Positions 1 through 64,000 of a DNA stretch of 64,000 nt are shown one piece after another. Made by a program: the position numbers and the translations under genes. Where the stretch lies: the NCBI GenBank assembly GCA_026390815.1, contig JAPLFH010000057.1:1-64000 (forward strand), written 5' to 3'. The first letter of the stretch is position 1. Every line of letters starts with the position of its first letter. The DNA comes from Ignavibacteriales bacterium (GTDB taxonomy: Bacteria > Bacteroidota > Ignavibacteria > Ignavibacteriales > SURF-24). The notes under the pieces are model-generated. The model saw nothing but the letters and a program-made list of their open reading frames with translations, did no database searches and was not told the origin of the DNA.

Positions 1-1
1 T

Positions 2-154
2 GTTGCAATGATATATGCATTTCTATTTGGCTTTGGAAAAATTATTCTTGGCAGTGCAATAACCGGAATCATATTTGTTATTTTTGGTTTTATCTTTGGT
101 TCAATCATTTATTTTGGAATGAAAAAACGTGGCTGGGAAACGTTAGTTAAATAA
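2..154 (+). CDS. C-terminal end of a membrane protein (partial)
   Basis: The open frame enters from the left edge and stops with TAA at 152-154, giving about 50 residues. They are strongly hydrophobic and glycine-rich (two membrane-spanning stretches separated by a short GSA turn) and end in a short basic tail, KKRGWETLVK. This is how many secondary transporters end, for example sodium/solute symporters. The frame lies 40 bases before a glycanase gene in the same direction, so a sugar or oligosaccharide transporter is a reasonable guess. The family cannot be named from the tail alone. Confidence 0.6.
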   Translation, partial: VAMIYAFLFGFGKIILGSAITGIIFVIFGFIFGSIIYFGMKKRGWETLVK

Positions 155-194
155 GTCATTCTTAACAATTAATCAGTACAGATAAAGTGTTATT

Positions 195-2009
195 ATGAAT
201 CAATCCTTTAAAAACATTAAATACTATTTGTTGATTTATTCTTTTTTATTATTGTTAGTTTCCGAATCAACTTTAGCAAAAAAATATTGGAGCGGTGAGG
301 TAAACACAAAACAGACTTATTTATATGGCAGAATTGAAGTGCGAATGAAATCGGCAGAAGCAAGCGGAGTTACATCTACGTTATTTACTTACAATACAAA
401 AAACTCCATTTACAATGAAATTGATATTGAAATTATGGGTCGCTACAATAATGAAGTTTCATATAATACTTTTGTTCCGGATCAAACCGGAAATCCGCAT
501 AGGCAAATTGTAAACTTTAATCCACATAGAGCATTCCACATTTACACAATTGAATGGACCCCAGACTATGTTGCCTGGTGTGTTGATGGCTTTGAAATAT
601 ATAGACAAAACGACGAGCGAATTAAAACATTAAACTTGCCGCAAAGTATAATGATGAATTTTTGGCCCCCCAATTCCGCAGATTGGGCAGGCACACTTGA
701 TGAAAGTAAATTACCTCTCTATGCATTTTATGATTGGGTTAAATACTATGAATATACACCGGGTACCGGAGATAATTTTACTTTAAAATGGCAGGATGAT
801 TTTAATTCTTTCGATCAAACCAAATGGTCTGCAAGCAACAGCACATTCGGAAGTAATCTTGCTGACTTTAAATCTTCAAACGTAGTTGTCGAAGATGGAT
901 ATTTAATTCTTTGTATGAAAAAGGAAGGAGAGACTGGTTACAGCGGTGGTCCAGTTAAAGATGTTGATATAGATGCTCCTTATTTGGTTTATACTAAAGC
1001 GTATAACAACAATGTCTCAATTTTTTTCTCAGAGGCTCTTGATAAAATTACCGCGGAAACGGTAGTTAATTATGTTATCCCCGGGGCAAATGTAAAAATT
1101 GCACAACTTGATTCGGATTTGCGAACGGTTCATTTAACAGTTGAGGGTCTTAATCCTTCGGGCAGCCAAAATCTAATTGTTAGAAGCATAAAGGATTTGG
1201 CAAATCCTGCAAATATGATGTCTGCTAAATCAATTATTATAAAATATTTTCCACTGTTGCCTCTAAAAATAAATTTAGGAGGTGATCTGTTCGGCGAATA
1301 CTTAGCCAGCCAGGATTGGGAATTTGGTAAAGACTATGGCAGCATTGGTGGTAAAATAATAAATAATAATTCGGAAATAACCGGAACTACAGAACCATAT
1401 ATTTATAAATCTGCTATTGATGGAATTACTTTTTTTAAGGCGAGAGTTCCAAATGGAATTTACAATATAATTTTAATGATGACTGAGACCGAATTTAATA
1501 ATTCGGGTTCAAGAGTATTTGATGTTTATTGTAATGGAAAACTTGAAACAGAAAATTTAGATGTTTTTCAGCAAGCCGGAATCAACGCTGCTTATGAAAA
1601 ACAGTTATCACACATTATTGTAAATGATGAACTGATAGAATTATTTTTCAAAGGTAAAGCAGGCAAACCAATTATAAGCGGAATAAAAATAGAACTAGTT
1701 CCAACAGATGTTAAGCTGGGTTTACCAAACATTCCATTGATTTTTAATATAGAAAATTTTCCTAATCCATTTAATCCAACAACTAAAATAAAATATGTTA
1801 TTCCAATGGATGCGTTTGTAAGCATTAAGGTTTTTGATACTCTTGGAAATGAAGTTGCTTCCTTGGTGAATGAACAAAAACAAAAGGGAAATTATGAAAT
1901 TGAATTTTCCGCAAATGATGGAAAAAGCAGGTTAGCAAGCGGAGTATACATTTGTAGTATTCAAGCTGGTGGACAAATAAAATCAACCAAAATGGTATTG
2001 TTAAAATAA
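195..2009 (+). CDS. Secreted GH16 beta-glucanase, circularly permuted (Fibrobacter-type), with T9SS sorting domain
   Basis: This is a predicted secreted endo-beta-glucanase, probably lichenase-like (beta-1,3-1,4-glucan). A signal peptide occupies residues 1-28. The GH16 catalytic motif EIDIE lies at 75-79 (nucleophile E75, acid/base E79). The usual N-terminal GH16 strand (LKWQDDFNSFDQTKW, about 199-213) follows the catalytic part instead of preceding it. That order, and segments such as YGRIEVRMK and DESKLPLYAFYDWVKYYEYTPG, match the naturally permuted Fibrobacter succinogenes lichenase as I recall it. After the GH16 domain come a Big_5-like Ig domain (about 255-345), a malectin-like domain (about 355-505) and a T9SS C-terminal domain with NPFNPTTKI (about 520-604). 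It opens a run of same-strand glycan genes. Substrate is inferred from the family. Confidence 0.88.
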   Translation: MNQSFKNIKYYLLIYSFLLLLVSESTLAKKYWSGEVNTKQTYLYGRIEVRMKSAEASGVTSTLFTYNTKNSIYNEIDIEIMGRYNNEVSYNTFVPDQTGNPHRQIVNFNPHRAFHIYTIEWTPDYVAWCVDGFEIYRQNDERIKTLNLPQSIMMNFWPPNSADWAGTLDESKLPLYAFYDWVKYYEYTPGTGDNFTLKWQDDFNSFDQTKWSASNSTFGSNLADFKSSNVVVEDGYLILCMKKEGETGYSGGPVKDVDIDAPYLVYTKAYNNNVSIFFSEALDKITAETVVNYVIPGANVKIAQLDSDLRTVHLTVEGLNPSGSQNLIVRSIKDLANPANMMSAKSIIIKYFPLLPLKINLGGDLFGEYLASQDWEFGKDYGSIGGKIINNNSEITGTTEPYIYKSAIDGITFFKARVPNGIYNIILMMTETEFNNSGSRVFDVYCNGKLETENLDVFQQAGINAAYEKQLSHIIVNDELIELFFKGKAGKPIISGIKIELVPTDVKLGLPNIPLIFNIENFPNPFNPTTKIKYVIPMDAFVSIKVFDTLGNEVASLVNEQKQKGNYEIEFSANDGKSRLASGVYICSIQAGGQIKSTKMVLLK

Positions 2010-2105
2010 AACTGGGTAATGTGATACCAGTTATTTTTAGTAATCAAATATTTATAATTGTACCAGAATCCAATTCCTTTATATAAAATGATGGTAATAA
2101 TTCAA

Positions 2106-4583
2106 ATGGAGTTTACTAAGAAAATATTATTCTTATTCTCAATTATCTTTAGTATAAGTTTTTCATTTTCATTACACGCGCAGGATGAACAATTTAAAAT
2201 CGTTTATCTCTCTCCATTACCAGGATCAATTTATAATTTGCCTCAAACCAATATCATCATTGCTACAAACGATTTAATTGATGAAAACAATTTTTTAAAT
2301 AATTCTGAATTGATAGTTCTCGGTTCTAAATCGGGGCAGCATACCGGTGAACTTATTGTAAGCGATGATAGAAAGACAATTGTTTTCAATGCTAATTTGG
2401 AATTTTTTGAAGAAGAAAGTATTACTGTGCAACTTCGTGGAGTTATTAAGGCGCAAAATGGAAAGGTAATTGATTCATTAGCTTTTAAATTTTGGGTTAA
2501 CAAAGCAAATTATAAATTCCAAATATCTTCTAACTATATGAAGGAATTTGAAAACAATTTTTACGCTAACAGCTCGAAGCAAAATCAAAATTATGAAGTT
2601 AATGCTCAATCAAACCTGGATAGTTTGCCTTCCGATTTTCCTAAATTTAGAATAACAGTCCGGGATAATCCTGATTCAGATTATATTTTCATAGGTACTA
2701 CTTCTGCCATAAATCCGTACATAATGATTTTAGATAACAATGGAAATCCGGTTTATTATAAACGAACAAGAAGTGGTACTTATGATTTCAAGGTTCAACC
2801 AAATGGTTGGCTGACTTATTATGATATGAAATCTTCGTTTTACTACGCAATGGATTCATCATATAATCTTGTTGATAGTTTTAAGTGCGGGAATGGGTAT
2901 TATACGGATTTGCATGAATTGCGATTACTGCCAAACGGTCATGCATTAATTCTAGGTGTTGATACCAAGACTATGGATATGAGTCGATTAGTAATTGGCG
3001 GAAGTACAACCGCTCTGGTAATTGGCAGCGTTGTTCAGGAGCTGGACAAAAATAAAAATGTGGTTTTCCAATGGTTGTGTTGGGATTACATTAATGTTAT
3101 TGATACTTATACTGACCCACGACAAAACTCATTCGATTTTTCTCATGGTAATGCAATAGAATTAGATGATGATGGAAATTTGTTAGTCTCATTTCGGAAT
3201 CTTCAGGAGATTACAAAAATAGATAGGGGAACCGGTAATATAATCTGGCGGCTGGGTGGGCGAAAAAATCAATTTAATTTTTTAAATGATACAATTGGTT
3301 TTTCCTGGCAGCATGCTGTTAGAAGATTAGCTAATGGTAATATTTTATTGTTTGATAATGGATTCAGACGCAATAATCCATCAATAATGTTTACCAGAGT
3401 AGTTGAATACAAACTTGATGAAAAATTGAAGACTGCTGAATTAATTTGGCAATGCAGGAATAATCCCGATGTCTATAGTATTGGATTAGGTTATGCGCAA
3501 AGATTAAAAAACGGAAATACATTTATCGGTTGGGGTTATACCTTTCCTACAATTACAGAAGTTCGTCCAGATGGTACTAAAGCATTTGAAATGTCATTCA
3601 AAGACAATTTGTTTACTTACCGGGCGTATCGCTTTCCATGGAAATCTAAATATCATTCTTTGGGAAAGCTTGAAATGTTAAACCTTGTAAACACATTCAA
3701 ACCGGTTGCTATAAATGATACAACCTCAGTTCTGGTGGTAATTAAAAATACACATGATAAACCAATTGCTATTAATTCAATAAAAAATCATTCAACCATC
3801 TTTTATACTCCATTAAATTTTCCCGTTACTATTCCTGCCGGTAATTTTATTGATTTAAAAATTTTCTTTAAGCCGATTGCCATTGGATATTTTTCGGATA
3901 CACTTGAAATTGATTATGATAGCGGCAAGGAAAATATTCTTTTATTCGGTGAATCGCCTGCTCCGGTGATAACTGCAAATGCCAACGAACTGGACTTTGG
4001 CGATGTTTTGATTAATCAAACTGTTTCTAAGCAAATATTAATTACAAATTCTTCAGTAAACAAATTAGTAATTGATTCATTAACTATAAGAACAAGACAA
4101 TTTATTACACCAAAAATATCACTTCCATATTCAATCAAAAGTGGTGATACACTTAAACTACAAATTTCTTTCAAGCCAGATTCCTTGATTACTTATTCTG
4201 ATTCCCTTTTCGTTTACACTAATTCTGATCCACGCATTTACAAAATCATATTAAAAGGAAATGCAATATTAACCGGCATAACTGCACAACAGAATTTAGC
4301 TCCTAAAGAATTTTCACTTAAACAAAATTTTCCAAATCCGTTCAATCAATCAACTATAATTCAATATGAAATAAGTGAACAGGTAAAAGTAAAAGTTAAT
4401 ATTTATAATTTGTTAGGACAGAATATAAAAACGCTTGTTGATGAAATCCAGCCAGCCGGTTACTATTCGATGAAATGGAAAGGAACGGATAATTCTGGTG
4501 TGACGGTTTGTAGTGGAGTATATGTGTATAGAATTCAGGCGGGTAATTATATTCTATCCAGAAAAATGTTAATGCTAAACTGA
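2106..4583 (+). CDS. Secreted arylsulfotransferase-like (ASST) beta-propeller protein with T9SS domain
   Basis: The protein belongs to the arylsulfotransferase (ASST) beta-propeller family and is probably exported to the cell surface. I chose the ATG at 2106 because it places a clean signal peptide (MEFTKKILFLFSIIF, cleaved near HAQ) at the N-terminus. An in-frame ATG at 2058 would add 16 residues ahead of it, and neither has a clear Shine-Dalgarno. Order: Ig-like Big_5 domain (about 30-135), propeller (about 175-520) with conserved His-containing blades (DLHELRLLPNGHAL, SHGNAIELDDDGN, WQHAVRRLANGN), two ASPM/HYDIN-like choice-of-anchor domains (about 530-750), and a T9SS sorting domain with NPFNQST. 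A paralogue lies at 12483-15374. Some ASST-fold proteins may not be sulfotransferases, so the reaction is uncertain. Family call is firm. Confidence 0.82.
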   Translation: MEFTKKILFLFSIIFSISFSFSLHAQDEQFKIVYLSPLPGSIYNLPQTNIIIATNDLIDENNFLNNSELIVLGSKSGQHTGELIVSDDRKTIVFNANLEFFEEESITVQLRGVIKAQNGKVIDSLAFKFWVNKANYKFQISSNYMKEFENNFYANSSKQNQNYEVNAQSNLDSLPSDFPKFRITVRDNPDSDYIFIGTTSAINPYIMILDNNGNPVYYKRTRSGTYDFKVQPNGWLTYYDMKSSFYYAMDSSYNLVDSFKCGNGYYTDLHELRLLPNGHALILGVDTKTMDMSRLVIGGSTTALVIGSVVQELDKNKNVVFQWLCWDYINVIDTYTDPRQNSFDFSHGNAIELDDDGNLLVSFRNLQEITKIDRGTGNIIWRLGGRKNQFNFLNDTIGFSWQHAVRRLANGNILLFDNGFRRNNPSIMFTRVVEYKLDEKLKTAELIWQCRNNPDVYSIGLGYAQRLKNGNTFIGWGYTFPTITEVRPDGTKAFEMSFKDNLFTYRAYRFPWKSKYHSLGKLEMLNLVNTFKPVAINDTTSVLVVIKNTHDKPIAINSIKNHSTIFYTPLNFPVTIPAGNFIDLKIFFKPIAIGYFSDTLEIDYDSGKENILLFGESPAPVITANANELDFGDVLINQTVSKQILITNSSVNKLVIDSLTIRTRQFITPKISLPYSIKSGDTLKLQISFKPDSLITYSDSLFVYTNSDPRIYKIILKGNAILTGITAQQNLAPKEFSLKQNFPNPFNQSTIIQYEISEQVKVKVNIYNLLGQNIKTLVDEIQPAGYYSMKWKGTDNSGVTVCSGVYVYRIQAGNYILSRKMLMLN

Positions 4584-4642
4584 TTTCAACTTTTTAGAGA
4601 AAGAATAAACGAATTCAAGATAAAATTAAATTAGAACAGAAC

Positions 4643-5518
4643 ATGAAAAAAACACATAACAATCCCTGTACATTAATATTGTTAATAATCGTTTCTTTCT
4701 TTTCACTTGTTGCGTGCAATAATTCACAACCAACTCCTCCTTCATTAAGCCCGGATGAAAATACTGGAACTATTGAATTCTCCGGGCTTAAATGGAAAAT
4801 AAAAGAAAGTAATGTTCCAGTTGGACCTGGTGGGAATTATTTTTCGGGAAGTAAGGAAGATGTTTGGGTTGATGCTTCGGGAAAACTTCACATGAAAATT
4901 TCTTTGAAAGATGATGTTTGGGCTTGCACAGAAATTTATACTGTAGTGCCAGTTAGTTACGGTACGTACATATTTTATCTTTCGAGTCGAGTGGATAGCT
5001 TAGACCCCAATGCGGTGCTGGGTTTGTTTACTTGGAATAACAACTCATCACAAACAGATGCGAATTCTGAAATTGATATTGAAATATCACGCTGGACAGA
5101 TCCGACAGCAAAAAATCTGCACTACTCGGTTCAACCTGTGTTTGGTCCGGATGTACCATCTGGAAGATATTCTGAAAGAAACTATCAAAAATACATGCAG
5201 CTAAAAGATATTTATTCTACTCATACTTTTATCTGGACTGATACCTTAGTTTCATTTGCAAGCTTCTATGGTAATGAAATCTCAACCCAACAGCAGATTG
5301 CCACTTGGAAATATTCTAACACTAATCCTGCCCGCCATACAATAATTGAAGGTCATAAATCCGACGCAATAAAAATTCCCAAACCAGGAACAGAAACCAA
5401 TTTACGGATTAATCTTTGGCTTGTATCTGGCAGTAACGGTTATGGCAAACCTCCATTATACAAGAAGGATGTTGAAGTGGTCATAGATAAAGTCGAATAT
5501 TTTCCAAACGGTAAATAA
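4643..5518 (+). CDS. GH16-like glycoside hydrolase lipoprotein
   Basis: A 291-residue lipoprotein with a lipobox LVAC (acylated Cys25) and a Pro/Ser/Thr linker, then a single jelly-roll domain of the GH16 type. The motif SEIDIEISRW places the catalytic acids at E143, D145 and E147, spaced as in GH16. Unlike the gene at 195, the domain order is conventional: the WKIKESN and KLHMKISLKDD strands come before the catalytic strand. There is no T9SS tail, so it should sit in a membrane by its lipid anchor, complementing the secreted glucanase upstream. Exact activity (laminarinase, lichenase or a non-catalytic binder) cannot be told from the sequence. Confidence 0.75.
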   Translation: MKKTHNNPCTLILLIIVSFFSLVACNNSQPTPPSLSPDENTGTIEFSGLKWKIKESNVPVGPGGNYFSGSKEDVWVDASGKLHMKISLKDDVWACTEIYTVVPVSYGTYIFYLSSRVDSLDPNAVLGLFTWNNNSSQTDANSEIDIEISRWTDPTAKNLHYSVQPVFGPDVPSGRYSERNYQKYMQLKDIYSTHTFIWTDTLVSFASFYGNEISTQQQIATWKYSNTNPARHTIIEGHKSDAIKIPKPGTETNLRINLWLVSGSNGYGKPPLYKKDVEVVIDKVEYFPNGK

Positions 5519-5760
5519 TTTTTATTCGCTGATGAGAGGAATTGCTTTTACAAATAAATTTATTGTATTATAGCCCTCTCAATTTTATTAAAGTTGAGCT
5601 AATAATTTATTTAGCTCTATTTGCTCGTTTACAGCAAAATAAATGCACTAACTGCATTTAACTAATTTTAGTGGTAATGGAGAATATTTTTACATCAGAA
5701 TTATTTAAGTTAAGTACAAAATTTGTACTTAATAATCTTTTAATAAAAAAGGAGTATCAT

Positions 5761-8325
5761 ATGAAAAGGTTTCTATACTTTTTCTTCATAATTGTTTTTA
5801 ACGCATCTGGTTTTGCACAGCAGTTAGTCGATGGATTCGACTCTGCACCTACAGATACAGCTTATTGGAATATGTTGATTGCCTATCCGGCTCAAGATAC
5901 TTTAATTCTGGATTATATAACAAGTCCGGTTAAGGTTGGTTCCGGCGCAATGAAAGTAACCTATCACACCTCCGGTTACGATTCCTGGGGTGGATTTGTG
6001 GGTATGGAACATTGGAATCCCGATACAGCATTAACTTACGATTTTTCAGAATATGATAGTATTAGCTTTTGGTACTATAATGAAAGACCAGCTGATCAAG
6101 CAGTTCCTTTCATTTTACGTTTATGTCTTTTTGATGTTAGTGATGCACCAAACGGAAATAATACATATGCACTAAATCAAGGTGCTGAAAAATATTTTTC
6201 ATTCCTAAATATTATGAAAACATCTCCTGGATGGAATTACGTCTCTATCCCATTAGTAAATAATGATAATATAGAAGGAAAAGGTTTTGCGCTTAGAACC
6301 TGGGGTGGTGGCAGCCTTGGTAATAATACTCTGGACCTTGATAAGATTAAGGGCTGGGTTTATGAATTTATTGTTGATGGTCAAACCACACAAATTGCCA
6401 GTGGCACTTTTATTATTGATAATCTTGAATTGAAAGGTCTTAAAAATAGGTCGTTGGTTTTCTTTAATGGCAAAAAAACCCCGGGGGATGTTTCATTGAT
6501 GGAAGGTAGAGGTGGATCTTGTGTGGTTTCAAATGAAGAGACTTCTAATCCTGCTACTCATTTATTTTCCCTTAAATGGACTACACCCGGACAATGGGAT
6601 GGTCCAATCTGGACTCTAAATAAATCAGCCAATCTTTCCAAAGTATGGCAAACAGATACGTTAAAATTTAAAATCAAAGCACCGGCAGGAATTGGTGATC
6701 TAAGAATTATTTTTCAGGATCCGGATGAAGATGGCGCAGCAACTTTAGACTATCCATTTGAAGCCGCTTACATTTTAGCTGCTGATGATGTTGGATATAA
6801 TGGAAGCTGGAAATCAATAAATATTCCGCTAAAAAGTTTTAATAGATATGCCGGAGTTTGGGATGATGCTACATCAGCACAAGTAGATGGTGTAATGGAT
6901 TCATCCAAGGTTCTGAAATTTAAAATTCTCCGGACTAACGATCAAAGATGGCAGAATCAAATTGTTTACTTAGATGAAATCTGGACCGGTAACCCCGTAT
7001 TTGATGTACTTGCGCCGGACGCACCACAAAATATTCAAGCAGTTGCCGGAACTTATAATAATTTAATTATCTGGGAAGATGTTCCATACGAAGATGGTGA
7101 AGTGTATGACGTTTATGTAAGTACACAACCCATTACAGACTTGACTTCTAAAAATGTAGATAGAATAGCAAAAAAAATTGCTGAAAATGTACAACAGGTT
7201 GAACACGTTTTAATTGCGCCGGCTATTGATCAAAACGTTACTTATCATTATGCAATTGTTTGTATTGATAAAGCTGGAAACGAAAGTATAATTGGTCAAT
7301 CAATGAGTGAGGTAACAAATTTGGCTAAAGGGGTTCCGGTTATTAATCCATCTGCACCAGCTAATTTTGTGGTAGATGGTGAGTTTAATGATTGGGATGG
7401 AATTGTGCCATTTAAAATTGCAAAATCAATTGGTACTGGTCATCAGGTAGATGGCAGCGGTCTTTTTATTGATAATGATGCAGATCTATCATTCGATATA
7501 TATCTTGCAACAGATAATGATTACCTGTATGTAGCCGGTAAAGTGGAAGATAATGTTGTTAAAGAAGATTCTGTTGACAATCCTGATCTTTCTTATTTAT
7601 ATGATGGCATAGATGTTTTCCTTGGATTGTATGATTGGAGAGGCGAATCGCATTCTGCTTATAAAAAAGGATCAGAGACAGATTATCATTTTCGTTTCTA
7701 TAAATATGGAACTATCCTGGATCAGCCAGGCGGTGGAAAAGTTTTGGAAATGACATCAACTGATTATTTTTGGGCGGAAAATTTTCCAACTGGTTATAGG
7801 TTTGAAGCAAAAATTCCTTTTACTAAAATCGCAGGTATTCTTGGAACCAGCCCCGTCTTTAAACCAGCAAAAGGTATGAGAATTCCTTTGGATTTAATTG
7901 GTAACGATAATGACAATAACCCTCCAGGTTATACACGTGAAGGTATATTAACATATTCGGCAAATAGTATGGATCAATCTTACCGTGATGTTTCTGTTTG
8001 GACTAACACCTGGATCGGCGATCAATGGACTGTGGGTGTGAATGATAATAAAGCTATTGTTTTAAATTATAAGCTTGAGCAAAACTATCCAAATCCATTT
8101 AATCCATCAACTGTTATTAGTTACAGTGTAAAAGAACCGGGTTTAGTTACACTAAAAATTTACAACGTGCTTGGTCAGGTTGTTAAGACTTTAGTTAATG
8201 AATCCAAACAAACCGGAATCTATTACGAAAAATTTGATGCTAGTACGCTATCAAGTGGCATCTATATTTATCAATTGAAAGCTGGGTCATTTAATAGTTC
8301 TAAAAAAATGATGCTGGTTAAATAG
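5761..8325 (+). CDS. Secreted multi-CBM protein (CBM11-like, Fn3, CBM9) with T9SS domain
   Basis: The start is set at ATG 5761, preceded by AAAAAGGAG and followed by a signal peptide (MKRFLYFFFIIVFNASGFAQ). An upstream in-frame start at 5671 would put an unrelated N-terminal extension before it. Reading order: a CBM11-like beta-sandwich (about 20-225, with YDSISFWYYN and GTFIIDNLELKG), a second similar sandwich (about 230-425), an Fn3-type domain (about 430-535), a CBM9-like domain beginning VDGEFNDWDG (about 550-750), and a T9SS sorting domain with NPFNPSTVISY. No catalytic motif is visible, so it is probably a surface glycan-binding or scaffold protein working with the neighbouring GH16 and GH43 enzymes. 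Confidence 0.8.
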   Translation: MKRFLYFFFIIVFNASGFAQQLVDGFDSAPTDTAYWNMLIAYPAQDTLILDYITSPVKVGSGAMKVTYHTSGYDSWGGFVGMEHWNPDTALTYDFSEYDSISFWYYNERPADQAVPFILRLCLFDVSDAPNGNNTYALNQGAEKYFSFLNIMKTSPGWNYVSIPLVNNDNIEGKGFALRTWGGGSLGNNTLDLDKIKGWVYEFIVDGQTTQIASGTFIIDNLELKGLKNRSLVFFNGKKTPGDVSLMEGRGGSCVVSNEETSNPATHLFSLKWTTPGQWDGPIWTLNKSANLSKVWQTDTLKFKIKAPAGIGDLRIIFQDPDEDGAATLDYPFEAAYILAADDVGYNGSWKSINIPLKSFNRYAGVWDDATSAQVDGVMDSSKVLKFKILRTNDQRWQNQIVYLDEIWTGNPVFDVLAPDAPQNIQAVAGTYNNLIIWEDVPYEDGEVYDVYVSTQPITDLTSKNVDRIAKKIAENVQQVEHVLIAPAIDQNVTYHYAIVCIDKAGNESIIGQSMSEVTNLAKGVPVINPSAPANFVVDGEFNDWDGIVPFKIAKSIGTGHQVDGSGLFIDNDADLSFDIYLATDNDYLYVAGKVEDNVVKEDSVDNPDLSYLYDGIDVFLGLYDWRGESHSAYKKGSETDYHFRFYKYGTILDQPGGGKVLEMTSTDYFWAENFPTGYRFEAKIPFTKIAGILGTSPVFKPAKGMRIPLDLIGNDNDNNPPGYTREGILTYSANSMDQSYRDVSVWTNTWIGDQWTVGVNDNKAIVLNYKLEQNYPNPFNPSTVISYSVKEPGLVTLKIYNVLGQVVKTLVNESKQTGIYYEKFDASTLSSGIYIYQLKAGSFNSSKKMMLVK

Positions 8326-8359
8326 AAACTCAAACTAATATTTAGTTGATTCTATAAAT

Positions 8360-10099
8360 ATGATAAATGTAATAAATAAAGGAATTATAGCTTGGATAGA
8401 AGTTGTTCTTCTATCCGGCTTTCTCCTTAGCCAGGAAGTAAATCCTGCAAAAACATTTTGCAATCCTCTTAACCTTAACTATAGGTTTATGATAGATGCA
8501 ATTGATGCGCGGGAAGCTGCCGATCCTGTAATTATATTGTTCAAGGGTGACTATTATCTTTTTGCTTCCAGATCCGGAGGCTATTGGTTCTCAAGTGATT
8601 TCCGGGATTGGAAGCTGGTTATTCCTACCGGTCTTCCAATTGAGGATTATGCCCCTGCAATTCTCGTAATTGATGATTCTGTTTATTACACAGCTTCCGG
8701 AACACCAGCTATATATGTAACTGCAGATCCCAAAAATGGTATATGGAAAAAGAGAGCTAATACAGAACCGTATGGTGATCCAGACCTTTTCCAGGATGAT
8801 GATGGAAGAGTTTATATGTATTCCGGCGTTTCAAATGTTAATGCCACTAAGTGTGTAGAACTTGATGTAAAAAATGGATTCGAGCCAATTGGAGTACCGG
8901 TAGATATTGTTTATCCAAATGCAAAAGAGCATGGTTGGGAAAGACGAGGAGATGATAATCTTCTTGACGAAAAACCCTGGATAGAAGGCTGCTGGATGAC
9001 AAAGTATAATGGTAAATATTATCTTCAATACTCTGCTCCTGGAACTGAATTCAAATCCTACGCTGATGGAATTTACCTTAGTGATAAACCACTTGGTCCT
9101 TTTACTTATATGCCTTATAGTCCTTTCTCCATTAAACCGAACGGGTTTGTTACTGGTGCAGGACACGCTTGTACCTTTAAAGATAAAACAGGAAATTGGT
9201 GGCGTATTGTTACTATGGTTGTTTCTGTAAAGCACGACTTTGAAAGACGACTTGGGTTATTCCCTGTTGGGTTTGATAAGGATGGTCAAATCTTTACGAA
9301 TACAATTTTTGGTGATTACCCGCAATATTTACCTGATGTTAAAACTAACCAAATAAAAAATAATTTTACCGGTTGGATGCTTCTTTCTAATAAAAAATAC
9401 GCTGAAGCTTCTTCTACATTACCTGGATATAGCGTGCAAAATGCAGTGGATGAAGATATAAAATCATATTGGGTTGCCAAAACCGGAAATGCTGATGAAT
9501 GGCTAATGATTGATCTTGGGAAAGTTTGTAAAATAAATGCAATACAAATTAATTTTGGTGAGCATAATACAATTCCCGATTTAGTGCAAGGACGAGCAAA
9601 TCAAATTTTTGAACAATATAAATTTGAAATATCATCAGATAATAAAAACTGGCTGCTACTTATTGATAAAAGTACGAATCAAACAGATGTTCCTCACGAT
9701 TATATTGAACTAATAAAACCCATAAGCGCCCGGTATATAAAGCTTATCAATGTTCAAACACCAGGTAAAGGTAATTTTTGTGTGCGCGATTTCCGGATAT
9801 TCGGGAATCCGGATGAAGTTAAGTTTACAAACGTAAAAACCTTTTCTGTAAATCGCGATTCAATTGATAGCCGTAATGCTTTAGTGAAATGGGAACCAGT
9901 TGCAAACGCGGACGGATATATAGTTAAGTATGGAATTGCCCCGGACAAATCATATAATCATTACCTGATTTATGATGAAATCAGTTTAGCTATTCACAGT
10001 TTAAATAAAGGAATTGAATATTTTTTTTCTGTTGAAGCGTTCGATAACGGTACCGAATATTATTACGGTGGTTATAATGATGTTAAAGATATGAAGTAG
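8360..10099 (+). CDS. GH43-like glycoside hydrolase with F5/8C carbohydrate-binding and Fn3 domains
   Basis: The N-terminal part (about 30-320) is a five-bladed propeller of GH43 type, usually arabinosidase, xylosidase or galactanase. The three expected acids are present: D55 in AADPVI (base), D140 in YGDPDLF (pKa modulator) and E209 in WIEGCW (acid). An F5/8 type C (discoidin) domain follows (about 335-470), with ASSTLPGYSVQNAVDE and WLMIDLGK, then an Fn3-like domain to residue 579. The N-terminus looks like a signal peptide (IIAWIEVVLLSGFLLSQ). There is no T9SS tail, unlike its upstream neighbours, so it may be periplasmic. It starts 34 bases after the CBM protein, consistent with one operon. 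Confidence 0.82.
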   Translation: MINVINKGIIAWIEVVLLSGFLLSQEVNPAKTFCNPLNLNYRFMIDAIDAREAADPVIILFKGDYYLFASRSGGYWFSSDFRDWKLVIPTGLPIEDYAPAILVIDDSVYYTASGTPAIYVTADPKNGIWKKRANTEPYGDPDLFQDDDGRVYMYSGVSNVNATKCVELDVKNGFEPIGVPVDIVYPNAKEHGWERRGDDNLLDEKPWIEGCWMTKYNGKYYLQYSAPGTEFKSYADGIYLSDKPLGPFTYMPYSPFSIKPNGFVTGAGHACTFKDKTGNWWRIVTMVVSVKHDFERRLGLFPVGFDKDGQIFTNTIFGDYPQYLPDVKTNQIKNNFTGWMLLSNKKYAEASSTLPGYSVQNAVDEDIKSYWVAKTGNADEWLMIDLGKVCKINAIQINFGEHNTIPDLVQGRANQIFEQYKFEISSDNKNWLLLIDKSTNQTDVPHDYIELIKPISARYIKLINVQTPGKGNFCVRDFRIFGNPDEVKFTNVKTFSVNRDSIDSRNALVKWEPVANADGYIVKYGIAPDKSYNHYLIYDEISLAIHSLNKGIEYFFSVEAFDNGTEYYYGGYNDVKDMK

Positions 10100-10347
10100 A
10101 ATGCAGAATAATCGAAACAGAACCATACAACAGAAATAACTGATATTAGAAGATAAAGAAAACGTATATAAGAAAGTTTATCAAAGATTATAAATTGAAT
10201 GAATGCTTTTCCAAAGGAAAATAATGGTAAAGGAATTAAGTTGTAAGATTTTTATAGCGCAATTATGAAATGTGCGCTGCTTATTTTGGTATAAATTTCT
10301 AAAAATCATTTTATATGTAAAAATAAAACCTAAATAAATTACTGAAT

Positions 10348-11352
10348 ATGGAATTAACACAAGTTGTATTAGGTATTGATGTCGGCGGGACAAATACTGT
10401 TTTCGGAATCGTTGATGAAGTCGGGAATTGTTTTTATAAAGATCAAATTCCAACAGACGGTCACCTTCCTGCAAACCACCTGTTCGATCGATTGTTTCAA
10501 AACTTTAACAAGAAGTTTGAAGTATTGAAAGACAGGATGGAATTAGTAGGAATAGGAGTTGGTGCCCCAACTGCAAATTATTTTAGAGGTACCGTCGAAA
10601 ATCCAAATAATTTAAAATGGGGTTACGTAAATGTAGTTGAATTAATAAATGAGCATTATGCCTTGCCTGTTGCTGTAACTAATGATGCAAATGCCGCGGC
10701 TGTTGGAGAAATGAAATATGGTGCGGCGAAAGAATTTAATAATTTTATTGAAATTACATTGGGTACTGGTTTAGGCAGCGGGATTATTATTGATGGTAAT
10801 TTAATTTATGGGCAAGAAGGTTTTGCCGGGGAAATTGGTCATACGGTAATTGAAGAACAAGGCAGGCATTGTGGCTGTGGTAGAAAAGGATGCTTGGAAA
10901 CTTACGCATCAGCAAACGGTATTAAACGAACCGTTTTTGAACTTCTTTCAAGACAGAATAATGATAGTTGTTTAAGGGACTACTCCTATAATTCCTTAAC
11001 TTCAAAACTGATTTGCGAATCAGCTATTAAAGGCGATAAAATTGCAAATGAAGCGTTTGAATATACCGGGAAAAAATTAGGTAAAGCTCTTGCAAATAGT
11101 GTAGCCCATTTAAACCCGGAAGCAATCATATTATATGGTGGATTAGCTTTAGCGGGAGATCTAATCTTAAAACCGGTTCAATATTACCTGGAAGACAGCC
11201 TGTTACATTTGTATAAAGATAAATTAAAAATATTAGTATCAAGCTTAATGAATGATGAAGATGCAGCAATACTTGGTTCCGCTGCAATTATTTGGTATGA
11301 TATCCAGCATAAAAAAAATAATTATCATTCATACGGAAAAATTAAGGAATGA
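10348..11352 (+). CDS. ROK family sugar kinase (glucokinase-like)
   Basis: A cytoplasmic ROK-family kinase, probably phosphorylating glucose or a related hexose with ATP. All signatures are intact: phosphate-binding DVGGT at 11-15, catalytic Asp113 in TNDANAAA, the second nucleotide loop GTGLGSG at 139-145, the zinc site with H165 in GEIGH and CGCGRKGC at 175-182, and the GGLA adenosine motif at 264-267. The length (334) is normal and there is no N-terminal HTH, so this is an enzyme and not a ROK repressor. A close paralogue of nearly gapless alignment follows 55 bases downstream. The 248 bases before it hold no gene. Confidence 0.9.
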   Translation: MELTQVVLGIDVGGTNTVFGIVDEVGNCFYKDQIPTDGHLPANHLFDRLFQNFNKKFEVLKDRMELVGIGVGAPTANYFRGTVENPNNLKWGYVNVVELINEHYALPVAVTNDANAAAVGEMKYGAAKEFNNFIEITLGTGLGSGIIIDGNLIYGQEGFAGEIGHTVIEEQGRHCGCGRKGCLETYASANGIKRTVFELLSRQNNDSCLRDYSYNSLTSKLICESAIKGDKIANEAFEYTGKKLGKALANSVAHLNPEAIILYGGLALAGDLILKPVQYYLEDSLLHLYKDKLKILVSSLMNDEDAAILGSAAIIWYDIQHKKNNYHSYGKIKE

Positions 11353-11407
11353 TTTATTAATTTAGAATTATTGGAATAATAGAATTATTTTATAATGAGG
11401 TGTTAAT

Positions 11408-12436
11408 TTGAGTTTAACTGAAGTTACATTAGGGATAGAAATTGGAAGCACTCATACCGCTTTTGGGTTAGTAGATATTTCCGGAACCTGTTATGTAGAA
11501 GGGAAAATTCCTACCAAAGCTAATGAATCGCCAGAATCCTTGTTTGACAGATTGTTCAATAAATTTAAAAGAATTTACCGGGAGAATGCAGACAAATATG
11601 AATTGATAGGAATTGGAATCGGTGCACCCGGTGCAAATTATTATACAGGAACCGTGGAGTTTTCATCAAATTTAAATTGGGGTTACGTTAATATTGTTGA
11701 ATTAGTAAAAAATTATTTTGATTTGCCCATTGTAATTACCAATGATGCAAATGCTGCTGCAATTGGAGAAATGAAATTTGGTGTTGCCAAAGGAATGAAA
11801 AATTTTATTCAACTTACTTTAAGTAAAGGCTTTGGTAGCGGCATTGTTGTAGATGGAAACTTAGTATATGGAAGTGATGGGTTTGCCGGTGAAATTGGAC
11901 ATACAATTGTTGAAAAAAATGGTCGGTTGTGTGGATGCGGCAGAAAAGGCTGCCTGGAAACTTACGTTTCTACCAGTGGACTGATAAGAACTTTTTACGA
12001 ATTAATTGCACAGTCAAATGAAGTAAGTGTATTAAAAGAATTTCCCCCTGAAGAACTAACGGCAAAGTTAATTTATAAAGCGGCATTAAATGGAGATAAA
12101 CTTGCTCAAACTGTTTTTGAATTTACCGGAAAAATTCTTGGTGAAGCATTGGCAAATGCGGTTGCTTATCTTAGTCCGGAAGCCATTATACTGTCTGAAG
12201 GCTTGGCAATGGCGGGTGATCTTTTAGTTAAGCCAACTAAATATCATATGGAAGCTAATATGCTTAATATATTTAAGGGAAAAACTGAAATATTACTTTC
12301 AGGACTTACTAAAGGAAATGCAGCTATTATTGGTGCATGCGCTTTAATATGGCATGAAATCTCTAAAACCAACTCATTACTTAATACCGATAAACCAAAT
12401 ACCAACCAGGTTTTAGTTAATGGTAATCATTTGTAA
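11408..12436 (+). CDS. ROK family paralogue with degenerate ATP-binding motifs
   Basis: The protein aligns without gaps to the ROK kinase just upstream for at least 270 residues and is clearly a tandem duplicate. The start is TTG at 11408 with GAGG seven bases upstream. The sugar-binding and zinc parts are kept: TNDANAAA with D113, GEIGH at 161-165 and CGCGRKGC at 175-182. The three nucleotide-binding motifs are altered: DVGGT is EIGST (11-15), GTGLGSG is SKGFGSG (139-145) and GGLA is EGLA (264-267). This points to a sugar-binding pseudokinase, perhaps a sensor or a regulatory partner of the intact enzyme, although weak activity cannot be excluded. There is no HTH domain. Confidence 0.85.
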   Translation: MSLTEVTLGIEIGSTHTAFGLVDISGTCYVEGKIPTKANESPESLFDRLFNKFKRIYRENADKYELIGIGIGAPGANYYTGTVEFSSNLNWGYVNIVELVKNYFDLPIVITNDANAAAIGEMKFGVAKGMKNFIQLTLSKGFGSGIVVDGNLVYGSDGFAGEIGHTIVEKNGRLCGCGRKGCLETYVSTSGLIRTFYELIAQSNEVSVLKEFPPEELTAKLIYKAALNGDKLAQTVFEFTGKILGEALANAVAYLSPEAIILSEGLAMAGDLLVKPTKYHMEANMLNIFKGKTEILLSGLTKGNAAIIGACALIWHEISKTNSLLNTDKPNTNQVLVNGNHL

Positions 12437-12482
12437 TAAACAAATGAATATTCTATCAAATCCAAAATGGAATTACAGCAAA

Positions 12483-15374
12483 ATGTTTTTAAAATATTTA
12501 ATTTCTAAAAACGTAAGAATAATATTCTTACTAATAATCTGTACTGCAGATTCATTTCCCCAATCTTCTTTTCAATATATCTCACCAAAACCATTTGCTA
12601 AAATGGTTTCTGCAGAAACAAATATTATTATACGTAAAGGGATTTCGATTGACCCCGCTTCATTAATTGATGAAATGATAATTACTGTTAGCGGTTCTAA
12701 GAGTGGATTGCATAAAGGAAAACTTATACTTGCGGATGACAATAAAACTATTCTTTTCATTCCTTCAAAACAATTTGATCGGGATGAATTGGTTTCGGTC
12801 TCTTTGCACAATGGTATTAAATGTACTGATGGAAGTGAAATCGGAAGGTTGGAATTCGAATTCACCACAACTTCATTTAATCGGAAAACTCCTATCTCAG
12901 ATTCAATAAAAAAGAAAGTATTTGATGAAGAAGTTCTAAGCCGAGAAATTCAAACTATTGGATTGAATAAAGTATCCGAAGTAAATGATACAATACCTTC
13001 CGACTTTCCGGAAATACACATTGATACTGTCAATAATCCAGCTCCAGGTTATCTTTTTCTAACCGTCTCAAGGGATGTAGCTGGTATTGGTAATTATAAT
13101 ATGATTCTTGATAACAGCGGTAGACCCGTTAAATATATAAAAGAAAATCATTTTAGTTACGATTTTAAAGTTCAACCAAACAATCTTCTTTCATATGGTG
13201 ATATTAAAGAAGAACACTGGTACGCCGGTGGTGGGGAAACAACTCATAAAATATTAGATAGCAATCTTACTGTGGTAGATTCATTCAGATGTGGAAATGG
13301 ATATGTAGCAGATAGCCATGACTTTCAACTTTTACCAAATGGTCATGCTTTATTATTTGGCTATGATTTACAGCCAATTGATATGAGTAAAATTGTTGAA
13401 GGTGGTGATCCGGGAGCATTTGTTGCAGGTTCAATCGTTCAGGAAATTGATGCACAGAAAAATGTTGTATTCGAGTGGAGAAGCTGGGATCATATTCCAA
13501 TTACAGAATCATATGTCAATCTGCGCAGTTCTGCATTCGATTATATTCACATTAATGCAATTGAATTAGATAGTGATGGAAATATTTTGGTTTCGTGCAG
13601 ACAAACAAGTCAGGTATTAAAATTAGATAGAACTACAGGTGAAATTATTTGGCGGCTTGGAGGTAAACAAAATCAATTTACTTTTATAAATGAAAATGAA
13701 TTGAATACACCAAATTATTTTTCATTTCAGCATTGTGTAAGAAGATTGGCAAACGGTCATTTAAGTTTATTCGATAATGGAAATCAACATACTCCTGGTT
13801 ATTCAAGAGCAGTTGAATATGAATTGGATGAACAGAATAAAATTGCCACGCTGGTTTGGGAATATCGTCATTCACCGGATGTGTTCGCTTCTTCACGTGG
13901 ATCAGTCCAACGGTTGCCTAATGGTAATACACTTATCGGCTGGGGCTCTTCAAGTGAAGCAAAAAAATTAGCTGTTACAGAAGTTACTCCAGACAAAAAA
14001 GTTGTTTTCGAATTGTCTTTGCCTCTAAAACTTAGCAGTTACCGGGCATATAGATTTCAGTATTTTAATTATATCCCATCAGTATCTGTAAACCTGTTTG
14101 ATCTTTTGCCCAACAATCTATATGTATTTAGTAAGGATGAGCTTTCAACGGGTGTAAAAATTAAGTTTAATCAAATAAACTTTGGCTATAATAGGGTGCA
14201 AGTTACAAAACATAATAATGCCTCGGTAAAACCGGAATTTTTAATTGATGCACCAATTGCTTCTTCTGTAAGGATTGTGGTTGAACAAGAGGGTATTGAA
14301 AGTTTTAACGGTGAGATTAGATTTGATTCAACCTTTACAAAAAAATTTGATAATCCGCAGAATGTAGTTGTATTTTCCAGGGAGGTTGAAGGGCAGGGAA
14401 TTTTTAAACAACTGCCTACATCTTTTAATTCAAGCACAAATGAATTAATTGCATCCATTACATCAATGGGCGAATTTATCTTCTGCAGATATTATCCGGC
14501 ACAAAAGGCAACTACACCTTCAATAGTATTTCCTGAAAATCAGGATAGTGTAAACCAGCGGCTTCCATTGGAAATAAGATGGACTCTAAACGGATATTCA
14601 ACAGGTTTTCAATTACAGGTAGCAAAGGACTCGCTCTTTACTGAAATATTATTAAATGATTCTTTGCTTAAGTCAAGCATTTATACAGTTGAACATCTTA
14701 ATCCTGACTCAAAATATTTTTGGAGAGTGAGAGCTTATACCACTGGTGGTTATAGCTCATATACTGGGACAAATGTTTTTTATACAATTGCTCCATACAT
14801 AAAAATTACGTCACCTAATGGAGGAGAAATTTTAGAATCTGGTAAAGAATACTATATACGATGGAATGATAATATAATGGAAGATGTGAAGGTAGAACTT
14901 TTTAAAGATGGTGTTTTCTATAAACCAATAATTGATACTACTATTAGTAACGGTTCATATAAATTTGAAATTCCATCAGACATTTCGGTTGACTCTCTTT
15001 ATCAATTAAAAATAACTAGCATTAAAGACTCATTGTTGTATGATATAAGTGATAAAGTATTTACAATAACTAACGCAACTGATGTAACAAAAGATTTGCC
15101 AGGAACTATATCAGAATTTACGTTGATGCAAAATTATCCCAATCCTTTTAATCCGTGCACTATAATTAAATATTCCATTCCACAGGATTGTTTTGTTTCG
15201 CTTAAAGTATATAACATCTTAGGCAAAGAAATGGTCAGTTTGGTTAATAAAGAACAAAATATCGGCAACTATACAATTTCATTTGATGCAAATTCATTAT
15301 CCAGTGGAATATATTTTTATCATTTACAAGCAGGAAAGTTTTCTGCAACTAAAAAATTATCGGTGATAAAGTAG
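12483..15374 (+). CDS. Secreted arylsulfotransferase-like protein with T9SS domain (paralogue)
   Basis: This is a second ASST-family propeller protein, related over its N-terminal Ig-like and propeller parts to the one at 2106-4583. I prefer ATG 12483, which gives a compact signal peptide (MFLKYLISKNVRIIFLL, cleaved near SFPQ). ATG 12444 and an ATG at 12420 inside the preceding ROK gene are also in frame. After the propeller (about 140-550; blades DSHDFQLLPNGHALL, HINAIELDSDGN, FQHCVRRLANGH) the C-terminal modules differ from the first copy. There is an Fn3-like domain (about 680-770), a Ser-Thr-rich membrane-anchored-type domain starting KITSPNGGEILESG (about 770-855), then a T9SS domain with NPFNPCT. 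Role is as uncertain as for its paralogue. Confidence 0.8.
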   Translation: MFLKYLISKNVRIIFLLIICTADSFPQSSFQYISPKPFAKMVSAETNIIIRKGISIDPASLIDEMIITVSGSKSGLHKGKLILADDNKTILFIPSKQFDRDELVSVSLHNGIKCTDGSEIGRLEFEFTTTSFNRKTPISDSIKKKVFDEEVLSREIQTIGLNKVSEVNDTIPSDFPEIHIDTVNNPAPGYLFLTVSRDVAGIGNYNMILDNSGRPVKYIKENHFSYDFKVQPNNLLSYGDIKEEHWYAGGGETTHKILDSNLTVVDSFRCGNGYVADSHDFQLLPNGHALLFGYDLQPIDMSKIVEGGDPGAFVAGSIVQEIDAQKNVVFEWRSWDHIPITESYVNLRSSAFDYIHINAIELDSDGNILVSCRQTSQVLKLDRTTGEIIWRLGGKQNQFTFINENELNTPNYFSFQHCVRRLANGHLSLFDNGNQHTPGYSRAVEYELDEQNKIATLVWEYRHSPDVFASSRGSVQRLPNGNTLIGWGSSSEAKKLAVTEVTPDKKVVFELSLPLKLSSYRAYRFQYFNYIPSVSVNLFDLLPNNLYVFSKDELSTGVKIKFNQINFGYNRVQVTKHNNASVKPEFLIDAPIASSVRIVVEQEGIESFNGEIRFDSTFTKKFDNPQNVVVFSREVEGQGIFKQLPTSFNSSTNELIASITSMGEFIFCRYYPAQKATTPSIVFPENQDSVNQRLPLEIRWTLNGYSTGFQLQVAKDSLFTEILLNDSLLKSSIYTVEHLNPDSKYFWRVRAYTTGGYSSYTGTNVFYTIAPYIKITSPNGGEILESGKEYYIRWNDNIMEDVKVELFKDGVFYKPIIDTTISNGSYKFEIPSDISVDSLYQLKITSIKDSLLYDISDKVFTITNATDVTKDLPGTISEFTLMQNYPNPFNPCTIIKYSIPQDCFVSLKVYNILGKEMVSLVNKEQNIGNYTISFDANSLSSGIYFYHLQAGKFSATKKLSVIK

Positions 15375-15605
15375 CAAGGACAAATTGCTGGTAAATAATG
15401 TATTTTCTATTCAATTATGGAAATCTATCTGGAAAAAAAAATACATTTTTTCTTTTTATTCCATTCTTGTTTTTATATGACAACATTTAATTGGGGCATT
15501 ATTTTGCCAATATTAAAGTAGAAGATTCAGGTTTAGCCCCGATATAAAGTTGGATTTAGCAAGATAAAAATTGTCAAATTCTTTTAAAAATAAATGTGGT
15601 AGTAC

Positions 15606-17132
15606 ATGAAAATATTAATGAGCATTTTATGTTTTTTCTTTTCTGTTGCTAATATCTTCCTGGCTGAAGATTTAAATATCATTCCTAAACCTGTTAGTGA
15701 AATAACAACAAATGAAAAATTTCTACTTAAAAATAATTGTGGAATATATCTAACTTCTGATAACAAGGAATTAAGAAGACTTGCTGAATCATTAAAAAAT
15801 ACTTTGCATAAAAGAACCGGATTAAATATTAACATCAAAAAGGGTAATACAAATAATGGTTTCCTTTTAGATTTAAATCCTAACAGCAAGTTAAAAACTG
15901 ATGGATATGAATTAACAATAGATGCCAAAGTGATCAAACTAAGCGGGGTAAACAGCAAAGGAATATTTTATGGAATTCAAACATTGGGTATGCTATTAAA
16001 TAAAGATGAAAATATATTTTTCCCAGGATGTAAGATTGTTGATTATCCGCAGTACCCTCACCGGGGTTTTATGTTGGATGCCAGTAGACATTTTCAATCA
16101 ATTGAATTTGTTAAAAAAGTTTTAGATGTAATGGCACTTCTAAAACTCAACGTATTTCACTGGCATTTGGTTGATGATGAAGGGTGGCGGATTGAGAGCA
16201 AAATATATCCTGAGTTAAATGAAATTGGGTCTTACCGCGATTCCTTAAATTCCAGGGAAAGAAATGGATACTATACAGTTGAAGAAATAAAAGAAGTTTT
16301 GCAATATGCGAAAAAGCTCTACATAAAAGTTATTCCGGAAATCGAAATGCCAGGGCATTCAAGTGCCGTTATGGAAAGTTATCCGGAATTATTATGTCCA
16401 ACCGGTAAAAATGGAAAAACATACTGTGCTGGTAATGCAAAGACTTATGAGTTTATTAGGAATGTAATTGAAGAAATAATAAATATTTTTCATCCTGAAA
16501 TTATACATGTTGGTGGAGATGAACGCCCAAAAGGTGTTTGGGAAAAATGTCCGAAGTGTAAAGCAATGATTTCATTGAAAGGATTGGCGGATGAAAACAT
16601 GCTCCAAAATTATTTTATGAAAGACATCTGCAATTTTATTTCGGGTAAAGGAATTAAAACCTTAGCCTGGGCTGAAAATATAAAAGATGGAGTTCCTGAA
16701 AATCAAATAGTGCAAGGTTGGCACCCAGGAGAATCCTGGGAAGCCGCAAGAAAAGGATATTATACTGTTAATGCTGATAACATTTATACATATTTCGATT
16801 ATCCAAGCTATCCTAGAAATGATAAACCTGATTGGATGCCAGTGCTTAACTTGAAAAAAGTTTATTCGTTTAATCCAACTCCCGATAGCCTTAGTGAAAG
16901 CGAAAAGAAATTTGTAATTGGAAGTGAATGCGCTCTTTGGACAGAATTGGTTTTTGAGAATGATGTTCAGTATCAGATTTTCCCGAGGATTCTTGCTTTT
17001 GCAGAAGTTGTTTGGAGCCAGACCGCTGACAAAAACTATGATAACTTTTTAATCCGTGTAAAAAATGTCCAATCGCTTTTAAAGAATAAAGGATTTGAAT
17101 ACGAAAAAGGTGAATCTCTAAATCCATGGTAA
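15606..17132 (+). CDS. GH20 beta-N-acetylhexosaminidase
   Basis: An exported family 20 exo-hexosaminidase removing terminal GlcNAc or GalNAc. A signal peptide covers residues 1-20 (MKILMSILCFFFSVANIFLA). The N-terminal GH20b domain (about 21-148) begins LNIIPKP, as is usual. The catalytic TIM barrel starts at PHRGFMLDASRHF (151) and contains FHWHLVDDEGWR (185-195), PEIEMPGH (244-251) and the catalytic pair D305-E306 in HVGGDERP. The length of 508 is typical of the two-domain enzymes. It closes the glycan block; the 230 bases before it hold no gene, so it may have its own promoter. Confidence in the family is very high. Confidence 0.93.
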   Translation: MKILMSILCFFFSVANIFLAEDLNIIPKPVSEITTNEKFLLKNNCGIYLTSDNKELRRLAESLKNTLHKRTGLNINIKKGNTNNGFLLDLNPNSKLKTDGYELTIDAKVIKLSGVNSKGIFYGIQTLGMLLNKDENIFFPGCKIVDYPQYPHRGFMLDASRHFQSIEFVKKVLDVMALLKLNVFHWHLVDDEGWRIESKIYPELNEIGSYRDSLNSRERNGYYTVEEIKEVLQYAKKLYIKVIPEIEMPGHSSAVMESYPELLCPTGKNGKTYCAGNAKTYEFIRNVIEEIINIFHPEIIHVGGDERPKGVWEKCPKCKAMISLKGLADENMLQNYFMKDICNFISGKGIKTLAWAENIKDGVPENQIVQGWHPGESWEAARKGYYTVNADNIYTYFDYPSYPRNDKPDWMPVLNLKKVYSFNPTPDSLSESEKKFVIGSECALWTELVFENDVQYQIFPRILAFAEVVWSQTADKNYDNFLIRVKNVQSLLKNKGFEYEKGESLNPW

Positions 17133-17355
17133 AACTAATACAATTACTTTCAAACGATTAAAAATTATTTTAGATTAATTGTACCTGGAAAATCCTTGGT
17201 ATTCCATTTTTTTCTGAAACGAGGTCTTTGCTTTTTCGTTTGGTGCTACTGCTTTTGAAGCGATTTTCTTAGTAGTTTATGAAAAGTTAAAAATAACTCA
17301 GGAGTTCAGACATTTGACTTTAACAATTTCAACAATTTCTGATTTGTAAAATCTT

Positions 17356-17432
17356 TGGTACCCCCGAGAGGATTCGAACCTCCGACCTGCGGTTTAGGAA
17401 ACCGACGCTCTATCCTGCTGAGCTACGGGGGC
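17356..17432 (-). tRNA. tRNA-Arg (anticodon CCU)
   Basis: The reverse complement folds as a full cloverleaf. The acceptor is GCCCCCG against CGGGGGU (first pair G-U), the D arm contains AGCTCAGC..GATAGAGC, the anticodon loop is UUCCUAA, the T loop is UUCGAAU, and there is discriminator A and an encoded CCA (17356-17358 on the plus strand). The anticodon CCU reads AGG, so it is tRNA-Arg. The outermost anticodon-stem pair is a U-C mismatch. The gene is oriented opposite to its neighbours, enolase and GH20. Confidence 0.96.
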
Positions 17433-17555
17433 AGGTAAATTTAATTTAACTGTTGTAAATGTAACTAACTTTCAACTCATTTTCATTATTACTCAAAAAT
17501 CTAATCCAGGCAGTTTATTAAAATTGATTTTCCTGTCCCTTATACCTAATTTTGA

Positions 17556-18881
<1,326 letters not shown>

Positions 18882-18903
18882 TTAAGAAGATATATTATAA
18901 TTT

Positions 18904-18931
18904 AAGCGCCTTAACCACAGGCGCTTTTTTG
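18904..18931 (+). terminator. Intrinsic terminator of enolase
   Basis: A perfect 7-bp stem AAGCGCC/GGCGCTT (18904-18910 with 18920-18926) with a 9-base loop is followed directly by a T run, 23 bases after the eno stop codon. Confidence 0.9.
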
Positions 18932-18993
18932 TCTCTAAAATATGAATTTTGAAAAATCATTAAAATACCCACCTAATAATTAGGAGATCTGTT

Positions 18994-20376
18994 ATGCTGC
19001 AGAATTCAATTCAACGTTGTAATGAAATAATTAAAAAGAAAAAGATTGAGATGATTGATTTGAAATGCATCGATCTATCCGGACGCCTGCATCACATTTC
19101 TTTACCGGTATTCCCAAATATTTTAACAAAACTTTTAAATGAAGGTGTTGGTTTTGATGGTTCAAGTTATGGATTTAGAAAAGTTGAAAACAGCGATATG
19201 ATTCTTGTACCCGATTTGGAAACCGCCGTTCTTGATCCTTTTAGAGATGCCCCTACTTTAAGTTTTTATTCTCACATTTTACTTACGGATGAAAAGCGAA
19301 CTCCTTTTTCCCAGGATGGAAGGTATTTAGCAAAGCGTGCAGAAATTCTTTTAAAAGAAATTACGGGTGTGGATAAATCCTGGTGGGGACCTGAATTTGA
19401 ATTTTATATCTTTTCGAAAGTTGAGTATGATACACGAACAGCAGCCTCTTACTACCGCGTTGAACATGCTGAAGAGTTTTATAAAAAAGCTTACCACGCT
19501 GCAAATCCTTTTGATGTTTATGACGACTTTAGAGATGAAGCATGCAAGTATTTTCAGAAGTACGGAATTAAAGTAAAATACCATCACCACGAAACCGGTG
19601 AAAGAGGACAGCAGGAAATTGAAACTTACTTTCATAATTTGCTTGCTACAGGAGACAATATTGTTACGGGAAAGTATATTCTTTTTAATCTTGCCCGACT
19701 TAAAAATTTATTTGTAACCTTTATGCCCAAACCGATGTATCAACAAGCTGGTAATGGAATGCATCTTCATTTGTTTTTAACAAAGAATGGCAAAAATGCT
19801 TTTTACAAAAAAGGGGAATACGGTAATGTTAATGAACTTGGCAGATTCTTTATCGGTGGAATGTTGAAACACGGACCTGCACTCTCTGCATTTACTAATC
19901 CAAGTACTAACTCCTTTAAAAGATTAGTTCCAGGTTATGAAGCACCGGTTGCTTTAACTTATGGAACAGGGAACAGAGCTTCGGCAATTCGTATTCCGGG
20001 CTATGTTACCAATCCGCAGGAAACACGATTTGAATATCGTCCTTCAGATGCAACCGCTAATCCATATTTATGTTTGGTTGCAATGCTTCTTGCTGGAATT
20101 GATGGAGTTGTAAATAAAATTGATCCGGTTAAAGAAGGCTATGGTCCATTTGATAAAAATATTGTTGATGAAAATATAAAAGAGCACATTCATTTTTTAC
20201 CAAGGAATTTGAATGAAGCCTTAGATGCTCTTGCAGTAGATAATGACTTTTTACGCAGAGGGAATTTATTTAATGATGAGCTCCTGGATCAATGGGTTAA
20301 GTTGAAGGAAGAAGAAATTAAATCTATTGGAACCATGCCTCATCCATTTGAATATAAAATGTATTTCAATCTGTAA
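18994..20376 (+). CDS. glnA: Glutamine synthetase type I
   Basis: The enzyme makes glutamine from glutamate and ammonia using ATP. Visible landmarks are the N-terminal beta-grasp (VGFDGSSYGF), the metal-binding EFEFYIF strand, the glutamate-binding NGMHLHLF segment, the ATP loop RLVPGYEAPV and the metal/phosphate motif RFEYRPSDATANPY. The C-terminus lacks the adenylylated tyrosine motif of the GSI-beta form, so control is probably by feedback and not by adenylylation. A ribosome binding site TTAGGAG lies before ATG 18994. The length (460) fits the short GSI-alpha type. It stands alone between the eno terminator and a small lipoprotein. Confidence 0.96.
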   Translation: MLQNSIQRCNEIIKKKKIEMIDLKCIDLSGRLHHISLPVFPNILTKLLNEGVGFDGSSYGFRKVENSDMILVPDLETAVLDPFRDAPTLSFYSHILLTDEKRTPFSQDGRYLAKRAEILLKEITGVDKSWWGPEFEFYIFSKVEYDTRTAASYYRVEHAEEFYKKAYHAANPFDVYDDFRDEACKYFQKYGIKVKYHHHETGERGQQEIETYFHNLLATGDNIVTGKYILFNLARLKNLFVTFMPKPMYQQAGNGMHLHLFLTKNGKNAFYKKGEYGNVNELGRFFIGGMLKHGPALSAFTNPSTNSFKRLVPGYEAPVALTYGTGNRASAIRIPGYVTNPQETRFEYRPSDATANPYLCLVAMLLAGIDGVVNKIDPVKEGYGPFDKNIVDENIKEHIHFLPRNLNEALDALAVDNDFLRRGNLFNDELLDQWVKLKEEEIKSIGTMPHPFEYKMYFNL

Positions 20377-20426
20377 GTTAACTTATTGGCTCTAAATCCT
20401 AAATTGATAATTATATTGAAGGTAAT

Positions 20427-20816
20427 ATGCGAAAGATTTTTTTCCTGATAATAGTTGCTTTATTTTTTATTAGCTGTAGTAAAGAAGAAACTACACCACC
20501 AACACAAAATACAACCAATCCATTTGCCGGAACCTGGCAGTTTACTTTTTCAGGTGATTATACTGGCTCTAATGAAGCGACTATACGACAAGGATATACA
20601 TTTAGGCTTCCAATAATATTTACTAAAAGTGACAGTACTACTTTGGATTCATATATTAATTGCACAGTATCCCCAGATGGTATTTTAACCGGACAAACTT
20701 TTTTTGCCGGTGCACAAATTGGGACCATTGAAGGTAAGCTAAGCGGTTCTTCCGGGAATGGAACGTGGGAGACGTATGTTCCAACACATGGTACTTGGAA
20801 AGCCACAAAAAAATAA
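20427..20816 (+). CDS. Small lipoprotein of unknown function
   Basis: A 129-residue predicted lipoprotein: a hydrophobic leader ends in the lipobox FISC (Cys17), followed by a Thr/Pro/Asn linker. The mature part begins NPFAGTWQFTFSGDYTGS and is rich in Gly, Thr and Ser beta-strand patterns (GTIEGKLSGSSGNGTW), as in lipocalin/META-like small beta-barrel lipoproteins of Bacteroidota. No catalytic motif is visible. It follows glnA by 50 bases and converges with the MFS gene. Confidence 0.75.
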   Translation: MRKIFFLIIVALFFISCSKEETTPPTQNTTNPFAGTWQFTFSGDYTGSNEATIRQGYTFRLPIIFTKSDSTTLDSYINCTVSPDGILTGQTFFAGAQIGTIEGKLSGSSGNGTWETYVPTHGTWKATKK

Positions 20817-20854
20817 ATTCAAATTTTGAATTCTACAATTTTATCTTTGGTTGT

Positions 20855-22093
20855 TTAATCATATTTCTCAAGGTAATTCAAATCCTTGTGATAAGATTCT
20901 TCCATATAGTAAAGCGAGACGAAGGCGATAAGCATAACTACTGCACCAACAATCATTGCGCTGTGTATAATATCTAAATTGGTACGAAGTGCATTAAAGG
21001 AAAGAGTGATTGGAACAGTAGCACCTCTTACAAAATTTGGGACTGTTGTTGCAACAGTTGCTCGTAGATTAGTCCCAAATTGTTCTGAGCCTATTGTAAC
21101 AAACACCGCCCAATACCCAATTGAAAAACCAATCACTGTACATAAAGCATAAAAATATGTAACCGAAGCACCGTATGAAAAAAGGTAGACAATTACAAAA
21201 ATTGTTGTAAGAGATAAAAAAGTAAAAACGATTTTCTTTCTGCTTTTAATTAATTGGCTGCCAAAACCGCTTACAATATCACCAAAAACTAAACCGATGT
21301 ACGTAAACATTATTGATTTGCCGGCAGATATTACTCCTGTAATATTAAGATGTTTTGCAAATTCTGGTGAAAAAGTAATCAGTACTCCAACAACATACCA
21401 GGTTGGTAAACCGATCAAAATACATTTAACATATTTTACTAATCTTTCTTTTGAAGTAAAGAGACTAAGAAAATCACCTTTTCTTACATCGGTACTTTTA
21501 AGTTTTGCATACATACCCGATTCAAACATTTTTACACGGAGCAGAAGAAGACCCAAACCAAGAACACCGCCAACAATGTAGGCAGTATTCCAGGGTAGGA
21601 AATCGCCAACCAACGCAGCCGTAACAGATCCCATAATTCCAACTGACGCCACAATTGCAGTCCCATAGCCTCTTGTTTTTTGTGGAAGAGATTCACCAAC
21701 AAGTGTTATTGCAGCACCAAGTTCTCCGGCAAGCCCAACACCTGAAAGAAATCTCATAACTGCATAAGCTGAAGGAGTAGTAACAAATGCATTAGCAATA
21801 TTTGCAACTGAGTATAAAGCTATAGATCCAAACAGAACAGAAACTCTTCCTTTTTTGTCACCTAAAATTCCCCACAATATTCCACCTATCAGCATTCCAA
21901 TCATTTGCATATTGAGGAGATATACGCCAACATTAACCAGGTTATCGCCAGTTACACCAAGGGCTTTTAAGCTTGAAACACGGACAATGCCGAATAGTAC
22001 AAGATCATACATATCAACAAAGTATCCAAGGGAAGCTACTATGACTGTAAAGTTAAGAATGGATTTTAATTCAATTTTTTCTTGTTGGATCAT
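20855..22093 (-). CDS. MFS transporter
   Basis: A 412-residue inner-membrane transporter of the major facilitator superfamily, with about 12 hydrophobic segments in two halves. The first cytoplasmic loop reads GDKKGRVSVLFGS, the usual MFS motif A (G-D-xxGRR), and RFLSGVGLAGELGAAITLVGE resembles the sugar/metabolite:H+ symporter signature. ESLPQKTRGYGTAI and EQFGTNLRATVATTVPNFVRG are the matching loops of each half, as in the metabolite:H+ symporter (YdjE/ProP-like) families. Substrate is unknown. It is divergent from the DMT transporter, with a 270-base gap for promoters on both sides. Confidence 0.92.
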   Translation of the reverse strand: MIQQEKIELKSILNFTVIVASLGYFVDMYDLVLFGIVRVSSLKALGVTGDNLVNVGVYLLNMQMIGMLIGGILWGILGDKKGRVSVLFGSIALYSVANIANAFVTTPSAYAVMRFLSGVGLAGELGAAITLVGESLPQKTRGYGTAIVASVGIMGSVTAALVGDFLPWNTAYIVGGVLGLGLLLLRVKMFESGMYAKLKSTDVRKGDFLSLFTSKERLVKYVKCILIGLPTWYVVGVLITFSPEFAKHLNITGVISAGKSIMFTYIGLVFGDIVSGFGSQLIKSRKKIVFTFLSLTTIFVIVYLFSYGASVTYFYALCTVIGFSIGYWAVFVTIGSEQFGTNLRATVATTVPNFVRGATVPITLSFNALRTNLDIIHSAMIVGAVVMLIAFVSLYYMEESYHKDLNYLEKYD

Positions 22094-22363
22094 AATTACA
22101 TCTCATTATGTTTGGGTTAATATATTTGGTAACAAAATTATTAGAAGGAAGGTTTTGAAATTTAATATTTAGTGTCCTGGTACATAAGCAACAAAATATT
22201 TAAAGGTAAATAGCTTTCTGTGCATTATAAAAAAAACTTTCTTGATACCAGCAAATAGTAATTGGTGAAATTAATATGTGAACAACCAGTTTTTAATTTT
22301 CCATTAGTAGAATCAATTATGTATTTTTGATTATACCTAATACATTTTAAGAAAGAAATCGCA

Positions 22364-23254
22364 TTGCATTACATCGGTGAAATAAGTGCACTTTTAACCG
22401 CAATACTTTGGTCGGCAACCTCAATATTTTTTTCCGAAGCATCTTTACGTGCTGGCTCCTTGCAGGTAAATATTACGCGGTTAATTCTTGCTACAATTTA
22501 TTTGGCAATAACAATCCCGATAATGAACCTGTCATTAAGTTTATCTTCTTCTCAAATCATAAATCTGGTGTTGAGTGGAATAATTGGATTAATATTCGGA
22601 GATACTTATTTATTCAAAGCATTCCAACATATTGGTCCCAGACTAAGTATGCTTGTTATGTCACTTGCTCCAGCGGTTGCCGCCATCCTTGCTTACTTTT
22701 TTTTAGGTGAAGACATATCATTGCTGGGAATTTTTGGAATTATTATAACGATAGCTGGAATTGCGATTGTTGTCTTGCAAAGAGAAGAACATCCAACTTC
22801 AAAATATAAAATAAGCAAAATAGGAATTCTTTATGCGTTCTTTGGAGCAGTTGGGCAGGGAGTAGGATTAATTTTTGCAAAACTTGCATTTAATGAAGGA
22901 GAAATAAATAGTTTTGTTGCTGCATTTTTCAGGATATTTTCATCGGTAATTATTATGCTGCCGATAGCTTTATTGACAAAAAAATATGATAATCCGTTTA
23001 AAGTATTTTCTAAAGATAAAATAGCTTTAGCGTTTACAACAGCTGGATCCATATGCGGTCCGTACTTAGGAATTACCTTAAGTCTTGTTGCAATCTCAAA
23101 TACAAGTGTTGGAATTGCAGCAACAATTATGTCTATTGTCCCGATTCTTCTTCTTCCAATTGTAAGGATTTATTACAAAGAAAAATTAACCTGGATTTCA
23201 ATTGTAGGTGCATTTATAACAGTCGGGGGGATTGCTATTCTATTCCTAAGGTGA
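22364..23254 (+). CDS. EamA/DMT family transporter
   Basis: An inner-membrane protein with two repeated EamA domains (about 4-138 and 152-295), about ten membrane segments in all. Family hallmarks are the N-terminal [43 protein letters not shown], and the second-repeat ending [27 protein letters not shown]. The start is TTG at 22364 behind AAGAAAGAAA; no in-frame ATG gives the full first segment. It is probably a metabolite exporter of unknown substrate. Its last nine bases overlap the 3' end of the convergent macro-domain gene. Confidence 0.9.
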
Positions 23255-23770
23255 TTTTTGAATTTCATTAATCAACCTAATGTAGCATTCATAATCTGTT
23301 TTATTAAAACAAACGAAGATTACTTTTTTAATTGCAATAACATTCTGAAGAAATTTTATTGTTTCTCTTATTGCAATTCTTGCAGCTCTTTCAAATGGAA
23401 ATCCGTATGCTCCTGTACTTATAGATGGAAAAGCGATTGATTCAACTTTATTTTTCACTGCAAGCTCTAAAGATTTTGTATAGCAACTTGCTAAAAGTTT
23501 ATCCTCATCATAATTTCCACCATTCCACACTGGTCCAACAGTATGAATAACAAACTTAGCTGGAAGATCATATCCTTTAGTAATTTTTGCATCACCGGTA
23601 TCACATCCACCAAGAGTTTTACATTCATCCAATAAATGTTTACCAGCTGCTCTGTGAATTGCACCATCAACTCCACCACCTCCAAGCAATGTTCTGTTTG
23701 CAGCATTTACAATTGCACCAACTTTTAAAGTAGTAATATCTCCCTGATCAATAATGATTCTATCTTGCAT
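23246..23770 (-). CDS. Macro-domain protein (ADP-ribose / O-acetyl-ADP-ribose hydrolase type)
   Basis: A 174-residue single macro domain of the YmdB/MacroD type, which deacetylates O-acetyl-ADP-ribose or removes ADP-ribose from acidic residues. Key motifs are [33 protein letters not shown] (ribose/phosphate loop with the conserved Asp), [25 protein letters not shown] (split here as two motifs, C-x-TGxA and HTVGP), and [10 protein letters not shown] (second phosphate loop). The start is ATG 23770. It is followed downstream on its strand by the tail of the DMT gene, which overlaps it by 9 bases. It may be cotranscribed with the cupin gene 72 bases upstream. Confidence 0.93.
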
Positions 23771-23842
23771 ATTATTTCCTAAAAAGTTATCAGTTATTGG
23801 ATTTAACTGATAGATGAAAACTAAAAACTTTTTGATTTAACA

Positions 23843-24343
23843 CTAAGTTAACTTTTCAATTAATGATTTGTACTTTGGGAATTGTATTAATAAATCGTCT
23901 TTTCTCCCCAACTCAAAATCATCAAAATCAAATCCTGGAGATACCGTACAACCGATTAAGGCAAAAGAATCCTTTTCATTAAGCTCTGCACTAAACCAAA
24001 CTCCGGAAGGAATAACAACTTGGGGAAAATCCCCATCCTCCAATGAACTGCTTATCCTTACTTTTTTATAATTTCCATTTTGATCTATTGAATGAATAGT
24101 TAAAGAACTGCCACTGTAAAAATGCCATATCTCATCACTCTTAAGCCGATGAAATTTTGAGTATTGTTCTCCTTCAAGTAAAAAATAGATTGATGTACTA
24201 AGATTGCGGTTTCCTTTATATCTCTTTGGTAGAGAGTCTTCTAAAACTAATTCGCTTGAGCGATAAGTTTCCCTGTAATATCCACCTTCCGGATGTGGAA
24301 GCAAGTTCAGCTTTCCAATTTTTTCTATTGCTTTAGAATTCAT
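23843..24343 (-). CDS. Cupin-fold protein of the DUF985 family
   Basis: The 166-residue protein carries the DUF985/cupin_5 signature LLPHPEGGYYRETYRS near its N-terminus, then the cupin barrel strands TSIYFLLEGEQYSKFHRLKSDE (split as SIYFLL and KFHRLKSDE), WHFYSGSSL, QVVIPSGVWFSAEL and GCTVSPGFDFDDFEL. Conserved His and Glu in FHRLKSDEIWH could bind a metal. Biochemistry of the family is poorly known, and sugar-epimerase-like folds have been noted for relatives. It precedes the macro-domain gene on the same strand, and the two may share a promoter in the 180-base gap facing the cupredoxin gene. Confidence 0.9.
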   Translation of the reverse strand: MNSKAIEKIGKLNLLPHPEGGYYRETYRSSELVLEDSLPKRYKGNRNLSTSIYFLLEGEQYSKFHRLKSDEIWHFYSGSSLTIHSIDQNGNYKKVRISSSLEDGDFPQVVIPSGVWFSAELNEKDSFALIGCTVSPGFDFDDFELGRKDDLLIQFPKYKSLIEKLT

Positions 24344-24526
24344 AAAAATATTCCTTCATCTTATGTTCGTAAAATAAATAATTAAAAAGTAACATTGAAC
24401 TAATAAATTAATTTATCTGTTGAATTAAATAAGAACTTAGTTCTATTGAAAAGAATTCAAGCATTAACAAGAATTCAAAAACAATTAATAGAAAAACACC
24501 ACATATTTATATCGAGAGGAAATAAA

Positions 24527-24925
24527 TTGAAAACTCAAATAAATTTTGCCAAAGAATCTTTTTTAGTAATGTTACTTTTTTTTGTAATTGGAATAGTTGG
24601 TTGCAGTAAAAACGATTCTGTAACTAATCCCTATGGTAATGGTGGTAATACTACTCCCGGTGCTGATGAAGTCTGGATGCAGGGATCCGCATTCAATCCC
24701 CGCACAAAAACTGTAGCTGTAGGAACAACTGTAACCTGGACTAATAAGGATGGTGTGATTCATACTGTAACAAGTGGTATCCCGGGGACTCCGGATGGAT
24801 TATTTAATTCTGGTAATCTTAGTCAAGGTGGAGTTTTTTCCCATAAATTTGATAGCAAAGGAACCTTTAAATATTATTGCATTCCACACCAGAGTTTTAT
24901 GACCGCAACAATAATTGTTCAATAG
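24527..24925 (+). CDS. Cupredoxin (plastocyanin-like) lipoprotein
   Basis: A small blue-copper electron carrier anchored by lipid. I place the start at TTG 24527, which has GAGAGGA at a good distance and gives a normal lipoprotein leader ending IVGC. A longer frame from TTG 24446 would add 27 charged residues before the leader. The mature domain contains TVAVGTTVTWTNKDGVIHTVTS (first Cu ligand His in VIHTV) and the C-terminal loop FKYYCIPHQSFM carrying Cys, His and Met, so the type 1 copper site is complete. It probably passes electrons in the periplasm; partners are not adjacent. Confidence 0.88.
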   Translation: MKTQINFAKESFLVMLLFFVIGIVGCSKNDSVTNPYGNGGNTTPGADEVWMQGSAFNPRTKTVAVGTTVTWTNKDGVIHTVTSGIPGTPDGLFNSGNLSQGGVFSHKFDSKGTFKYYCIPHQSFMTATIIVQ

Positions 24926-25132
24926 GTTAGCTTTATTTAGAAAAAAAAATAACCTCCTCCTAATAATTTATTTGTCGGTTACTTTATTTGTGTCTAAAAA
25001 ATGATAAAACTAATTTGAGATACGGAATATTTCAAAAAATTTTGTATACGATTTCTACTGGAATCTTTTGTTTGATGAAATCATCAAACAGAAAGAACTA
25101 ATTTATAAATTCTATTTTAATTTGGAGAAAAT

Positions 25133-25330
25133 ATGAAAAAGAACGTTGGTGGATTAGATAAAAATATTAGGATTGGTCTTGCAATAATTATATTTGCCGC
25201 AGGTTTATACTTCCAAAGCTGGTGGGGATTGATTGGATTTGGTCCACTGCTAACTGGCTTATTTAGCTTCTGTCCACTTTATGCTATCCTTGGTATAAAC
25301 TCTTGTAAAGTGAAATCAACAAAATCTTAA
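25133..25330 (+). CDS. Small DUF2892 (YgaP-type) membrane protein
   Basis: A 65-residue protein with the DUF2892 layout: N-terminal KKNVGGLDKNIRIGLAI, two membrane helices separated by WWGLIGFGPLLTGL, and the closing FCPLYAILGINSCK. These proteins resemble the membrane tail of the rhodanese YgaP and are often linked to sulfur or redox genes, but no such gene is beside it here. A GGAGAAAAT ribosome binding site precedes ATG 25133. Confidence 0.9.
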   Translation: MKKNVGGLDKNIRIGLAIIIFAAGLYFQSWWGLIGFGPLLTGLFSFCPLYAILGINSCKVKSTKS

Positions 25331-26005
25331 TAAGGTTCCATTTCTTTTATGCACAAATAATGCAATACGCTCGGAAGGAATAAGAAATTTGTTGTTATAG
25401 GAATAATAATATTTTAGTGATAGAATAGTCATTACTCTTTAGTTGATAAAAATAAATTCCACTATGAAGATTATTGGTATCTACATTTATCGTATAAGTC
25501 ATAGCGGAGTGAACCGCAATGGATGATGGTTGATGTAAAAATTATTTAAAATATCTTGACTTGCCCGAAGCAAGCAGGCACAAAAAACAAATACTTACAT
25601 GCCAATACCATAGTTTCAAATAGTCAATTTATACCTTTCTTATTGAAGATGAATATGAATGTACAAAATTGGTTTTGATTTTAGTACAATCAAAATGAAC
25701 CATTATTTTTATTTAATGATGTTTTTAAAAGGGAATGCTAAGAGGGGATTCCCTTAATTCTGATTGTATGATTTTTCTTAGATAAAGAATTGCAACTAAC
25801 CTTTATCTTCAAAGACAACTATTAATTTATTTGGATGTAATTAGCAAATATCTAATAACTGCGTTCAAGTAAGTGTATATTTTTAATTGGAAAACTTTTC
25901 TCGATATTTGAACTAAAGATATTGAGGAATAATGAAAGGGATTTATTTTTCATTATTCCTTTTTTTATATTCAGGTACCTTTTAATTAAAAATATAATTG
26001 AATTA
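25331..26005. other. Gene-free interval with several hairpins
   Basis: No convincing coding frame is present in these 675 bases. Three hairpins are visible. The one at 25669-25699 is built on TTTTGATT/AATCAAAA. The one at 25729-25755 pairs AAGGGAAT with ATTCCCTT. The third is a strong terminator-like stem (own entry, 25925-25966). A structured RNA cannot be recognised. Confidence 0.5.
25925..25966 (+). terminator. Strong intrinsic terminator
   Basis: A perfect 13-bp stem AGGAATAATGAAA/TTTCATTATTCCT (25925-25937 with 25948-25960) with a 10-base loop is followed by TTTTTT. It lies about 600 bases after the DUF2892 gene and 40 bases before the next start. It would end any transcript crossing the interval, and it argues against extending the next gene upstream to 25922. 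Confidence 0.85.
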
Positions 26006-26824
26006 ATGAAATGTTTTACGGATTGGTTGTTTAACCATACAGGATGGTTGTATAAATCCATACTTCAAAATTCTATATTTTATTTAGATTATTGGTCAAT
26101 CGTTCACTTTTCATCCGGGGCATTCCTTTTACTTTTATTCTTAGTGATAAGGCTTAAATATAGTTGGCTATATTTATCTCTCATCCTATTCACCTATGAA
26201 ATAATAGAAGTGTTATTCAAATATTATAACCTGCATATCTTTGCTCCGGAAACTTTTAAAGATCAGTTCACAGATATTATTGTTGGTTACCTTGGTGCTT
26301 TGTTTTTAATGTTTGTAGTACGGAATGGGATATTAAATAAAAATCGTACTCGCAAATTACACGAGGATCACATTTTAACATCGCTTGTTAGTTCAGGTAC
26401 CATAGTTTTTATCTGGATCGGTTTTTTCAATACTCAGTATAATAAATTTTATGCACCTGATGCGGAAGCTTTCAATTGGTTGGTGTTTATAATCTGGGTG
26501 ATTGTTTTAATAATTATTGTTCAATTATTTGTTAGTTTAACTAAAATATTAAAAAACAAATTCCACTCGTTTTTATTAACGTGGTGTTTATACTTGCTCA
26601 TCTTCCTTTTTATTTTTGAATTGCCGATTCTCTTTTTTAACTACAATCCTGTTAATGTTATCAGCCAAAAGTTGGGGATATTTTTATTCTTTAATCCCAG
26701 CACTGTAAATAATATTTTTTATTTAATATTACCAGCGGTAGCAATCGTAACTTATGAATTGTTGCTAAAAATCCGCAACACAGCAATTAAAAATGAAATT
26801 GAGAAAAGGAATATTTATCAGTAA
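26006..26824 (+). CDS. Polytopic membrane protein of unknown function
   Basis: From ATG 26006 the product has 272 residues and about seven membrane helices, the first after a short soluble start (KCFTDWLFNHTGWLYKS). Conserved-looking polar residues inside helices (DYWSIVHFSSGAFLLL, YEIIEVLFKYYNLHIF, KDQFTDIIVGYLGAL) recall small integral membrane proteins of the VanZ or DUF2238 kind, but I cannot assign a family. The longer frame from TTG 25922 would be translated through a strong terminator hairpin, so I reject it. Its stop codon overlaps the next start (TAATG), so it is translationally coupled to the MBL protein. Confidence 0.75.
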   Translation: MKCFTDWLFNHTGWLYKSILQNSIFYLDYWSIVHFSSGAFLLLLFLVIRLKYSWLYLSLILFTYEIIEVLFKYYNLHIFAPETFKDQFTDIIVGYLGALFLMFVVRNGILNKNRTRKLHEDHILTSLVSSGTIVFIWIGFFNTQYNKFYAPDAEAFNWLVFIIWVIVLIIIVQLFVSLTKILKNKFHSFLLTWCLYLLIFLFIFELPILFFNYNPVNVISQKLGIFLFFNPSTVNNIFYLILPAVAIVTYELLLKIRNTAIKNEIEKRNIYQ

Positions 26825-27579
26825 TGGAAAAACCTAAATTAAATTATAAAAAAATCTTGCTGATATGTGCAATATTTATAGCTGCAGTAATAACAACTGT
26901 TGTGATCTATTATTATTTATATCTGAATTATGGTGAGCGTGTGTCCGAAAGAATTTCTGATAATATAATTGTTATTAATGATCTGTTCACAAGTATGTAT
27001 CTTGTTAAAACTAATGATGGTTATTTTGCTATAGACACTGGTTATTATGAAAGTACTTTGGAAAAAGGACTGAAGTATAATTTTATACTTCCTGGTGATG
27101 TTAAAGCCGTGCTTTTAACCCATTCCGATTTTGATCACCAGGGCGGGATTGAATTATTAAAACATGCAAAATATTATTTATCCAAAGAAGAAAACAACAT
27201 GATCTTGAATAAAACAAGGCGCTTAAAATTTATTCCCTTCATTTCAAATTCACTCAAAATTGATAAATATTCTTTATTAAATGATAATGAAGAATTTTAT
27301 ATCGGCAATAGAAAGATTAAATGCATTTCTTTACCGGGGCATACATATGGCTCGATGGGTTACCTGGTTGATGATAAATATTTGTTTACAGGGGATGCCT
27401 TCCGAATTAAGAATGGTAAGCTTTCATTACCGTATATTAAAATACTTGCTATGAACATTGATTCAATGAAATATAGTTTAAGAAAAGTTGCTCAACTCAA
27501 CGGCATCAAATTTATATTTTCATCTCATTCAGGTTTTACAAACGATTTTGATTTTGCAGTATCTGATTGGAAAAAATAA
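26824..27579 (+). CDS. Membrane-anchored metallo-beta-lactamase-fold hydrolase
   Basis: After an N-terminal membrane anchor (about 10-31) comes an MBL-fold domain. The metal motif reads THSDFDHQGG, an HxDxDH variant of the usual HxHxDH that is also found in other family members. Further ligand regions are PGHTYGSMG, FTGDAF and FSSHSG. The fold suggests hydrolysis of an ester or phosphodiester outside the cytoplasm, substrate unknown. The gene overlaps the preceding membrane-protein gene by one base and converges on the dipeptidase gene. The family is certain; its function is not. Confidence 0.88.
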   Translation: MEKPKLNYKKILLICAIFIAAVITTVVIYYYLYLNYGERVSERISDNIIVINDLFTSMYLVKTNDGYFAIDTGYYESTLEKGLKYNFILPGDVKAVLLTHSDFDHQGGIELLKHAKYYLSKEENNMILNKTRRLKFIPFISNSLKIDKYSLLNDNEEFYIGNRKIKCISLPGHTYGSMGYLVDDKYLFTGDAFRIKNGKLSLPYIKILAMNIDSMKYSLRKVAQLNGIKFIFSSHSGFTNDFDFAVSDWKK

Positions 27580-27607
27580 TTTGCCGGTATTTTTTATCCG
27601 ACTTATT

Positions 27608-28855
27608 CTAAATGTTACCGTTGTTTTTGCCTGCAAATTCTTCAACTTTTCTAAAAACTCTCATAAAATTTTCGCCCCATATTTTTCTAATATCATTTTT
27701 GGAATATCCTCGCTTTAATAATTCAATTGTAATGTTCTTCATTTCACTAACATCAAAGCATCCGGTTACTTCACCTCCACCATCAAAGTCAGTTCCAATA
27801 CCTACATGATCAATCCCGGCAACATTTACTATGTGATCAATATGATCTACTACATCAGAAACTGTGGCAAGAATGCGTGGATATAACTTTTCTAATTCAG
27901 CTTTTTCTTTAGCAATTAATAATTGAATCTCCGATGTAAGTGTATCAGACTTTGGGTATTTAGCACGGAAAACTGCAAATGCAGAATCTCTTTTAAGATT
28001 GCCTGAAAAAGTTTTTACATAATCGCTTAAAATGCATATTTGTATTACCCCGCCATTATCAGCTAGCTTTTTAAGGAGCGAGTCTGAAAGATTTCGGGGA
28101 CTATTACAGATTGAACGCGCGCACGAATGTGAAGCAATTACAGGTACCTTTGATAATTTAATTACATCAAGAAATGTTTTATCGGATACATGCGAAATAT
28201 CTATTATCATTCCGGTTTTATTCATCTCATCAACTACTCTTTTGCCGAAATCACTTAAACCATTATGCTTAACTGAATCAGGATCGGTAGATGAATCACA
28301 AATGTCATTATTTTTTGTGTGGCAAAGAGTTATGTATCTTACACCAAGATCATAATATTTTTTTATCAGTGATGGATCATTGCCAATTGCATATCCATTC
28401 TCTATCCCAATGTAAATAGCTGCTTTATTATCTGATTTTATTCTGTACGCATCTGCTGAACTAAGCGCTAAAGATGAAAGCGTGGAATTTTTTTGAATCA
28501 CGGTTTTAATTGTATCAATTAATCTCATTATCCTTTCTTTTGCTTTTTCATTTCCCTCAGAAGTTCTGGGACCTTGTGCAATATAAGCGGCAAAAAATGC
28601 GGCATCTAATCCACCAGATTTCATTCTCGGAAAATCTAACTTACTGTCATCTGTTATGGAATCATGTTTTTTACTTATATCGAAATTATCATACAAAAGC
28701 CTTAGTGGGGTATCTGTGTGAGTATCTATTGTTAACATTTCCTTATGCAATTCCGAAGCTTCATCGCTAAGCTCCGTTAAACTTTTAGCAGCACCGCAGC
28801 CAATAATAATTAAACAAGCAGCAAATAGCGGGATATAAAGAAAGTACTTTTTCAT
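27608..28855 (-). CDS. Membrane dipeptidase (peptidase M19), lipoprotein
   Basis: A zinc dipeptidase of the renal dipeptidase family, which cleaves dipeptides including D-amino-acid forms. It begins with a lipoprotein leader (lipobox IIGC, Cys20). Metal and active-site motifs are all present: IDTHTDTPL (HxD), IGIENGYAIG (bridging Glu), DISHVSD, ASHSCARS and GIGTDFDGGG, ending with the C-terminal GGNF-like IWGENFMRV. The length of 415 is normal for lipoprotein members. It is transcribed alone towards the MBL gene. Confidence 0.95.
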   Translation of the reverse strand: MKKYFLYIPLFAACLIIIGCGAAKSLTELSDEASELHKEMLTIDTHTDTPLRLLYDNFDISKKHDSITDDSKLDFPRMKSGGLDAAFFAAYIAQGPRTSEGNEKAKERIMRLIDTIKTVIQKNSTLSSLALSSADAYRIKSDNKAAIYIGIENGYAIGNDPSLIKKYYDLGVRYITLCHTKNNDICDSSTDPDSVKHNGLSDFGKRVVDEMNKTGMIIDISHVSDKTFLDVIKLSKVPVIASHSCARSICNSPRNLSDSLLKKLADNGGVIQICILSDYVKTFSGNLKRDSAFAVFRAKYPKSDTLTSEIQLLIAKEKAELEKLYPRILATVSDVVDHIDHIVNVAGIDHVGIGTDFDGGGEVTGCFDVSEMKNITIELLKRGYSKNDIRKIWGENFMRVFRKVEEFAGKNNGNI

Positions 28856-29079
28856 TTATCCACCATGATTTTTAATGGCGAAAGATATGAAAAAATTTAC
28901 AAAGTCGTAATTAATATGCCAGAGTGAAGAATTTTAAAAAGAATGTATCAATTTTAAAAAGTAAATGGATTCCCGAGTAGGTAACCAAAAGTCCGCACAG
29001 TAAAGACAACCAAAAATTTCCAAAAGAATCTCTTTGATAATTTGTATTTTATATTGGTCATTCAGGAAATATTGGAACT

Positions 29080-29757
29080 ATGAAAATACTTGTTGTTGAA
29101 GATGAACTTGATCTTAAGAACTCCATCCTTACTTTTATAAAACAAGACGGTTTTTTATGTGAAGGAGTTTCAAAGTATGAACACGCTTTGGAAAAGGTTA
29201 ATCTTTATGAGTTCGATTGCTTTATAATTGATATAACTTTGCCGGATGGCAATGGTTTGGATTTAATAAACAAAATAAAGCAAATTCAACCTCAGGCTGG
29301 GATAATTATTATCTCTGCAAAGAACAGTTTAGAGGATAAAATAACCGGACTGGATCTTGGTGCTGACGATTACTTAACGAAACCATTTCATCTTGCAGAA
29401 TTAAACTCCAGAATTAATTCAGTTTTACGGCGTAGATTTTACCAGGGAAAAGATGAAATAAAGCTGAACGAAATGATGATTTTACCGGATAGGCACGAAT
29501 TACTTATTAAAGAAAATAAAATTGATTTAACTAAAAGGGAATTTGATCTCCTAATGTATCTGGTTACAAATAAAGAAAAAGTTATTACAAAGGAAGCAAT
29601 TGCGGAGCACATCTGGGGTGATGATTCCAATTCATTTGACAATTTTGATTTTATTTACACGCATATTAAAAATCTTCGCAAAAAAATTTCTGATTATGGT
29701 GGTGGTGATTATATAAAATCTATTTATGGATTAGGATACAAATTTACATTAGAATGA
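29080..29757 (+). CDS. OmpR/PhoB-family response regulator
   Basis: A 225-residue two-component regulator. The receiver domain (1-115) has acidic D8 and D11 regions, phospho-acceptor D51 in FIIDITLPDG, and Lys in YLTKPF. The C-terminal winged-helix DNA-binding domain (about 125-224) has LTKREFDLLMYL and the recognition region FIYTHIKNLRKK. Its ATGA overlap with the kinase gene downstream shows coupling. It most likely controls the efflux operon that follows. Confidence 0.96.
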   Translation: MKILVVEDELDLKNSILTFIKQDGFLCEGVSKYEHALEKVNLYEFDCFIIDITLPDGNGLDLINKIKQIQPQAGIIIISAKNSLEDKITGLDLGADDYLTKPFHLAELNSRINSVLRRRFYQGKDEIKLNEMMILPDRHELLIKENKIDLTKREFDLLMYLVTNKEKVITKEAIAEHIWGDDSNSFDNFDFIYTHIKNLRKKISDYGGGDYIKSIYGLGYKFTLE

Positions 29758-31001
29758 AACTGATTAATAAAATAAGTTACCGGCTGCTTATAAATTCGTT
29801 TATTATGTTAGTTATACTTGCTTTCTTTTCTTTCTTTTTAATCGATTATATTCTTGAATCAGAAATTAATGACCAGCTGATAACAACCCGAAACATTCTT
29901 GTTAAAAACCAACTAATACAGAAACAATTAGTACTTTCCCCAATTATTTCTATTGAAAAGGTTAATGAAGGAATTAATAATGATGTTTATAAGGATACAC
30001 TTATTTACGATTCCAACGAACATGAAAATGAAGAGTTCAGAGAATTGATTTCCTATGTGAAATCAAGCGATGGAATTTTTAAGATAATTGTCCGTTCTTC
30101 TTTAATCGAAAAGGAAGATTTATTATTAACCATACTGATAATATTTCTTTCTGTTTATCTTTTGTTTGTTGTGTCTTTGTTCGTTATTAATAAACGTAGC
30201 GCTAATAAAACATTAAAACCATTTTACAATGCCCTTGAACGCATCCGTTCTTTCAGTCTTTCAGAAAAGAAATTATTTACAAGTGAAAAGAGCAAAATTG
30301 ATGAATTTAATTTCTTGAATGAGATATTACAGAACCTGACCGAAAAGATTATTAAAGAATATCTTCAGGTAAAAGAATTTACTGATAATGCTTCCCACGA
30401 AATTCAAACCCCGCTTGCAGTAATTAAATCAAAGCTGGATTTGTTTATTCAAAAAGAAAACCTGAATGAAGAACAGATAGAACTTTTTCGATCTATTTAT
30501 AACAATGTGAACAAGTTAATTAGATTGAATAAATCGCTTCTTCTATTAACTAAGATAGAAGGAAATCAGTTTTCTGAATCAACTGAAATTGATTTGCGGA
30601 AAATATTGGAAAAAGAGGTTGAAGAAATAGTGGAGCTTGCCCAATTAAACTCTATTACGATTGAAAAAGAAATAATTTCTTCTCCTGTTATTTCAGCCAA
30701 CGAACCTCTGATTGTAATCCTGATCAAAAACATTCTTACTAATTCTATTAAGCACAATGTTAAACCCGGTAGAATAAAACTTTGTCTTAAAGAAAATATT
30801 TTATTTTTAGAAAATACAGGTGCGGAATTAAAAGAGAATCCTGAAAGGCTATTTGAACGATTTTACAAAAGGGTGGATTCAACAGAATCGGTTGGGCTTG
30901 GGCTGGCAATAGTAAAACAGATTTGCTTATTGTACAATTTTGATATTAGTTACAAATATAGAAATGGATGGCACTCGATTTCGATTCAATTTATAAAGTA
31001 A
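29754..31001 (+). CDS. Sensor histidine kinase
   Basis: A 415-residue inner-membrane kinase: TM1 about 10-34, a short extracytoplasmic domain (35-120), TM2 about 122-145, a HAMP-like linker, HisKA with H215 in SHEIQTP, and an HATPase domain with N box LTNSIKHN, F-like ERLFERFYKR and G box VGLGLAIVKQ. The sensor part has no recognisable ligand motif. It overlaps the response regulator gene by 4 bases and is followed after 35 bases by the YncE-like gene, so the pair probably senses the substrate of the efflux system. Confidence 0.95.
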   Translation: MKLINKISYRLLINSFIMLVILAFFSFFLIDYILESEINDQLITTRNILVKNQLIQKQLVLSPIISIEKVNEGINNDVYKDTLIYDSNEHENEEFRELISYVKSSDGIFKIIVRSSLIEKEDLLLTILIIFLSVYLLFVVSLFVINKRSANKTLKPFYNALERIRSFSLSEKKLFTSEKSKIDEFNFLNEILQNLTEKIIKEYLQVKEFTDNASHEIQTPLAVIKSKLDLFIQKENLNEEQIELFRSIYNNVNKLIRLNKSLLLLTKIEGNQFSESTEIDLRKILEKEVEEIVELAQLNSITIEKEIISSPVISANEPLIVILIKNILTNSIKHNVKPGRIKLCLKENILFLENTGAELKENPERLFERFYKRVDSTESVGLGLAIVKQICLLYNFDISYKYRNGWHSISIQFIK

Positions 31002-31036
31002 AATTAAATTGTAACAATTTATTTAAAGGAGGATTT

Positions 31037-32041
31037 ATGAAACCATATATAAACATATTGAGAATTGTTTTTTGTTTCATTGTAGTGTTTATTTCAGAAA
31101 ACTTATTTGCACAAACTTCAGGTTATAAAATCGTAAATAAAATTTTAATTGAAGGAGAAAACCGTTGGGACTATTTATCGATAGATAAAACTCATAACCG
31201 CTTGTTCGTTTCTAACAGCTCTAAAGTTCACGTGATCGATTTGCAATCAGATTCCAAAATTGGTGAACTAATTGGACTAAATGGAGTGCACGGAATTGAA
31301 TTTGCTCCGGAGTTTAATAAGGGATTTATTACAAGTGGAAGAGATAGCTCAGTAATAATATTTAATCTTGATGATCTAAAACAAAAATCTAGAATAAAAA
31401 TTGATGGGAAAAATCCTGATGCAATAATTTATGATTCGTTTACCAAAAGAATATTTGTATTCAACCACAGCAGTAACAGTGCGTCTGCAATTGATGCTGA
31501 ATCTGGAAAGCTATTAAAAACTTTTCCTTTAGAAGGTATGCCCGAGTTTGCAGCCTCCGATTTAAAAGGTAAAATGTTTGTTAATCTTGAAGATAAAAAT
31601 GCAGTAGATGTAATTGACACAAGAAATTTAAAGGTTATTGCCAAATGGAATATTGCGCCTTGCGAATCTCCAACCGGAATGTCGATAGACAGAAAGAACA
31701 AAAGATTATTTATAACAGGAGATAATCAAAAACTGGCAATAGTTGATTATTCATCCGGACAGGTGGTAACTACAATGCCGATCGGCAGCAAAGTAGATGG
31801 CTGTGCTTTCGATCCTGGTACTAATTTAATTTTCACCTCAAATGGAGAAGGAACAATAACAATTATTAAAGAAAAAACTCCTGACGATTATACTGTAATT
31901 GATAATATTCAAACAGTTAAAGGAGCCCGTACAATTACGTTGGATGAAAAGACTCACAAAGTTTATACTTTATCTATGATTGAAAAACCTGATAGCAAAG
32001 AAAAAAGTTTTGGAGTTCTAATACTGGATAATAATAAATAA
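31037..32041 (+). CDS. Periplasmic YncE-like beta-propeller protein
   Basis: The start is ATG 31037, seven bases behind AAAGGAGG and opening a signal peptide (cleaved near LFAQ). A frame from 30968 would start inside the kinase gene. The mature protein consists of repeats of the YVTN/YncE kind: NRLFVSNSSKVHVIDLQS, KRIFVFNHSSNSASAIDAES, KMFVNLEDKNAVDVIDTRN, KRLFITGDNQKLAIVDYSS and NLIFTSNGEGTITII. A seven-bladed propeller is expected. It has no catalytic motif. Its place between a two-component system and an efflux pump suggests substrate binding or envelope sensing. Confidence 0.88.
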   Translation: MKPYINILRIVFCFIVVFISENLFAQTSGYKIVNKILIEGENRWDYLSIDKTHNRLFVSNSSKVHVIDLQSDSKIGELIGLNGVHGIEFAPEFNKGFITSGRDSSVIIFNLDDLKQKSRIKIDGKNPDAIIYDSFTKRIFVFNHSSNSASAIDAESGKLLKTFPLEGMPEFAASDLKGKMFVNLEDKNAVDVIDTRNLKVIAKWNIAPCESPTGMSIDRKNKRLFITGDNQKLAIVDYSSGQVVTTMPIGSKVDGCAFDPGTNLIFTSNGEGTITIIKEKTPDDYTVIDNIQTVKGARTITLDEKTHKVYTLSMIEKPDSKEKSFGVLILDNNK

Positions 32042-32109
32042 TCAGATGCTTATAATAATCTGAATATTTCAACTGATGTTTCTAAAAAAATAATATTAAC
32101 TTTTATCTT

Positions 32110-33375
32110 ATGAAAAAATCAGTAGTTTTATTTTTTTTATTGTTACTTAAAACAATATTTGCGCAGCATAATCTGGAATTCTTTCTACAGGAGGCTTACA
32201 AAAATAATCCACAATTAAAAGAATTTTCACAATCGTTCATAAATACCAGGTTAGAACGTGAATTAATAAACGCAGAAAATGTACTGCCTAAAATAAGTTT
32301 AACCGCTAATTATTTGTTTGCTCCCTTTTTTAACAATAATGGTAAAATAATTTCTACAAATCCAGGTGCGAATGCCATTGGTTATGATGTTGGTATAACC
32401 AACGGCGGTTTATATTCTGCACAAATTAATCTTGAGAAAAATTTATTCAACGGTTACCTTACAGATGCCCTTGAGCAGCAAATTTTAATAAAGGATGGCG
32501 CAGTAAAAAACAATATAATCTTACTAAAGCACGAACTTGAAAAACAGGTTACAGATATTTATTTGCAAACGTACCTTTCCTTTAAGCTGCTTAATCTTGA
32601 GAATGAAATCCTTTCTTCCATTAAAAAAGAAGAATCGATTGCTGCTATTTTATTAACGAGCGGATTGTTAAAGGAATCCGAAATATTATTATTGAAAATT
32701 GAAGTTGACAATCAAACTAATGCAATCAACAATTCCACGGTGCAGTTCAGAACAAATCTTAACCAGCTTTTAATTTTGTGTGATATAAAAGATACTTCGA
32801 TTACTCAAATCGATTCGGTTGAACTTAAACTGGTTAATGCTTCTAAAGAATCATTTTTTAATAAGAAATTTGAAAATGACAGCCTAGCATTATTAAATCA
32901 GCAAACTATATTCGAATCAAAGTACCAGCCTCAGGTTTCTCTTTTCTTTAATACCGGATTGAATGCCATAGAGATTGAAGGTATTCAGCGTAAGTTTGGA
33001 TTGAGTGCCGGAATAAATTTTTCAATGCCTATCTTCGATGGTAACCAGAAATCTATTACGCGTCAACAGAATGATCTCTCACTCAAATCCATTTCATTCT
33101 ATAAAGAATATTTTTCTAATCAGCTAAACAACCAACGGAAAAATTCGCTGGATAAAATCCAATCACAGAAAAACAATCTTAATAATCTTCAGAACCAAAT
33201 TAAAAATTATGAAAAAGTTATTTTAATATCGGAATCTGAATTGAAGCAAGGAAATATTTCGATGGTGGATTATCTGACCATCCTTAAAAACTTTATTGAG
33301 CTAAAGAAAAATTTTATTACCGTGCAATTCGAGTATCAGTCAGAAATAAACAGCTATAATTATTGGAACTGGTAA
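32110..33375 (+). CDS. TolC-family outer-membrane efflux protein
   Basis: A 421-residue outer-membrane channel subunit. A signal peptide ends near IFAQ, followed by LEFFLQEAYKNNPQLKEFSQ, the usual OEP beginning. Two duplicated long coiled-coil helical regions (about 20-215 and 255-420) carry beta-strand segments such as LYSAQINLEKNLFNG and FGLSAGINFSMPIFDG, which form the barrel. It belongs to the tripartite pump with the membrane-fusion and RND genes, separated by 1 and 4 bases. Confidence 0.94.
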   Translation: MKKSVVLFFLLLLKTIFAQHNLEFFLQEAYKNNPQLKEFSQSFINTRLERELINAENVLPKISLTANYLFAPFFNNNGKIISTNPGANAIGYDVGITNGGLYSAQINLEKNLFNGYLTDALEQQILIKDGAVKNNIILLKHELEKQVTDIYLQTYLSFKLLNLENEILSSIKKEESIAAILLTSGLLKESEILLLKIEVDNQTNAINNSTVQFRTNLNQLLILCDIKDTSITQIDSVELKLVNASKESFFNKKFENDSLALLNQQTIFESKYQPQVSLFFNTGLNAIEIEGIQRKFGLSAGINFSMPIFDGNQKSITRQQNDLSLKSISFYKEYFSNQLNNQRKNSLDKIQSQKNNLNNLQNQIKNYEKVILISESELKQGNISMVDYLTILKNFIELKKNFITVQFEYQSEINSYNYWNW

Positions 33376-33376
33376 A

Positions 33377-34303
33377 ATGAAAAATGAACGACTTAAAACC
33401 GGCGCAGTTTCTCTATTACTATTTTTCCTGGCAATTATATATTACAGTTGCAATTCTAAAAAAGATGAACAGATAGAAGCTGCATCCGGAGCACCAGTTA
33501 AGTTTGTAAATCCTTTAACAACAAAAATGATTGACTATCTTCAGCTTAACGCTAATACTGTTTATCTAAAAAAGGAAATTGTACGCGCGGGATTTCAAGG
33601 ATATATACAAAAAATATTCAAAAACATTGGCGATGAAGTAAAGCAAGGCGAAGTTCTGCTTTTACTTCAGACAAAAGAATCATTTGCAATGGATAATATT
33701 ACAGATAAAACTGTTGAAGGAACTAAATCATCTGTTCAAATAAAAGCAAAGTCGAACGGAATTCTTACTCAGCTAAATTATCATTCGGGTGATTATATTT
33801 CCGAAGGAGAACAGATTGCTGTAATGGCGAATCCCAATTCCTTAAAAGTAACTTTAAACGTTCCCTACCAAAATTCGTCTGAAATAAAAATTGGTCAAAC
33901 ATGCAATCTTATACTTCCAGGTGGAAGAAGCCTGGTTGGTAAAATTACTAGTTCAATTCCAAGTATGGACGCAGAATCGCAAACCCAAACTTATTTAATT
34001 ACTTGTAATGAATTAGTTGTACTTCCGGAAAATTTAAATCTTACCGTAAAAATTCCAATACACACAATAAACAGCGCAACAGTATTAAACAAAACTTGTG
34101 TATTAAGCAATGAAAACCTTGATCAGTTTTGGATTATGAAATTGATTAATGATAGTACCGCTGTAAGGATGAATGTAATGAAGGGAATTGAGAATGATTC
34201 GCTTATACAAATTTTATCTCCTAAACTTAACATCAAAGATGAAATAATTTCTGAAGGAGGTTATGGTCTTACTGATACAGCTAAGATAATTATCGTGCGA
34301 TAA
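33377..34303 (+). CDS. Periplasmic adaptor (membrane-fusion) subunit of RND efflux pump
   Basis: A 308-residue HlyD/AcrA-type adaptor. The N-terminus ends in YYSC, a plausible but non-standard lipobox (Cys25). The barrel-sandwich (lipoyl) halves are AGFQGYIQKIFKNIGDEVKQGE and KAKSNGILTQLNYHSGDYISEGE (each visible as a motif around G-x-I-x-K/L), and they join directly with almost no alpha-hairpin. This adaptor therefore looks short in the coiled-coil region compared with AcrA. A beta-barrel (VTLNVPYQN to about 230) follows. It is packed 1 base after TolC and 4 bases before the RND gene. Confidence 0.9.
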   Translation: MKNERLKTGAVSLLLFFLAIIYYSCNSKKDEQIEAASGAPVKFVNPLTTKMIDYLQLNANTVYLKKEIVRAGFQGYIQKIFKNIGDEVKQGEVLLLLQTKESFAMDNITDKTVEGTKSSVQIKAKSNGILTQLNYHSGDYISEGEQIAVMANPNSLKVTLNVPYQNSSEIKIGQTCNLILPGGRSLVGKITSSIPSMDAESQTQTYLITCNELVVLPENLNLTVKIPIHTINSATVLNKTCVLSNENLDQFWIMKLINDSTAVRMNVMKGIENDSLIQILSPKLNIKDEIISEGGYGLTDTAKIIIVR

Positions 34304-34307
34304 TAAT

Positions 34308-37300
34308 ATGAATAATTTCTACTCAAAATATAAAAGTCCAATACTCATAATTATCCTTGTAATTCTGTTCGGTGGAGTTTACTCGCTTGAAAAACTAAAA
34401 TCAGGATTGTTCCCGGACATCACTTTTCCTAAAATAAAAATTATTGCAGAAAATGGTCAGCAACCGGTAGATAAGATGATGGTTACCGTGACTGTTCCAT
34501 TGGAAAATGCAATTAAAAAAGTAGAAGAATTAAGTTTGATAAGAAGCATTACAAGCCGTGGGAGCTGCGAAATTTCTGCTTTCCTAAATTGGAATACCGA
34601 TGTTGATCTTGGCAAACAAAGAATTGAAGCCCAGATAAATGCAATCCGCCAGGTGCTGCCGCCAGACATTGGAATTACTATTGAGAAAATGAATCCTTCC
34701 ATTCTACCAGTGATGGGATTTTCTTTGGAAGGTGAAGGGAAAAGCCAGATAGAATTAAGACAAATTGCAGAATATACTATCAAACCATTCCTCTCCCGTG
34801 TAAAAGGTGTTGCAGAAGTTGGTGTAATTGGGGGAAAGGTGAAAGAGTATCATATCATTTTAGATCCGGCTAAAATGAGTCAGCTTGGAATTACTCCTAA
34901 ATTAGTTTCAACTGCATTATCAGAATCAAACATTATCGTTGCAAATGGATATCTGAAAGATTATAACCGGCTTTATCTTTCAGTTACTGATGCATCAATA
35001 CATAATAAAGAGGAATTGGAAAATACTTCTGTTTTAAATTCTGATAAAAGAAATATCAGCATAAAAGATTTTGCCGTTGTTGAAATTGGTGAACGCAAGG
35101 AATATGTAAAGATAAAAGCAAATGGAAAAAATGTTCCTTTGGTAGCTGTATTAAAACAGCCAAACGTAAACTTGCTTGAAGTTGTGGACGGTGTTAAGCA
35201 GCAGCTAAAAGAATTAAACAAAATCCTTCCGGAAGGAGTCCAGCTAAAATCCTATTATAATCAAGCTGATTTTGTAAGCGATGCAATTGGTAGTTTGAAA
35301 GACGTTTTGTGGATTGGACTTTTATTAAGCATTATAGTTACAATATTTTTCCTACGGTCTATAAAAGCAAGTTCTGTAATACTTATTACCATTCCTGTTA
35401 CACTTGGTTTAACTTTAACAATTATGCTGGCATTTGGTTATACATTAAATATTATGACTATTGGTGCAATTGCCGCATCAATAGGATTAATAATTGATGA
35501 TGCAATTGTTGTGGTAGAACAAATTCACCGAACTCACGAAGAACATCCGGAAACTGGTAGTTTTGAACTTGTTGGAAAAGCAGTAAAATATCTTTTTCCA
35601 GCAATGGTTGGTTCTTCGTTAAGTACAATAGTAATTTTCCTTCCTTTTGTTTTGATGACTGGTGTAGCCGGTGCTTATTTTAAAGTAATGACAGATACAA
35701 TGATTATTACGCTTACCTGTTCCTTTTTTGTAACGTGGCTTGGACTGCCGGCAATTTATCTTTTACTTTCCAAGGATTCTTCTTCAATTAAAATTAATCC
35801 GGTAGAAACAAAGAAAAAAAACTGGGTTGATTACTTTATACACAGACCGGCTATTTCCATAATTTTTGTAAGTGTCCTCATTATTCTCTCACTCATAATT
35901 CTCCCGAAACTTCCGAGCGGCTTTCTACCGGAGATGGATGAAGGTTCAATTGTACTCGATTACTTAAGTCCTTCAGGAACTTCACTTGAGGATACAGACT
36001 ATATGTTAAATTATATTGATGGTATTCTAAGCAAAACACCAGAAGTGGAAAGCTATTCGCGGCGTACCGGAACGCAGCTTGGATTTTTTATAACAGAACA
36101 AAATAACGGTGATTATCTTATTCAATTAAAAAAGAAAAGAAATAAAACAACAGAAGAAGTATCCGATGAGATAAGGAAAAAGATTGAAGATGCATTTCCT
36201 TCTTTGCAGGTAGACTTCGGACAGGTTATTGGCGATATGCTGGGCGACCTTATGGCTTCGATTCAGCCGATTGAAGTAAAAGTGTTTGGAGATAATCATC
36301 AGCAATTAAAAAAGACAGCCGATGAAATTGCTAAGGTTGTAGAAGAAACTCCCGGCACCGCTGATGTATTTAACGGGATTATTGCTGTTGGTCCTTCTAT
36401 TTTATTTGAACCAATTACTCCAAATTTGCTTCGGTACCAGATGACTCCGCAGGATTTCCAATTTCAAATGCAGACTAAAACCGATGGAGCAATATTGGGA
36501 AGCATATTAGAACCCATTCGTGCAGTTGATATTAAAATGTTTGAGGCACCGGTTAATCCTTCTTTTAACCAGCTTAAACAAACTAAATTGTTTTTACCAG
36601 ATGGTAAGCTCAAATCGATTAATGAGTTTGCAAATATAAAAATTGTGGCTGGAGTGGCAGAAATTGAAAGAGAAAATCTTAAACCCATGATTCCAATAAC
36701 AGCACGATTGAATAACAGAGATTTGGGCAATACATTACTGGATATTCAGAAAAACATTTCAAAAAAAATCAATCTTCCATCCGGCACACAAATAACTTAT
36801 GGTGGCTCTTATGCAGAACAGCAAAACGCTTTCAAGGAATTGTTGATAATTTTACTCCTGGCATTACTTCTTGTTTTTACAGTAATATTATTTCTTTTCA
36901 GAAGGATAAGAGTTGCACTATCAATAATTTTTATTGCTGTCCTTGGGTTAGCGGGCTGCATCATTGCATTATTTGTAACCGGCACTCCGCTTAATGTTGG
37001 CAGCTATACCGGCATAATAATGATTGTCGGAATTATCGGTGAGAATGCAATATTTACATACCTTCAATACAACGAAGCAAGAAAGGAAGGAAAGAATCTG
37101 GATGACTCGATTGTTTACTCCATCTCTATGCGTCTGCGTCCAAAACTTATGACTGCGATTGGTGCAATTACTGCACTCTTTCCTTTAGCCCTTGGATTAG
37201 GAACTGGCGCTCAGCTTCATCAGCCGCTTGCTGTGGCAATAATCGGAGGATTAATCTTCGGTCTTCCGCTTTTGTTAATTGTCTATCCAACTCTACTTAG

Positions 37301-37313
37301 AAAAATTGAATGA
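34308..37313 (+). CDS. RND-family efflux transporter (AcrB/MMPL-type inner-membrane pump)
   Basis: A 1001-residue proton-driven pump with the RND arrangement of 12 helices and two large periplasmic loops. The TM4 proton-relay motif reads GLIIDDAIVVVEQI, with the Asp pair of the multidrug (HAE) subfamily; the DFG-type motif of heavy-metal (CzcA) pumps is absent. Other hallmarks are the N-terminal SGLFPDITFPKIKI, LFLRSIKASSVILITIPV, FLPEMDEGSIV and the second-half GENAIFTYLQYNEARKEGK. It likely exports lipophilic compounds or envelope-stress products. It is complete and slightly shorter than AcrB. Confidence 0.96.
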   Translation: MNNFYSKYKSPILIIILVILFGGVYSLEKLKSGLFPDITFPKIKIIAENGQQPVDKMMVTVTVPLENAIKKVEELSLIRSITSRGSCEISAFLNWNTDVDLGKQRIEAQINAIRQVLPPDIGITIEKMNPSILPVMGFSLEGEGKSQIELRQIAEYTIKPFLSRVKGVAEVGVIGGKVKEYHIILDPAKMSQLGITPKLVSTALSESNIIVANGYLKDYNRLYLSVTDASIHNKEELENTSVLNSDKRNISIKDFAVVEIGERKEYVKIKANGKNVPLVAVLKQPNVNLLEVVDGVKQQLKELNKILPEGVQLKSYYNQADFVSDAIGSLKDVLWIGLLLSIIVTIFFLRSIKASSVILITIPVTLGLTLTIMLAFGYTLNIMTIGAIAASIGLIIDDAIVVVEQIHRTHEEHPETGSFELVGKAVKYLFPAMVGSSLSTIVIFLPFVLMTGVAGAYFKVMTDTMIITLTCSFFVTWLGLPAIYLLLSKDSSSIKINPVETKKKNWVDYFIHRPAISIIFVSVLIILSLIILPKLPSGFLPEMDEGSIVLDYLSPSGTSLEDTDYMLNYIDGILSKTPEVESYSRRTGTQLGFFITEQNNGDYLIQLKKKRNKTTEEVSDEIRKKIEDAFPSLQVDFGQVIGDMLGDLMASIQPIEVKVFGDNHQQLKKTADEIAKVVEETPGTADVFNGIIAVGPSILFEPITPNLLRYQMTPQDFQFQMQTKTDGAILGSILEPIRAVDIKMFEAPVNPSFNQLKQTKLFLPDGKLKSINEFANIKIVAGVAEIERENLKPMIPITARLNNRDLGNTLLDIQKNISKKINLPSGTQITYGGSYAEQQNAFKELLIILLLALLLVFTVILFLFRRIRVALSIIFIAVLGLAGCIIALFVTGTPLNVGSYTGIIMIVGIIGENAIFTYLQYNEARKEGKNLDDSIVYSISMRLRPKLMTAIGAITALFPLALGLGTGAQLHQPLAVAIIGGLIFGLPLLLIVYPTLLRKIE

Positions 37314-37391
37314 AGGCTTAGTACTTCAAAATGTCTTCAGAATCAATTTATATTTTTTGGTAGAACACTTTTTATTAATCCGGATCTAAAA

Positions 37392-38105
37392 ATGAAAAGA
37401 AAATATTTCTTCATTCTTTTGTTTGTAATTTCTTGTTCTTTATTAGCTCAGAATAAATCTAAATCTGCTATAACTGATTCTGGTTGGTTGAATGAATTTA
37501 AATTAAAACCGGAAAATCTTTCCTCAACTGGTGCTAATACATACTTCATATTAAATCCCGGTTATCAGTTGATTCTTTCCGGAAAAGAGGAAAGCTCCGA
37601 AGTTATTCTGACTATAACTGTATTGAATGAAACAAAATTAGTCGATGGATATGAATCAAGAATTGTTGAAGAAAAAGAAGTTAAGGATGGAATGGTTGCG
37701 GAAATTTCTAGAAATTACTTTGCGATTGATAAGCTAACAAATGATGTTTATTATTTTGGTGAACAAGTTGATATGTATAAAGATGTAAAAATAATAAACC
37801 ACGAGGGTTCATGGGAATCTGGAAAGGATGGAGCAAAATTTGGGTTGGCAATGCCGGGTAAAATAAAAGTGGGACAAAAATATTATCAGGAAATTGCACC
37901 AGCTATTGCGATGGACCGAGCTGAAATTATTTCAAATAAAATTACTTCAAAAACATCGGCTGGAAAATTTGCACTTTGCCTTAAGACGGAAGAAACTACT
38001 CCATTAGAAAAGAATGTAAAGGAATATAAGATTTATGCCCCCGGGATTGGTCTTATTAAAGATGGTCAGCTGGTTTTAAAAAAGTTTGGTTATATAACTA
38101 AATAA
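37392..38105 (+). CDS. Secreted protein of unknown function in efflux operon
   Basis: A 237-residue protein with a signal peptide (MKRKYFFILLFVISCSLLAQ). A lipobox reading of VISC is possible, but the Q at the end favours ordinary cleavage. The mature part is beta-rich (YFILNPGYQLILSG, VILTITVLNET, RNYFAIDKLTNDVYYFGEQVD, YAPGIGLIKDGQLVLKKFG). The ending resembles DUF-type proteins that show a measured quantity such as APGIG[LV], often found with PepSY-like or metal-response genes. I cannot name a family. It follows the RND gene by 79 bases and precedes a PepSY-like gene in the same direction. Confidence 0.7.
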   Translation: MKRKYFFILLFVISCSLLAQNKSKSAITDSGWLNEFKLKPENLSSTGANTYFILNPGYQLILSGKEESSEVILTITVLNETKLVDGYESRIVEEKEVKDGMVAEISRNYFAIDKLTNDVYYFGEQVDMYKDVKIINHEGSWESGKDGAKFGLAMPGKIKVGQKYYQEIAPAIAMDRAEIISNKITSKTSAGKFALCLKTEETTPLEKNVKEYKIYAPGIGLIKDGQLVLKKFGYITK

Positions 38106-38142
38106 CATATTCGTTCTATTTTAAAATAATTAAGAGGTAAAT

Positions 38143-38625
38143 ATGAAATCTATAAGTTCTTTATTGTTAGTGTTATTCATTTCCGGTTTTCTAATGGCTC
38201 AGAAAACATCTGTTCCGCAAAAGATTAAAGATTCATTTAATAAATTATATCCACAAGTTACAGAAGTAAAGTGGAGTAAAGAAGGTAAGAATGAATTTGA
38301 AGCCGGCTTTAAAGTAAACGGAGTTAAAACATCTATAGTTTTGGATGTAAAAGGTAAATTGATAGAAACCGAGACAACAATTCAGACTACTGAATTACCT
38401 AAGGGTGTAGAAGAATTTATTAAAAAAAATCATCCGGATCATAAAATTACTGAAACCGCAAAGATAGTTGATTCTAAAAGCATTGCAACTTATGAGGTTG
38501 AAATAACAAAAGGAAAACAAAAGAAAGATCTTATCTTTGATAATTCCGGTAAACTTGTTGTTAAAAAAGAAATGAAGGGAAAAAAAGATAAGGAAGGTAA
38601 AGAAGAAGACGAGGAAAAAGATTAG
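38143..38625 (+). CDS. PepSY-like (DUF2874-type) periplasmic protein
   Basis: After a signal peptide (ending FLMAQ), two copies of a small PepSY-like alpha/beta unit are visible: one around VPQKIKDSFNKLYPQVTEVKWSKEG (VKWSK motif) and one around GVEEFIKKNHPDHKITE with YEVEITKGKQKKDLIFDNSGK. This is the layout of the beta-lactamase-inhibitor-like PepSY family of Bacteroidota. The last 20 residues are a run of Lys, Glu and Asp. It is the last gene of the efflux operon, with a ribosome binding site AAGAGG and a terminator right behind. Its role may be to bind or sense a periplasmic ligand. Confidence 0.82.
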   Translation: MKSISSLLLVLFISGFLMAQKTSVPQKIKDSFNKLYPQVTEVKWSKEGKNEFEAGFKVNGVKTSIVLDVKGKLIETETTIQTTELPKGVEEFIKKNHPDHKITETAKIVDSKSIATYEVEITKGKQKKDLIFDNSGKLVVKKEMKGKKDKEGKEEDEEKD

Positions 38626-38633
38626 GTTAATAT

Positions 38634-38679
38634 GAGGGAGTGGAATGGTTCTGATCCATTGCATTCCCTCTAAATTTTT
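38634..38679 (+). terminator. Intrinsic terminator of the efflux operon
   Basis: A 15-bp stem (GAGGGAGTGGAATGG, 38634-38648, against CCATTGCATTCCCTC, 38656-38670, with one G-T and one G-G position) and a 7-base loop is followed by TAAATTTTT, 8 bases after the stop codon of the PepSY-like gene. Confidence 0.85.
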
Positions 38680-38902
38680 AAGTACTCTCAGTCTGCAAAT
38701 CTAAAAATCTAAAGTTAAAAGTTATTTATCTTAACTCGCTTTCTTAAATAATTCTCTGCCAATTATTTTTTATTGTTTTTCCGAATTTGTTGCTTCTCTC
38801 CATCTCCTAAGTTATAGTTTTTTATTTTCAATTTACTTTTACTACATTTATTTAAGTAGCAGTTGAAAATGCAAAGTACCGTATATACAATAAGGAGTAA
38901 TA

Positions 38903-39132
38903 ATGAATTCAGAAAGCTAGGAAAATCTGATGCAACACTATCTGCATTAGGACTGGGATGTATGGGTATGTCTGATTTCTATTCCAGAGGTGTAAATGAT
39001 GAGGAAAGTATTGTTGCATTGGATATTGATTTATCTGATGAAGATTTAAAAAGAATTAATGAAATAATACCAGTTGGATCAGCAGCTGGTACCCGTTACC
39101 AGGAAGCCGTGATGAATACAGTAAACCGTTAA
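38903..39132 (+). pseudogene. Aldo/keto reductase remnant: start frameshift plus large internal deletion
   Basis: The text reads as the two ends of an aldo/keto reductase joined in frame. The N-terminal [18 protein letters not shown] and [15 protein letters not shown] are followed directly by the C-terminal [18 protein letters not shown] and [15 protein letters not shown] normal enzyme of this type has about 330 residues, so roughly 240 are missing at about 39012. The likely original start, ATG 38903 behind TAAGGAG, now runs into TAG after five codons. Adding one A to give ATG-AAA-TTC would restore [10 protein letters not shown]. The remaining open frame can only be entered from ATG 38863, which has no ribosome binding site. 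The product cannot be an active reductase. Confidence 0.85.
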
Positions 39133-39175
39133 AAAATATTTTATAATTTGCATTATAAATTCTCAATGATTTAAT

Positions 39176-39205
39176 TCTAATTTCTAATTTCAAATTTCAA
39201 ATTTC
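39176..39205. repeat. Short imperfect tandem repeat
   Basis: Words of the form TCTAATT and TCAAATT recur back to back between the reductase remnant and the decarboxylase gene. Similar stuttering spacers lie at 40635-40690, 44874-44900 and 61550-61677, each with a different word. Confidence 0.6.
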
Positions 39206-39247
39206 CAAAATCTGAATTCATAAAACCACAGTGATAAAGGAAAACTT

Positions 39248-40618
39248 ATGAAAGAATTATTATTAGATACCGCCAGAAGATCAATCCATTACCGGGAAGA
39301 AATACTTAACCGCTCTGTAGTGCCAACTGCAGAAGCTATAAAGCAGTTGAAAAAATTCGATATCCCATTTCCTCAAAATCCAAGTACACCGGAAAATGTA
39401 ATAAATATGCTTGATGAAATTGGATCTCCGGCAACTATGGGAATTTCCGGCAGAAGATTTTTTGGCTTTGTAATCGGTGGTTCTTTGCCTGCTGCTGTTG
39501 CTGCCAGTTGGTTATCTACGGCGTGGGATCAGAATGCAGGACTTTTTGTTGGTTCACCTATTGGGATTGTTTTAGAAGAAGTAAGCTTGAAATGGCTTTT
39601 GGAAATTTTTGGTTTGCCTTCCGAAAGCGGCGGCTCATTTGTTACCGGTGCAACGATGGCAAACTTTACAGCATTAGCCGCCGCAAGACATTCAATATTA
39701 AAAAATGAAGGCTGGGATGTTGAAGCAAATGGATTATTTGGTGCTCCTCCTATTGATGTTATTGTTGGTGAGGAAGCCCACCCATCTCTCTTCAGAGGAC
39801 TTTCATTATTAGGACTGGGGAGAGAAAGAGTTAAAAAAGTACCCGTTGATAATCAGGGAAGAATTAATCCAGACAAATTTCCGGAAATTAAAGGACCAAC
39901 AATTGTTTGTGTACAAGCAGGAAATGTTAACACAGGCTCTTTCGATCCCATAAGAAAAATTTGTGAAATATCTAAAAGTGCTAATGCATGGGTTCACGTT
40001 GATGGAGCATTTGGTTTATGGGCTTCGGTGGTTCCATCTAAAAAATATTTAACAGATGGTATTAACCTGGCAGATTCCTGGGCAACAGATGCTCACAAAT
40101 GGTTAAATGTTCCTTATGATTCCGGACTTGCTTTCGTAAAAAATTCAGAATCACTTAGATCCGCTTTATCTTTAACAGCAGCTTATCTTCCACAGGGAGG
40201 ACATAGAGAACCTTCGCAGTATTCGCCTGAATTATCAAGACGATCAAGAGGAATTGAAGTATGGGCAGCATTGTATTCTCTCGGTAAATCTGGTTTAAGT
40301 GATATGATTGAGAGGACTTGTAATTATGCCGGGATGTTTGCAGCGGGTTTAAGCAAAGCTGGTTTTGAAATTTTGAACGAGGTTGTAATAAATCAGGTAC
40401 TTGTTTCATTCGGAACTCCTGATGAAACAAAAATAATAATAAAAGAATTACAGGAAGATGGAACATGCTGGTGCGGTATTACTGAATGGCAGGGACGAAC
40501 AGCTATGCGAATAAGCATTTCTTCGTGGGCAACAACTGAAGAAGATGTTCAAAAATCCCTGGAAGCAATGATAAGAATAGCCAAGAAAGTTAGAGAATAC
40601 TCCCGGCAACAAGTTTAA
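39248..40618 (+). CDS. PLP-dependent decarboxylase (group II, glutamate/aromatic amino acid type)
   Basis: A 456-residue type-I fold PLP enzyme of the group II decarboxylase family. Visible features are FVTGATMANFTALAAARH (cofactor phosphate loop), GEEAHPSLFRG (ring-stacking His), HVDGAFGLWA (Asp contacting the pyridine nitrogen) and ATDAHKWLNVPYDSG with the Schiff-base Lys. Substrate is not clear: an aromatic amino acid or aspartate/glutamate decarboxylase, or an aldehyde-forming relative, is possible. The gene stands alone with AAAGGAAAA before ATG 39248. It lies between a pseudogene and a repeat, in a region with signs of decay. Confidence 0.9.
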   Translation: MKELLLDTARRSIHYREEILNRSVVPTAEAIKQLKKFDIPFPQNPSTPENVINMLDEIGSPATMGISGRRFFGFVIGGSLPAAVAASWLSTAWDQNAGLFVGSPIGIVLEEVSLKWLLEIFGLPSESGGSFVTGATMANFTALAAARHSILKNEGWDVEANGLFGAPPIDVIVGEEAHPSLFRGLSLLGLGRERVKKVPVDNQGRINPDKFPEIKGPTIVCVQAGNVNTGSFDPIRKICEISKSANAWVHVDGAFGLWASVVPSKKYLTDGINLADSWATDAHKWLNVPYDSGLAFVKNSESLRSALSLTAAYLPQGGHREPSQYSPELSRRSRGIEVWAALYSLGKSGLSDMIERTCNYAGMFAAGLSKAGFEILNEVVINQVLVSFGTPDETKIIIKELQEDGTCWCGITEWQGRTAMRISISSWATTEEDVQKSLEAMIRIAKKVREYSRQQV

Positions 40619-40634
40619 CTATTTACGCTCCCAC

Positions 40635-40690
40635 AATTTATAATGCACAATGTATAATAATTTATAATGTACAATGTATAATTTATAATT
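40635..40690. repeat. 24-bp direct tandem repeat (two full copies plus part)
   Basis: The unit beginning AATTTATAATG at 40635-40658 is repeated at 40659-40682 with one difference in 24 (C/T at 40646 against 40670), and a third copy starts at 40680 and breaks off. No gene is present in the interval 40619-40849. Confidence 0.8.
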
Positions 40691-40849
40691 AAATGCTTTT
40701 ATTCCAGATTCACCGGGTTACCGTTTTTTCCCATTTTAGTTTCTATCTCAATTGTGAAATGGCAAATGTCAAACGATAAAAGCGAAAAGTAATTCTTACT
40801 TTTTTCACTATTTAATTTTAATACTTTTATTAAACGAATTGATATAAAA

Positions 40850-42826
40850 TTATAAAACTGAAAATCCCACTTCTTTTAAATAATTAAATGTGCAGTCGTA
40901 ATATTCCGATTTTCGGGTTGCATCCTCCGGATTACCTTCCGGAACAACTATTACCATTCCTTGTCTAGCTCTAGTCAAAAGGACACGATAAGCATTTTTC
41001 AAATATTGTTTTCTTTCTTCTTGGTTGATATTATTCCATGTATTTCCTACAAAGGAGTAAGTCCCCCAACCATTTTTTGAATAACGAAAATCTGCATCCC
41101 AAGTAACACAAGTCCAATCTAGCTCTAATCCTTGAATATCGAATTCAGTTGCAACATCTTCTAAATAATATGAAGAACGTACATCATCTTTTTTATTTAG
41201 AAACCAATGAATAGGATTCATTGGTGATTTGACATCGATAGCAAAGGGTTTTAATCTTTGGGCTTGAGATGAAACTATTATTCCATAACGCTCACTTCCT
41301 CTGGCTCTTTCCTTTAACCATTTTTTTGCAATGCACAAATTACGTGTAAGTACTATGGGGTATTTGTCCTTTATTTGTTCGTAATTTCTTTTTGTCTCTT
41401 CCATTTTGAAGTCAAGTAAGTTTTTTATAACAGAAGAGAGATTTTCGGCGCGGAATGATCGGATAGAAACTGCAAGATGTAAACAGTCATTTGTAAAAAC
41501 ATTTTTCCTGTTTTCTAAAAGCTTAATTGCATTACCAGCAGCATATTCAGTATCTGTCAATCTCGATGAAAGATAAACATCCCAATTTAGGAAAGATTTA
41601 TTTAATGAATCTATCCATTCACTTATACCAGCTTCTCCAGTATTAATTTCTTGACCGCCACCAACTAAGCAAATAATAACTGCCCAATCTTTATGTCTGT
41701 CCAGACATGAGATTAAAAATTCTGGTTCAGAATAAGCGAAATTTGGTTGATTTTTTTTCCGCTTCATAAAATTTGCAGTCTGCTTCAAATTCCATGCACG
41801 CTGTGCTTCATCAAAAATTGCAACATGATCAAATGGAGGAATTGTAGATTGGATTAAACATTCATCTCTAAAATTGTGAACATTTTGGATAAACATTTTT
41901 ACTTCTCTTAAAACCTCTCCTTTTTTTATTTTAGCCCCATTTTGTTTTACTCTATCACATTTATCACGGGTTAAAGCTTCCCTTAAAATATTTACAAGAG
42001 GTCCATTTCCAGAAAGAAATACACTTGTAATTCCTTTTTCTTTATCTAAATGTTTTGTCGCAACATTTAATCCTACCAATGTTTTTCCTGCGCCAGGAAC
42101 ACCTGTTACAAAACAAATTGATTTCTTTCTATTCTGTTTTGAATTATTAATTATCTTAGTTATTGCACTACTTGTTTCACTTAAATTAATTGCTGAGGCA
42201 TCACTTCGCGTTATTTCAGTGACAGAATGATTATTGTAAAGTGCCATTGCTGCTTCGATAATTGTTGGAGTGGGGCAGTATCTTCCTACTGACCATTTTT
42301 CGCAATCTATGTTTTCACCCTTCGCAAATTGTAATACATCATTTATTACTTTGTAAAGTAGGGCAGAATTTGTTCTAATAGGGAAAAGAAGATTATCATT
42401 ATGTGGTGTTAAATTTATAATTGAAGAAATTTTTTTTGCTTCCGTTGCAATTAAAATTGGTGCAATTAAAAGTTTGTGACTCGTTTCATGAAAGTTTTTC
42501 AAATCAAGTGCATAATCAAAAACTTGATCAATAGAACCCATTGAAAATTCTTTTTCGCCAATCTTAAATTCTAAAACAAAAATCACATTTTGAATAATCA
42601 AAATAACATCAATTCTTCTTCCCATTCTTGGAATTGAATATTCAAAGAAAATTGAACCCTTTAGATTTTCTAAAATTATTTTTAGAATTTCAATTTGAAT
42701 AGTCCAAGCGAATATCTGGGTCTGTTCTAAGGAATATTCAATGTTTGTAGTGAGCTTACCTAAAATTCTATTAGTGGAATCTTGAAGAAAATCAGAAATG
42801 GAAGACGAATAATAATATCGTTGCAT
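40850..42826 (-). CDS. DUF2075 superfamily-1 helicase-like protein with N-terminal nuclease domain
   Basis: A 658-residue protein. The N-terminal part has PD-(D/E)XK character: E62, D73 in RRIDVIL, then E86 and K88 in VLEFKIG. The DUF2075 P-loop domain follows, with Walker A GVPGAGKT at 242-249, Walker [11 protein letters not shown], a helicase-type motif [11 protein letters not shown] and the arginine-finger motif [12 protein letters not shown] near the end. Related proteins occur in defence islands and as stand-alone nuclease-helicases acting on nucleic acid. It is transcribed alone, away from the decarboxylase repeat region. Family call is strong; a phage-defence role is inference. Confidence 0.9.
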
Positions 42827-43084
42827 TTATTAGGTCGATTTTTAGGAATATTTGAAATTACTTACAAGAAAACTAAACCCATGGATAATTAGATGCAATT
42901 TTATTTTTTCTTTCACATTCATAAAAGCCTTTAACAACGTTCCGTTAGTTTTAAATACTTCTCTTATTCTTTTCAATTTCCTCTTTGCAAACTTCGGGTT
43001 TTATTTACATCTGCAGTGGAAATTTTGAATTTATACCTTCATATTTTATAAAGACAAATTCAAATATTGTTTTGTTATTAGTAT

Positions 43085-43675
43085 TCAATAAATAAACACA
43101 CTAATCCCAATTCCAACAGCAAATATTTTTGTGGTAGTTACAAGCGGATAGTAAGTGCCTGCATCTTCCTTTTCTTTGTAAATTGTATAAGTTACTTTTG
43201 GTTCAAGAGCAACATTCCTTCCAAGGAAATATTCAATTCCTGCAAAGAATGAAAATACATTAGTGTGTACTTTATAAACTTTCCTCTCCACGTCAGGACC
43301 GTAACGGTAAGAGTTTGCTTTATTAATTGCTGTATAATTATAAAATGCACCAACAAATGGAATCACCTTTTCCACACTAAAATAATACTTTATAGCTGGT
43401 CCTGCACCAATCGAATACTCCCAGAAATCATTAAATGAAGAACGGTTGTAATTTATTGAAAGTCCAAGCGAAAGGTTAGCAATTATAAAGTAATCTGCCC
43501 CGGGATTAAGATTAAACCTGGTTTCTGTATCTTCATACGATTGCCACTGTACAGATATACTGGAATAAGATAAACTGCCGGATAAACTATATACACCTTT
43601 ACTAACCGGAGTTTGTGCATAAAAGTAAACTGATAATAAAATGAACAGAATAGAGAATGATCTTAAGAATTTCAT
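43085..43675 (-). CDS. Outer-membrane beta-barrel protein
   Basis: A 196-residue protein with a signal peptide (ending YFYAQ) and alternating hydrophobic/aromatic strands typical of an eight-stranded porin-like barrel (GVYSLSGSLSYSSISVQW, DYFIIANLSLGLSINYN, FFAGIEYFLGRNVALEPKV, FAVGIGISVFIY). It ends with an aromatic residue, as many outer-membrane proteins do. It resembles the OmpW/outer-membrane beta-barrel set of Bacteroidota, with no enzymatic motif. It stands alone. Confidence 0.8.
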   Translation of the reverse strand: MKFLRSFSILFILLSVYFYAQTPVSKGVYSLSGSLSYSSISVQWQSYEDTETRFNLNPGADYFIIANLSLGLSINYNRSSFNDFWEYSIGAGPAIKYYFSVEKVIPFVGAFYNYTAINKANSYRYGPDVERKVYKVHTNVFSFFAGIEYFLGRNVALEPKVTYTIYKEKEDAGTYYPLVTTTKIFAVGIGISVFIY

Positions 43676-43931
43676 TTTTAATCCCCTCGATTATTATTTA
43701 AATGATTCAGAAAAATTCCAAACATCAAACCTTTAAAACAATAATTATTTCCTATCTGCCAGAGAGCAGGTATAAAGCCATAAGATGAGAATGAGTTTAA
43801 AGAATCTCAAAATAATTGTCCAGTCAATAAAACATCAAACAATCTAACATTTAATCAACTTGTCAACGGTGGGTGGGAGTGGAAATAACGCTAAACTAAT
43901 TATCAATTTTTCAGAAGTTTCTCATGAATAT

Positions 43932-44339
43932 TCATAACCAAACAATTTTTATTTTATTTTCAAGCTGCTTAAATTCCTTATCACCAGTTACAAGAGCAGC
44001 TTGTTTATTTTTTGCAAGCGCAGCAGCAAATGCATCTGCGAACGATAATTTGTTAAAGGCTTTTATTTCGGCAGCTTCAATAGTTAAATTTTTATTAGCT
44101 TCAACAATTGTGATGGGATATCTGTTAAGCGTATTTAAAAACAAATCAGCGGCTTCCTTACCTTGTTCCCTTAAAAATATGTAGTATAATTCGCCCCAAT
44201 TAATAACACATAAGAATATTTCAGCTTCATTATCAATACCTTTTCTTAATACGTCAGCAACTATATCAGCATTTTTTTCTCCTTCCAGGTAACATATTAA
44301 TGCATATGAATCCAGAACATACCTTTTTATTTTTTTCAT
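43932..44339 (-). CDS. PIN-domain toxin (VapC-like)
   Basis: A 135-residue single PIN domain, expected to be a Mg-dependent ribonuclease toxin. The four acidic positions are all present: D10 in YVLDSYALICYLEG, E50 in INWGELYYIF, D102 in LSFADAFAAALA and D120 in LVTGDKEFKQ. Its start overlaps the stop of the antitoxin gene by 4 bases (ATGA), the normal arrangement of such pairs. It should therefore be active if released from its partner. Confidence 0.93.
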   Translation of the reverse strand: MKKIKRYVLDSYALICYLEGEKNADIVADVLRKGIDNEAEIFLCVINWGELYYIFLREQGKEAADLFLNTLNRYPITIVEANKNLTIEAAEIKAFNKLSFADAFAAALAKNKQAALVTGDKEFKQLENKIKIVWL

Positions 44340-44566
44340 AATTCACGTTCCTTCTTCTTTTCTTCCATTAAAGCTTTTAATAATTTGCCCCCCGTTTTGA
44401 ACATTCCTTTATTACGCTCTATGGTTTCATGTGTTATCGGAATTATTCTTATTCCTTCCTCCTCTTCTATAATATGAACTTTGGTGCCATTTTTAATTCC
44501 GTATCTGTTCCTGATTTTAGAAGGTATTACCATCTGCCCCTTTGAAGTTATAATTGCTGTTTCCAA
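44336..44566 (-). CDS. AbrB/MazE-type antitoxin (swapped-hairpin DNA-binding)
   Basis: A 76-residue protein. Residues 1-45 form the SpoVT-AbrB swapped-hairpin domain (TAIITSKGQMVIPSKIRNRYG and TKVHIIEEEEGIRIIPI). The charged, helical C-terminal tail (FKTGGKLLKALMEEKKKEREL) would wrap the PIN toxin. It is first in the two-gene operon and probably represses it by binding its promoter. AAAGGAATT precedes the start. Confidence 0.93.
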   Translation of the reverse strand: METAIITSKGQMVIPSKIRNRYGIKNGTKVHIIEEEEGIRIIPITHETIERNKGMFKTGGKLLKALMEEKKKEREL

Positions 44567-45614
44567 TTTTAATTCCTTTCCTATTATCTGTTATAAATAT
44601 AACATTAATTAAAAAGTAAGTCAACGCTTATTTTGTAGGAAATAATAATTTTGTAGTAATATTTATGCTTAGTAGTAATTGCTATCAGGCGCATTAAAAT
44701 AGTTTAGTTTTGTATCTGGCATTTATTACCGCAGCCTGATTTTCAATTTGTTTTTGCTAAGTGATCCTCTGCGGTTCTCGGTGTACATTGTTTAATTGTT
44801 TCATTCCCCCATAAATAACATCCTCTTTTATTTTTCTTTCCTGTAAGTGCGTTTAGTATAAATTGATTTAATAAATGTAAAATTTAGAATGTAAAATTTA
44901 TAATTGTTTTAATATTAAGGCTGAGGAAAATAAAAAAAATCCGGATTTAATGAGAAAGTTATCAACAACAAATCCACGATTGATGATACAGAAATAGAAT
45001 AATGATTGTTGATGTAAAAATATACTTAACTTTACAACATTGTTATTCACATCCTCAATCCCCAAATTGTTCTTGATAAATCTTAGAGCTCTGTAATTCA
45101 TAATTCAGCATTACTTTTCTCGTTTTTCTTCGTTTTTACCTCAGTTTCAAACAAATAATGCTTGGCGATTCAAAATTATTGACCATTAATTAAAGATTAT
45201 TATTCATTCCTTAACAATTTTAATTTATTCATTATCAATTATTGCCCATTCAAAGGTTTAAATTGTTCAATTCCTGCAAGGTAATTGTAATTCCGTCTCG
45301 GATATTGCTCAATACCTTAATACAAATAAATATTCCTTTATTGTTATTATTCAAACAGCAATCAATAATAATCAATAATTCATTCATTATAATCATTCCT
45401 TAATAGATAAATAATAATCATCAATTTAATTTGTTCAAAATGAGTACGTTTGTTATTCAAAGTTCCCGACTAATCAAAAATAATTTAAATTTATTATAGA
45501 CTTAACCATTGACAATTATATTTAAATATTTCAAATTAAAAACGCAAAATTCTAATTTATTTTAATTTTGCGTTTAATAAATAATTTCTACCAACTTTAT
45601 TAGTGGGGTGCATT
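44567..45614. other. Long gene-free low-complexity interval
   Basis: About 1 kb of very AT-rich DNA without a believable coding frame. It contains a tandem 14-base repeat at 44874-44900 (AATGTAAAATTTA twice) and many near-repeats of CATTCCTTAA, ATTATTCATT and ATTATTGACCATT/ATTATTGCCCATT between 45170 and 45420. A conserved RNA is not recognisable. The toxin-antitoxin pair sits on its left border. Confidence 0.55.
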
Positions 45615-45977
45615 ATGGCTACTGAAGATCTAAAAATCCACAACGAGTTAACCGGAAGTCTGGGAAAATTTGCAGCAGGAGTAAAAATTCATGTTGTAGA
45701 TACTAATTTTCCGCCAAATATTACTGAAGCACTAATCCAGCAAATGCAAACTGAGATTATTGCAAAACGAGCGGAATATGATATGATTGAGAACCAGGCA
45801 AGGATTAAATTCGATGAGTACAAAACGCAGTTCGATAAGTTGGAAACTGCCTTTGCTGCTTACTGCTTCCAGATCTATGGGTTCTACGGTAAACAAAATC
45901 AGGTTGTAGCGGATTTTGGTTTGAAACCGTATCAAAAACCTAAAGGCCGTACTCCTAAAAAAGAAGATGTAAAATAA
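45615..45977 (+). CDS. Hypothetical protein, alpha-helical
   Basis: A 120-residue protein. I prefer ATG 45615 (ATEDLKIHNELTGSLG), with AGTGGGGTG about six bases before it, over the ATG four codons upstream. A beta-like start (GSLGKFAAGVKIHVVDTN) leads into a helix rich in Gln, Glu and Ala (ALIQQMQTEIIAKRAEYDMI to KLETAFAAYCFQIYGFYGK) that may form a coiled coil, then a basic Pro/Lys tail. I do not recognise the family. A hairpin follows, and the gene stands apart from the redox operon. Confidence 0.65.
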   Translation: MATEDLKIHNELTGSLGKFAAGVKIHVVDTNFPPNITEALIQQMQTEIIAKRAEYDMIENQARIKFDEYKTQFDKLETAFAAYCFQIYGFYGKQNQVVADFGLKPYQKPKGRTPKKEDVK

Positions 45978-45987
45978 TTATTCTTTT

Positions 45988-46046
45988 TTCCCCCTGCTGT
46001 TTATAATTTTGTTATGAAAAAGCATTATTTATTTACCAGGGGGAAA
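45988..46046. other. Perfect 10-bp inverted repeat, hairpin after the hypothetical gene
   Basis: TTTCCCCCTG (45988-45997) pairs with CAGGGGGAAA (46037-46046) across 39 bases. It starts 11 bases after the stop codon. There is no T run after the right arm, so it may stabilise the mRNA end and not act as a classical terminator. Confidence 0.6.
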
Positions 46047-46225
46047 TTGATTACTATTTAATTAAACTTATTACATTTTTTATCAACCGAATTATTCCAT
46101 TTACTAAATTTTTAATTCAATATCTTTTTTAATCTATCCTACATCAAACAATCTCAATCTTTACAAATTCATTTGTTCACATTTTACAAATATAGATTTC
46201 GAATCGGTAAGTTTTTGTATAAACA

Positions 46226-46326
46226 TTCAACACACAGCCGCATAATAATTCAACACTAATTAATGTCGAATCGTTTAAATATTTACACTTATTTAAATCT
46301 ATGTGCGAATTAGTGTTGAATTATTA
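46226..46326. promoter_or_regulatory. Inverted-repeat array, candidate upstream activator site
   Basis: TAATAATTCAACACTAATT (46243-46261) is repeated perfectly in reverse at 46308-46326, with 46 bases between. Inside the spacer lies a nested TTTAAATA/TATTTAAA palindrome. A further ATTCAACAC stands at 46225-46233 in the same orientation as the left arm, making three half-sites. The array ends 100 bases before the sigma-54 promoter, a usual place for enhancer sites of NtrC-type activators. Confidence 0.6.
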
Positions 46327-46426
46327 AACTCACACAAATATTTTATAAATAAAAAATATTTCATGTTTGACCTTTAAGTCGTTATAAAAGAAGGTTTTCA
46401 TTTAAAAATTGAAAATTTCAAATTCG

Positions 46427-46442
46427 TGGCACTATGGTTGCT
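46427..46442 (+). promoter_or_regulatory. Sigma-54 (RpoN) promoter
   Basis: TGGCACTATGGTTGCT matches the -24/-12 consensus (TGGCAC, five bases, TTGCW) with GG and GC ten bases apart. Transcription should start near 46453, leaving a short leader to ATG 46482. A sigma-54 activator gene is encoded downstream in the same cluster. Confidence 0.88.
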
Positions 46443-46481
46443 TTAAAGTATGCAGATATTAAATAAAAACTGAGGAAAATC

Positions 46482-47144
46482 ATGGTAGCTTTATTTGTCG
46501 CAATTACTTTTGTATTGTTTATAGTAATTGACATTTTAGTGTTAAAAGCACAAAGAAAAAAACATCCCGCATTCCAAACATCGCTAACAGCGGTATTTAA
46601 TAAAAAGAGTTTTAACTTTCCAGAAAAAATATTTGTTTCACCGGGTCACACCTGGGCAAAAGTCCTTCAGGATGGCTTAGTAAAAATTGGCATTGATGAC
46701 TTTGCCGTTAAGGCTCTTGGTAAAATTTCAATTACTGATATTGCCCAAAAAGACACAATTATTAAAAGAGGTGATGTTATTCTTCAAGCTGCTTTTGGAA
46801 GAAAAAAGGTAGCTTTCCGTTCACCGCTTGAGGGTATTATTAAATCTGTTAACAGCGATATTATAGGTAAGCTTGTTACTGATCCTTACAATACAAACTG
46901 GGGATTGGTTGTGGCACCTTCTAAAGGTGAGGAGAATTTTAAATACTTAAAAACAGGTGATGAACTTGTTAAATGGCTTAAAGAAGAAGTTACCAGGTTA
47001 AAGGATTTTTTAAGTTCAAACATGCCAAAACTGGAATTAGCTGGGGCAACTATGCACGATGGAGGCAATATTGTGGAAGGTGCAGTTTCCAATATTAATG
47101 AAGAAGGAATCCACGATTTTGAAAAAGAATTCTTAACCTTTTAA
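46482..47144 (+). CDS. Membrane-anchored GcvH-fold (H-protein-like) protein
   Basis: One membrane helix (3-22) is followed by a domain that reads like glycine cleavage H protein: FVSPGHTWAKVLQDGLVKIG, IDDFAVKALGKIS, KRGDVILQA, then SPLEGIIKSVNSDI and NTNWGLVVAP. In true H protein a lysine eight residues before the SP/AP proline carries lipoate. Here that position by eye is R107 (with K108 and K109 beside it), so lipoylation is doubtful. A charged C-terminal region (about 150-220) follows. It is the first gene behind the sigma-54 promoter, with TGAGGAAAA as ribosome binding site. It probably acts as a structural or docking subunit of the FeS/NrfD module. Confidence 0.82.
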   Translation: MVALFVAITFVLFIVIDILVLKAQRKKHPAFQTSLTAVFNKKSFNFPEKIFVSPGHTWAKVLQDGLVKIGIDDFAVKALGKISITDIAQKDTIIKRGDVILQAAFGRKKVAFRSPLEGIIKSVNSDIIGKLVTDPYNTNWGLVVAPSKGEENFKYLKTGDELVKWLKEEVTRLKDFLSSNMPKLELAGATMHDGGNIVEGAVSNINEEGIHDFEKEFLTF

Positions 47145-47156
47145 GCGGAGAAAATA

Positions 47157-47915
47157 ATGTTGAAACAAAAAGGAATCCTCTTTGATGCCACAATGTGCGC
47201 AGGCTGCGGAGAGTGTTACAATGCTTGCAAAAAACAAAATAATAATCCAGAGACAAATAAAGATTTTTTGAAAGATCATCTTTCTGCCGAAACATACACT
47301 GTTGTTGAGCAGTATGGCGATATTTATACTCGGAAGATGTGTATGCATTGTGCTCATCCTACGTGTGTTTCCGTTTGCCCCGTGGGTGCATTCGAAAAAA
47401 CAGAACTTGGTCCCGTTGTGTATGATGCATCTAAATGCCTTGGATGCAGATATTGTATGCAGGCTTGCCCTCATCATATACCAAGATATGAATGGGATAA
47501 AAATAATCCGCAGGTACGTAAGTGCCTTATGTGTTACGATAAAATAAAAAAAGGAGAAGGTACTGCTTGTTCAGAAGTTTGCCCTACTGGTGCAACCTTA
47601 TTCGGTGATATTGACGATCTAAAGAACGAAGCATTAAAAAGAATTAAAGAAAATCCTGATACTTATTATCCGCATGTATATGGAATGGAAGAAGCCGGGG
47701 GCAGCAATGTAATGATTTTATCTCCGGTCCCGTTTGAAAAATTAGGATTTACATCCAAATTACCGAATGAACCATTACCGAATTTTACTGCACGAGCTTT
47801 AGAGAAAATCCCAGGTGTGGTAACTGTAGGCGGTGTTTTCTTAACAGGTATGTATTGGTTAACCAAACGCAAAAATGAAATTGCTAAAGAAGAAAAAAAC
47901 TCGGGTAAGGATTAA
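47157..47915 (+). CDS. Four-cluster ferredoxin subunit (HybA/HmcB/NrfC-type)
   Basis: A 252-residue electron-transfer protein with four [4Fe-4S] motifs: CAGCGECYNAC near the start, CMHCAHPTCVSVCP, CLGCRYCMQACP and CLMCYDKI...CSEVCPTGA. A C-terminal hydrophobic segment (about 218-238) would fix it to the membrane, as in HybA. There is no N-terminal Tat signal, so it may face the cytoplasm or ride with a partner. It starts 12 bases after the GcvH-like gene and 5 bases before the NrfD-like gene. Such subunits link NrfD-type membrane proteins to a catalytic subunit or a cytochrome. Confidence 0.93.
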   Translation: MLKQKGILFDATMCAGCGECYNACKKQNNNPETNKDFLKDHLSAETYTVVEQYGDIYTRKMCMHCAHPTCVSVCPVGAFEKTELGPVVYDASKCLGCRYCMQACPHHIPRYEWDKNNPQVRKCLMCYDKIKKGEGTACSEVCPTGATLFGDIDDLKNEALKRIKENPDTYYPHVYGMEEAGGSNVMILSPVPFEKLGFTSKLPNEPLPNFTARALEKIPGVVTVGGVFLTGMYWLTKRKNEIAKEEKNSGKD

Positions 47916-47920
47916 TAATT

Positions 47921-49090
47921 ATGAAAAATACATCTATTCTTAAATTCACCTTCTGGAAAACAATTGCAGTAATAATTGTTGCAGCAGGTTTGTATTCTAC
48001 TTTTATTCGTTTTACTGAAGGACTGGGAGCCGCAACTAATTTAAGCGATTCTTTTCCCTGGGGATTATGGATCGGGTTCGATATTCTTTGTGGTGTTGGA
48101 TTGGCCGCAGGTGGATTTACTATATGTGCATTAACACATATCTTCAACTTAGAAAAATTTAAACCACTAACACGCCCAGCAATATTAACAGCTTTTCTTG
48201 GTTATGTATTAGTTATAGTCGGACTTCTTATCGATCTTGGAAAACCATATAACATCTGGCATGCAATAATAATGTGGAATCCACATTCTGTTATGTTCGA
48301 AGTAGCCTGGTGTGTAATGCTTTATACAACAGTTCTATTTTTAGAATTCAGTCCAATTATTCTTGAACGATTCAAGCTTCACAAAGTATTAAATATTCTT
48401 AAGAAATTTTTAATTCCAATTATGATTCTTGGAGTTTTGCTTTCTACGCTTCATCAATCATCATTAGGATCTTTGTACTTAATAGTGCCGCAAAAAATGC
48501 ATCCGTTATGGTACTCACCGCTTCTTCCCGTTTATTTTTATTTAAGCGCAATAGGTACAGGTTTGGCAATGGTTATTTTTGAAGCTTACTTAAGCGCAAG
48601 AGCATTCGAGCACGGTTTAAAGTTAAATTTACTTTCCAAAATTGCAAAAGTAACGCTCTTTATGCTGGTCTTAAGTTTTGTAGTAAAGATGATCGATCTT
48701 ACTTTTTCCAATAAATTGGGTTACCTGGTAATTCCTTCCACCGAAACATATATGTATTATTTGGAAATGTTAATCGGAACTTTAATTCCAGTTGCATTGC
48801 TTAGCAGAAGCAAGTTTAGAAATAGTAGAATGTGGCTCTACATTATTTCTGTATTTGTTATTGCGGGATTTTTATTGAACCGGATGAATGTAAGTATTAC
48901 TTCAATTATCGGTTATTCTAATTCCACTTACTTCCCATCAATTTCTGAGATAAGCATTACTTTGATGATCATAGTTCTTGGTATGTGGGCATTTGGTTTA
49001 ATAGTTAAAAACTTTCCTGTATTTGAAGAGCATGAAACAAACGAAAATGAAGTTGCTCTTGATGCAAGAGAAATAATTTTAAGTGAATAA
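47921..49090 (+). CDS. NrfD/HybB-type integral membrane quinone-reactive subunit
   Basis: A 389-residue protein with about ten helices and the HybB/NrfD style: SFPWGLWIGFDILCGVGLAAGGF, GLLIDLGKPYNIWHAIIMWNPHSVMFEV, LSTLHQSSLGSLYLIVPQKMHPLWYS (visible as STLHQSSLGSL), and the C-terminal SISEISITLMIIVLGMW. NrfD-type subunits exchange electrons with menaquinone and bind no haem. With the ferredoxin it forms the membrane core of the complex. No molybdopterin or hydrogenase subunit is present, so the usual catalytic part is missing or is supplied from elsewhere. Confidence 0.94.
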   Translation: MKNTSILKFTFWKTIAVIIVAAGLYSTFIRFTEGLGAATNLSDSFPWGLWIGFDILCGVGLAAGGFTICALTHIFNLEKFKPLTRPAILTAFLGYVLVIVGLLIDLGKPYNIWHAIIMWNPHSVMFEVAWCVMLYTTVLFLEFSPIILERFKLHKVLNILKKFLIPIMILGVLLSTLHQSSLGSLYLIVPQKMHPLWYSPLLPVYFYLSAIGTGLAMVIFEAYLSARAFEHGLKLNLLSKIAKVTLFMLVLSFVVKMIDLTFSNKLGYLVIPSTETYMYYLEMLIGTLIPVALLSRSKFRNSRMWLYIISVFVIAGFLLNRMNVSITSIIGYSNSTYFPSISEISITLMIIVLGMWAFGLIVKNFPVFEEHETNENEVALDAREIILSE

Positions 49091-49091
49091 T

Positions 49092-49835
49092 ATGAGCAAC
49101 CAAAACAATATTTATAATAATTTAAAATGCATTTGGATGTTGGGTTCAATTGTTGATTATAAACTATGCGATAGAAATTTTGAATGCAGCAATTGCCCGT
49201 TCGACAAAGCGATGATGAATTCGTCCCGTGCCCTGGCTAGTGGTGAGCAAATGGATGATTCGCGAATAGAAAATATTGTACAAAGACTAATAAATGATAT
49301 TGGCAGAGAGGAGCTTAGAAGAGATTATATATATTTGAACAATCACCTGATGGTTAAAAATTTATTCGCCAATACTTACTACCTTGGATTCAGCCCACTT
49401 GCCAATTATTTGTTAGATAATTGTAATTCAATAGAACATTGTTATAATGAAGATAAAATTGAAAAAGGACAATCATTAATAAAAGTAAATGGCGATTGGG
49501 GAAGCCTCGATGTTACTTCTCCAATTAGTTTTAGTAGCCTTGGAAAGATTACCAACCAGGAAATCAAAAGCAATGCTGAGAAGTGGTTTGGGCTAATTGA
49601 AGTACCAAAAGAAGAATTAACTGCAAACTCTCTTTCGGGCGAAAATTATATGAAGGATATTCTTGGTGTTACAAGAGAATTAACCCAGGTTAAACTTCAT
49701 TATGCCGATGTTGGTGAAACAATGATGGATGGCGGTATTGAAGTTAAATTCTTATATCAAGTTATTGGAAAAGAAAAATATCTTAATATTTTAAAAACTT
49801 TATTCTACAAATCAATTAAAGGTTCACAATTATGA
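49092..49835 (+). CDS. GcvH-like protein with N-terminal cysteine cluster
   Basis: The start is ATG 49092 (an in-frame GTG at 49083 overlaps the NrfD gene). The N-terminus CIWMLGSIVDYKLCDRNFEC followed by SNCPFDKAM places cysteines at about 13, 26, 32 and 35, suitable for a metal or FeS site. After a helical stretch comes an H-protein-like domain (SLIKVNGDWGSLDVTSPISF, about 128-147, and WFGLIEVP). The lipoyl-lysine position holds Trp (W136 in this numbering), so it cannot be lipoylated there. It is a cytoplasmic protein without leader, packed between the membrane subunit and the cytochrome. A similar protein is the first gene of the operon. Role unknown. Confidence 0.8.
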   Translation: MSNQNNIYNNLKCIWMLGSIVDYKLCDRNFECSNCPFDKAMMNSSRALASGEQMDDSRIENIVQRLINDIGREELRRDYIYLNNHLMVKNLFANTYYLGFSPLANYLLDNCNSIEHCYNEDKIEKGQSLIKVNGDWGSLDVTSPISFSSLGKITNQEIKSNAEKWFGLIEVPKEELTANSLSGENYMKDILGVTRELTQVKLHYADVGETMMDGGIEVKFLYQVIGKEKYLNILKTLFYKSIKGSQL

Positions 49836-50335
49836 AAAAAACAGTTTTACTCATTTCAATTTCGGTTTTATCTTTTTTGTTTTTATTCATTAACACAAAT
49901 GCACAGGCAAAATTTGTTGGTGTTAAAATGTGTGGTGCGTGCCATAAAGGAGAAAAGAATAAAAATGTGTTTGAAAAATGGTCAGCTTCTGATCATTCAA
50001 AAGCGTTTGAAACTTTGAAAAATAATAAATCAAAAGAAATTGCAAAGAAGATGGGTATTTCCGATCCATCTGCCTCTGATAAATGTTTATCTTGCCATGT
50101 AACTAATTTAACAAAGAAAGAAGAAGGTATAAGCTGCGAATCTTGTCATGGAGCCGGGTCTGACTACAAAGCTAAAACTGTAATGGAAAAAAGGGAATTA
50201 GCCAAGCAAAAAGGTTTAATTCTTGGTAAAGGAGACGCTGATTTATGTAAAAAATGCCACAATCAAAAAAGTCCAACTTACAAGCCATTCGATTATAAAA
50301 TTAAATGGGAAATTGTAAAACATCCTACTAAATGA
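49832..50335 (+). CDS. Tetraheme cytochrome c
   Basis: A 167-residue periplasmic cytochrome: signal peptide ending NAQAKF, then four CxxCH haem sites at 34-38 (CGACH), 85-89 (CLSCH), 102-106 (CESCH) and 139-143 (CKKCH). The spacing and the GISCESCHGAGSDY motif are of the cytochrome c554 type. It overlaps the preceding gene by 4 bases. It would accept electrons from the NrfD/ferredoxin module or hand them to periplasmic acceptors. A 246-base gap follows before the sensor kinase. Confidence 0.93.
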   Translation: MKKTVLLISISVLSFLFLFINTNAQAKFVGVKMCGACHKGEKNKNVFEKWSASDHSKAFETLKNNKSKEIAKKMGISDPSASDKCLSCHVTNLTKKEEGISCESCHGAGSDYKAKTVMEKRELAKQKGLILGKGDADLCKKCHNQKSPTYKPFDYKIKWEIVKHPTK

Positions 50336-50472
50336 TTTAATAATTGGACAGTTGAATGCAGGAATAATGGATTAAATGGATTTTCTTTTAAATGGATTTT
50401 TTTAATACGTTATTCCAGCTTTCTATCATTACATTATAAATAAGGATTCACCTGTAAATTCCAACTTTCAAG

Positions 50473-50509
50473 AATTATAAACGCAACAATGTTGATATTG
50501 TTTATAATT
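50473..50509. promoter_or_regulatory. Inverted repeat before the sensor kinase gene
   Basis: AATTATAAAC (50473-50482) pairs with GTTTATAATT (50500-50509), with a further palindromic ACAAT...ATTGT inside the loop. It lies about 75 bases before the kinase start. It may be an operator or the hairpin of the preceding transcript, which has no T run behind it. Confidence 0.5.
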
Positions 50510-50581
50510 TCTTTCATTTCCGCTTGCTATTGAAACATCTGTTAGATAATTTTGGGACGGATTCAAGCATCTTTATAGAAA

Positions 50582-52174
50582 ATGAATGTAAAAATTTATA
50601 ATAGACTAAGCGTTCAATTAACTCTTGTAATATCTGTTGTTCTGATAGCCAATTTTGCCTTTCAAACATTATTTACAGTTGAAAAATTAAAAGAGGATTT
50701 TACCAGTTCTCTTTCCAGCAATGCTTATAACATTAGTGATATAATTAAAAAATCAACCCGCTATAGTATGCTTTTAAACCGAAGTGACGATGTTCATCAT
50801 ATTATTAATACAATTGGAACTGAACCCGGTGTTGAGAAAATTAGAATATATAATAAGCAGGGACAAATAATATTTTCTACTGATAGCACTGAAGTTTTTA
50901 AAACAGTAGATATGAAAGAAGAAGCTTGTGTGGCTTGTCATACTGAAGGCAAAATGGTTTCAAGTCTTCCGGTTCAAAATAAAATAAGAATATTTAAAAA
51001 TGCCTCTAACCAAAGGGTAATGGGCTTAATCAATCCCATTTATAACGAACAGGATTGTTCAAACTCAGCTTGTCATGCCCATCAATCGGATGTTAAAATG
51101 CTTGGTGTTCTAGATGTTGTAATGTCGATGGATAAAATTGATAAAGTAATTGAAGCGAACACTTCAAGAATTATTTCCAATTCAATAATAATTACGATTA
51201 TCATCTCTGGATTAATCTGGCTTTTTATTTCCATACTCGTAAAACGTCCCATTCAAATTTTTGTAAAAGGAATTAAAGAGATTGGTAAAGGAAATCTTAT
51301 TTATAAAATTGATGTTAAAGCAAAAAATGAATTAGGAGAGATGGCTAATCAGTTTAATGATATGTCTGGTAAATTAGATTCTGCTTATAAAGAAATCCAG
51401 CAATGGACGCAGACATTAAATGATAAAGTTAATGAGAAAACAGAGGAACTGAAGAAAATATACGATCAGATTATTCAAATAGAAAAATTGGCTTCACTTG
51501 GTAAATTATCAGCTACGGTTGCACACGAATTAAATAATCCGCTGGAAGGAATTCTTACTTACAGCAAATTGATAGCGCGCCTGTTGATTAAGCAGCAAAA
51601 GGATGGAGAGCATGAGAAAATTCTTGGCTATTTAAATCTTATTTCCGATGAATCAGCCCGTTGCGGAAGAATTGTGAAGGACCTTCTTTTGTTTTCGCAT
51701 CGTGGGGAAGAAGAGTTTTGTCCGGAAGAACTTAACGGAATTATTGAAAAGTGTGTCATGATCATAAATCATCATCTTGAAATGAATAATGTAAAATTGA
51801 TTAAAGAAATTCCAGATGTGGCATTGAAGATAAAAGGTGATTCCCAGAAAATACAGCAAGCTTTAATTTCTTTGATGATAAATGCAATCGAATCTATGCA
51901 AAATGGCGGAACACTTCAATTAAAAGTTGAGAATGATAAAGACAAAATATATTTGAGAATTATTGATGAGGGATATGGAATTTCGGAAAAAGATTTACCT
52001 CACATTTTTGAACCATTCTATACCACAAAGCAGGAAGCAAAAGGGACCGGATTGGGCTTAACTGTTGCTTATGGAATAATTGAACACCACAAAGGAAAAA
52101 TAGAAGTTGAAAGCACATCATTAAAAGGAACTACCTTCAAAGTAACTTTACCATTATGTTGTACCAATAATTGA
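50582..52174 (+). CDS. Sensor histidine kinase with haem c motifs in the periplasmic domain
   Basis: A 530-residue kinase: TM1 (about 12-32), extracytoplasmic sensor (33-197), TM2 (198-220), HAMP (about 221-272), a coiled coil, HisKA with H315 in VAHELNNPLEG, and an HATPase domain with DEGYGISEKDLPHIFEPFY (split: DEGYGIS and FEPFYTTK) and GTGLGLTV. The sensor contains CVACH at 116-120 and CSNSACH at 159-165, i.e. one normal and one CX4CH haem-binding motif. This suggests covalent haem c and redox or gas sensing. The gene is directly upstream of its likely partner, an NtrC-type regulator. Confidence 0.94.
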   Translation: MNVKIYNRLSVQLTLVISVVLIANFAFQTLFTVEKLKEDFTSSLSSNAYNISDIIKKSTRYSMLLNRSDDVHHIINTIGTEPGVEKIRIYNKQGQIIFSTDSTEVFKTVDMKEEACVACHTEGKMVSSLPVQNKIRIFKNASNQRVMGLINPIYNEQDCSNSACHAHQSDVKMLGVLDVVMSMDKIDKVIEANTSRIISNSIIITIIISGLIWLFISILVKRPIQIFVKGIKEIGKGNLIYKIDVKAKNELGEMANQFNDMSGKLDSAYKEIQQWTQTLNDKVNEKTEELKKIYDQIIQIEKLASLGKLSATVAHELNNPLEGILTYSKLIARLLIKQQKDGEHEKILGYLNLISDESARCGRIVKDLLLFSHRGEEEFCPEELNGIIEKCVMIINHHLEMNNVKLIKEIPDVALKIKGDSQKIQQALISLMINAIESMQNGGTLQLKVENDKDKIYLRIIDEGYGISEKDLPHIFEPFYTTKQEAKGTGLGLTVAYGIIEHHKGKIEVESTSLKGTTFKVTLPLCCTNN

Positions 52175-52182
52175 GCAAAAAA

Positions 52183-53526
52183 ATGAAAGACAAAAAAACA
52201 ATTTTAATAGTTGATGATGAAAAGATAGTTAGAGATTCCTTATTCCATTGGTTTATTGAAGAAGGATACGAAGTTGAAATTGCGGAGGATGGAGAAACTG
52301 CGCTTAGAAACTTTGAAAAAGGGAAATTTGATTTGATGCTTGTCGATATGAAAATGCCTGGAATGAGCGGACTCGATCTTCTTGACAAAGTTAGGGAAAT
52401 AGATCCTGATTGTATTTTTATTATGATCACTGCCTTTGCTTCGGTTCCATCTGCAATTAAAGCACTTAAAAATGGAGCTTACGATTACATTACAAAACCC
52501 ATAGATCCAGATGAACTTACACACATTATCGAAAAAGCAATTCATCAGAAAGAGTTGAAAGATGAGAATGTTCAATTGAAAGATAAAATTGAAGAGATCA
52601 TCAAACCGGATAATTTGATTGGTGAAAGCCGCCAGATGAAAAAAATATTTGATCTGGTTAATACAGTTTCACAAACTGATACAACTGTTATGATTCGCGG
52701 TGAAAGCGGAACTGGAAAAGAATTGGTTGCTAAAGCAATTCATATTAACAGCAAACGAAAATATTTTCCAATAATAACGGTTAACTGCGGCGCACTTGCA
52801 GAATCATTACTGGAAAGCGAACTATTTGGTCATGAGAAGGGAGCCTTTACCGGAGCACATTATAGGCGGAAAGGTAAATTTGAAATGGCAGATGGTGGAA
52901 CAATTTTTCTTGATGAGATTGGTTCTATATCTCCAAAGATGCAGGTAGAGTTACTCCGTGTAATAGAAACAAAACAATTTGTACGCGTTGGCGGTAATGA
53001 AACAATTAACAGCGATTTTAGAGTTATTGCCGCTACAAACGAACCGCTTGAGGATTTATTAAAAGAAGGGAAGTTTAGGGAAGATCTGTTCTATCGCTTA
53101 AATGTATTTACAATTTTTATCCCGCCGCTACGTGAAAGGAGAGATGATATTCCTATCCTTGCTTATTTTTTCCTGAATAAATTTAACGAATCGATGAACA
53201 AGAATATTAAAAGTATTTCTCCGGAAGCGATGGAGTTTTTAGTTAACTATGAATGGCCCGGAAATGTGCGCGAATTGGAAAATGCAATTGAAAGAGCATT
53301 GGTTGTTGGTAAAACAGATGCAGTAAAAATTGAAGATCTGCCGTTCCATGTTTTTCCAAATAGAATAGATGATGGCGATGTTAGTTTATCTAGCGTGGAA
53401 AGGAAACATATTTATAATGTTCTTGAAGATAACAATTGGAATATTTCACGAAGTGCAGAAAAATTGCAAATTGATAGAGTTACACTTTATAATAAAATAA
53501 ACAAATATGGTTTCCGAAAAAGTTAA
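52183..53526 (+). CDS. NtrC-family sigma-54-dependent response regulator
   Basis: A regulator with a receiver domain (phospho-acceptor D55 in LMLVDMKMPGMSG), an AAA+ domain (Walker A GESGTGKE, GAFTGA loop in HEKGAFTGAHY, Walker B GTIFLDEIGS, arginine region FREDLFYRLNVF) and a Fis-type HTH at the end (WNISRSAEKLQIDRVTLYNKI). The GAFTGA loop is intact, so it should open sigma-54 promoters. I use ATG 52183; a TTG at 52171 overlapping the kinase stop is also possible. It most likely activates the promoter at 46427 in response to the haem kinase. It overlaps the archaemetzincin gene by one base. Confidence 0.95.
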   Translation: MKDKKTILIVDDEKIVRDSLFHWFIEEGYEVEIAEDGETALRNFEKGKFDLMLVDMKMPGMSGLDLLDKVREIDPDCIFIMITAFASVPSAIKALKNGAYDYITKPIDPDELTHIIEKAIHQKELKDENVQLKDKIEEIIKPDNLIGESRQMKKIFDLVNTVSQTDTTVMIRGESGTGKELVAKAIHINSKRKYFPIITVNCGALAESLLESELFGHEKGAFTGAHYRRKGKFEMADGGTIFLDEIGSISPKMQVELLRVIETKQFVRVGGNETINSDFRVIAATNEPLEDLLKEGKFREDLFYRLNVFTIFIPPLRERRDDIPILAYFFLNKFNESMNKNIKSISPEAMEFLVNYEWPGNVRELENAIERALVVGKTDAVKIEDLPFHVFPNRIDDGDVSLSSVERKHIYNVLEDNNWNISRSAEKLQIDRVTLYNKINKYGFRKS

Positions 53527-54068
53527 TGAATCTCCATATTGCTCCGATTCATTTTTCAAACACATCGTTGTTAAATGATGTTATAAAAGAATTATCGAAT
53601 TATTTTTCCTCAAAAATTAAATTAATTAATATTCCGTTAGATATTTTACCTGCATACTCAAAGGAAAGAGAACAATATTTTTCAACTCAGCTTATTTCAG
53701 ATTCAATTAAGCTTACAAATAAATACAATGGAAAAGTTTTAGTTATTGTTGAATTTGATCTGTTTGTTCCTGTATTTACTTATGTATTTGGGGAAGCTCA
53801 ACTTAATGGCAAGCATTCAATTGTATCTGTATGCAGGCTTCACGAAGAATTCTATTCCGGAATTACAAATGATGCTTTACTATTTGAACGGACAATAAAG
53901 GAAATTATGCACGAATTAGGACATAACTTTGGACTATTTCATTGCAAGAACTGGGATTGTGTTATGCACGTTTCCCAGGGTATTGAAGAAATTGATATTA
54001 AAGGAAAAACTTATTGTAAATCTTGTGTAGAAAAAGTTGAACAAGTAATTTCCCTAAAACACTTTTAG
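53526..54068 (+). CDS. Archaemetzincin-type zinc metalloprotease
   Basis: A 180-residue protein carrying the archaemetzincin signature. HELGHNFGLFH gives zinc ligands H129, H133 and H139 with catalytic E130. Then come C140, C145 and Met147, and the second cysteine pair C164/C167 in YCKSC, which would bind a structural zinc. The N-terminal half (IAPIHFSNTSLLNDVIKEL, VLVIVEFDLFVPVFTYVFGEA) fits the same family. Function of the bacterial proteins is poorly known. It starts on the last base of the NtrC-type gene (TAATG), so it is cotranslated with the regulator, an unusual partner. Confidence 0.93.
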   Translation: MNLHIAPIHFSNTSLLNDVIKELSNYFSSKIKLINIPLDILPAYSKEREQYFSTQLISDSIKLTNKYNGKVLVIVEFDLFVPVFTYVFGEAQLNGKHSIVSVCRLHEEFYSGITNDALLFERTIKEIMHELGHNFGLFHCKNWDCVMHVSQGIEEIDIKGKTYCKSCVEKVEQVISLKHF

Positions 54069-54166
54069 AATAAAGCAAAAGTAACTTTACTGTATCATAT
54101 ACAACTTCTGGTTCATATTAGAACACAATCCATTAAACATTACTGGAAAATCTCCCTAAAATATAG

Positions 54167-54182
54167 TGGCACTATTGTTGGA
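54167..54182 (+). promoter_or_regulatory. Second sigma-54-like promoter
   Basis: TGGCACTATTGTTGGA has a perfect -24 element and TTG at -12, but GG in place of the usual GC. From the preceding G it matches 14 of 15 bases of the site at 46426-46440. It lies 29 bases before ATG 54211. The -12 mismatch makes its strength uncertain. Confidence 0.55.
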
Positions 54183-54210
54183 ATATTAATAGTAAACTGA
54201 AAGGTAAAAA

Positions 54211-54624
54211 ATGGATTTGATACCAATTATAGAAATTTCTCTTTTCATATTTATCGGAATACTAATAATAGTTCTTTTATTTTCCTATATAACTTACAAA
54301 TTTGGTAATGCGAATAAACAATTAGAAAAAGTGCCGACTTATAACCTTGGTGTATCTGATAGTAATTTTATAAGAAAAGTTCAAAATGAAACGACTCAAG
54401 ACCCAACTTCATTTCATACAAGAGAGGTAGCAAATTCTAATAATTCACACGTTCCGTATATAGTAAAACAATCTATTCCTGTAATTACAGAAACGAATAA
54501 TAGACCTAAGCCGGGAAGATTTACTATTGTAAATGATGTGAATAACCATCTTCCTCTTCCATCTAATAATAATTTTAATGATGTAAGTTATAAATTTATG
54601 GTTTCAGGAAGCTCATCCAGTTGA
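54211..54624 (+). CDS. Small single-span membrane protein of unknown function
   Basis: A 137-residue protein: one membrane helix (about 5-30, IIEISLFIFIGILIIVLLFSY) and a polar, Asn/Ser/Pro-rich tail of low complexity ending VSGSSSS. The tail contains NSNNSHVPYIVKQSIPVITE, but I recognise no domain. GAAAGG precedes the ATG. It follows the second sigma-54-like site and so may belong to the same regulon as the redox cluster. Confidence 0.7.
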   Translation: MDLIPIIEISLFIFIGILIIVLLFSYITYKFGNANKQLEKVPTYNLGVSDSNFIRKVQNETTQDPTSFHTREVANSNNSHVPYIVKQSIPVITETNNRPKPGRFTIVNDVNNHLPLPSNNNFNDVSYKFMVSGSSSS

Positions 54625-54780
54625 AGTTCAGTTAGATATTCCCACCAAGTCATTTAACTTATCTAATATCTACCCATAATTCTTTGTGGGTATAATAAAA
54701 AAACGTATTGCTTTTTAATTAAAATAGTTTTTATTTTGTGTCGGGTATTTTTAACCACTTTAACTATTTTAAGCATTGAA

Positions 54781-55266
54781 ATGATTGAAAGCAATAAATT
54801 AGAAATGGCTCAGGACTTTTTACAAAAAGCGTATAAACTGCATCTTGAGGGAAAAATTATTGAAGCCATAGACTATTATAAAATATCCATCGATTTCTGT
54901 CCGACAGCAGAAGCGCATACGTTTTTAGGTTGGGCTTACAGTATGCAGGGAAAATTCAATGAAGCAATTGAGGAATGTTGTTCTGCCATTATAATTGATG
55001 AAGATTACGGAAATCCTTACAATGATATTGGAAGTTACCTGGTTAGTTTAGAAAAGTATGATGATTCAATTCAGTGGTTCGAAAAAGCAATTAAAGCTGC
55101 CCGCTACAATCTACCGCATTTACCATATTATAATCTTGGGAAAGTATTTGAAAAGAAAGGTGACTGGTTTAAAGCCTTAAAGTTTTACAAAGAATCTGTT
55201 AAAATAAACCCCAAGTATGAACCTGCTCAAAAAGCAGTTGTAAAGATTACTACGCTTTTAAATTAA
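54781..55266 (+). CDS. TPR-repeat protein
   Basis: A 161-residue soluble protein made of about four tetratricopeptide repeats: AQDFLQKAYKLHLEGKIIEA, AEAHTFLGWAYSMQGKFNEA, GNPYNDIGSYLVSLEKYDDS and LPYYNLGKVFEKKGDWFKA, then EPAQKAVVKI. I use ATG 54781 because the earlier part of the frame (from TTG 54736) gives an unrelated hydrophobic start without a ribosome binding site. It is a binding scaffold whose partner is unknown. A 15-bp hairpin lies downstream. Confidence 0.88.
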   Translation: MIESNKLEMAQDFLQKAYKLHLEGKIIEAIDYYKISIDFCPTAEAHTFLGWAYSMQGKFNEAIEECCSAIIIDEDYGNPYNDIGSYLVSLEKYDDSIQWFEKAIKAARYNLPHLPYYNLGKVFEKKGDWFKALKFYKESVKINPKYEPAQKAVVKITTLLN

Positions 55267-55437
55267 ATCCTCCACATCATTCCTATTTCAATCTTTGATT
55301 TAGAGAACGGTGGAGAATAAAACAAGCAAATCTGAAAACGCTTGATTGAGTATTAACTCTGTTTTATATTCGCTTGCCGGGCAGCAAAACTTACCCAACC
55401 AAAAGAATAATGTCTAGTACAGGATGGTAAATAAACC

Positions 55438-55480
55438 AGGCAAGTTAGCAAATCGATTACAAACTTTTGTTAACTTGCCT
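55438..55480. terminator. Hairpin between convergent genes
   Basis: AGGCAAGTTAGCAAA (55438-55452) pairs with TTTGTTAACTTGCCT (55466-55480) with one G-T pair and a 13-base loop. It sits between the TPR gene and the convergent nuclease-like gene and could end transcripts from both sides. No good T run follows. Confidence 0.5.
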
Positions 55481-55509
55481 ATTTAGCAAAATATCTTTGT
55501 TGAATAATT

Positions 55510-56433
55510 TTATTCAAAAGCATGCTTACTTAACTGTGTTCCACAATATCTAGCCCAGAGTAACATACTCAACTCTCGCCGTTCCCAACTTATCTCTAAC
55601 TGCTGTATCTTTTCAATAAAATCCTGATACGTAACTATCTTAAAAAATTTGTCACCATCTTTCAACATACGTTGAAATTCTGAGCCAGTGCGAAAACCAC
55701 TACTATCATCTTGATGACAAAATAATCCAGTATAAACAAAATCATAGTAACCGTGTTGTAAAAGTGCTTCTGCTAATAACTGATTGCGAAATAGTTGATT
55801 AAATCTTGCCGTCGTAAACTCCTCATAACCTGCGGCGAATACTTTCTCCTTCCTTTGGTTAAAGATGTTCCGATATTCTGTCTTATCATATTCCGTTGAG
55901 GAAAAAGTATCTGTATATTTGCATTCGAGACCTATCAATCCACTTTGGTTATCAGACATCACTTCAAAAGCCACATCAAAAGCAGAATTGTCATGAGTGT
56001 AATTTTTAACGGGAGCAAATTCAAATGTAACTCGATTAACTTTGGTCAACTCTGGCCAGAACTGCTGCAAAACTGGCAATGCAAAATCTGTATCAATTTT
56101 GAGTTCACCAAAAAAATTGAAACAAAGGGGTTGACTGGACAGTAAATTATTAAATAACCTGCCTTCTTCAATTATGCCTGAATTAGCCACTTGCCTTTCT
56201 TGAATTGTTTGCCTCACTGCCTCAGTTATTTTTGAAGACAAAAAATTTTTCGTGTTGGTTTGTCCATTTAAAATTGTATTGCAGACAGATTCCTCTTTTC
56301 TAATCGGATGCTGCCCTTCTTTTTCAGCTAAGACAAACGCTCTCCACCAGGCTTGATGGAATCTCATCCTCTTCTTTCTGAAATCATTTTCAGATGGAAT
56401 TGTGCCTATCAGTTTTTTTAATTCATTCTTCAT
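55510..56433 (-). CDS. Solitary PD-(D/E)XK nuclease-like protein
   Basis: A 307-residue protein beginning with the motif RMRFHQAWWRAFVL, seen in a set of putative restriction endonuclease-like proteins (PGN_0703/PDDEXK_13 type). The nuclease core is D153 in SAFDVAFEVMS, then E170 and K172 in GLIGLECKYTD. No methyltransferase or specificity gene is beside it. It may be a defence or DNA-repair nuclease, or a domesticated one. The family is reasonably sure; the activity is inferred. Confidence 0.8.
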   Translation of the reverse strand: MKNELKKLIGTIPSENDFRKKRMRFHQAWWRAFVLAEKEGQHPIRKEESVCNTILNGQTNTKNFLSSKITEAVRQTIQERQVANSGIIEEGRLFNNLLSSQPLCFNFFGELKIDTDFALPVLQQFWPELTKVNRVTFEFAPVKNYTHDNSAFDVAFEVMSDNQSGLIGLECKYTDTFSSTEYDKTEYRNIFNQRKEKVFAAGYEEFTTARFNQLFRNQLLAEALLQHGYYDFVYTGLFCHQDDSSGFRTGSEFQRMLKDGDKFFKIVTYQDFIEKIQQLEISWERRELSMLLWARYCGTQLSKHAFE

Positions 56434-56500
56434 ATCTTAACCATTGATTGTGCAAATATTGGTTAATATTGGATTAATATTCAGTAAGCTAACAACCAAT

Positions 56501-58201
56501 TTACGCTTTCATCCTTTTACCTTTTTCTTCGTGTATAAAAAGCCAGCTTACAATTTTACCTGGATCAATTTTTTCAAAGTAATTCCAATAGCCTTTTGTT
56601 CTTACATGCATAGAGCTGGTATCAATCGATGGAATATTTTCTGCTTCACCAATTATCGCTTTCAATCTCGATCTCCATAATTCCATGTTGGAAATCCTCA
56701 AATCCACCCATCCATCTTTTGCCCAAAGATTTATTGAGCTTTCATTTATGTCAAGTTCATCTTCTCCACGGTATGGTGGTATTTTTATTTCATTTCCTCT
56801 TAATAATGTTTTGCTATCTGGCAGTAAAATCGGAATGCCGATAGAAACGATCTGGCTTCTGAGTTTTTCATTATTCAAAATCAAATCCGCGCAAAGTGCA
56901 GAAAGTTCTTCTGGAGTTTTACCAAGAATTTGTTTCATGTTACCGGCAACTTTGTTTAAAAGATGTATCTCATAGAGCAGTTTGGATAATCTTGGGGGAC
57001 CCAATAATTCAAAAGCAATACTTTCAACATTATGTTCTTTTTCTAACTCAGCAAGTTTTTCAACTGCAGAGTGTTGTAAGAAACCAGCCCGGTAAGATGG
57101 TTCCATCGTTGCATTATCAAGCGCATTAATAATATCATGTCCAGTATTGCCGCCTCTTATTTCATAAATAACATCAACAGCAATTTCTTCTGGTGTAACA
57201 TACTCCATTTGTCCTTGAGCAGTGATTGCTTCAAACTCACCGCGGGAGAATGTACCATTTTCACCGGTATCAATAAAAACAGATTTTAACATTTTTCCTG
57301 TTTTAGGAAGTTGTTTCTCGAGCTTGAACTTAAATTTACCTTCAAGCGGAGTAGCTAAATCTAAAGGAACATCAACTAATTCTATTGGTTTTCCTTTTCT
57401 CTTCACTTCATCAAAAGCAATTTTCTTCCAGGCAATTGCTGCTGTAGGTTTTATTTCTTTTGTGATTGGACCTTCAGGTGTTCTTCCCATCAGAAAGAGA
57501 AGCAAGGTGTGAGCACCTGCTACTGCTGACTTGCTTAACAATACACGCGAAGGTTTTTCTTCGCTGTGGGTATAAGGAATGTTTAATCCCATTCCACCGG
57601 TTCCGCTTGTTCCAATCTTTACATAAATTTTTGTTTTTGCTTCGTGCATTGATGAGTAAAGAATTTGTACGTGCCTGATAATTTGAGGAACGTAAACCGT
57701 GCAAAGTAGTTTTTCAGTTTCAGTTGCTAAACTTTCCACAGTTGGTTTTTGGTCAATCAACTTTTTAATATTTCTATAGACAGTATAAATATCCTGGTAG
57801 GCAATTCCGGTTGCTGAATTTACGCAGTCAATTATCACTTCGGGTTTATAGTTCATTAAAAGCTGATAAATGGCAGAGCTTTTAAGAATCTCTTCATCAA
57901 GCTCATCAAGCGTATCTTTCATCATTCTTTGCCGGGATATAGAATCATCAAGAAGTTTAATTCTATCCGAATCTTTATAATCATTTCTAACAAAAATATT
58001 TCCCCACCAGGGAATGAAGTAATTATCCGGAAAATCTGGGAACTCCACTTTTAAATTTTTTACTTCATCTTCTGCTTCTTCTTTTCTTAAAGAAGTAACT
58101 ATGATCTGTTTTGGCTTTTCAACAACTAATTTCCTAACGACTGCATTACCTACAAGTCCCCAGGCGCCAAGCACCAGAACCGTTTTGTTTTGAATATCCA
58201 T
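56501..58201 (-). CDS. NAD(P)-binding Rossmann-fold protein, SDR-like
   Basis: A 566-residue protein that starts with a Rossmann nucleotide-binding motif (TVLVLGAWGLVGNAVVRKL) and continues DCVNSATGIAYQD and KIGTSGTGGMGLNIPYTHSEEK (seen as KIGTSGTGGMG). The order resembles an extended SDR with a long C-terminal part (about 250-566), which contains VIYEIRGGNTGHDIINALDN and no known domain. It is larger than ordinary epimerases/dehydratases. Its reaction is unknown. A 213-base gap divides it from the divergent PTS IIA operon. Confidence 0.78.
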   Translation of the reverse strand: MDIQNKTVLVLGAWGLVGNAVVRKLVVEKPKQIIVTSLRKEEAEDEVKNLKVEFPDFPDNYFIPWWGNIFVRNDYKDSDRIKLLDDSISRQRMMKDTLDELDEEILKSSAIYQLLMNYKPEVIIDCVNSATGIAYQDIYTVYRNIKKLIDQKPTVESLATETEKLLCTVYVPQIIRHVQILYSSMHEAKTKIYVKIGTSGTGGMGLNIPYTHSEEKPSRVLLSKSAVAGAHTLLLFLMGRTPEGPITKEIKPTAAIAWKKIAFDEVKRKGKPIELVDVPLDLATPLEGKFKFKLEKQLPKTGKMLKSVFIDTGENGTFSRGEFEAITAQGQMEYVTPEEIAVDVIYEIRGGNTGHDIINALDNATMEPSYRAGFLQHSAVEKLAELEKEHNVESIAFELLGPPRLSKLLYEIHLLNKVAGNMKQILGKTPEELSALCADLILNNEKLRSQIVSIGIPILLPDSKTLLRGNEIKIPPYRGEDELDINESSINLWAKDGWVDLRISNMELWRSRLKAIIGEAENIPSIDTSSMHVRTKGYWNYFEKIDPGKIVSWLFIHEEKGKRMKA

Positions 58202-58414
58202 AAAATCCTCTTTTTCTTTTTAGAAAATTTTTGAACATAAATTAAGGTTTATAAAAGCAACAGGCAAGAAAATTAGAAATGAACGATATAGCGGCTTTTC
58301 CTATCACTATATTTAATCTTTTGTACTTATCATTCATTTATAATTGATTAACAGGTTCTTCTTTGTTAAATTTCAATCGCAGAATAATTACTAATGTTTA
58401 AAATTGGATAGAAA

Positions 58415-58888
58415 ATGAAAATTTGTGACATCATCAAAGAAGACCAGATAATTGCCGAACTTAAAGGTCAGTCTAAGGAAGAAATTATTAATGAGCTGAT
58501 TGATATTTTTAAAAATGATGAGCGCGTTATTAATTTGGAAAAAATTCGTACTTCTGTTTTAGAGCGCGAAAAAATAATGTCTACCGGGGTTGGTAAAGGT
58601 TTTGCAATTCCTCATGGTAAAACAGATGCAGTTAAGGAAATTATTGCTGCATTCGGAAAATCTAACAAACCAATAGATTTTGCCGCACTTGATGAGCAGC
58701 CGGTTTATTTAGTTTTTCTTCTTGTTGGAAAGGATAACCTTGTTGGACCACATATTAAACTTCTAAGCAGGATTTCCAGAATGATGAACAAGGATGAATT
58801 CAGAGAAAACCTAATGAAAGCCAAAACAGCAAAAGAAATTTTTGAAATTTTTCAGGAAGAAGAAAACAACTATTTTGAAATTACCTAA
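58415..58888 (+). CDS. PTS EIIA-type protein (PtsN/fructose IIA family)
   Basis: A 157-residue single EIIA domain. The phosphorylated His lies in GKGFAIPHGKTDAVKE, and REKIMSTGVG before it and LVFLLVGKDNLVGPHIKLLSRIS after it are the usual flanks. No IIB or IIC is nearby, so it is more like the regulatory PtsN than a sugar transporter part. It is the first gene of a tight run: 13 bases before hisS, then the unknown gene, lgt and rlmB. Confidence 0.93.
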   Translation: MKICDIIKEDQIIAELKGQSKEEIINELIDIFKNDERVINLEKIRTSVLEREKIMSTGVGKGFAIPHGKTDAVKEIIAAFGKSNKPIDFAALDEQPVYLVFLLVGKDNLVGPHIKLLSRISRMMNKDEFRENLMKAKTAKEIFEIFQEEENNYFEIT

Positions 58889-58901
58889 AAGAATATTTTA
58901 G

Positions 58902-60179
58902 ATGATAAAAGCAATTACGGGGACCAAAGATATCCTTCCTAATGATATCCAAAGTTGGAAATATTTAGAATCTTTAATTGAAAAAACAATGCGGAGTTTT
59001 AACTACAAAGAAATCAGAACTCCCATTTTTGAGGAAACTTCACTATTCGCGCGGGGAATTGGTGAATCAACTGATATTGTAAGTAAAGAAATGTACACTT
59101 TTCTTGATAAAGGCGGAACAAGTTTAACGCTGCGACCGGAAATGACGGCGTCCGTTGTACGTTCATTCATCGAGCATTCTATGGCGGCAAAACAGAACCT
59201 GAATAAACTTTATTATCTGTCCTCCCCAATGTTTAGGCAGGAAAGACCGCAAGCTGGAAGATTCAGGCAGTTCCATCAATTTGGAGCGGAAGCACTTGGC
59301 AGTTCTGCACCATCACTTGATGCTGAAATTATTATTATTGCCTTCATTATAATAAAAGAATTAGGACTGAAAAATATTTCAGTAAAAATTAACTCACTTG
59401 GTGTTCCGGAATCCAGGGAAAATTACAAGAATATTTTAAAGGATTATTTAAAAGATAAATTGCCAAAGCTTTCTGAGGAAAGCAGAAAAAGATTTGAAAC
59501 AAACATCCTGCGCATCTTTGATAGCAAAGAAGAAAATGATATAGAAATTATGAACTTTGCACCGCAGCTTATCAATCACCTTGATGCCGAAAGCCTTGAG
59601 CATTTTGATGAAGTTAAAAAATTATTGGCAATTGCTAATGTACCTTTTGAAATTGATCCCAAATTAGTTCGGGGATTGGATTACTACACCAAAACAACCT
59701 TTGAAATAATCAGTGGATCAGTTGGTTCTCAAAGTGCATTATGCGGTGGCGGAAGATATGATTTATTGATCGAACAGTTGGGTGGTAAACCTACACCTGG
59801 AGTTGGTTTTGCTGCAGGGATTGAAAGAATTTTACTTGCCTGCGAAAATGAAAAATCATTTTCTGTACCTGAAGAGAAAATAGATTTATATATTGTTAGA
59901 ATTGATGATAAGTTAACACAAAAAGTATTCGATTTAAGTTTATATTTTAGAAAGGAAAATATTTCTGTTGAAGTTGATTACCTTCAGAGAAGTGTTAAAG
60001 CACAGATGCGTGAGGCAAATAAACTTAATTCCAAATTTGTGCTGTTTATTGGTGGTGAGGAATACAATAAAGAAAAAATTGTTTTCAAAAACATGCTTAA
60101 TGGTGAACAAGAAATTGTTGATATAAATGATCTGGAAACAATAGCTGTAAAAATTATGGAGCAAAATCATGCCTCTTAA
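58902..60179 (+). CDS. hisS: Histidyl-tRNA synthetase
   Basis: A class II aminoacyl-tRNA synthetase of 425 residues: KAITGTKDILPNDIQSW start, motif 1 region IRTPIFEETSLFARGIGEST, motif 2 SPMFRQERPQAGRFRQFHQ, histidine-A motif LVRGLDYYTKTTFEI and motif 3 GVGFAAGIERILLA, with an anticodon-binding domain from about 330. It charges tRNA-His. Its last 11 bases overlap the start of the next gene. Confidence 0.99.
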   Translation: MIKAITGTKDILPNDIQSWKYLESLIEKTMRSFNYKEIRTPIFEETSLFARGIGESTDIVSKEMYTFLDKGGTSLTLRPEMTASVVRSFIEHSMAAKQNLNKLYYLSSPMFRQERPQAGRFRQFHQFGAEALGSSAPSLDAEIIIIAFIIIKELGLKNISVKINSLGVPESRENYKNILKDYLKDKLPKLSEESRKRFETNILRIFDSKEENDIEIMNFAPQLINHLDAESLEHFDEVKKLLAIANVPFEIDPKLVRGLDYYTKTTFEIISGSVGSQSALCGGGRYDLLIEQLGGKPTPGVGFAAGIERILLACENEKSFSVPEEKIDLYIVRIDDKLTQKVFDLSLYFRKENISVEVDYLQRSVKAQMREANKLNSKFVLFIGGEEYNKEKIVFKNMLNGEQEIVDINDLETIAVKIMEQNHAS

Positions 60180-60684
60180 AAAACCCAAAGGTATTCCAAA
60201 ACTACCAAAGACTAGAAAGAAAAACATTGAGGCAGCAAAAGATGCAATTCCACAAAAGAAAGAAAATAAAGTTGAATATTTATGCTTTGCCTTCTTTAAG
60301 TTTGATAGCGTTTTTAATAAGCAATTTTGCACGTTGAGGATAATAACAGTAGCAGAGTTTACTCATTTTGCATATGAACTATCTGTTGCTTCATCAATTC
60401 ATAAAAATGTAATTGAAATTACCTTACTTGGTTTACAGGCAAAAATTAATTATCTGCCAAAGGTAGAACCGGCAAAAGTGGATATTGATTTTGAAAACCT
60501 GTATGGGGAATATACAGTTAATATTATCAAACAGGATGGCAGTATAAACAGTGCAGTTTTTAATTTTAACATTTTTAAAAAAGATATTAAGCTAACTAAG
60601 AAATTTCTGCCGGAAAAAAAGAACAACCGCTTGTTTTGCGATTTTATAGTTTCTCAAAATGATTTTACATTCCGCGAAGAATAG
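60169..60684 (+). CDS. Hypothetical protein overlapping hisS
   Basis: A 171-residue protein that begins inside hisS (11-base overlap, different frame) and ends 8 bases before lgt, so it is clearly translated in this operon. The first 35 residues are Lys/Pro-rich (PLKKPKGIPKLPKTRKKN). The rest has a beta-rich body (FTHFAYELSVASSIHKNVIE, ITLLGLQAKINYLPKVEPA, LYGEYTVNIIKQDGSI). I recognise no domain or membrane part. The basic start might bind RNA or DNA. Confidence 0.75.
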   Translation: MPLKKPKGIPKLPKTRKKNIEAAKDAIPQKKENKVEYLCFAFFKFDSVFNKQFCTLRIITVAEFTHFAYELSVASSIHKNVIEITLLGLQAKINYLPKVEPAKVDIDFENLYGEYTVNIIKQDGSINSAVFNFNIFKKDIKLTKKFLPEKKNNRLFCDFIVSQNDFTFREE

Positions 60685-60692
60685 GAATTATT

Positions 60693-61547
60693 ATGTGTCC
60701 AAGATTATTTCAAATAGGTCCTTTTACAGTTTACAGTTACGGTTTGATGCTGGGAATTGCTTTCATTGTTGGAAGTTATTTCCTTACAAAAGAACTTGAA
60801 CGAAGAAAGATGGATCCAAATATTTCAACAGAAATTACTCTGGTTGCTATCATATTTGGAATTATTGGAGCTAAATTATTCAGCATATTGGAAAACTGGA
60901 CTGCCTTTCTTGCCGATCCGTTTGGTGAAATATTTTCTCCAGGTGGATTAACTTTCTATGGCGGATTTTTATTAGCAGCGCTTGCAATCTTTATTACTCT
61001 TAAAAGAAAAAAAATCCCATTCCTTGTAATGGCAGATGCAACAGTTCCTTCCTTAGCACTTGCTTATGGAATTGGAAGAATTGGCTGTCATCTTGCCGGC
61101 GATGGGGATTATGGAATTCCAACTAACTTACCGTGGGGTACCAACTATGAGAATGGAACAGTGCCGCCATCATACGCTTTCAGAGGAACAGAAATAGCTA
61201 AACATTTTCCAAATGGAATTGTACCGGATAATACTCCACTGCATCCAACACCGGCTTATGAATTCCTACTTGGTGTTTTAATTTTCTTTATTCTCTTTCA
61301 ATTGAACAAGAAAAAAATACATTGGCAGGATGGTAAAGTTTTTATGTATTATTTAATGTTAGCCGGCTCCGCAAGATTTTTAGTTGAGTTCATTAGACTC
61401 AATCCCAATTTTATTTTCGGACTTTCCGAAGCACAAACAATTGCTGTTTGCTTAATTTTCTTTGGTGGTTTAGGATTATTTTATTATTCAAAACATCCTG
61501 ATTTAAAAAAATATATTCCGCCGCCATTAAAAGGGGATGGAAAATAG
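60693..61547 (+). CDS. lgt: Prolipoprotein diacylglyceryl transferase
   Basis: An inner-membrane enzyme that moves the diacylglyceryl group from phosphatidylglycerol to the lipobox cysteine, the first step for the many lipoproteins in this window. 284 residues with about seven helices. Conserved parts are GPFTVYSYGLMLGIAF, LTFYGGFLLAALAI, YGIGRIGCHLAGDGDYG (the Lgt signature), LHPTPAYEFLLGV and GSARFLVEFIRLN. It lies 8 bases after the unknown gene. Confidence 0.97.
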   Translation: MCPRLFQIGPFTVYSYGLMLGIAFIVGSYFLTKELERRKMDPNISTEITLVAIIFGIIGAKLFSILENWTAFLADPFGEIFSPGGLTFYGGFLLAALAIFITLKRKKIPFLVMADATVPSLALAYGIGRIGCHLAGDGDYGIPTNLPWGTNYENGTVPPSYAFRGTEIAKHFPNGIVPDNTPLHPTPAYEFLLGVLIFFILFQLNKKKIHWQDGKVFMYYLMLAGSARFLVEFIRLNPNFIFGLSEAQTIAVCLIFFGGLGLFYYSKHPDLKKYIPPPLKGDGK

Positions 61548-61549
61548 AA

Positions 61550-61677
61550 TTCAGAAAACAGAATTCAGAAATCAGAAGAAAGAAATTAGAAATTAGAAAA
61601 CAGGAATTTGAAATGGGAAATGAAAATCAGGATGTTTTTTCTTATTCTGTTTTCTGAGTTCTGTATTCTGTTTTCTA
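61550..61677. repeat. Inverted, stuttering repeat between lgt and rlmB
   Basis: The left part repeats words such as AGAATTCAGAAAACAG, and the right part repeats TTCTGTTTTCTGAGTTCTG, so the two halves form a long imperfect hairpin. The whole spacer between lgt and rlmB consists of it. It looks like low-complexity spacer DNA. Confidence 0.7.
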
Positions 61678-61693
61678 TCTTCTCAAAGGAATT

Positions 61694-62422
61694 ATGAATT
61701 TAATCATTGGGCGCAAACCGGTTCTGGAAGCATTAAAATCTGGCGAGCAACTGGAGAAAATATATTTCCAGTTTGGGCAAAAAGGCTCCGCTATTTTTGA
61801 AATCATCAAGCTTGCTAAACAACAGAAAGTTAGCATAACTGAATTACCCCCCGCCAAATTTAATTCAATCTCTTCCGAAACACATACTCAAGGTGTAATT
61901 GCTGTAAAGAGCCAGCAGAAATATTTTGAACTTGAGGAACTGATTGAAAAATCAAAAAGGTCTGAATTTCCTCTTTTACTTGTTTTGGATTCAATTCAAG
62001 ATCCTCATAACCTTGGAGCAATATTACGCACGGCAGAATGTACCGGGGTGGATGGTGTAATTATTACATTGCACGGAAGCGCCTCAATAACTGAAACGGT
62101 TGTAAAAACCTCCGCTGGTGCAACAGAATATATGAGTATGTGTAAAGTAAGTAATCTTGCACAGGCTCTTGATGTGCTTAAAGAAAATGGTTTTTGGATT
62201 GCTGGTTCTTCTTTAGAAAAAGCCAGGGATTATTCCAGTGTTGATTATAAAATGCCGATTGCTCTTGTTATTGGTAATGAAGAAAAAGGAATCCGCCATC
62301 TGACCGCGCAAAAATGTGACTTCCTTGTTAAGATACCAATGAGTGGTAAAATACAATCGCTTAATGTTTCTGTTGCCGCCGGTGTTCTTCTTTTTGAAAT
62401 TTTCCGCCAAAGAAAAAACTAG
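61694..62422 (+). CDS. rlmB: 23S rRNA 2'-O-methyltransferase (RlmB/TrmH, SPOUT family)
   Basis: A 242-residue SPOUT methyltransferase. The N-terminal substrate-binding domain begins LIIGRKPVLEALKSG. The knotted domain has LVLDSIQDPHNLGAILRTAE (motif 1, with N and R), ALVIGNEEKGIRH (motif 2) and KIPMSGKIQSLNVSVAAGVLLFE (motif 3, visible as IPMSGKIQSLNVSVA). It methylates a ribose in 23S rRNA. AAAGGAATT precedes the start. Confidence 0.96.
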   Translation: MNLIIGRKPVLEALKSGEQLEKIYFQFGQKGSAIFEIIKLAKQQKVSITELPPAKFNSISSETHTQGVIAVKSQQKYFELEELIEKSKRSEFPLLLVLDSIQDPHNLGAILRTAECTGVDGVIITLHGSASITETVVKTSAGATEYMSMCKVSNLAQALDVLKENGFWIAGSSLEKARDYSSVDYKMPIALVIGNEEKGIRHLTAQKCDFLVKIPMSGKIQSLNVSVAAGVLLFEIFRQRKN

Positions 62423-62505
62423 AATATTTTTAAATAAAAAATATTGCTACCTGATTATTAATTTATCCCATAGCTTAATTTGTATGTGGTGCTGCTATGC
62501 CATCA

Positions 62506-62616
62506 TCACATCAAATATCCAAAAGTAGTTTTTGAATTATTGATCAGAGATCGAGCGAAAGATAATTATATTTGATGTGAAGGTTACTGGTTAATGATAA
62601 AATTTCTTTATCATTA
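62506..62616. repeat. Two nested/adjacent inverted repeats before the methyltransferase remnant
   Basis: TCACATCAAATAT (62506-62518) has its perfect reverse complement at 62568-62580, 49 bases on. A second perfect 10-bp hairpin TAATGATAAA/TTTATCATTA lies at 62592-62616. The interval 62423-62678 holds no gene. They may be regulatory or the scar of a lost element. Confidence 0.55.
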
Positions 62617-62678
62617 GATAATAAAAACAATATTTCAGAAAATATCATTAATCTGATTGAAATTGAATAGAGCAGAAG

Positions 62679-63044
62679 ATGACAATAATGTTCAATAAAA
62701 TAAGCGAAGCATTCTCCCGGCAATCAGAATTTTTTGATGATTATGAGGGCACGAATGAGATCTTAAAATGGATGCGTTCGGTAACACACGAACATCTTTT
62801 AAGACATTTAAGAACGGATGATAAAATATTAGAAATAAATTCAGGTACAGGGATTGACGCAATTTATTTGGCAAATAAAGGATACAAAATTCATTGCACG
62901 GATATATCTGATGGAATGTTGAACAAAATAAGACAAAAGATTTATGAACATAAATTGGAAAATCTAATTTCCTATCAGCTTCTTTCTTTTTTAGATTTGG
63001 ATAAATTAGAAGGAAACTATTTCCCCAATATTTTCTTCAATTGA
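62679..63044 (+). pseudogene. Truncated class I SAM-dependent methyltransferase
   Basis: The N-terminal half of a methyltransferase: helix FNKISEAFSRQSEFFDDYEG, RHLRTDDKILEINSGTGIDA (motif I, EINSGTG), IHCTDISDGMLNKIRQKI (motif II acidic) and LDKLEGNYF, where a normal protein continues with FDGIFSNFGAL. Here the frame turns into unrelated codons and stops after 121 residues, about half the usual length. The break lies at about 63020, which is also the point where the convergent glycosyltransferase frame loses its end. Confidence 0.75.
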
Positions 63045-63421
63045 TTTTTGTAATAAAAAACGAAAACTTTAGAATAAAACTGAGGATTCGTATAGAAAGA
63101 AAGATCGTGTATGATTATAAGTGAAGGTTTGTTGAAGTTGAGTGGCATTAGGTAATTCGGAAAGATACCGAATTCAACTGCCTCTCTGTTCATTTCTGAA
63201 GAGAGTAAAAAGGTCCTATACAAATGCCGGTTAACCCCACCTCTTTTTATTAGAGGAATTGAATTTAGTATTTTGCTTTGAGGCAACCTATTAATTGGTT
63301 GAACTGGAAATGTTTTTATCTTATATTCTGTTCTGTCTAACTGAGAAAGTAAACAATTTATGTATCTGGATGTACCGGTGTTTCTGTCGCTCATCGCAGA
63401 AATATCTAAACCAATAATCAT
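63017..63421 (-). pseudogene. Truncated family 4-type glycosyltransferase
   Basis: The first 134 residues of a glycosyltransferase with GT-B fold: IIGLDISAMSDRNTGTSRYI, LLSQLDRTEYKIKTFPVQP and PSLIIIHDLSFYTNPQFYSK, ending FYYKNQLKKILGK. A complete protein would continue with a linker and a second Rossmann domain for the sugar nucleotide; all of it is missing. The last codons overlap the methyltransferase remnant, so both are cut by one junction at about 63020. Confidence 0.75.
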
Positions 63422-64000
63422 AGTGCCCGTCCAAAAGTATTTTTAGATAATGCAAATCATTAAATCTAATGAACTGATTTTATCTTAGAATTAACATAAT
63501 ACCGTCTTGGAATCATATAGTAAAATTTAATTCTCACCATAATTTAAAACAATATCTGTTCGTCAAGATAAAATGAAGAATATTATTTTATATAATTATT
63601 AATATATCTAACAATGTTTCTGAAAGTGAAGTTCATTGATAATACACTTGGAGCTTTAAAACTTTTTTATTACCGATTTATCGACTGTGAATTCTTTTGT
63701 TATTCTGATCCTCTCGGTATGATATCATTGATTAACTTTTTAATATAATTAAGTCACGTTACGCATCGTTAGATATTTGAGCCAAAAAACTCATCTCCTT
63801 AGTCTCCTTCTCTTTCAAGGAGAAGGGGATTTGGGGTAGAGTTCAAAATGCTGCGTAAGGTGACTAATTAATTAACCTATTCATTTTTTAGTAAGAAGTT
63901 TCTCAAGCAGGAAAACAGAGTGAAGTATTAAATTATCTGTGCTAATTGCTGAAAAGTCGCAATAGGCAATTCTGTGTGATCTTGAGGGATTATTTTTCTA
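63422..64000. other. Gene-free right end with palindromic element
   Basis: No coding frame is convincing in the last 579 bases. The only clear structure is the palindromic element at 63732-63877 (own entry). Confidence 0.5.
63732..63877. repeat. MITE-like palindromic intergenic element
   Basis: AAGTCACGTTACGCATC (63751-63767) is matched in reverse by GCTGCGTAAGGTGACT (63850-63865) with two differences, and AT-rich TTAATTAATT-like flanks extend the symmetry. The centre holds a hairpin CCTTCTC/GAGAAGG (63803-63809 with 63817-63823) followed by GGGGATTTGGGGTAGAG, a text that recalls dispersed repeats in Bacteroidota genomes. A short non-coding mobile repeat is the best guess. Confidence 0.5.

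Follow-up and report, generated by a model that had tools for sequence, protein, structure and literature searches.

The window analysed here, a 64,000-nucleotide stretch of an Ignavibacteriales genome, carries two ROK-family genes in tandem on the forward strand. The upstream gene (10348–11352) encodes a 334-residue protein with the intact kinase motifs DVGGT, GTGLGSG and GGLA, and the downstream gene (11408–12436) encodes a 342-residue protein in which these motifs are altered; we refer to them as the sister kinase and the pseudokinase. The pseudokinase opens with a TTG codon preceded by a good Shine-Dalgarno sequence (GAGGTG), and a close orthologue (L041) has ATG at the same residue. The sister kinase scores 214.3 bits against PF00480 and the pseudokinase 202.5 bits, which passes the gathering score of 22.9 bits, and both fall under the TIGR00744 cut-off of 260 bits (220 and 203 bits, respectively). 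ROK is the sole Pfam match of the pseudokinase and begins at residue 8, so that an N-terminal winged helix-turn-helix (HTH) domain cannot fit upstream; the AlphaFold2 model shows no additional N-terminal domain, and the sister kinase likewise begins with the ROK domain and has no HTH. The sequence-only reading had noted this absence correctly, and interpretation of the gene as an HTH regulator is ruled out by the domain start.

Upstream of the pair lies a GH43 glycosidase with an F5/8C domain (8360–10099) and downstream a GH20 beta-N-acetylhexosaminidase (15606–17132), both on the forward strand, and the window also has GH16 coding capacity. The gene directly following the pseudokinase (12420–15374, forward strand) encodes an ASST-domain protein with a T9SS sorting tail, as it does at three of the orthologous loci (L043, L044 and L121). 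A further ASST (arylsulfotransferase-domain) protein is encoded at 2058–4583 in this carbohydrate cluster, and both proteins end in C-terminal tails of the secretion type. Promoter-like matches showed no excess over shuffled expectation, and the terminator scan returned no site between the two ROK genes and one weak site inside the pseudokinase.

The two ROK proteins share 54% identity and 77% positives over 320 aligned residues. Their comparison had been described as gapless, which holds for the motifs, all at identical positions, but a single gap is present near the C-terminus, distant from them. In the pairwise alignment the phosphate-1/metal motif DVGGT (DxGGT in kinases) is replaced by EIGST (E11; 11438–11452), the phosphate-2 loop GTGLGSG (GTGxGxG) by SKGFGSG (S139 and K140; 11822–11842), and GGLA of the adenosine loop (GG(L/V), preceded by Phe or Tyr in kinases) by EGLA, within SEGLA (S263 and E264; 12194–12208). 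The catalytic-base and sugar loop TNDANAAAIG (N112 and D113; 11738–11767) is retained, as are GEIGH (E162 and H165) and the zinc motif CGCGRKGCLE (C175, C177, C182 and E184), both within 11888–11959; TNDANAAA, GEIGH and CGCGRKGC are identical between the two proteins, just as the sequence-only reading had stated. Its description of the three ATP motifs as lost was too strong: all three are altered, but none is deleted and several of their residues remain (G13, G141, G143, G145 and G265 throughout, and T15 in five of six copies).

Those six copies come from 6 of the 164 genomes of the order, namely the window and five orthologues that are 73–81% identical to it: G038 (L041, 81%), G050 (L044, 76%), G119 (L042, bacterium BRH_c32, 75%), G051 (L043, a Melioribacter roseus MAG, 74%) and G001 (L121, 73%). 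They are spread over three families and have open frames throughout. No further orthologue was found in 395 genomes of the phylum. The degenerate DNA pattern for TL-x-(K/R)-GFGSGIV recovered five of the six known copies in 391 genomes of the class, G001 not being among the genomes listed, and scanning the genomes of 84,980 species gave at least four matches above 70%, consistent with Ignavibacteria-related sources. Frameshifted copies would have spoken for decay, and none of the six is frameshifted; six open copies in independent assemblies also rule out an assembly error or a pseudogene.

We compared the six copies residue by residue with 119 canonical relatives. All six have Glu11, Ser or Asp139, Lys or Arg140, Ser263 and Glu264, where the canonical proteins have Asp11 in 118 of 119 (the remaining one is a gap) and Gly139, Thr140 and Gly264 without exception. 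The change of Phe/Tyr to Ser263, directly before Glu264, is clade-wide, S14 (GGT to GST) is private to the window genome, and replacement of Thr15 by Met occurs only in G001. At the same time, the sugar residues N112, D113 (the base), E162, H165 and E184 are kept in all six, the zinc cysteines are unchanged, and the zinc motif GHx9-11CxCGx2GCxE, present in the window as GHTIVEKNGRLCGCGRKGCLE, persists in every copy with variation at the x residues. The selectivity is also apparent across the protein. Of the 102 columns with at least 90% conservation, all six copies differ at seven, five of which fall within the 13 ATP-motif columns (hypergeometric p = 2.8e-4, for columns that are not truly independent); of the two changes elsewhere, that in column 75 is found in the sister kinases too.

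These positions can be interpreted with the ternary complex formed by NagK of Plesiomonas shigelloides. There, the side chains of T10, D105, T132 and E196 hold AMP-PNP, which also contacts the main chain of G9, T10 and G255, and D6, the proposed metal ligand, is described only as conserved acidic in ROK proteins (PMC10031466). In register with NagK, E11 corresponds to D6, K140 to T132, E264 to G254 and G265 to G255. Judged by this alignment, the metal-binding acid is lengthened, the nucleotide-holding threonine is replaced by a basic residue, and a glutamate is placed beside the phosphate-coordinating glycine. Asp to Glu11 leaves an acid at the metal position and, as a conservative change, possibly counts against full loss of catalysis.

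The fold of the pseudokinase is predicted to be intact. The AlphaFold2 model, built from 44 sequences, has a mean pLDDT of 91.3 with low confidence only at residues 329–342. Among solved structures, two ROK glucokinases are closest to it in fold, 2qm1 (Z 38.2) and 3vgk (Z 36.0); the ROK hexokinase 3vov and the repressor Mlc come next, both at Z 33.8, and the polyphosphate/ATP glucomannokinase 1woq reaches Z 25.2.

In a tree of 88 sequences, the six pseudokinases form one clade (support 100/100), the sister kinases another (100/99), and the two clades are sisters (100/96), a placement that supports the tandem duplication originally proposed. Sequence identity by itself would put the pseudokinase nearer to the other canonical kinase of its genome, on contig C39 (62%), but the tree groups it with the faster-evolving neighbour kinase instead. 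The pseudokinase clade has a stem of 0.34 and tips of 0.055–0.15, whereas the sister kinase tips measure 0.23–0.35, excluding a 168-residue fragment. A long stem with short tips points to rapid change early on and strong constraint since then. In line with this, each of the six matched genome pairs has a lower dN for the pseudokinase than for the sister (0.130 vs. 0.221 in one of them); since dS is saturated and dN/dS ratios are not quantitative, the rate comparison is based on dN and branch lengths. Relatives thus preserve the altered copy better than the normal kinase, and the pseudokinase probably has a job of its own. The earlier claim of selective change at the nucleotide site instead of random decay is well supported by the open frames, the clade-wide motifs and the low dN, and this derived loss of conserved residues, maintained by purifying selection, is at the sequence level that of a pseudokinase.

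Members of the sister clade, which share 63–73% identity with the window kinase, turned up exclusively in genomes that also encode the pseudokinase, and the kinase gene adjoins the pseudokinase gene in five of the six genomes, including L041 and L121. At L043 the order is SSF transporter, NagB-LmbE-like gene, kinase, pseudokinase, ASST-T9SS gene and aldose epimerase. The same core from the NagB-LmbE-like to the ASST gene is present in G050, split by an assembly gap over contigs C27 and C8, with the kinase N-terminus following the NagB-LmbE-like gene on one contig and its C-terminus preceding the pseudokinase on the other. The exception is BRH_c32, a 94% complete genome in which the best other ROK protein is 39% identical to the sister: here (L042, 6660–10978) a LytTR response regulator, a NagB-LmbE-like gene and, 46 bp on, the pseudokinase are found and the sister kinase is absent. 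The topologies of the two clades match, and G000 and G001, both of family f1, are not sisters in the tree, which together suggests that kinase and pseudokinase moved between lineages as a unit. From the glycoside hydrolase genes and the NagB-LmbE-like neighbours, a polysaccharide/amino-sugar context is likely.

The NagB-LmbE-like proteins (L043 6335–8704 and L042 7591–9954; 787–789 residues) are themselves divergent, scoring 221–227 bits against PRK02122 vs. a cut-off of 384. They retain SLPTGKTP, QIDEF, GPDGHIGFN and PHHDD, motifs that are catalytic in glucosamine-6-phosphate deaminase and in deacetylases of the LmbE type. No such gene occurs in the window, nor was a close match found elsewhere in its genome.

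In fold, zinc site, sugar-binding Asn/Asp/Glu/His/Glu and lack of an HTH, the pseudokinase resembles the HTH-less ROK kinases (the TIGR00744 glucokinase, NagK and NanK), but all three of its nucleotide motifs are altered. It shares degenerate ATP motifs and a largely kept sugar pocket with the ROK domains of the repressors NagC and Mlc; unlike the pseudokinase, these have an N-terminal HTH, and they carry His where it keeps Asn112. NagC is a repressor responsive to GlcNAc-6-phosphate, and in E. coli NagC the position of the kinase Thr132 is occupied by Arg, compared with Lys or Arg in the pseudokinase clade.

Our preferred explanation, held at slightly better than even confidence, is that the protein is a sugar-binding ROK pseudokinase acting as regulatory subunit or sensor for the neighbouring kinase, and that it binds the kinase's sugar or the corresponding 6-phosphate. 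In this account, an ancestral HTH-less ROK sugar kinase was duplicated in tandem. One duplicate stayed a canonical kinase; in the second, fold, zinc site and sugar pocket were preserved while the residues holding Mg-ATP were replaced, and strong constraint set in afterwards. The sequence changes, the constraint, the common ancestry and the pairing of the genes are observed directly; beyond them we infer for the pseudokinase a loss of activity and ATP binding, a sugar ligand, association in a hetero-oligomer and a regulatory role. Of the two candidate ligands, the sugar of the kinase and its 6-phosphorylated product, the latter is the more likely; Lys/Arg140 would then occupy the place of the transferred phosphate, and regulation within the polysaccharide/amino-sugar operon would probably proceed via the hetero-oligomer. 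The product-sensor detail derives from the position of Lys/Arg140 and from the Arg at the same place in NagC; being one repressor, NagC offers thin support by analogy. The heterodimer idea is helped by the co-occurrence and the congruent trees and, as an obligate rule, weakened by BRH_c32. That the window's genome has no close NagB-LmbE-like gene also counts against the preferred explanation.

Since the base and the acid at the metal site are preserved, the main rival to a regulatory pseudokinase is an enzyme with a different phosphoryl donor, such as polyphosphate, pyrophosphate, a sugar phosphate or a nucleotide other than ATP. In such an enzyme, a new donor site would be made up of Lys/Arg140 and the altered adenosine loop, with the base, the metal acid and the sugar pocket serving catalysis. 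Retention of Asp113, of an acid at the metal position and of T15 in five of six copies makes residual or altered catalysis possible, the fold family includes 1woq, and slow evolution is compatible with an enzyme. Yet Glu264 would put a negative charge next to the donor phosphates, and NagC and Mlc keep the Asp and are no kinases, so a retained Asp is no proof of catalysis; we judge such an enzyme unlikely. Even less probable is an ordinary ATP-dependent ROK kinase that tolerates the motif changes. Glu11 is still acidic and G13, T15, G141 and G265 remain, but the Thr132 equivalent, whose side chain contacts and holds the nucleotide, is invariant in the 119 relatives, and five nucleotide-site positions changed together and remain changed. 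A decaying duplicate, i.e., a pseudogene in the making, is the usual first suspicion for a tandem copy with altered motifs; it is already contradicted by the six open copies in three families, by a dN below that of the intact sister and by the 60 of 74 nearly invariant columns of the family that every copy retains, and its chances are negligible.

About as unlikely as the enzyme with another donor is a stand-alone sensor of a sugar or sugar 6-phosphate that targets not the sister kinase but, e.g., an operon regulator or the NagB-LmbE-like enzyme. BRH_c32, where response regulator, NagB-LmbE-like gene and pseudokinase stand together in the absence of the kinase, would fit such a sensor, as would the Arg of the GlcNAc-6-phosphate-responsive NagC. 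Against it, the sister adjoins the pseudokinase in most genomes and was never found without it, and a protein that has no HTH would not bind DNA directly.

ROK proteins have so far been described as kinases or as HTH repressors, and in the open-access literature we found no paper naming an HTH-less ROK pseudokinase, only analogues. The general kinds are already known: the ROK family, pseudokinases, and dead paralogues that regulate their partners. TsaB, a non-catalytic ASKHA paralogue that pairs with the active TsaD (PMC9654439), offers a mechanistic analogue from the same superfamily, but it belongs to a different family and reaction and has a truncated C-lobe, whereas the pseudokinase is full length and its hetero-oligomer putative. 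In the trypanosome prozymes (AdoMetDC and deoxyhypusine synthase), a dead paralogue activates its living partner (PMC5201418, PMC3663545); those are eukaryotic, unrelated enzymes, and by comparison a complex of the ROK pair is again putative. If true, a conserved HTH-less pseudokinase beside a kinase in two independent lineages of one order would be a natural experiment in the turning of a metabolic enzyme into a regulator, and might represent an intermediate that links ROK kinases with ROK repressors. Six positions, i.e., the five derived nucleotide-site residues and the private S14, make the idea testable by mutation.

The second of these lineages, which we consider the most important addition to the original observation, is represented in the same genome by another ROK tandem on contig C54 (52242–54283; L009 1492–2445 and 2589–3536). 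Its downstream member is canonical (DLGGT, DSDRA, GTGIGAG, GGG) and its upstream member degenerate (DLIST, DNNRT, GKGIGAG, GGN). In the order, 15 genomes carry the upstream lineage, every one of them together with the canonical partner, which itself is found in 17. Most of its members have a disrupted DLGGT loop, a Lys, Arg, Asn or Ser in place of the GTG Thr, and a Lys or Asn in place of the catalytic-loop Asp; in several genomes the two genes are non-adjacent. Since the window pair is only a distant relative of the two C54 genes, pairing of ROK kinase and pseudokinase arose at least twice here, and the second case also speaks for the regulatory reading of the first. It is conceivable, although we would lean against it, that product-sensing pseudokinases, with the phosphate-loop Thr turned basic and binding sugar 6-phosphate, control their partners as a third ROK class.

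Other ROK arrangements were seen as well. At two loci of the same order (L129 8969–11234 and L130 9317–11649), the gene for a ROK protein of HTH-repressor length (402–404 residues) with broken ATP motifs immediately precedes that for a canonical HTH-less ROK kinase. Tandem ROK kinases that are both canonical occur in Bacteroidota including Prevotellaceae (L120 7669–9641 and L108 9908–11955), indicating that this kinase clade has undergone tandem duplication repeatedly.
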